A DNA stretch of 21,617 nt from positions 1 through 21,617 of the IMG/VR virus record IMGVR_UViG_3300035190_000146, one strand, 5' to 3'. The position numbers and the translations under genes were made by a program. The number at the start of each line of letters is the position of its first letter. Position 1 is the first letter of the stretch. Below the pieces are notes generated by a model, which did not search any database, was not told the origin of the DNA, and saw only the letters and a list, made by a program, of their open reading frames with translations. The DNA is from a virus. Of the stretch, positions 1-21,617 are shown piece after piece.

Positions 1-132
1 TTCCAGGCACTGGCTCTGGTGCCATCATTGAAACTATAAGTAACATTATAAGTAATCAAAATACGCTGACAGCGGATTTTCTTGCAGGTCTACCCAGTGG
101 ACTTGACGCTAATGGACTAGCTGCTGGCAGAT
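1..132. repeat. Left copy of terminal overlap (circular assembly join)
   Basis: The stretch matches bases 21486-21617 over 132 positions with one difference: G at 127 versus C at 21612. It lies inside the tape measure coding sequence and keeps frame. This is what an assembler leaves when it walks past the start of a circular or circularly permuted molecule. The mismatch changes a Gly codon (GGC) to Ala (GCC). Confidence 0.93.
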
Positions 133-425
133 ACGAATTACAAGCCAGAACGATAACTGCTCAAAATCAATTAACTAATTATTTATCAGGAGCGCGTTAT
201 CAAGGTATGGCCAACGAAATCACTTCTCAAAATACTTTGACAAACCAATTAGCGGCAGACAGATACACCGCAATGCAAGGTTTCTATACAGGCAGAAACG
301 AGCCAGTGGTTGTAAATGTAAACGTACAAGGATCAGTGGTTGCTCAGAACGACCTAGTAGCGGCTGTCACCGATGCCGTTTACGCTACGCAACGTTCAGG
401 TAACAATCTACTGCTGGCAGAATAA
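1..425 (+). CDS. Tape measure protein, C-terminal part (gene cut by window edge)
   Basis: This is the end of the tape measure gene that begins at 20048. The first 132 bases repeat the window's last 132, and the reading frame carries across that overlap (codons start at base 3), so no internal ATG should be taken as the gene start. Joined, the protein would be about 620 residues. The tail end carries a 22-residue repeat: RY pairs are encoded at 129, 195 and 261, and QN-x-LT motifs precede them. This suggests a helical rod near the tail tip. The stop TAA overlaps the next ATG by one base (TAATG), implying translational coupling to the tail-tip gene. The protein sets siphovirus tail length and is threaded inside the tube. 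Confidence 0.88.
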   Translation, partial: PGTGSGAIIETISNIISNQNTLTADFLAGLPSGLDANGLAAGRYELQARTITAQNQLTNYLSGARYQGMANEITSQNTLTNQLAADRYTAMQGFYTGRNEPVVVNVNVQGSVVAQNDLVAAVTDAVYATQRSGNNLLLAE

Positions 426-1678
426 TGACAACAGGAGCTGTATTTAACTGCACCATTGATTTTAGCAACGGTGCAAACTTTGACCCTAGCCTCGTATTGG
501 ACGATCCTTCTACACCGCTAGACCAGTCTGTTTTAGGTACTAGCGCTTCTGAAATCGTAGACGTAAGCCAATACGTACTTAGGGCAGCAGTCAGGCGCGC
601 GTACAACCGAACCTCAGATAGTTTTACCGCAGGTAATGCCGCAGTTCGTTTGGTAGATGAAACAGGACTATTTAATCCTGCAAACACCTCTAGTCCTCTG
701 TTTGGCAAAATATTACCGATGCGAAAGATTAGATTCATTGGCAAATATAATGGTGTGGAATATGCGCTGGGTTCTATGTATGTACAGTCCTGGAAGTACC
801 AAAGTCCCACAGGTTTTGATCCTGCCTATGTAGACCTTAACTGCGTCGATGGTTTTCAGCTTCTTAATTTAGCTAGTATTAGTACCGTTACAGGCGGAAC
901 GGCTGGACAAACAACGGCTGAACGTATAACCAGCATATTGGACGAGGCCGAATGGCCTGGGGGAATGAGATCTATTTCCACCACGGCCACGACGACCGTA
1001 CAAGCCGACACAGGGGCCACTAGAACGGCCCTGGCGGCCTGTCAGACGGTCGAATCGACCGACCTGGGGGCTTTCTATATGAACCAGCAGGGATACGCCA
1101 CGTTCCTAAGTAGAAACGACATTATTGCCGCCTCTGGGGCCACGGCCACGGTCTTCAGCGATACAGGCGCTGGAGGCACTATTAACTACCAAACTGTGTC
1201 CTTTGACCTTAGTGACTTTGGCCTAATCAACAGCTGCACGGTTACTAGAACAGGCGGTACGCCTCAGACGGTAAACAACGTCGACAGTATTGATATCTAC
1301 TTTAAACACAGCCGTAACAAAACCACAATTGCCCAGACCGATGCCGATGCATTAAACCAGGCGCTGATGATTGTAGCTAGTCGCCAAGAGGTAGGGGCGG
1401 ACCTACGAATGGAAGCGTTAACGTTGGATGCCTTTGATGGATCAAATAGCGCGCGAGTCATTGCTGCTTTAGACCTGGATGTCTTTGATCCCATAGAAGT
1501 TATACAAACATTACAGGGAGGCACGGTCACAAGTGACACGGTAATCACTGGCGTGGCCTACGACATAACCCCTAATTCATTTCAGACTACGTTCACAACC
1601 GCGCAACCGTTCGCAAGTGGGTTCGTGCTAGACTCTCTAGTAGATGGCCTACTGGATGAGGACTCGCTCGCTTACTAA
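425..1678 (+). CDS. Minor tail / tail-tip (baseplate hub-like) protein
   Basis: A 417-residue protein directly after the tape measure, where siphoviruses encode the distal tail and tail-associated proteins. The N-terminal part (about residues 45-140) has the alternating strands and the VRLVDETGLFNPANTSSPLF segment that I associate with actinophage minor tail proteins. The middle carries an AERITSILDEAEWPGG segment, also typical of that group. There is no recognisable enzymatic motif. The start overlaps the previous stop by one base and lacks a clear ribosome binding site, so re-initiation is likely. Bases 940-1300 are visibly richer in GC and in GGCC than the flanks, hinting at a recombined segment. 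The tail-tip role rests mainly on position. Confidence 0.75.
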   Translation: MTTGAVFNCTIDFSNGANFDPSLVLDDPSTPLDQSVLGTSASEIVDVSQYVLRAAVRRAYNRTSDSFTAGNAAVRLVDETGLFNPANTSSPLFGKILPMRKIRFIGKYNGVEYALGSMYVQSWKYQSPTGFDPAYVDLNCVDGFQLLNLASISTVTGGTAGQTTAERITSILDEAEWPGGMRSISTTATTTVQADTGATRTALAACQTVESTDLGAFYMNQQGYATFLSRNDIIAASGATATVFSDTGAGGTINYQTVSFDLSDFGLINSCTVTRTGGTPQTVNNVDSIDIYFKHSRNKTTIAQTDADALNQALMIVASRQEVGADLRMEALTLDAFDGSNSARVIAALDLDVFDPIEVIQTLQGGTVTSDTVITGVAYDITPNSFQTTFTTAQPFASGFVLDSLVDGLLDEDSLAY

Positions 1679-1688
1679 GGAGATATAA

Positions 1689-2297
1689 ATGGCTGCAGGT
1701 TTAGGATTTAAGAATTTTCAGACAGGTGAGGTACTGACCTCCGCGGACGTAAATGGCTATTTAATGCAAGGCGTCTTAGTTTTTGCTAGTGAAACTGCTA
1801 GAGATGCTGCTATAACATCACCGCAAGAGGGACAGTTCGCATACACAAAAGATAATAATAGTCTATGGTATTACACAGGTAGTGCGTGGGCAGCAAGTGG
1901 CGCAACAGGTGATATAGAGGGCATTACTACAGGCACAGACTCAGGGCTATCAGGCGGCGTTACCAGCGGTACAGCTGTACTTAGGTTAAAACTAGAGTTG
2001 GATGCAGAAACAGGCACTACTTATACTTTAGTAGCAGGCAACCTTAATCAGCTAGTGACACTTAATAACGCAAGCCCTATTACTTTAACTGTACCGCCTA
2101 GCGTTTTTAGCGCGGGTGATGTAATAAACATAGCGCAAATCGGAGCAGGCCAAGTAACACTAGCGCAAGGCGCAGGTGTAACAATAACTAGCACAGGTGC
2201 AACCTCTAGCGCACCTAAACTACGCGCGCAACGAAGCGCAGCTAGCATTATTTGTACAGCATCAAATACGTTTTTAGTCGTTGGAGATATAGCGTAA
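1689..2297 (+). CDS. Tail fibre / minor tail protein
   Basis: A 202-residue protein with a strong ribosome binding site (AAGGAGAT, 1677-1684) seven bases after the upstream stop. Its N-terminus, with FQTGEVLTSADVNGYLMQGV then a WYYTGSAWAAS segment, matches a module common at the start of actinophage tail proteins. The remainder is Thr/Ser/Gly-rich and predicted beta-structured (TYTLVAGNLNQLVTLNNA, NIAQIGAGQVTLAQGAG), as in a trimeric fibre or a small adhesin knob. Its position between the tail tip and glycine-rich fibre genes supports a receptor-binding or tail-decorating role. The stop is shared with the next start (TAATG at 2295-2299). The receptor cannot be read from the sequence. Confidence 0.7.
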   Translation: MAAGLGFKNFQTGEVLTSADVNGYLMQGVLVFASETARDAAITSPQEGQFAYTKDNNSLWYYTGSAWAASGATGDIEGITTGTDSGLSGGVTSGTAVLRLKLELDAETGTTYTLVAGNLNQLVTLNNASPITLTVPPSVFSAGDVINIAQIGAGQVTLAQGAGVTITSTGATSSAPKLRAQRSAASIICTASNTFLVVGDIA

Positions 2298-3157
2298 TGA
2301 GTTTATTGGGCATTATTGCTTCGGCTAGACTCAAAAAACCAATAGTTACAGGCGGCACTTTGACTTCCGATGCGACTTTTTTTTATCGAACTTTTACAGC
2401 CAATGGCAATTTAGATATATCTAACGCAAGTTTGACAGCCGATATTTTTGTCGTCGCAGGCGGTGGTGGTACAGGACGCGGAGGCGGCGGCGCAGGTGGC
2501 TATGTTTACAACACAGATGTGTCATTGGCTAGTGGAATTAACTACACAGTAACTGTTGGAGCAGGCGGCGCAGCAGGAACACACAATGTATCAAATGGTG
2601 TAAACGGCAATAATTCAAATGTTACAGGCGGTTCGCTCAATTTAACTGCAGCCGTTGGCGGTGGTGGTGGCGCTGGTCCTTCTGCTGGCTCTGGCTCTTC
2701 TGGCGGTTCTGGCGGTGGGGGAACTTGGGCAAATGGTACAGGTGGCGCTAGGACAGTTGGCCAGGGAAATGTTGGTGGAAACGCTGGCGCAGCATCAGGT
2801 GCTTATGGTGCAGGCGGTGGTGGTGGCGCAACAGTTGCTGGCGGAGCAGGAGTAACAAGTAACCCTGGCGGCGGCGCAGGTGGTAATGGAATTTCAACTT
2901 ATTCAAGTTTTGGTTCAGCAACTAGCACAGGCCAAAATGTAAGCGGCACATACTGGTATGCAGGTGGTGGTGGTGGTGGTGCAGACACAGGACCTGGCGC
3001 TGGCGGCAATGGTGGCGGTGGTGCAGGTGTTGCATTATCAAGCCCTAACGCTGGAACAGCCAACACAGGCGGTGGCGCTGGCGGTAATAACAATGCAACT
3101 GGAGCAGCAGGCGGTTCAGGTGTAATTATTGTTCGTTACTTGAAAACGGCGGTGTAA
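2297..3157 (+). CDS. Glycine-rich tail fibre protein
   Basis: A 286-residue protein. I place the start at the ATG overlapping the previous stop (TAATG); an in-frame ATG 45 bases upstream sits inside the previous gene and is less likely. After a short N-terminus (MSLLGIIASARLKK) and a beta-rich stretch (FVVAGGGG) the protein becomes runs of Gly with Ala, Asn and Ser, ending in GVIIVRYLKTAV. That architecture, with VVAGGGGG near the front and VIIVRY at the end, is the glycine-rich domain found in phage tail fibres and bacterial adhesins, where polyglycine-II helices can form the receptor-binding tip. The DNA is a tract of imperfect GGTGG/GGCGG repeats, so recombination or slippage between repeats is plausible. 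Confidence 0.8.
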   Translation: MSLLGIIASARLKKPIVTGGTLTSDATFFYRTFTANGNLDISNASLTADIFVVAGGGGTGRGGGGAGGYVYNTDVSLASGINYTVTVGAGGAAGTHNVSNGVNGNNSNVTGGSLNLTAAVGGGGGAGPSAGSGSSGGSGGGGTWANGTGGARTVGQGNVGGNAGAASGAYGAGGGGGATVAGGAGVTSNPGGGAGGNGISTYSSFGSATSTGQNVSGTYWYAGGGGGGADTGPGAGGNGGGGAGVALSSPNAGTANTGGGAGGNNNATGAAGGSGVIIVRYLKTAV

Positions 3158-3159
3158 AA

Positions 3160-3504
3160 ATGGCGCATTGGGCAGAAATAGATAACGATAATAAAGTAAT
3201 TAGAGTTTTAGTTGGCGATAACAATGACCCTGCTGGCGATGAAGGTTATCAATGGCTAATAGATAATCTAGGTGGCACTTGGATACAGACTTCATACAAT
3301 AACAATATCCGCAAGCAATATGCAGGTATTGGTTATAGTTATGATCCTGTGGCAGATGTATTCATAACGCCACAGCCTTTTCCATCTTGGTCGCTAGATG
3401 CTGACCATAACTGGCAAGCGCCGACACCAATGCCCACACAAGGCAGATGGTATTGGGATGAAGCAACCCTTAGCTGGGTTGAGGCTAAACTTTTAGCTGA
3501 GTAG
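3160..3504 (+). CDS. Aquatic-phage conserved protein, probably tail-associated
   Basis: A 114-residue protein of a family I know mainly from marine and freshwater phages. It shows the hallmarks in order: N-terminal MAHWAEIDNDNKVIRVLVGD, a WIQTSYN motif at about residues 46-52, RKQYAGIGYSYDPVADVFI, PSWSLD, and a C-terminal W-rich WYWDEATLSWVE. No enzymatic activity is known to me. It usually sits with tail fibre genes, as here, so a structural, tail-tip or chaperone role is inferred. It starts two bases after the glycine-rich fibre gene and has no strong Shine-Dalgarno, consistent with coupling. Confidence 0.65.
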   Translation: MAHWAEIDNDNKVIRVLVGDNNDPAGDEGYQWLIDNLGGTWIQTSYNNNIRKQYAGIGYSYDPVADVFITPQPFPSWSLDADHNWQAPTPMPTQGRWYWDEATLSWVEAKLLAE

Positions 3505-3509
3505 CACAA

Positions 3510-3543
3510 TTCCTCAAGAGTATGACAGAACTTTCTTGAGGAA
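3510..3543 (+). promoter_or_regulatory. Hairpin burying the ribosome binding site of the endolysin gene
   Basis: A perfect 10-bp stem, TTCCTCAAGA (3510-3519) with TCTTGAGGAA (3534-3543), and a 14-base loop. The right arm contains GAGGAA, the only Shine-Dalgarno-like sequence before the endolysin start at 3557. The left arm begins six bases after the upstream stop, so a terminating ribosome would open it. There is no T-run, so a terminator is less likely than a translational switch. The function is inferred. Confidence 0.5.
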
Positions 3544-3556
3544 GTAATATGCTTGT

Positions 3557-4096
3557 ATGGAAAAGAGCGCAAACGGCTGGCCAGCCTCAGCCGATCCTGA
3601 AGCGATTGTTATTATCCGCAAGCGCGTTCCAGGCACTGATTTAAAACTTCGCATTGCCGAGCCTGTAGCGCCGTTGCTTATAGCATTCGCCGCCGACTTC
3701 CACCGCCTAGTTGAACCTTTAGATGAGGGTCAGTTAGACGACTGGGGCTATTGCTATCGCAAAATTCGTGGAACCCAGACCGTCATTTCCAATCACGCTA
3801 GTGGCACGGCCATTGATCTAAACGCTACAAAGCATCCACTAGGGGCCGTTGATACCTTTAACAAAGAGCAAGACAAAACCATACGAAGGCTCTGTCGTAA
3901 GTATGGTTTAAAGTGGGGCGGCGACTACAGATATCGCAAGGATGAAATGCACTTTGAGATAGCATTAAACTCCGCACAAGTAGCTACATTGATTTCTGCA
4001 TTAGGTTTGGAGAAAACTGATGACAACCGCAAAACAGAAGAAGCAAATCAAGACGGCGCAGCAGGTGGCGGCTTCTTGGGGCCGCGCAGCACTTAG
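3557..4096 (+). CDS. Endolysin, M15-family peptidase (D-Ala-D-Ala carboxypeptidase / endopeptidase type)
   Basis: A 179-residue peptidoglycan peptidase. The zinc site is visible: SNHASGTAID at 78-87 supplies His80 and Asp87, and DEMHFE at 129-134 supplies His132. RKRVPGTDLKLRI, DDWGYCYRKIRG and LKWGGDYRYRKDEMHFE follow the pattern of the M15 endolysins of actinophages. It would cut peptide stems or cross-bridges of the host wall. No signal peptide is seen, so release relies on the holin that follows. The ATG at 3557 is the first possible start because TAA at 3545 is in frame. Its Shine-Dalgarno is 15 bases away and sits in a hairpin, suggesting restrained translation. The 3' end overlaps the holin gene by 77 bases. 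Confidence 0.88.
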   Translation: MEKSANGWPASADPEAIVIIRKRVPGTDLKLRIAEPVAPLLIAFAADFHRLVEPLDEGQLDDWGYCYRKIRGTQTVISNHASGTAIDLNATKHPLGAVDTFNKEQDKTIRRLCRKYGLKWGGDYRYRKDEMHFEIALNSAQVATLISALGLEKTDDNRKTEEANQDGAAGGGFLGPRST

Positions 4097-4226
4097 CGCC
4101 GCCATTGCTTATTACCTCGCCACTGGTGATGTAACAATTAAGGGTTTAACAAGCGCAGCTCTAGCAGCAGTGCTTCCACCACTATTGCGTTATGTAAATC
4201 CTAAGGATCAATTGGGACGTGGATAG
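4020..4226 (+). CDS. Holin (two transmembrane segments)
   Basis: A 68-residue membrane protein that would form the pore releasing the M15 endolysin. The basic N-terminus (MTTAKQKKQIKTAQQ) is followed by hydrophobic helices at about 22-36 and 43-57, joined by a short polar turn (ATGDVTIKG). The C-terminus RYVNPKDQLGRG matches the NPKD...GRG ending I know from actinophage holins. The ribosome binding site GGAG is 7 bases upstream of the ATG. The unusually long 77-base overlap with the endolysin gene uses the endolysin's poorly conserved tail. The downstream gene starts with GTG inside the last codons. Confidence 0.78.
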   Translation: MTTAKQKKQIKTAQQVAASWGRAALSAAIAYYLATGDVTIKGLTSAALAAVLPPLLRYVNPKDQLGRG

Positions 4227-4476
4227 TCTTTTCATACAGTTGGGCGTTATAGCAGCTGCCACGATATCTGGGGTGGCTGCTATATTTGCTGCGCGTGCTG
4301 AAAAAAACAGCCGTCCAGTTTCAAACGGTTTTGCTGAGGAGGTGCTAACAGATTTAAGAGAATTAAGAAAGATGTTATTCCAACATTTAAAAGAACACGA
4401 TAAAGAGGGACAAAATGAAAAGTGTTTACATTGTACCAACAAGAGGACGACCAGAAAACGCGTCAAGGCTTCTTAA
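4219..4476 (+). CDS. Small single-pass membrane protein of the lysis cassette
   Basis: An 85-residue protein starting with GTG, overlapping the holin stop by eight bases. One hydrophobic helix spans about residues 4-26 (FIQLGVIAAATISGVAAIFAA). A charged helical domain follows with heptad-like leucines (EEVLTDLRELRKMLFQHLKEHD). The layout, with the membrane anchor first and a short coiled coil after, recurs beside actinophage holins, so a holin partner, antiholin or spanin-like accessory is plausible. The role is not shown by the sequence. The last 62 bases overlap the glycosyltransferase start, and its C-terminus (CLHCTNKRTTRKR) may only reflect that overlap. Confidence 0.65.
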   Translation: MDSLFIQLGVIAAATISGVAAIFAARAEKNSRPVSNGFAEEVLTDLRELRKMLFQHLKEHDKEGQNEKCLHCTNKRTTRKRVKAS

Positions 4477-5095
4477 AGCTTGGAAAGATACTGACGCTCA
4501 ATCAGATTTATTCTTCGTCTGCGATATAGATGATCCGCGTATGCGCGATTATGAACAAATACCTGACATAGCCATCATTACAAACCTGCACACCTCTGGT
4601 GGAATGGCGCAGCCTTTAAATATGGCAGCAATGATTTTATTAAATGATGAGAAATACGACCGCTATCAGTACTTCGGATTTATGGGCGACGATCATTTGC
4701 CACGCACTAAGTATTGGGATTATTTATTAAAGCTAACAATTCCAGGGACAAAACAAGGCATCGCGTACGGCAATGATTTACTGCAACAAGGCAACCTGCC
4801 CACGGCCTGTTTAATGACGCGAGGCATAGTAGAAAAGCTCCGTGGAATGGTGCAGCCTGGGGCCAAGCATTTATACCTGGACAATTTCTGGTTGCAGCTT
4901 GGTAGGGATATAAACGGCCTTTACTACTCGCACGACATCGTAATCGAGCATCTACATCCTGTGGCTGCCAAAGCAACGATGGATGAGCATTACGCAAGGG
5001 TCAACGCGCCTGAATATTACGAACACGACAGAAAAATATTTGAGGCATTTATAGCAAGCGACACTTATAAAGAACTTGTTTTGGCCTTGTTATGA
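4415..5095 (+). CDS. GT-A fold glycosyltransferase (GT2-like)
   Basis: A 226-residue soluble protein. The N-terminus MKSVYIVPTRGRPENASRLL is the first strand and loop of GT-A glycosyltransferases. The metal-binding acidic motif appears as GDDH at 91-94, in the sequence FGFMGDDHLPRTKYWD, and YLDNFWLQLGRD at about 156-167 fits the acceptor-side acidic loop. It would transfer an activated sugar to a phage virion protein, a host surface polymer or DNA; the acceptor is unknown. A good ribosome binding site (AGAGGGACAAA) lies inside the previous gene. It overlaps the SDR epimerase gene by four bases (ATGA), so both probably act in the same sugar pathway. Confidence 0.75.
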   Translation: MKSVYIVPTRGRPENASRLLKAWKDTDAQSDLFFVCDIDDPRMRDYEQIPDIAIITNLHTSGGMAQPLNMAAMILLNDEKYDRYQYFGFMGDDHLPRTKYWDYLLKLTIPGTKQGIAYGNDLLQQGNLPTACLMTRGIVEKLRGMVQPGAKHLYLDNFWLQLGRDINGLYYSHDIVIEHLHPVAAKATMDEHYARVNAPEYYEHDRKIFEAFIASDTYKELVLALL

Positions 5096-5973
5096 AAATC
5101 TTAATTACAGGGTATCGAGGTTTTGTAGGACAACATTTTGTGCGCGCATTAGAAAGCCACACTTTAACTCTGGTAGATATAAAAGATGGAAATGATGCCA
5201 GGGACTTCTTTCGAGAAAATGATACGCACTATGATCTAGTAATACATCTGGCAGCGGTTGTAGGTGGTCGCCAAATGATAGAAGGCAATCCACTGGCTTT
5301 GGCCGTCGATTTAGCTATTGATGCTGAGATGGCTTCGTGGGCAATGCGTACAGTTCCAGGTCATATTCTGTACTTCTCAAGCAGCGCCGCGTATCCAATA
5401 GAGCTACAAACAGGAGCCTACAAACGAAGGCTGACAGAGAATGACATCAATTTAAAAGATATTCGTTTACCTGATATGACTTACGGTTGGGCAAAGCTGA
5501 CAGGTGAGATGCTTTGCGAGCATTTACGTCAAGAGGGTCTAACGGTCACGGTCTTGCGACCATTCAGTGGGTACGGTGCAGAGCAGGACCCTAGCTACCC
5601 ATTCAGGGCTTTCATCGACAGAGCCGTACGCCGAGAGGACCCTTTTACAATCTGGGGGTCGACCCTGACCGTGCGCGATTGGATTCATATAAGCGACATC
5701 GTTGCTATAAGCCTGGCAATGGCCCAGGACCGCCTATCCATCACGGCAAACCTGGCCACAGGTAGGGCCACGGCCTTTGCCGAACTAGCAACCCTGGTCA
5801 TTAAGGCTAGGGGTGGGGGCTACAAGCCCAGGATTGAGGTCAACGAGGGTGCGCCTAAAGGGGTCAATTACAGGGTAGGAAACCCTGCCTTCCTACGCAG
5901 CTTAGGCTTTGAGCCTAAAGTAACCCTTGAGGTTGGCGTGGCGCAGGCGCTTTCTGTCTGGACTCAGGCGTAA
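5092..5973 (+). CDS. NAD-dependent sugar epimerase/dehydratase (extended SDR)
   Basis: A 293-residue extended short-chain dehydrogenase/reductase acting on a nucleotide sugar. It has the Rossmann glycine motif GYRGFVG at 7-13, the HLAAVVGG strand end, the catalytic serine cluster SSSAAYP at 96-102, and the YGWAK dyad with Tyr131 and Lys135. The C-terminal RPFSGYG and VRDWIHISDIV motifs are typical of UDP-glucose 4-epimerase and GDP-fucose synthase relatives; I cannot choose the substrate. The length is close to, if slightly under, the usual 300-330. It is coupled to the glycosyltransferase before it. The 3' half (about 5530-5940) is visibly GC-richer than the 5' half, suggesting a mosaic origin. 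Confidence 0.85.
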   Translation: MKILITGYRGFVGQHFVRALESHTLTLVDIKDGNDARDFFRENDTHYDLVIHLAAVVGGRQMIEGNPLALAVDLAIDAEMASWAMRTVPGHILYFSSSAAYPIELQTGAYKRRLTENDINLKDIRLPDMTYGWAKLTGEMLCEHLRQEGLTVTVLRPFSGYGAEQDPSYPFRAFIDRAVRREDPFTIWGSTLTVRDWIHISDIVAISLAMAQDRLSITANLATGRATAFAELATLVIKARGGGYKPRIEVNEGAPKGVNYRVGNPAFLRSLGFEPKVTLEVGVAQALSVWTQA

Positions 5974-6008
5974 CCTTATGAAGCCTGAAAGCTCCTAACC
6001 CTTCAGGC
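5964..6008 (+). promoter_or_regulatory. Two mutually exclusive hairpins at the epimerase gene end
   Basis: TCAGGC (5964-5969) can pair with GCCTGA (5983-5988), or GCCTGAA (5983-5989) can pair with TTCAGGC (6002-6008). The first arm lies in the last codons of the epimerase, so a translating ribosome would favour the second hairpin. There is no T-run. It may be a weak attenuator or mRNA-stability element between the sugar and early DNA modules. Confidence 0.35.
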
Positions 6009-6020
6009 AAAGGGACAGCA

Positions 6021-6182
6021 ATGATTGAGTTCATACAGCAATACACGGATCTGTTTATATGGATCATCGGCGTAACTATTTTTACCTGTGGTTATTACGT
6101 CGGACATTATTACGGCCATCAACAGGGATTCGTTCGTGGCCGCGTAGCAGGACGCAAACATCCATCGATGAGAAATAGTTGA
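6021..6182 (+). CDS. Small membrane protein (53 residues)
   Basis: An ATG-started gene of 53 codons with ribosome binding site AAAGGGACAG six bases or so upstream. The protein has one hydrophobic helix at about 9-31 (YTDLFIWIIGVTIFTCGYYVG) followed by a glycine-, histidine- and arginine-rich tail (GFVRGRVAGRKHP). It fills the gap between the epimerase and the next gene almost exactly and ends six bases before it. Similar short anchor-plus-basic-tail proteins occur in actinophage early regions. Its role is unknown; membrane attachment is the only supported property. Confidence 0.65.
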   Translation: MIEFIQQYTDLFIWIIGVTIFTCGYYVGHYYGHQQGFVRGRVAGRKHPSMRNS

Positions 6183-6188
6183 TTTAAA

Positions 6189-6698
6189 ATGAACTTAAAA
6201 GAAATCGCTGCTGAGTTAGCAGCGTTAACGGTCATCAAAGACGCCGTATCGGAAGCAACAAATTACCTGCGCGAACTCGCAAAGGATGAGCTGACGGAAG
6301 TAGGCGCTGATATGACAAAAGCAGTCATCGACAATCAAGAGGTAGCGAAAATCACCCTTGTAAGCCGAGACGTAGCTTTCGTTATTAATAATGAAACTGC
6401 GTTCTTGCATTGGGTAGAGGAGAACTTCTCAACTGAAATAGAGCCAAAGGTACGTGATTCTTTTAGAAAAAGATTCACGGAAACCCTAGCAATGACGCCT
6501 GACAGTAAGATATTTAGCACCCTAAGCGGTGAGATATTGGAATTTATGTCGGTAGAAACGAAGGCTCCTTATGTATCGACTCGTTTTGCTCCAGAGGGCA
6601 GAGAGATCGTGCTTGAGGCAATGCGTGAGCATCGCCTAACAACCCTGCCCTGGCTAAATAGCTATGTGGAAAGCAAACGACGAACGGAGATTGAATAA
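6189..6698 (+). CDS. Conserved phage protein, partner of the annealing protein
   Basis: A 169-residue soluble protein I do not recognise by name. Residues 1-45 look helical (MNLKEIAAELAALTVIKDAV). A beta stretch follows (KITLVSRDVAFVINN), then FLHWVEENFSTEIEP, VRDSFRKRF, and a PYVSTRFAPEGREIVLEAM segment near the C-terminus. I associate this pattern with actinophage proteins encoded just before a single-strand annealing protein. Here the stop is shared with that gene's start (TAATG), so joint action in recombination is likely. There is no nuclease motif. A Gam-like inhibitor of host nucleases or an exonuclease co-factor are possibilities, not conclusions. The Shine-Dalgarno is weak. Confidence 0.6.
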   Translation: MNLKEIAAELAALTVIKDAVSEATNYLRELAKDELTEVGADMTKAVIDNQEVAKITLVSRDVAFVINNETAFLHWVEENFSTEIEPKVRDSFRKRFTETLAMTPDSKIFSTLSGEILEFMSVETKAPYVSTRFAPEGREIVLEAMREHRLTTLPWLNSYVESKRRTEIE

Positions 6699-7378
6699 TG
6701 GATGAGAAGCAAGCGGCAAAACTACGCGCTGCATTTAAAGATAGCCAGATTGAAAAGAAAGTGATGGGCAGTCGCTCATACAACTACATTAATCACGCGG
6801 TCGTTACCGATCGTTTAATTGAAGTGGACCCCACCTGGTATTGGGCTCCTATGGCATTAGCGGAAAACGGAATGCCACAGTTAGATGAACACAACGGTAT
6901 CTGGATAAAACTAACCATTTGCTCTGTAACTCGTATCGGTTATGGAGCTTCAGAACCGCATCAAAAAGGGGCCGATGCGGTTAAAACGGCTATCAGCGAT
7001 GCCATCAAAAACGCCGCAATGCGTTTTGGAGTGGCGCTCGATTTATGGGGTGCTGATAGCAATGGACAAAGCGCAGAACACGTGAACCTTTCCACGCCTG
7101 TTCTGCGCTCTGTTCCACCTTTAAAGCCAGTGGTCACTGAAAGCCAAGACTTAGCTGACTTTATAGCTGCACAGAGACCAAATGATCCAACGCCAATTGT
7201 ACAAACGGCAGAGGAGACTGGTGAGCCTCATTGTAAACACGGAAGCTTTGCTTGCCGCACCTACAGATCTGGCACAAGTAATAGCGGTAAACCCTATGAA
7301 GGTTTATTTTGCGGACGTAAACCTTACGAAGAGCAATGCACACCGATTTCTTTGGATGGAAAGCCGTGGAAGAAATGA
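6698..7378 (+). CDS. Single-strand annealing recombinase (Rad52/ERF-like) with C-terminal Cys motif
   Basis: A 226-residue protein. The diagnostic helix is ADAVKTAISDAIKNAAMRFG at 92-111, followed by VALDLWG; this is the signature of Rad52, Sak and ERF-type phage annealing proteins. Before it come YINHAVVTDRLIEVDPTWYW and IKLTICSVTRIGYGAS, as in the DNA-binding core. It would anneal complementary single strands during recombination or concatemer formation. The C-terminus holds four cysteines (179, 186, 205, 214) with a histidine at 181 in a CKHGSFAC...GLFCGRKPYEEQC arrangement, probably a small zinc module for DNA or partner binding. With no polymerase or helicase encoded, this is the main replication/recombination protein of the genome. 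Confidence 0.78.
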   Translation: MDEKQAAKLRAAFKDSQIEKKVMGSRSYNYINHAVVTDRLIEVDPTWYWAPMALAENGMPQLDEHNGIWIKLTICSVTRIGYGASEPHQKGADAVKTAISDAIKNAAMRFGVALDLWGADSNGQSAEHVNLSTPVLRSVPPLKPVVTESQDLADFIAAQRPNDPTPIVQTAEETGEPHCKHGSFACRTYRSGTSNSGKPYEGLFCGRKPYEEQCTPISLDGKPWKK

Positions 7379-7614
7379 AGAAATCAAAGAAAACAAATCG
7401 CATAGTGAAAAGCCAGAAATGCGATCACACATTGCGCCCTGAATTTGCCGAGATGGTCAATAAAACCATTTTTAATTTTCAGAGGATAAAGCAAGAAAAT
7501 GACGAAGGTTTATTGATGGCTACTTTGCTAAACTTTGCCATCGTGTTGCCATCGTTTCTTACCGCCTTATCACAAGACTATGAAATAAGTGATGAAGCCA
7601 CTGATACTGACTGA
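7375..7614 (+). CDS. Small hypothetical protein (79 residues)
   Basis: The ATG at 7375 overlaps the previous stop (ATGA); an in-frame ATG 39 bases upstream would overlap the annealing protein gene more deeply and is less likely. The N-terminus is strongly basic (MKKSKKTNRIVKSQK), the middle hydrophobic (LLMATLLNFAIVLPSFLTAL, about 47-66), and the C-terminus acidic (DYEISDEATDTD). The hydrophobic stretch could be a membrane helix or the core of a small helical bundle. I know no function for it. Its position between the annealing protein and a nuclease-like gene suggests a host take-over or recombination accessory role. Confidence 0.55.
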   Translation: MKKSKKTNRIVKSQKCDHTLRPEFAEMVNKTIFNFQRIKQENDEGLLMATLLNFAIVLPSFLTALSQDYEISDEATDTD

Positions 7615-8113
7615 ACAAGATAAGGCGTTGGCGCGTCAAACCGCTGACGCCTTTATCCAGTGGTCGATACAAACACAAAGCACCGACAGGCCGCACACCA
7701 GGTATAAAGCCTGGGAATCAGATCATCAAAGAAAACAACAAATGCAATTGGCCTATGGAGCAGAAATAGCTATTGCCAGGCTTCTAAACCTTTCCTGGAA
7801 TGGCCTAGATACCTTTAAAAACAAGGCCGATGTGGGCGATAATATCGAGGTGCGATACTCCTCAGTGCCGTACTTAATCCTGCGGCCTAATGATCGCGAG
7901 AGCGACATTGCCTTTTTAGTGCAGGGTTCTACTTTAGATCGCTTATTCTTAGGCGGCTTTATGCCTGTAAAAATGGGCAGAACGCCAACCTACAAGCTAA
8001 AGGATGAAGAGACCTGGTTTATACCCAGAGAGTCCTTGTATGCCTTTATACCGCAGTACCAGGCTGTCCAGGCGTTTCTACAGCGCTTGGCGACTCGAAG
8101 CCAAACACCGTGA
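7592..8113 (+). CDS. PD-(D/E)XK nuclease-like protein
   Basis: A 173-residue protein. I chose ATG 7592 over the GTG one codon earlier. It resembles a phage family with an YGAEIAIARLL helix (Glu58), then FKNKADVGDNIEVRYS. Here Asp80 or Asp83, Glu86 and Arg88 match the D...ExK layout of PD-(D/E)XK nucleases with Arg in place of Lys. Strands LILRPND and IAFLVQG follow. It could be the exonuclease or Holliday-junction-type partner of the annealing protein; catalytic competence is uncertain because of the ExR. It overlaps the previous gene by 23 bases and is the last gene before the large non-coding region. Confidence 0.5.
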   Translation: MKPLILTEQDKALARQTADAFIQWSIQTQSTDRPHTRYKAWESDHQRKQQMQLAYGAEIAIARLLNLSWNGLDTFKNKADVGDNIEVRYSSVPYLILRPNDRESDIAFLVQGSTLDRLFLGGFMPVKMGRTPTYKLKDEETWFIPRESLYAFIPQYQAVQAFLQRLATRSQTP

Positions 8114-8132
8114 TGGCCTTTATAGGGCCTCT

Positions 8133-8152
8133 AAGGGGCTTTTTAGCCTCTT
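8133..8152 (+). terminator. Probable intrinsic terminator of the early module
   Basis: AGGGGCT (8134-8140) pairs with AGCCTCT (8145-8151) around a TTTT loop, with one G-T wobble, and A8133-T8152 can add an eighth pair. A short T-tract (8151-8153) overlaps the stem base. It begins 20 bases after the nuclease-like gene stop, where the early transcript should end. Confidence 0.5.
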
Positions 8153-8176
8153 TCAGGGTGTGGATGTAGGTAAGTT

Positions 8177-8241
8177 CCCACAGGCTCGTCGTGGTCGCTT
8201 GTGGGCGGCAGGTGGGGTGGCTGCGGACCACCCCATTTGCC
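8177..8241 (+). ncRNA. Two tandem stable hairpins
   Basis: Hairpin one pairs CCCACAGGC (8177-8185) with GCTTGTGGG (8197-8205) over 9 bp. Hairpin two pairs GGCAGGTGGGGTGG (8207-8220) with CCACCCCATTTGCC (8228-8241) over 14 bp with two G-U wobbles and a 7-base loop. They are separated by one base. Hairpin two is the strongest local stem I found. It could end transcription without a T-run, protect a 3' end, or form part of a structured RNA. Confidence 0.55.
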
Positions 8242-8260
8242 ATTTATAGCCAGTGTCTAT

Positions 8261-8291
8261 TTGACGTCTTGTCCGAGGGTAGGTCTATATT
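8261..8291 (+). promoter_or_regulatory. Candidate sigma70-type promoter
   Basis: TTGACG (8261-8266) resembles a consensus -35 box and TATATT (8286-8291) a -10 box, with a 19-base spacer that is longer than ideal. Transcription would begin near 8298, inside the GNRA-capped hairpin, and give a leader of over 200 bases before the gene at 8512. It lies between a terminator-like hairpin and the next operon, where a promoter is expected. Confidence 0.4.
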
Positions 8292-8319
8292 TTGCCCTGG
8301 TCGTAAGACTGGGGCAGGA
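8290..8319 (+). ncRNA. Leader hairpin with a GUAA (GNRA) tetraloop
   Basis: GCCCTGGTC (8294-8302) pairs throughout with GACTGGGGC (8307-8315), including two G-U wobbles, around a GTAA loop. Four further weak pairs (8290-8293 with 8316-8319) extend it to 13 bp. A GNRA loop closed by C-G is the most stable tetraloop class and often docks into an RNA receptor, so an RNA function is more likely than chance. Confidence 0.5.
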
Positions 8320-8399
8320 ACACCAGCAGCGACGGTCGACGGTCAAGTGATCGGATACCGAGACGCAGTGATTTCTCCGTACTCACCTAAATTTAATTT

Positions 8400-8415
8400 G
8401 GGGGGGTAGGGGGGG
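8400..8415 (+). promoter_or_regulatory. G-run element, potential G-quadruplex
   Basis: Seven G, TA, seven G. The two runs can supply four GGG tracts with loops of 1, 2 and 1 bases, a compact quadruplex pattern. An AT-rich tract begins about 30 bases downstream. The role could be replication, packaging or leader RNA control. Homopolymer lengths here are also where assembly errors are most likely. Confidence 0.45.
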
Positions 8416-8511
8416 CATTTCACTGCAACTCAGGTCTCTGGTCAAATAAAAATAAATAAATAAAGATTAAAATAATCAACTGATAAATCCCTACCAATGA
8501 AGGGAAAGTAA

Positions 8512-8721
8512 ATGACACTTAACATCAACATTGGCATAGGGGAAATAACAACAGAAATATGCTCAGATGAATCTTTATCATTTGAGGCAATTGAAACACT
8601 TTTAAACAGATCTGTGCAAAGCGTCTTGGTAATGTTCAACTCATTAGACGCAAAGGATCGCAGCCTCGTTCTAGGATTGGAAGACGCTGATGACGAGACG
8701 GACGAAGAGGAAGACGCCTGA
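8512..8721 (+). CDS. Small acidic hypothetical protein
   Basis: A 69-residue protein with a clear ribosome binding site (AGGGAAAG, three bases from the ATG). The first 40 residues look like a small alpha/beta unit (LNINIGIGEITTEI, SFEAIETLLNRSVQSVLVMF). The C-terminus is strongly acidic (EDADDETDEEEDA). DNA-mimic proteins and chaperone-like inhibitors often look like this, but nothing here is diagnostic. It opens the operon after the non-coding region and its last 32 bases overlap the endonuclease VII-like gene. Confidence 0.6.
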   Translation: MTLNINIGIGEITTEICSDESLSFEAIETLLNRSVQSVLVMFNSLDAKDRSLVLGLEDADDETDEEEDA

Positions 8722-9079
8722 AGGCTACAGGTACTGCAACAGTTGTCAGCAGGTATTAGCTACATCGCAATTCGGCTGGTCTAGCAAGGCTCGCAACAAA
8801 TTACGGCACGATTGTAAGAATTGCCGAAACCTACACAAGTGGGTACTTCGCAGGGTAAAATCGGAGCGTGAACAGCTCCTCGTTGCACAGAAACAGTGCT
8901 GCGCCATTTGCGGCATACATAACGACATCAGTCGACTGGGAGTCGATCACAATCACAAAACACAGGCCATACGCGGCCTTCTATGTCACGACTGCAACAC
9001 TGGCCTGGCAGCCTTTGAAGACGACTCAGACCTACTAACAACAGCAGTGATTTACCTTCTAGCAAGGGAGAATGAATGA
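8690..9079 (+). CDS. Recombination endonuclease VII-like (T4 gp49 type) HNH-fold nuclease
   Basis: A 129-residue protein. The structural zinc is held by CAIC (71-74) and CHDC (99-102). Between them lies LGVDHNHKT, with Asp86, His87 and His89 as the metal/catalytic cluster, followed by AIRGLLCHDCNTGLAAFEDD. This is the endonuclease VII signature. The family resolves Holliday junctions and branched DNA so that concatemers can be packaged. An extra N-terminal CxxC...CxxC pair (16/19, 42/45) adds a second zinc ribbon found in many phage relatives. Its partner is probably the annealing protein at 6698. The stop overlaps the next start (ATGA). Confidence 0.85.
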   Translation: MTRRTKRKTPEGYRYCNSCQQVLATSQFGWSSKARNKLRHDCKNCRNLHKWVLRRVKSEREQLLVAQKQCCAICGIHNDISRLGVDHNHKTQAIRGLLCHDCNTGLAAFEDDSDLLTTAVIYLLARENE

Positions 9080-9402
9080 AGTTAGCCTCTATATTTCTAG
9101 CACTGGTTCTCAATACGCCAGATGGGTATCAGCAATATGCATTTAAGTACATAGAGAAATACGAGCGGCCTTGCATCAAAGAGCTTTGGAGATTAGAGAG
9201 CAATTGGCGTCCAGAGGCCAAATCTCCAACACACGATTATGGAATACCACAGCGACATATGAAGCACAATACAAAGAAGCAAATCGCCAAGTTTAGATCG
9301 GACCCTTTAAAGCAAATAGACTGGGGTATAGGCTACGTCCGACATCGTTATAATGATTTCTGCACAGCTCTACACCACCACCGTACACGTGGTTGGTATT
9401 AA
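9076..9402 (+). CDS. Secreted lytic transglycosylase-like protein
   Basis: A 108-residue protein. A hydrophobic N-terminus (KLASIFLALVL) could act as a signal peptide or signal anchor. The lysozyme-like domain follows: ELWRLESNWRPEA with probable catalytic Glu41, the DYGIPQ motif, DWGIGYVRHRY, and a closing RGWY. The pattern ESxWxPxA...YGIPQ...GLGYIxxRYG...GWY belongs to actinobacterial wall-remodelling transglycosylases, the strongest single pointer to the host. It would cleave glycan strands, complementing the M15 peptidase. It lies far from the lysis cassette, so entry, superinfection effects or early wall loosening are alternatives to final lysis. Confidence 0.75.
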   Translation: MKLASIFLALVLNTPDGYQQYAFKYIEKYERPCIKELWRLESNWRPEAKSPTHDYGIPQRHMKHNTKKQIAKFRSDPLKQIDWGIGYVRHRYNDFCTALHHHRTRGWY

Positions 9403-9420
9403 TCAAACGAAGGGACAGTT

Positions 9421-10188
9421 ATGGATTTAAGAGAAAAAGTAACTATTGGCGTATGTTCGCCAGGTCAATGGCACGCGATGTTTGCTACAAGCATTATTGA
9501 TATAGCGCGAAGCCAATCGGTATTAGGACAACTTATAAGCCTAGAAGGATCAGGTGTTATAAGCCGCTTACGTAATCAGGTTGTAGCTACCTTCTTAGAA
9601 AGAACAACAGATGATTGGTTGCTGCAAATAGATACTGATCAGATTATAAGCGTCGATATGTTTAAAAAGCTTATAGCGGCGGCCGATAAGGATGAAAGGC
9701 CAATCGTTTCAGGAGTTGTTCACGCAGGTTGGGATACCAATAACCTATATCCAGAACCTGTACCTTGCGTGTTTAAGATAGGCGAAGATGGCGGTTTATT
9801 TAGTATGCACGAATACCCAGAGGACACGGTGGTAGAGATAGATGCTGCTGGTACAGGTTGCCTATTGGTACACCGTCGTGTGTTTGAAGAGATGCGTGAT
9901 AAGGCCGACAAGGTTCAGGAAGCTGATAAGTGGTGTTGGTACAGGGATATGCCTATAAACGGTTCTTGGGTAGGTGAAGACATATTCTGGTCTATACGTG
10001 TAAAAGCGTTAGGCTATAAGATGTTTTGCCATACAGGTGTGCAGCTACCACATAAACGTAGCTATTGGTTAAAGCGTGATCACCACAAGGACTATGGTCG
10101 TTATGTAGAAGCCAGGCATCAAAGCGCAGAGCAACACTTAGAAATAGCCAACGACGTGAGTCTTGGCGTCAAAGGAGAAAAAGATTAA
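9421..10188 (+). CDS. Second GT-A glycosyltransferase
   Basis: A 255-residue soluble protein with ribosome binding site AAGGGACAG. The metal-binding DxD is clear: WLLQIDTDQII with Asp71 and Asp73. The acceptor-side motif GEDIFWSIRVKALGYKMFC follows at 185 onward, as in GT2-like transferases. The AAGTGCLLVHRRVFEEM strand-helix is also typical. It is distinct from the glycosyltransferase at 4415 and sits next to virion-assembly genes. Modification of a capsid or tail protein, such as the small beta protein it is coupled to by a TAATG overlap, is a reasonable idea. The sugar donor cannot be read from sequence. Confidence 0.75.
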   Translation: MDLREKVTIGVCSPGQWHAMFATSIIDIARSQSVLGQLISLEGSGVISRLRNQVVATFLERTTDDWLLQIDTDQIISVDMFKKLIAAADKDERPIVSGVVHAGWDTNNLYPEPVPCVFKIGEDGGLFSMHEYPEDTVVEIDAAGTGCLLVHRRVFEEMRDKADKVQEADKWCWYRDMPINGSWVGEDIFWSIRVKALGYKMFCHTGVQLPHKRSYWLKRDHHKDYGRYVEARHQSAEQHLEIANDVSLGVKGEKD

Positions 10189-10445
10189 TGGCAACAACCT
10201 CAAGTGTTATAACCGTAACCACTACAGCCCAGACTATTGTCAGCCTTGATAACGTGACGCAGTATGTGCAACTACACGCTAAAGGCTCTACTTACCTGGG
10301 CGCTGCAGACGTAACAACCTCGACAGGGTTTCTGATGGATAACGACGACCACGTGGCGCTGGTGATACCGCAAGGATGCAGCCTTAGTGCCGTCGCAAAC
10401 AGTGGGTCGCATACTTTATACGTGCTAACTACGCGTGTGGATTGA
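10188..10445 (+). CDS. Small beta-rich protein, possible virion decoration
   Basis: An 85-residue protein, rich in Thr, Val and Ser, predicted all beta (VITVTTTAQTIVSLDN, YVQLHAKGSTYLG, HVALVIPQGCSLSAVA, HTLYVLTTRV). There is no signal or membrane segment. It resembles short head or tail decoration proteins found near packaging genes in aquatic phages, but I do not recognise a named family. It is coupled to the preceding glycosyltransferase (TAATG), which suggests it might be that enzyme's substrate. It is followed by the non-coding C-run element. Confidence 0.55.
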   Translation: MATTSSVITVTTTAQTIVSLDNVTQYVQLHAKGSTYLGAADVTTSTGFLMDNDDHVALVIPQGCSLSAVANSGSHTLYVLTTRVD

Positions 10446-10486
10446 TTAAATGTCCGTTTTTTCCCACGCTCATTGGCTTGGATATG

Positions 10487-10519
10487 CCGCCCCCCCTGCG
10501 AAATCTCTCCCCCCTGGCG
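10487..10519. other. C-run element upstream of HNH: candidate cos/packaging site
   Basis: Seven C (10490-10496), then TGCGAAATCTCT, then six C (10509-10514). The unit C6TG(G)CG appears twice, 18 bases apart. It lies in the only non-coding stretch before the HNH/TerS/TerL genes. HNH-encoding cos phages cut just upstream of these genes, and a C-run, TGCRAAAT core, C-run layout is one I associate with such sites. Cleavage position and overhang cannot be read here. Confidence 0.4.
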
Positions 10520-10551
10520 CATAATGGAAAAACATAGGGACTTTATTTAGG

Positions 10552-10815
10552 ATGGGACAATCTTTGAACTCTCGGCGATATTCCAGTGTTTATCGACGTA
10601 TCAGAAAGAAAATGCTGGAATCAAATCCAATCTGCCATTATTGCAGACTTAATGTGGCGGACACTATTGATCACGAACCACCGCTTGCGAGCTTTCCAGC
10701 TCCAGAGCTGTGGGTCGGTAAGTTGTACCCTTGCTGCGCTAAGTGCAATTCAAGTCGCGGAGCCAAATACTTGAATAAAAAGAAAGCGATACGAATGAGG
10801 TCGAGACCGTGGTAG
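10552..10815 (+). CDS. HNH endonuclease of the packaging module
   Basis: An 87-residue HNH nuclease. CHYC (28-31) and CAKCN (62-66) bind the structural zinc, IDHEPPL (39-45) holds the catalytic His41, and Asn66/Arg69 complete the CNSSRG motif. Short HNH proteins of this type sit beside TerS/TerL in HK97-like cos phages and are known in that group to be needed for specific cos cleavage together with the terminase. No in-frame start exists further upstream, because TAA at 10522 is in frame. The Shine-Dalgarno is weak. It overlaps the methyltransferase start by seven bases. Confidence 0.85.
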   Translation: MGQSLNSRRYSSVYRRIRKKMLESNPICHYCRLNVADTIDHEPPLASFPAPELWVGKLYPCCAKCNSSRGAKYLNKKKAIRMRSRPW

Positions 10816-11984
10816 AACCTTTAGAGATACACGTGTTGCCAATTAGCGAACTAACACCTGATCCAAACAACGCTCGCATTCATAAGCGTAAGTCGCTGGA
10901 TGCCTTATGCGAGAGCCTGTCTACCTTTGGGCAACGTAAGCCAATATTGATTACAAAGGACAAAGTTGTCATTGCAGGGAACGGAACCTTAGCTGCGGCA
11001 CAGATACTAGAGTGGCAAACCATCAACTGCACCTATGTGCCGTCTGAGTGGTCGCAGCAACAGATTACGGCCTACGCCTTAGCAGACAACGCAACGGCTG
11101 AGTTAAGTACCTGGGATGAGGATTTGCTACAAGTACAACTAGAGGGACTTAAAGACTTAGAAGCCAATCTTGGCGTTTTAGGATTACCAAAAGTAAAGAC
11201 AAACTTAGACGATATAAAGGAAGCCGAGGACTTTGACGAAAACAAAGTCAAGGTTCAAGCAGGTCAGCTTTGGATGCTTGGAAATAACAAATTGTTATGT
11301 GGGGACGCTAACGACGTTAATAGCTACAAGAGGCTGTTGGGCGAAGATAAAGCAGACTGCGTTTGGACCGACCCACCATACGGCGTGGCCTATGTTGGCA
11401 AAACGGCCGATGCGCTGACCATAGAAAACGACAATCTTTCAATACCTGAAATGGCTGCCTTTCTAACATCTATATTTAATTTGGTCGTCGATGCAACAAA
11501 GCCTGGAGCGGCTTGGTACGTTGCTGCGCCGCACGGTCGCGTTGGCCTTGCCTTCTCGCAAGCTTTAGATGCTTTGGACGTTTGGCGGCACAGTCTTGTA
11601 TGGGTAAAAAACACATTAGTTATGGGCCGAGCGGATTACCATTACAAGCACGAGGTTATATATTACGGCTGGACTCCTGGTGGCCCACATAAATGGACAG
11701 GCGATAGAAAACAGGACACGCTGTTCCATTTTGATAAACCAGCCAGATCTGAGGAACATCCAACAATGAAGCCTGTGGCGTTAATAGCTGCAATGATTGC
11801 TAATTCAACCGCACCAGATGATGTCATACTTGATCCATTTATTGGCAGTGGCTCTACGCTATTAGCAGCCGAACAGTTAGGCAGGCGTTGTTACGGCATA
11901 GACATCGAGCCTAAATATTGCGCGGCAACGATTACGCGCTGGCAAAACCTAACTGGCGAAAAGGCGGTTTTAATTAATGGCTGA
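10809..11984 (+). CDS. ParB-domain DNA methyltransferase (beta class, N6-adenine or N4-cytosine)
   Basis: A 391-residue two-domain protein, GTG start. Residues about 5-100 are a ParB-like nuclease/CTP-type N-domain (LPISELTPDPNNARIH, PILITKDKVVIAGNGTLAAA). The C-terminal half is an S-adenosylmethionine methylase with catalytic TDPPYG at 187-192 and the cofactor motif FIGSGST at 344-350. Motif IV before motif I marks the beta class, and DPPY favours N6-adenine. Such fusions occur in many phages and protect DNA from host restriction or mark it for packaging. No restriction enzyme partner is visible, so it is an orphan methylase. It overlaps TerS by eight bases. Confidence 0.88.
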   Translation: MVEPLEIHVLPISELTPDPNNARIHKRKSLDALCESLSTFGQRKPILITKDKVVIAGNGTLAAAQILEWQTINCTYVPSEWSQQQITAYALADNATAELSTWDEDLLQVQLEGLKDLEANLGVLGLPKVKTNLDDIKEAEDFDENKVKVQAGQLWMLGNNKLLCGDANDVNSYKRLLGEDKADCVWTDPPYGVAYVGKTADALTIENDNLSIPEMAAFLTSIFNLVVDATKPGAAWYVAAPHGRVGLAFSQALDALDVWRHSLVWVKNTLVMGRADYHYKHEVIYYGWTPGGPHKWTGDRKQDTLFHFDKPARSEEHPTMKPVALIAAMIANSTAPDDVILDPFIGSGSTLLAAEQLGRRCYGIDIEPKYCAATITRWQNLTGEKAVLING

Positions 11985-12318
11985 GGTAGATACAGAAATA
12001 CCAGAACAGATGCGGCCTTTATACGACGCCGTTATAGCTAGATTAAATCGTAAGTTGACCGAGGTAGAACTACGCACGGTAAGGATGCTGTGCTGGTCTG
12101 CGCACGTTCATCAGACGGCAATACAAACGGTGGCGGAAACAGGCTTATTAGTTAAGTCGCCAAGAGGAGCCATAATTCATCCACTGGTTAAAGTGGCAAA
12201 GGATGAAGCAGAAGCTTTTATTAAACTATCGAACCAGTTAAACCTTCGACCTACGCAAGACGGTGGAACCTCTGACCTATGGGACCAGCTGGCTTCAGAG
12301 TTGCTAGGCAATGCCTAA
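11977..12318 (+). CDS. Terminase small subunit (P27-like)
   Basis: A 113-residue, mostly helical protein. The central ETGLLVKSPRGAIIHPLVKVAKDEAEAFIKL segment, summarised as GLLVK...HPLVKVA, followed by LNLRPT, matches the P27-type TerS pattern (GLLVKGxxG...NP...A...F.L.P). It binds the packaging start site and hands DNA to TerL. It overlaps the methyltransferase gene by eight bases and TerL by eight bases, a compact translationally coupled cassette. It has no clear helix-turn-helix by eye. The location directly before TerL makes the call solid. Confidence 0.78.
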   Translation: MAEVDTEIPEQMRPLYDAVIARLNRKLTEVELRTVRMLCWSAHVHQTAIQTVAETGLLVKSPRGAIIHPLVKVAKDEAEAFIKLSNQLNLRPTQDGGTSDLWDQLASELLGNA

Positions 12319-13720
12319 GAAAACCGTTGTAACCTTAATACCTCCTAGATGGGGTACTACTCGTGACAAGCGTCGCAAAACCAGAGGTCCTTCGCTGGCC
12401 TTAGTAGCGCAAGCTATGGGCTTCGAGCTATTTCCCTGGCAAAAATACGTGGTCGACACCGCTATGGAATATAGGAACGATCATTACGCCTATCGAACCG
12501 TTGGCGTAGCCGTAGGACGTCAGAACGGAAAAAGTTCTCTGGTTGCTACTCGCATTGCTTTCGAGGCCATTTCACCACGGCATCGAATTGCCTATACGGC
12601 CCAGGACCGCAATATGGCAAGAGCGAAGTGGGAGGAACACGTAGAGATACTTTTAACCAGTCCATTTAAAAACAAAATTAAGCACGTGGTTAGAACAAAC
12701 GGTAACGAACACGTTATATTTAAAAACGGCAGCACGTATCAAATTACAACGCCAAACAATAAAGGAGGCAGAGGCTCCTCTCTTGATTTAGTAGTTATTG
12801 ATGAAGCTTTGACGCACGATCTGTCTTTAATAGGAGCTTTACAGCCAACGCTTGCTACCAAGCCAAATGGCCAACTTTGGATTTTAAGTAACGCAGGAGA
12901 TGAACGTTCTACCTTGCTGGCTCACTACAGGAACCTGGCGCATACAAACTTACAAGACGGACAATCAAGGCTGGCTTGGTTTGAATGGGCTCCACACGAA
13001 GACAAGTTTGACCACTTGGATGAAAAGGTGTGGCGACAGGCAATCCCATCGCTAGGGCAGAAAAAGGGTGTCACAATAGAAGCGGTACGCGAAGCCGCAA
13101 ATACAAATGCACCAGAAATATTTACAAGGGAATGGTTAAACGTATGGGCTGCCAAAGAGGCTACACAGGTGATTGACACAGAACTATGGGACGGCCTAGT
13201 TCGCAGCGACGTCATCATCGGAGGAGACGTTGTGCTGGGCGTAGATATGACGCGAGAACGAGACAAGGCTTGCATCGCAGCCACAGGATTCGTTTCTGGC
13301 CTAAACCCCATCGAGATAGTCGATATGCGCGATGGCACCGCGTGGCTACAGCCGCGCTTGATTGAAGTAGCTAAGAAGTGGAACGCGACCGTGGTAATAG
13401 ATACAGGCAGCCCTGCGGCTTCTGTGCTTGGCCATCTAGAACTGGCAGGGATTAAGGTGCTGGCTATCGGTCTGCAGGAGTACGCTCGCGCTTGTGGTAA
13501 TTTCTATGACGCGGTGCAAGCACGGAGCGTATGCCATCTAGGTGATGACAATTTGCGCCAGGCAATTCTAGGTTCTGCAAAGAGACCTTTAGGAGATGCT
13601 TGGGCTTGGAACAGGAGAAGCACTAGCAATATAACTCCATTAGTAGCAGCCACACTTGCTCACTATGGAATGACAAATCTACCAACGGAAGTTCCAATAT
13701 TAAGGAGCAGAATATTTTGA
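12311..13720 (+). CDS. terL: Terminase large subunit
   Basis: A 469-residue packaging motor with nuclease, full length for the family. The ATPase has an adenine-binding FPWQKYVVD (41-49), a Walker A-like GRQNGKSS at 69-76, and Walker B LVVIDEA with Asp164/Glu165. The nuclease half shows GVDMTRERDKA with Asp312 and VVIDTGSPA with Asp364 as RNase H-like metal ligands. It cuts concatemers and drives DNA into the prohead. The gene ends AAGGAG...TTTTGA, and its 3' end contains the ribosome binding site and TTG start of the next small gene. Confidence 0.93.
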   Translation: MPKKTVVTLIPPRWGTTRDKRRKTRGPSLALVAQAMGFELFPWQKYVVDTAMEYRNDHYAYRTVGVAVGRQNGKSSLVATRIAFEAISPRHRIAYTAQDRNMARAKWEEHVEILLTSPFKNKIKHVVRTNGNEHVIFKNGSTYQITTPNNKGGRGSSLDLVVIDEALTHDLSLIGALQPTLATKPNGQLWILSNAGDERSTLLAHYRNLAHTNLQDGQSRLAWFEWAPHEDKFDHLDEKVWRQAIPSLGQKKGVTIEAVREAANTNAPEIFTREWLNVWAAKEATQVIDTELWDGLVRSDVIIGGDVVLGVDMTRERDKACIAATGFVSGLNPIEIVDMRDGTAWLQPRLIEVAKKWNATVVIDTGSPAASVLGHLELAGIKVLAIGLQEYARACGNFYDAVQARSVCHLGDDNLRQAILGSAKRPLGDAWAWNRRSTSNITPLVAATLAHYGMTNLPTEVPILRSRIF

Positions 13721-13866
13721 ACCAGAAACTAGCTATTGTTTTACAACTTGTAGGGGCAGCATTAATGATCTATGGCGTGTCGGTTATTGACTGGCCATTT
13801 GCGATAGTATTAGGGGGACTTTTCAGCATCCTCTTTGGCGTGGCTTTGGAGAGAAGGATTAAATAA
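13717..13866 (+). CDS. Small two-helix membrane protein, TTG start
   Basis: A 49-residue protein easily missed because it starts with TTG. The start overlaps the TerL stop (TTGA), and a consensus AAGGAG (13702-13707) sits nine bases upstream. Its stop overlaps the portal ATG (TAATG), exactly the coupling used across this genome. Two hydrophobic helices (about 5-21, KLAIVLQLVGAALMIYG; and 27-43, PFAIVLGGLFSILFGVA) end in a basic ERRIK tail. It may localise head assembly or act as an extra holin-like protein; the role is unknown. The alternative is a 145-base gap with no gene, which would be odd here. Confidence 0.72.
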   Translation: MNQKLAIVLQLVGAALMIYGVSVIDWPFAIVLGGLFSILFGVALERRIK

Positions 13867-15047
13867 TGCTTGGACGACTTCTTAAACGACAGATTCAACC
13901 TTCAGTCGTTTATACCTCGTCTGGCTATGTAGATTCACTTGGCCGTGTAGGTCGCGCATTTCAGGCTAACTGGTCAGGCACGTATGTAGATACAAATACT
14001 GCGCTAGGTGTTCCAGCTATTTATAGAGGCGTCACTTTGATTGCTGATGCAATTGGCGCTCTTGGAATACATAGTTATAGAAACGGACGACTTGTAACGC
14101 CAACGCCAAAACTATTAGAAAGACCTAATCCACAAGAAACGCGGATGGAAACTATATCTGCAATGGCCGCATCTTTAATCTTGGATGGAAATTATATTGC
14201 GGTACTAGGTCCTTCTAATGCTAACGGCCTTCCTGATTTCTTTTATCCTGTGGCAATTGATCGCGTACACGTAACGCGCAAAGATGGACAGATAATTTAC
14301 AGAATAGACGAGCGCCAATATGACGCTAGTGAAATATTACACATCAAAAACTTTGCTTTACCTGGAGAGTTCTTTGGTCGTGGTATTGTACAAACGCAAA
14401 AACAGGCCATTGGTAAAGAGATAGCCATTAACGAATATGCGTCAAGATATTTTGATGGCGGTGTAAATCCTACGGCGGTTATCAAGTCAGGTAATCCTGA
14501 TCTAACACAAGAGGAAGCGGAAGCATTAAAGGCTGCTTGGTTATCTATGTACAGCGGTCGCAACCGAATGCCAGCAGTACTTAATAGCACCACAGATTTT
14601 GAGATTTTAAGTAGCAATGCTCAAGAGTCGCAATTGATAGAAGCACAACTTGCTGGTCTAACGGAGGCTGCAAATATTTTAGGACTACCTGCTTATTACT
14701 TAGGCGCTCCTAACAGTTCCAGAACTTATGCAAACGTTGAACAAGAGAACCTGCAACTTGTAAGATGGTCAATACAGCCAATAGCAGAACGCATTGAGCA
14801 ATCATTGAGCGATCTATTAGTGCGCGGACAGTACGCCAAGTTTAATTATGATGCTTTACTAAGAACTGATACTTTATCAAGATACCAAGCACACGCCGTT
14901 GGTATTTCTAGTGGATTCCTAACCGTAGATGAGGTGCGCGAAATGGAAAACAGAGACCCAATCACACCAGTGGATATAGAACCGATTGATACTGAGGAAC
15001 CAGATCTCAGCGATGTTGGAGAGGAAGAAGATGACGACGTCGAGTAA
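13866..15047 (+). CDS. Portal protein (HK97 family)
   Basis: A 393-residue portal protein, near the usual length of the HK97-type family. Recognisable blocks are VPAIYRGVTLIADAIGAL near 45-65, LLERPNPQETRMETISAMAASLILDGNYIAVL, abbreviated LLERPNP...LDGNYIA, then DASEILHIKNF, GRGIV, FDGGVNPTAVIKS, and GLPAYYLGAPNSSRTYANVEQ. The dodecameric ring forms the unique vertex, binding TerL and later the connector. The C-terminus is acidic (EEPDLSDVGEEEDDDVE), and its last codons contain the Shine-Dalgarno of the protease. Confidence 0.93.
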   Translation: MLGRLLKRQIQPSVVYTSSGYVDSLGRVGRAFQANWSGTYVDTNTALGVPAIYRGVTLIADAIGALGIHSYRNGRLVTPTPKLLERPNPQETRMETISAMAASLILDGNYIAVLGPSNANGLPDFFYPVAIDRVHVTRKDGQIIYRIDERQYDASEILHIKNFALPGEFFGRGIVQTQKQAIGKEIAINEYASRYFDGGVNPTAVIKSGNPDLTQEEAEALKAAWLSMYSGRNRMPAVLNSTTDFEILSSNAQESQLIEAQLAGLTEAANILGLPAYYLGAPNSSRTYANVEQENLQLVRWSIQPIAERIEQSLSDLLVRGQYAKFNYDALLRTDTLSRYQAHAVGISSGFLTVDEVREMENRDPITPVDIEPIDTEEPDLSDVGEEEDDDVE

Positions 15048-15582
15048 TGAAATCCGCAGCTATGCTTTAGATTTAGCTATTAGACAAGATGCGGAAGGCC
15101 GCACCATCTATGGAATTGCCGTGCCTTACGATAAAGAGCAGAAAGTTGCTGGCGATACAACAGAGGTCTTTAGAAGAGGCGCCTTTGCAGATGTTATAAA
15201 GGCTGCCCACCGTGTTAAATTGTTACGTAACCACGACGTTAAGAATCCGATAGGGAGAGCGACCCTACTGCGAGAGACCGACGAGGGACTCTACGCTGAA
15301 TTTAAAATATCAAAGACACGCGAAGGCGATGATGCTTTAGAGCTTGTTAAAGATGGAGCCTTAGATCAGCTATCAATAGGTTTTATGCCAATCAAGAATC
15401 GCAAACGCCAAGATGGCGTCATTGAAAGGCTCAAGGCGCATCTTGCCGAGGTTTCTTTGGTTACCTTTGGCGCTTACGGAGATATGGCTACCGTTAGCGG
15501 TGTGCGCTCAAATATAGTCAATGAAACCCCACGCCTCGACGCTGCAAAGAAAATCTTAAGTGCCTTACAACATAAGCAATAG
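15031..15582 (+). CDS. Prohead maturation protease (HK97 / S78 family)
   Basis: A 183-residue protease. I start at ATG 15031, eight or so bases after GGAGAGGA; an upstream in-frame ATG at 14986 lacks a Shine-Dalgarno and lies deeper in the portal gene. Catalytic residues are visible: LLRNHD with His68, DQLSIGF with Ser115, and AEVSLV with Glu140. YGIAVPYDKE and VFRRGAFAD near the N-terminus are family hallmarks. It removes the capsid delta domain and then itself. It overlaps the portal by 17 bases and the next gene by 23. Confidence 0.92.
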   Translation: MTTSSNEIRSYALDLAIRQDAEGRTIYGIAVPYDKEQKVAGDTTEVFRRGAFADVIKAAHRVKLLRNHDVKNPIGRATLLRETDEGLYAEFKISKTREGDDALELVKDGALDQLSIGFMPIKNRKRQDGVIERLKAHLAEVSLVTFGAYGDMATVSGVRSNIVNETPRLDAAKKILSALQHKQ

Positions 15583-15916
15583 CCATCCTGATTGCGATGG
15601 ATTTGCTGTTGTTAAAACGGCCAATAATGAGTTGATGGGATGCCACCGAACCCAGGCTCAAGCTGAGGATCAACTAACAGCCATTCAACTGTCCGAGTTT
15701 GGCACTAGGGCCTTGCCAGATAACTATCGACCTGCAAATAGTCCTGATGTACCAGAGGGGCGCGCTTGCGGTAACTGTATTTATAACGAGAACTTATACT
15801 GCGTGAAATGGGAAGATGAAGTAGCGGCCGACTACTACTGCAACGCTTGGGAACCGACCCAGACTCGTACCAACCGTGCCTTAGCGATACTTAAAATGCT
15901 AAAGGATATACAGTAG
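15560..15916 (+). CDS. Small protein with a four-Cys module (HiPIP- or zinc-like)
   Basis: A 118-residue protein, GTG start inside the protease gene. Residues 1-46 (HPDCDGFAVVK, ELMGCHRTQAQAEDQLTAI) are a short module often encoded with phage proteases. The second half has Cys70, Cys73, Cys81 and Cys94 in CGNC...YC...DYYCNAWEP, resembling the ligand layout of high-potential iron-sulfur-like proteins or a zinc knuckle. This pairing recurs between protease and capsid genes in actinophages. Its virion role is unknown. A GTG start in frame with HPDCDGFAVVK supports the 5' end. Confidence 0.62.
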   Translation: MPYNISNSHPDCDGFAVVKTANNELMGCHRTQAQAEDQLTAIQLSEFGTRALPDNYRPANSPDVPEGRACGNCIYNENLYCVKWEDEVAADYYCNAWEPTQTRTNRALAILKMLKDIQ

Positions 15917-15931
15917 GATTATCCAGAGTAA

Positions 15932-15999
15932 GACACCTCGGTAAGGCCGATGCGACACCTCGCTAGTTGCGACACCTCGCTCGCCAGACTCGACACCTC
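15932..15999 (+). repeat. Four GACACCTC direct repeats before the capsid gene
   Basis: GACACCTC starts at 15932, 15954, 15971 and 15992, with spacings of 22, 17 and 21. Copies one to three carry a following G, and copies two to four a preceding C. They fill the 117-base gap between the Cys-module gene and the capsid. None of the three forward frames stays open across the gap as a continuation of the upstream gene. They could be protein-binding sites or a leader RNA element. I recognise no named family. Confidence 0.7.
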
Positions 16000-16033
16000 T
16001 GCCAAATATCAACATATTATTTAGGAGAGCATT

Positions 16034-17389
16034 GTGGCAAACACATTTCTAGAGTCTCTACGCGAAAAGCGCGAGAGCAAGACATCAATGATTCAGACAA
16101 TCGTTGATCGCGTTGCTGAGGAATCACGCGACGTGAGCGAGGTCGAACTCGCAAACATCGAGGCATTAAATCTCGAAGTAAAAAAGCTTGATGAAAGAAT
16201 CGAGCAGATTTCAGATATTGAACTACGTAACGCAAAGGCAGCAGATTTAGCTGCAAAGGTTGATGCAAATATGCCAGCAACCGAAAAGCGTGAATCAATC
16301 AAGGTTATTAGTGAACCTATTACCTATTCCCAACGCAGTGAGTACAGCTTCCTATCAGATGCTGTAAAAGCACATTTCAATACCGATGTAGATGCAGCGG
16401 ATCGTATCCGTCGCCATCAACAAGAGATGAACGTTGAATATCGCGCAGCTGGAACATCAAACTTTGGCGGCTTAGTAGTGCCTCAGTATTTAGTTGACCT
16501 TTACGCTCCAAAATTAAGAGCAGGAAGACCATTTGCTGATGCTTCTCGTAAGCACACATTACCTCCACAAGGAATGTCGGTCGTCCTGTCTCTCATCGGC
16601 ACTGGCACATCTGTAGCGGCACAAACATCACAGAACACAGCTGCGGTAACTACTGATCCACAAGATTCAACACTAACCATCAACGTTAATACCGTTGCTG
16701 GACAGAACTCAGTTTCAAAGCAAGCATTACTACGCGGTTACAACTTAGAAAGTATTGTTCTAAGCGATTTAATGCGCGCGTACCACACCGAACTAGACAA
16801 CTTGCTGCTTAACGGCACAGGTTCAAACGGTCAACCTTTGGGAATCCAGGGAATGACAACAGGTATCTTGGTAACTTACACAGCGACCACAGGTACGGTT
16901 GCAGGTTTGTATCCAAAGATCGCGGATGCCATACAGCAAATTCAAAGCACAACGTTCGCGTCGCCTAACGCAATTGTTATGCATCCACGCCGTCTGGGCT
17001 TCCTACTTGCTGGTCTTGATGGCCAAAGCCGTCCGCTTGTCGTTCCAACCGCATACAATCCAGTCAATGCAATCGGAACAGGTGAGGGATACCCTAACTA
17101 CGGTAATAACTCTGGTTATTCAATTCTTGGTTTGCCAGTCATCACAGATGCAAATATCTCTACTGCTCAAGGTACAGGTACAAATCAAGACACAATCCAC
17201 ATCGTCGACCTTAACGAGTCTCACCTATTCGAGGAGACTGGTAGTCCGACATACGTCACCTTTGAAGAGCCAAACGGCAAGGTTGCGTTAAACATCGTGA
17301 TGTACGGAATGTTTGCTTATACCTCGCTGCGCTATCCAAAAGCGTTTGCGCAAATAAACGGAACTGGTCTTCAAAGCCCTAGCTTCTGA
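16034..17389 (+). CDS. Major capsid protein (HK97 fold)
   Basis: A 451-residue capsid protein, GTG start after TTAGGAGAG. Residues 1-100 are helical and charged (EKRESKTSMIQTIVDRVAEE, LNLEVKKLDERIEQISDIE), the delta-like scaffolding domain cut by the protease. The HK97 core begins near AGTSNFGGLVVPQYL. Then come FADASRKHTLPPQGMS, the ELDNLLLNGTGSNGQPLGI motif with NGTG, IVMHPRRLGFLL, and the final FAYTSLRYPKAF. It builds the icosahedral shell. It is preceded by direct repeats and followed by a strong hairpin, consistent with its own transcript boundaries or stability control. Confidence 0.93.
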   Translation: MANTFLESLREKRESKTSMIQTIVDRVAEESRDVSEVELANIEALNLEVKKLDERIEQISDIELRNAKAADLAAKVDANMPATEKRESIKVISEPITYSQRSEYSFLSDAVKAHFNTDVDAADRIRRHQQEMNVEYRAAGTSNFGGLVVPQYLVDLYAPKLRAGRPFADASRKHTLPPQGMSVVLSLIGTGTSVAAQTSQNTAAVTTDPQDSTLTINVNTVAGQNSVSKQALLRGYNLESIVLSDLMRAYHTELDNLLLNGTGSNGQPLGIQGMTTGILVTYTATTGTVAGLYPKIADAIQQIQSTTFASPNAIVMHPRRLGFLLAGLDGQSRPLVVPTAYNPVNAIGTGEGYPNYGNNSGYSILGLPVITDANISTAQGTGTNQDTIHIVDLNESHLFEETGSPTYVTFEEPNGKVALNIVMYGMFAYTSLRYPKAFAQINGTGLQSPSF

Positions 17390-17398
17390 TGATAAAGG

Positions 17399-17430
17399 AC
17401 CCCTGGGGAGCCTTGAAACTCCCCAGTGGT
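17399..17430 (+). terminator. Hairpin after the capsid gene
   Basis: CTGGGGAG (17403-17410) pairs perfectly with CTCCCCAG (17419-17426) around CCTTGAAA. After one mismatch, ACC/GGT adds three more pairs. It lies 13 bases past the capsid stop. There is no T-run, so it may be a weak terminator or a 3'-end stabiliser that lets capsid be made in excess over the connector genes. Confidence 0.6.
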
Positions 17431-17555
17431 TATAACCATTCAGAATTTCTAAAGAGGTGGTACTAATGTGCGATGGTGGAGCTGTCACCTTTAATACACT
17501 GCCTCGTTCGATGTCACCTGTCCCTGATACCGATGGAGATTCTGAATGGCTATAA
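17430..17555 (+). repeat. 17-bp inverted repeat covering the connector start codon
   Basis: TTATAACCATTCAGAAT (17430-17446) and ATTCTGAATGGCTATAA (17539-17555) are inverted copies with one mismatch, 92 bases apart. The right arm contains the ATG of the connector gene (17546). The left arm begins inside the palindrome TGGTTATAACCA (17427-17438). Pairing would hide the start codon unless the small gene between the arms is translated. Confidence 0.6.
17466..17555 (+). CDS. Possible 29-residue peptide between capsid and connector
   Basis: An ATG with a well placed AGAGGTGG (17453-17460) opens 29 codons ending in TAA at 17553-17555, overlapping the connector start by ten bases. The peptide starts MCDGGAVTFNTLPRS and ends TDGDSEWL, neither membrane-like nor low-complexity. 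The good ribosome site and the overlap typical of this genome argue for a real gene or a leader peptide. Its length argues for caution. Translation would open the inverted repeat that covers the next start, so a coupling role is as likely as a product role. Confidence 0.42.
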   Translation: MCDGGAVTFNTLPRSMSPVPDTDGDSEWL

Positions 17556-18169
17556 CTAACGGATACACAACTTTAAATGCAATCAAAACTTTCTTATCTA
17601 TTGCAGATAACAGCGACGATACTTTGCTAGAGGGAATGGTTGAAGCAGCCTCGCGCAGTATTGATCGAATTGCCAATAGAAGGTTTTATTTGGACTCTAC
17701 TGCGTCAGCTCGTCAATATAGAGCCTACAATAACGTCATAGCGTATGTGGATGACATCGGCACCACGGCTAGTTTGGCCGTGGCAATCGACGACGACGGT
17801 GACGGCGTATTTGAAATCAGCCTGACACAAAACACAGATTATTTGCTGGACCCATTGACGGCTAGTTCTCTAGGACGTCCATTTACGCAACTAACGATGG
17901 TGAACACAGCACACGTATGGCCTGTCTTTCCAGGAATGTTCAGTAACGGCTTACGGCCAGGCGTTCAAGTCACAGCTAGATGGGGCTGGCCTAGCGTTCC
18001 AGATGATATCGAAACGGCCTGTCAGATACTCACGGCCGATCTGTACAAACGCAAAGATTCGCCAGGCGGCATCTTAGGTTTAGGCGACCTCGGCGCTATT
18101 CGTATGTCACCTTTAGGCCGCGACGTTACCGCAATGGTTCGTGCCTATAAGAAAGAAGTGGCAGCCTAA
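17546..18169 (+). CDS. Head-tail connector (HK97 gp6-like adaptor)
   Basis: A 207-residue protein. The N-terminus (NGYTTLNAIKTFLSIADNSDDTLLEGMVEAASRSID, shown in part as TTLNAIKTFL and EGMVEAASRSID) has the helical pattern of gp6-type adaptor proteins that bind the portal. RIANRRFY follows. A beta insert (TASLAVAIDDDGDGVFEI, TDYLLDP) and a C-terminal VTARWGWPSVPDDIETACQI segment, where VTARWGW...P.DI..A is a strong family feature, complete it. The stop is coupled to the next gene (TAATG). The start codon is within an inverted repeat arm and no good Shine-Dalgarno precedes it. Confidence 0.8.
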   Translation: MAITNGYTTLNAIKTFLSIADNSDDTLLEGMVEAASRSIDRIANRRFYLDSTASARQYRAYNNVIAYVDDIGTTASLAVAIDDDGDGVFEISLTQNTDYLLDPLTASSLGRPFTQLTMVNTAHVWPVFPGMFSNGLRPGVQVTARWGWPSVPDDIETACQILTADLYKRKDSPGGILGLGDLGAIRMSPLGRDVTAMVRAYKKEVAA

Positions 18170-18567
18170 TGGTCCCTTCTACGGTTCGACAAAACTTAAA
18201 AGCTCGGTTAGCTACTATCAGCGGATTGAAAACTTACGATCACATTCCAGACTCCATTGCTGTACCAGCAGGAGTCGTAGGTCAATTAGATTTGACCTTT
18301 GATACCACCTTTAATCGTGGTTATGACTCTGCAACTTGTACAATTCTGCTTATCGTAGGCAGAATGAGTGAGTCCGCAGGGCAAACAAAGCTAGATGGAT
18401 ATCTAGCGTCTACAGGTTCGACCTCAGTAAAAGCCGCTATTGAGGGCGATCAAACGTTAAGCGGCGCAGTACAGACACTTCGCGTGACGCAAGCCAGCGC
18501 AGGGTCGGTGCAAGTTGCCAACATCGATTACTTGGCGTATCGATACGTGGTAGAACTGATCGGCTAA
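18169..18567 (+). CDS. Tail terminator / head-tail joining protein
   Basis: A 132-residue protein between the connector and the tail tube, the usual site of tail terminators. The N-terminal helix VRQNLKARLATISGLKTYDH, then a beta sandwich with LTFDTTFNRG, TCTILLIVGR, and LDGYLASTGSTSVKAAIEGD, and the closing DYLAYRYVVELIG, are like the tail-terminator family of actinophages (LDGYLA.sG..SI..AIE.D). It would cap the growing tail tube and bind the head completion ring. Head-closure protein is the alternative. Start overlaps the previous stop. Confidence 0.68.
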   Translation: MVPSTVRQNLKARLATISGLKTYDHIPDSIAVPAGVVGQLDLTFDTTFNRGYDSATCTILLIVGRMSESAGQTKLDGYLASTGSTSVKAAIEGDQTLSGAVQTLRVTQASAGSVQVANIDYLAYRYVVELIG

Positions 18568-18581
18568 CAAAGGAGAAAAAA

Positions 18582-18992
18582 ATGGCCATCTTTATGGGTA
18601 ACAAGGTGTCGGTAATCGTCGGCTCTACCTCCACCATTACAGATCACGTGAGCGCAGTCAGCCTCTCGAGAGAAGTAGACGCGGTGGAAATAACAGCAAT
18701 GACCGACACAGTCCAAAATATAATCGGAGGGATTGAGAGACCAACTTTGACGTTGGAGCTTTTTAACGACTTCGCAGCTTCAAGTGTCAACTCATTATTT
18801 GAGGATGCGCTTGGAACTAAGCTCGCAGTAAAACTCATCCCTGTAGCAGGAACAGTCACAGCGACCAATCCTTCATACACTATGAGCGTACTTGTTTCAC
18901 AATGGCAGCCAATTAACGGCGCTATCGATGCTCCAATGACAGCAAGTATCACACTTCCTGTTACGGCCATCACCAAGTCGACATCCGCGTAA
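18582..18992 (+). CDS. Major tail (tube) protein
   Basis: A 136-residue protein with an AAAGGAG ribosome binding site seven bases upstream. It is predicted to be a beta barrel (NKVSVIVGSTSTITDHV, VDAVEITAMTDTVQNIIGGI, LTLELFNDF, YTMSVLVSQWQPINGAID, TASITLPVTAI). Position directly before the tail chaperone and the compact beta fold fit siphovirus tube subunits, which stack as hexamer rings. It is shorter than many tube proteins and has no added Ig domain, as expected in a small genome. Confidence 0.75.
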   Translation: MAIFMGNKVSVIVGSTSTITDHVSAVSLSREVDAVEITAMTDTVQNIIGGIERPTLTLELFNDFAASSVNSLFEDALGTKLAVKLIPVAGTVTATNPSYTMSVLVSQWQPINGAIDAPMTASITLPVTAITKSTSA

Positions 18993-19013
18993 TCTAATTA
19001 GTAGGGGGCAGTT

Positions 19014-19277
19014 ATGGCTACACAACAGATTAAGGTAGTTAAGAAAGACGGCAAAGAGGCGCTGTATGACCTTACGCCATCCGCCAAAGTGGCCTTTGAA
19101 AGTCACTTTAAAATGGGATGGCGTAAGCGTCTACTAGACGAGCAACGTGACAGTGATCTATGGTGGTTCGCACACTATTTGATTACTGCCAAAGGCGAAA
19201 CCACGCTGCCTCTTGACGATGCGTTCTTAGATCAATACAAAGACGTTGAGTTCGTTCTTGACTTAAAAAATGGATAG
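19014..19277 (+). CDS. Tail assembly chaperone, G-type short product
   Basis: An 87-residue protein made when ribosomes do not shift. It begins MATQQIKVVKKDGKEALYDL after AGGGGGCAGTT and is mostly helical (KVAFESHFKMGWRKRLLDEQ, DLWWFAHYLITAKGE, FLDQYKDVEFVLDL). Its position between tail tube and tape measure and the shift signal at its end identify the G/GT chaperone pair that wraps the tape measure during tail assembly. The zero-frame TAG lies inside the spacer between slippery site and stem. The long GT form adds 57 residues. Confidence 0.85.
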   Translation: MATQQIKVVKKDGKEALYDLTPSAKVAFESHFKMGWRKRLLDEQRDSDLWWFAHYLITAKGETTLPLDDAFLDQYKDVEFVLDLKNG

Positions 19278-19317
19278 ACCGACGCGGCGATATATGGGAA
19301 GTCGCAGCCGTGTCGGT
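19265..19317 (+). promoter_or_regulatory. -1 programmed ribosomal frameshift signal
   Basis: The slippery heptamer A_AAA_AAT (19265-19271) is in phase with the chaperone codons (TTA AAA AAT). Six bases later ACCGACGCGGC (19278-19288) pairs with GCCGTGTCGGT (19307-19317): 11 bp, one G-U, 18-base loop. The -1 frame is open from 19262 to 19444 with no ATG, and would be unreadable without the shift. The loop can also pair with 19352-19367, a possible pseudoknot. Confidence 0.9.
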
Positions 19318-19444
19318 AGCTACAGGCATCGCACCAAATGAGCTTCTTAATTGCGACCCCAATATATATGCGGCGATAAAATTTATTTTGTCGGAGCAAT
19401 CTGAGGCTAGGCGCAACACTAGGGCGGTCAAGAGGAGAAGGTAA
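19271..19444 (+). CDS. Tail assembly chaperone, T part made by -1 frameshift
   Basis: These 57 residues are added to the G product after the shift at AAA-AAT, giving a GT fusion of about 143 residues. The segment starts WIDRRGDIWEVAAVSVATGI and continues PNELLNCDPNIYAAIKFILS, matching the T parts of actinophage chaperones (W.D.RG..W..AA...ATGI.P..LL..DP). It ends in a basic tail (AVKRRR) at TAA 19442-19444, overlapping the next ATG. It has no start codon of its own. The fusion contacts the tape measure, while the excess G form solubilises it. Confidence 0.85.
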   Translation, partial: WIDRRGDIWEVAAVSVATGIAPNELLNCDPNIYAAIKFILSEQSEARRNTRAVKRRR

Positions 19445-20046
19445 TGGCTAAAGATTCAAGCCTTGTCATAACTCAATTTGATGACTTTATGAAGCAGTTA
19501 CAAGCCCTGGGGCCACAGTTTAAAAAAGACTTTGATAAAGGATTAAGGCAAGCGGTTTTGCCTATGAGTAAGTTGGCGCAGTCCTTCGTTCCCAACGACA
19601 TCAGTTATAACAGCAGGTACGTGTTTACTCCGCAAGAGCCAACGTATCAAAGCGCTGCTTGGATAGACGATACAGAGCATCGTTCTCGTGACTCTCAACG
19701 GTGGACTTGGCGTCCTGGCGAAGTTCGCAAAGGCATCGTGGTTAGACGTAAAAGTACGCGCCGCGTTCCTGTCGGTTATAGCAAAGTTGCTGTCAGCGTT
19801 TTATCTTTAATTAATAGCACGGCCTCTGGTGCCATTTATGAATTGGCAGGTTCTGGCAAGCGTAGGAGAGGTACTAATAGATCGCGCAACCCTAACGCTC
19901 GCGAGGATTTTCTAACCTTCTTTCCAAAGGTAGCAGGGCGACCAAAACGTTTAATTTATAGGGCCGAGGCTCAAACAGGCGATAAGGTACGCGAAGAATT
20001 AGTCAAAGTGATTGACCAACGTTTGCTGAAATTTGTGAGGAGCTGA
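19444..20046 (+). CDS. Basic protein before the tape measure (neck/tail-completion candidate)
   Basis: A 200-residue protein, strongly basic in its C-terminal half (GEVRKGIVVRRKSTRRVPVGY, GSGKRRRGTNRSRNP). The N-terminal helical FDDFMKQLQALGPQFKKDFDKGLRQAVLPM followed by a beta core and a SGAIYELAGSG segment recalls gp10-type neck proteins, in which IYE(F/L)AG...G...R precedes the C-terminal helix. Its place between chaperone and tape measure instead suggests a tail-completion role. I do not recognise the exact family. The start is coupled to the T-part stop. Confidence 0.5.
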   Translation: MAKDSSLVITQFDDFMKQLQALGPQFKKDFDKGLRQAVLPMSKLAQSFVPNDISYNSRYVFTPQEPTYQSAAWIDDTEHRSRDSQRWTWRPGEVRKGIVVRRKSTRRVPVGYSKVAVSVLSLINSTASGAIYELAGSGKRRRGTNRSRNPNAREDFLTFFPKVAGRPKRLIYRAEAQTGDKVREELVKVIDQRLLKFVRS

Positions 20047-20047
20047 T

Positions 20048-21617
20048 ATGGCAAAACAAGTCTCCATTGATTTTCTTACGCGCCTTAAAGATAAAGGTTT
20101 TAAAGACCTCGAAAAAGCATCAAAGAAGCAATCAAGCGTACTTGCTGGTTTAAGTAAACAACTAGCGGCTGTCTTTTCTGTTGCTGCAGTTGTTAAATTT
20201 GGCAAAGAATCTGTGAGGGCTTTTCAGGACGCGCAAAAAGAAGCAAACCAACTTAAAACACAACTTAAGAGTTTGAATTTAGGTTTTGCCCAGTTGCAGA
20301 TAAGCGACTTTATAAGAGACCTTGCTTTAGCTACAGGTGTCACTGGTGGCGCTTTAACTGACGCCTTTATAACTTTATCGCAAGCCACCAACGATGTGAC
20401 AAAAGCTCAAAAACTATTAAAGCTCAGTTTAGATATAAGCGCTTCTACAGGTAAAGATTTAAGAACAGTAACGGTTGCTTTACAAAGAGCCCAGGCAGGT
20501 CAACTATCGGCTTTGACCAGATTGCAGATAGGTTTTACTTCTACAACTTTAGAAGGCAAAGATTTAGATGAAGTACTAGCCGATCTGGAAAAGAAATTTA
20601 GTGGCTCGGCCTTAGTAGCGGCCGACACCTTTGAAGGCAAAATCAATCGGCTAAAGGAAGCGGTAGAGGAAGCAAAAGAGGCATTCGGCGAAAGTCTGGT
20701 CGAAGGTATAGAAGCCAGCAATGTATCCGTTGAAACCTTGCAGAAAAACATTATTGATCTAGGTGCTACTCTGGGAACCATAACTGGAAAACTCATCGCC
20801 TTTAACCAGTCGGTCATTCAGGATGTTACAAAGGAATTTGAGGAAGACCAGGGTTACTTTGCATCCTTTGTAAAGTCGCTAGTCAAAACAAACAAAGAAC
20901 TTGCAGCCATAGACGGTGGAAGGCTTAGAGCAGCTACAAGAGCGCAAGCGCAAATTAGAAAAGTCGAAGCTGAAAATGCTAAGAACGTTAAGAAAACTAT
21001 CAACATACAGAAAAAGGCAGATGCGGATAAGAAACGCGCTGCGGAACTAGAACGCCTTAGAAACCGCATCTCCTACAAGTTTGACATTGATGCCATCAAT
21101 CTAAACGCAGCCTTGCGACGCGATTTATCAATTGAGGACAAATCTAGAGTCCTAGAGTTGGCGGCTTTAAAAAAGTCTGAATATCAAACCGAAGAAGAGG
21201 CGATTAAAACATTAACGGCGGCCATAGAAGCAACGTCAAAGATTAAGCCAGATATTAAGTTTAACGATAACCTTGATGATATTTTAGAAAAATTAAGAAA
21301 AATAATCGAGGGCAAGTACAGCATCAACATTGGTGCCACAATTACTGTGCCTAATATTCCATCTCCAGGTGGCAGTTCAACTGCATCACCAGGTGGCGGT
21401 AATTTCATTCCAGGAGCTGTAATATCACCTGGCACTGGAGAACCTGGAACAGGAACAGGAACCAGCGTTGGAACTTTTCCCACGATTCCAGGCACTGGCT
21501 CTGGTGCCATCATTGAAACTATAAGTAACATTATAAGTAATCAAAATACGCTGACAGCGGATTTTCTTGCAGGTCTACCCAGTGGACTTGACGCTAATGG
21601 ACTAGCTGCTGCCAGAT
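20048..21617 (+). CDS. Tape measure protein, N-terminal part (runs off the window)
   Basis: The ATG follows GAGGAG by six bases. The first 523 residues here join the piece at the left end for a total near 620. The N-terminus is amphipathic and basic (MAKQVSIDFLTRLKDKGFKDLEKASKKQ). Long helices follow (SVLAGLSKQLAAVFSVAAVV, a short hydrophobic segment at about 34-50; TRAQAQIRKVEAENAKNVKK). A Pro/Gly/Ser/Thr-rich linker at about 435-480 (IPSPGGSSTASPGGG, GTGEPGTGTGTS) precedes a repeated C-terminus. The protein fixes tail length; at roughly 1.5 angstroms per residue the tail would be near 90 nm, an inference from length alone. Confidence 0.88.
   Translation, partial: MAKQVSIDFLTRLKDKGFKDLEKASKKQSSVLAGLSKQLAAVFSVAAVVKFGKESVRAFQDAQKEANQLKTQLKSLNLGFAQLQISDFIRDLALATGVTGGALTDAFITLSQATNDVTKAQKLLKLSLDISASTGKDLRTVTVALQRAQAGQLSALTRLQIGFTSTTLEGKDLDEVLADLEKKFSGSALVAADTFEGKINRLKEAVEEAKEAFGESLVEGIEASNVSVETLQKNIIDLGATLGTITGKLIAFNQSVIQDVTKEFEEDQGYFASFVKSLVKTNKELAAIDGGRLRAATRAQAQIRKVEAENAKNVKKTINIQKKADADKKRAAELERLRNRISYKFDIDAINLNAALRRDLSIEDKSRVLELAALKKSEYQTEEEAIKTLTAAIEATSKIKPDIKFNDNLDDILEKLRKIIEGKYSINIGATITVPNIPSPGGSSTASPGGGNFIPGAVISPGTGEPGTGTGTSVGTFPTIPGTGSGAIIETISNIISNQNTLTADFLAGLPSGLDANGLAAAR
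21486..21617. repeat. Right copy of terminal overlap
   Basis: Same 132-base sequence as the window start, except C at 21612 where the left copy has G at 127. The variant gives AAAR instead of AAGR in the tape measure. Either read error at the contig edge or a real population variant explains it. Confidence 0.93.

Follow-up and report, generated by a model that had tools for sequence, protein, structure and literature searches.

The gene-free interval and its features

The window analysed here is the whole stretch of 21,617 nucleotides (IMG/VR record IMGVR_UViG_3300035190_000146). Its first bases recur at 21485 as a terminal repeat, so that the contig closes on itself within a tape-measure-like gene, and the genome that the record represents is probably complete and either circular or circularly permuted. 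Between an upstream open reading frame that ends at 8113 and a downstream one that begins at 8512 lies a gap of 398 bp free of genes, in which an initial annotation had noted four hairpins with stems of up to 14 bp, a promoter-like pair, a tandem CGACGGT, two G7 runs and an AT-rich tract. These observations hold with two corrections, which concern the promoter pair and the extent of the conserved span. The hairpins are present as imperfect inverted repeats at 8207-8220/8228-8241 (14 nt, 86%), 8177-8185/8197-8205 (9 nt, 89%) and 8360-8371/8420-8431 (12 nt, 83%), and as a GNRA hairpin at 8299-8310; the tandem CGACGGT is found at 8330-8343, the G7 runs at 8400-8406 and 8409-8415, and the AT-rich tract, which is the top AT 45-mer of the window (91%), at 8444-8488, right after the G tract.

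Compared with shuffled sequences, the fold of the entire 398-nt gap has a z-score of -8.2, and that of the 148-nt core at 8299-8446 a z-score of -6.0; in neither case was any shuffle equally good. The G tract GGGGGGGUAGGGGGGGC (8400-8416), which holds the two G7 runs, ranks first among the 43,196 20-mers on both strands of the window for the stability of RNA:DNA over DNA:DNA pairing, and with a score of 2.24 it is also the G4Hunter maximum of the window. G7TAG7C occurs once in the window with up to 3 mismatches allowed (0.01 occurrences expected), and G7TAG7 can be read as G3-G-G3-TA-G3-G-G3, i.e. as the four G3 tracts of a potential G-quadruplex. Second in G4Hunter score within the window are a C7 and a C6 tract 12 nt apart at 10490-10514, on the other strand and upstream of an HNH gene.

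The two hairpins at 8177-8205 and 8207-8241 lie just upstream of the promoter discussed below. They carry a conserved loop, TCGTCGTGGTCG, and two clades of near relatives differ in them by compensatory changes; when they were looked for across the family described in the next section, they were found solely in the near relatives of the window. They might serve as a terminator or as a primosome-type site.

A family of structured phage RNAs

Positions 8299-8446 of the + strand encode a structured phage RNA that belongs to a family with a shared fold, is present in single copy, and has its place by replication or recombination genes. The span of 8170-8320 that the initial annotation had put forward for a covariance model misses most of this widely conserved unit, whose 5' end is a predicted transcript start and whose 3' end is the end of conservation. 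The exact string GGGGGGGTAGGGGGGGCA matched 58 IMG/VR stretches, most of which also have the hairpin, TGGGGCAGAAAC, a tandem GACGG..GACGG, a pyrimidine stretch and a tail like GGGTTCAGGC; a pattern for the 5' part alone matched 96 stretches. A joint pattern gave matches in at least 120 stretches of viral DNA, as against none for a control pattern with a scrambled core. Among 84,980 genomes of bacteria and archaea the joint pattern had no match, a second pattern had none in bacteria and archaea either, and the members of the family all come from metagenomic viral contigs. A covariance model built from 40 members, the window among them, detects the RNA once in each of 32 other records, and likewise once in the window, at 8284-8456, with P1, M, the pyrimidine arm, the G tract and R2 all in order; the score of this last match (83.5 bits, E 1e-24) favours the window, which is a training sequence.

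Throughout the family the elements follow the same order: a -10 element, a GNRA hairpin at the predicted 5' end, the GGGGCAGAAAC core, R1, M, the pyrimidine arm, a tract of the form G6-7(N)1-2G6-7, and R2. In the window the GNRA hairpin (P1, GGUC-GUAA-GACU, 8299-8310) is followed by the near-invariant core at 8311-8321, which reads GGGGCAGGAAC (GGGGCAGAAAC in most members; 123 of the 134 members read TGGGGCAGAAAC and 8 read TGGGGCAGGAAC). R1 (GGUCGACGGUC, 8334-8344), which includes the tandem CGACGGT, is a near copy of R2 (GGUCUCUGGUCA, 8433-8444), the two lying in a direct repeat of 77% (8334-8346/8433-8445). Between them are M (UGAUCGGAUACC, 8348-8359), for which ACCGAGAC at 8357-8364 offers a second possible register; an insert of the window at 8360-8371, which lengthens the M stem; and the pyrimidine-rich arm CUCCGUACUCACC (8375-8387) and the G tract, which are the 5' and 3' strands of a G-hairpin with 13 family pairs. 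X (GCAG, 8326-8329) can pair with X' (CUGC, 8423-8426). The AT-rich tract just downstream of R2 was checked across the family, and is not a general feature of it.

Pairing was evaluated in an alignment of 40 members that was made without structure; its counts are uncorrected for phylogeny. Changes on both sides are seen at 4/4 pairs of P1 (99.4% of cells paired), at 4/8 pairs of the long-range helix between M and R2, and at 3/13 pairs of the G-hairpin (approximately 92-97% of cells paired). Overall, 94.3% of the cells are paired, and there are 63 double-change cells versus 19.4 in shuffles, again uncorrected for phylogeny. The initial annotation had named a lack of compensatory changes in the stems of homologous phages, together with unconserved sequence, as a refutation; such changes are seen, and they point to selection on RNA pairing. 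At most pairs of the G-hairpin a C-G is replaced by a U-G in 6-9 of the 40 members: a G arm that is nearly constant, with a partner that alternates between C and U, fits a G-U-tolerant RNA of the + strand. The duplex of the pyrimidine arm with the G tract has an energy of -18.8 kcal/mol, versus -13.0 kcal/mol for shuffled sequences (calculated for L056, in which this stretch is identical).

R1 precedes M, and can replace R2 as its partner; the near repeat with its shared partner looks like a built-in switch. When cognate duplexes were compared with those of non-cognate or shuffled partners, z-scores of -5.2 for R1:M, -5.5 for M:R2 and -4.3 for X:X' were obtained. Three of five controls were null. 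The exceptions were R1:R2 (z -3.3) and X:R2 (z -2.7), a result that is probably due to the similarity of R1 to R2 and to overlap between the segments compared. Formed simultaneously, X:X' and M:R2 would make a pseudoknot. In the minimum-energy fold of the RNA in the window, which also engages M, the insert at 8360-8371 allows M:R2 to grow into a single long nested stem instead, with X' able to pair with the insert rather than with X.

As for the promoter, a consensus scan gave no sigma-70 pair in the gap, so that the promoter-like pair of the initial annotation is replaced by a feature that rests on comparison within the family. A TAnnnT element is present upstream of P1 in 131/134 members, in most cases 24-26 nt ahead of the GGGGC core, and 79/134 members have an extended -10 element, TGnTAnnnT, 27-30 nt before that core, versus 7.4 expected. 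In the window the element is TATATT (8286-8291), preceded at a 19-nt spacing by a weak -35-like TTGACG (8261-8266). From the conserved position of the -10 element we infer that transcription starts at the first bases of P1, which in the window would be near 8299; counted from this start, the G tract ends at 86-118 nt in all 134 members. Intrinsic terminators, in the sense of a GC hairpin directly followed by a U run, are absent from 8000-8600, the G-hairpin being trailed only by AUUUC.

The spacer of the G tract is also distinctive. TA separates the G-runs in 37 distinct contexts, while every other dinucleotide except GG does so in at most 4; this enrichment argues that the tract is not poly-G noise. 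A TA spacer occurs in most members, and an exact G6AG7 in 9/134. The G-run hairpin was also observed on other scaffolds: in a second group of loci (L018, L027-L029, L039); in L067; at a separate locus, L187, as G7-AA-G7 with UU in the arm; and in the unrelated phages L045 and L025, whose G-run elements are directly upstream of primase-like genes (identified by eye). In addition, G7TAG7CA has a different conserved context, with TTAGTAT before and CACAATCCAGTAGGTTGTG after it and without the pyrimidine arm, in L016, L030, L035, L060, L061 and L062.

The proposal of a new structured phage RNA is therefore strongly supported, by the compensatory changes, by the breadth of the family, and by its place outside known families. 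When the window and 10 other loci were searched, no Rfam 15 family attained its gathering score, the best permissive matches (E 4.6 and 2.3) being to animal RNAs; a tRNA/tmRNA search gave no matches; and BLASTN of the region and its relatives against isolate phages gave none, in a search in which the G tract may be hidden by low-complexity filtering. A model search and a G-run scan likewise gave no model match in PAC6, most of Artemis2UCLA, Rhodalysa, Immanuel3 and ct2KA10; a G5TAG6 string was noticed near the end of Artemis2UCLA (L317 42298). We found no account of such a phage RNA in a literature search that covered mostly papers available without subscription. On inspection by eye, the defining features of hammerhead and HDV-like ribozymes, and of DGR and attC-like DNA elements, were not seen.

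Genomic setting and GC skew

In most loci the RNA sits where lysis/tail genes give way to replication genes. In the 40-kb relatives, tail-fibre and endolysin genes (phrog_11667, phrog_21357) are on one side, and exonuclease, phrog_364-like and DnaB-like genes (phrog_1870, phrog_243) on the other; in the group of the window and in L194, L201, L286 and L293 the RNA is instead near a single-strand-annealing gene. No helicase or polymerase gene was recognised near the element in the window, where a terminase gene is located approximately 4 kb away. The helicase, tail and terminase proteins have named relatives that come, with few exceptions, from phages of Actinomycetota (hosts Mycobacterium, Streptomyces, Cutibacterium, Rhodococcus, Gordonia and Arthrobacter), which suggests that the phages of the family probably have Actinomycetota as hosts too.

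We have studied the relationship between the RNA and strand composition by means of the cumulative third-position GC skew, after removal of the coding-strand mean. In 12 of 21 genomes, versus 2.1 expected, the minimum of this measure falls within 5% of genome length from the RNA; the corresponding binomial p of 1e-7 is an optimistic figure, given the relatedness of the genomes and the fact that this version was turned to once the plain cumulative GC skew had lacked a clear signal. The agreement extends to genomes (G011, G021, G023, G024) in which the RNA has the inverse orientation with respect to the genes. The minimum is away from the RNA in the window itself (0.20 of the genome), in its sister G014 (0.14), and in G002, G003 and G030. 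The skew profile that the initial annotation had suggested as a check gives no support to an origin at the RNA in the window itself, and its minimum is often near the RNA in related genomes.

The closest named phage, ct2KA10 (OX376640), is without the RNA and has its skew minimum at the syntenic locus. At the place of the RNA (L312 4030-4210) it has palindromes of alternating AT along with a long inverted repeat, ACATAGTTCTCCCTTA..TAAGGGAGGACTATGT, a block that looks like an origin of another type. This arrangement fits the swap of one origin type for another; it also fits a module-boundary effect, as a skew change at the boundary between modules would resemble an origin signal. In the Propionibacterium phage PAC6, a relative that is in culture, 2.2 kb without annotated genes or a match to the RNA model (L315 26994-29244) are a candidate region for the origin of that phage.

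A possible transcript-primed origin and its known counterparts

Of the functions initially proposed for the gap, a replication origin is the best remaining reading, given the locus, the skew minima of related genomes and the G tract, and with the skew minimum of the window itself as the contrary observation. More specifically, we consider that the same DNA, 8299-8446, may be a transcribed origin primed through an R-loop and G-quadruplex and equipped with a fold switch, with a probability of about 0.5. Host RNA polymerase would initiate at the P1 hairpin, and R1 would at first pair with M. Once the G6-7(N)1-2G6-7 tract had been copied, the G-rich transcript would form an R-loop by remaining on the C-rich template, where an RNA/DNA G-quadruplex might lock it; RNase H would leave a 3' end, from which DNA synthesis could be primed into the downstream DNA. 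R2, on emerging, would take the place of R1 on M, and the G tract would be sequestered by the pyrimidine arm, so that the two together could toggle the transcript between priming and non-priming folds. ColE1 RNA II has alternative pairings, which the R1/M/R2 arrangement of the phage RNA recalls; because of this likeness, and of further parallels with ColE1 and with the mitochondrial CSB II described below, a transcript-primed origin is judged the most likely function.

This reading has to be weighed against three others, of which the main rival is a small RNA that acts in trans during infection, for example by binding host RNA polymerase, the ribosome or a host RNA. An RNA of this kind, which we regard as unlikely, would account for the promoter, the compact fold, the compensatory changes as selection on RNA pairing, and the indifference to orientation; its active fold would consist of the G tract and the alternative helices, and the proximity of replication genes would reflect ordinary modular order. 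It leaves unexplained the coincidence of the locus with the GC-skew minimum, and the palindromic AT-rich block in the relative that lacks the RNA, and its target is not known. Orientation bears on the next alternative, a leader that would act in cis, as an attenuator or in the manner of a riboswitch, on the replication or recombination genes downstream. In 46 distinct loci the RNA points towards the replication genes and has the same orientation as the exonuclease-helicase genes, and in several of these a start codon lies within approximately 100 nt after the G tract; but it faces away in 25 of the 71 scorable loci, and it is followed by different genes from locus to locus (exonuclease, FmdB-like, HNH-like, small ORFs). 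The occurrence of both orientations argues against a leader, including the late-gene leader initially envisaged; a consistently upstream, co-oriented element is largely refuted, and we hold this function improbable.

Even less probable in our estimate is an element that works at the level of DNA only, such as a protein-binding origin or a recombination or packaging site, with its hairpins formed in single-stranded DNA. The single copy at a fixed genomic place, and in the window the R1/R2 direct repeats with their AT-rich flank, agree with it, whereas the C-G to U-G changes in the G-hairpin fit an RNA of the + strand, the promoter element is at a near-fixed distance, and the terminase gene of the window is approximately 4 kb off. 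Returning to the transcript-primed origin, its extension to the family as a whole is more tentative, and our confidence in it stays a little short of even: a widespread family of such phage origins, in which an RNA with an R1/M/R2 switch would deliver the G tract for the R-loop and G-quadruplex, as a convergent counterpart of CSB II in phages probably of aquatic Actinomycetota, with the G-run module used on other scaffolds as well. To our knowledge, the way in which replication starts is not known for most uncultivated phages, and a conserved RNA that possibly marks the site would provide a sequence handle on the origins of many of them. The family also adds an RNA with a testable fold switch and, even if it acts in trans, a conserved phage RNA outside Rfam.

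These features can be compared with those of known systems. Like other phage-borne structured RNAs, the element is structured, carried by phages and present once per record; unlike them, it has no match in Rfam 15 at gathering score. In ColE1, the origin is opened through a persistent hybrid formed by the structured RNA II (PMC5043065), and in the model proposed here a structured non-coding transcript of the host polymerase would likewise open the origin and prime synthesis. The phage RNA differs from RNA II in its length (approximately 150 nt, versus 550 nt before the ColE1 origin) and in the central position of its G tract; it has no sequence match to RNA II and no Rfam match at gathering score, and no counterpart of the antisense RNA I was noticed. 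In human mitochondria, light-strand promoter transcripts of approximately 120 nt stop at the G-tract of CSB II, where a G-quadruplex-stabilised R-loop is formed, and are processed into primers by RNase H1 (PMC6317783); the tract has the forms G5AG7, G6AG7 and G6AG8 (PMC8780183). The phage element shares with CSB II a promoter followed, after a transcript of approximately 100-120 nt, by two G runs split by 1-2 bases (PMC8780183, PMC6317783), a tract of the G5-6(N)G7-8 type ending 86-118 nt from the predicted start, and the G6AG7 of nine members is identical to one of the CSB II forms. It is unlike CSB II in that its transcript is folded, with compensatory changes, a pyrimidine arm and the R1/M/R2 alternative, in the TA spacer of most members, in the use of a bacterial polymerase, and in that the phage R-loop is only proposed. 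The likeness to CSB II is probably convergent; if the transcript-primed origin is real, one G-tract logic would link priming in phages, plasmids and mitochondria.
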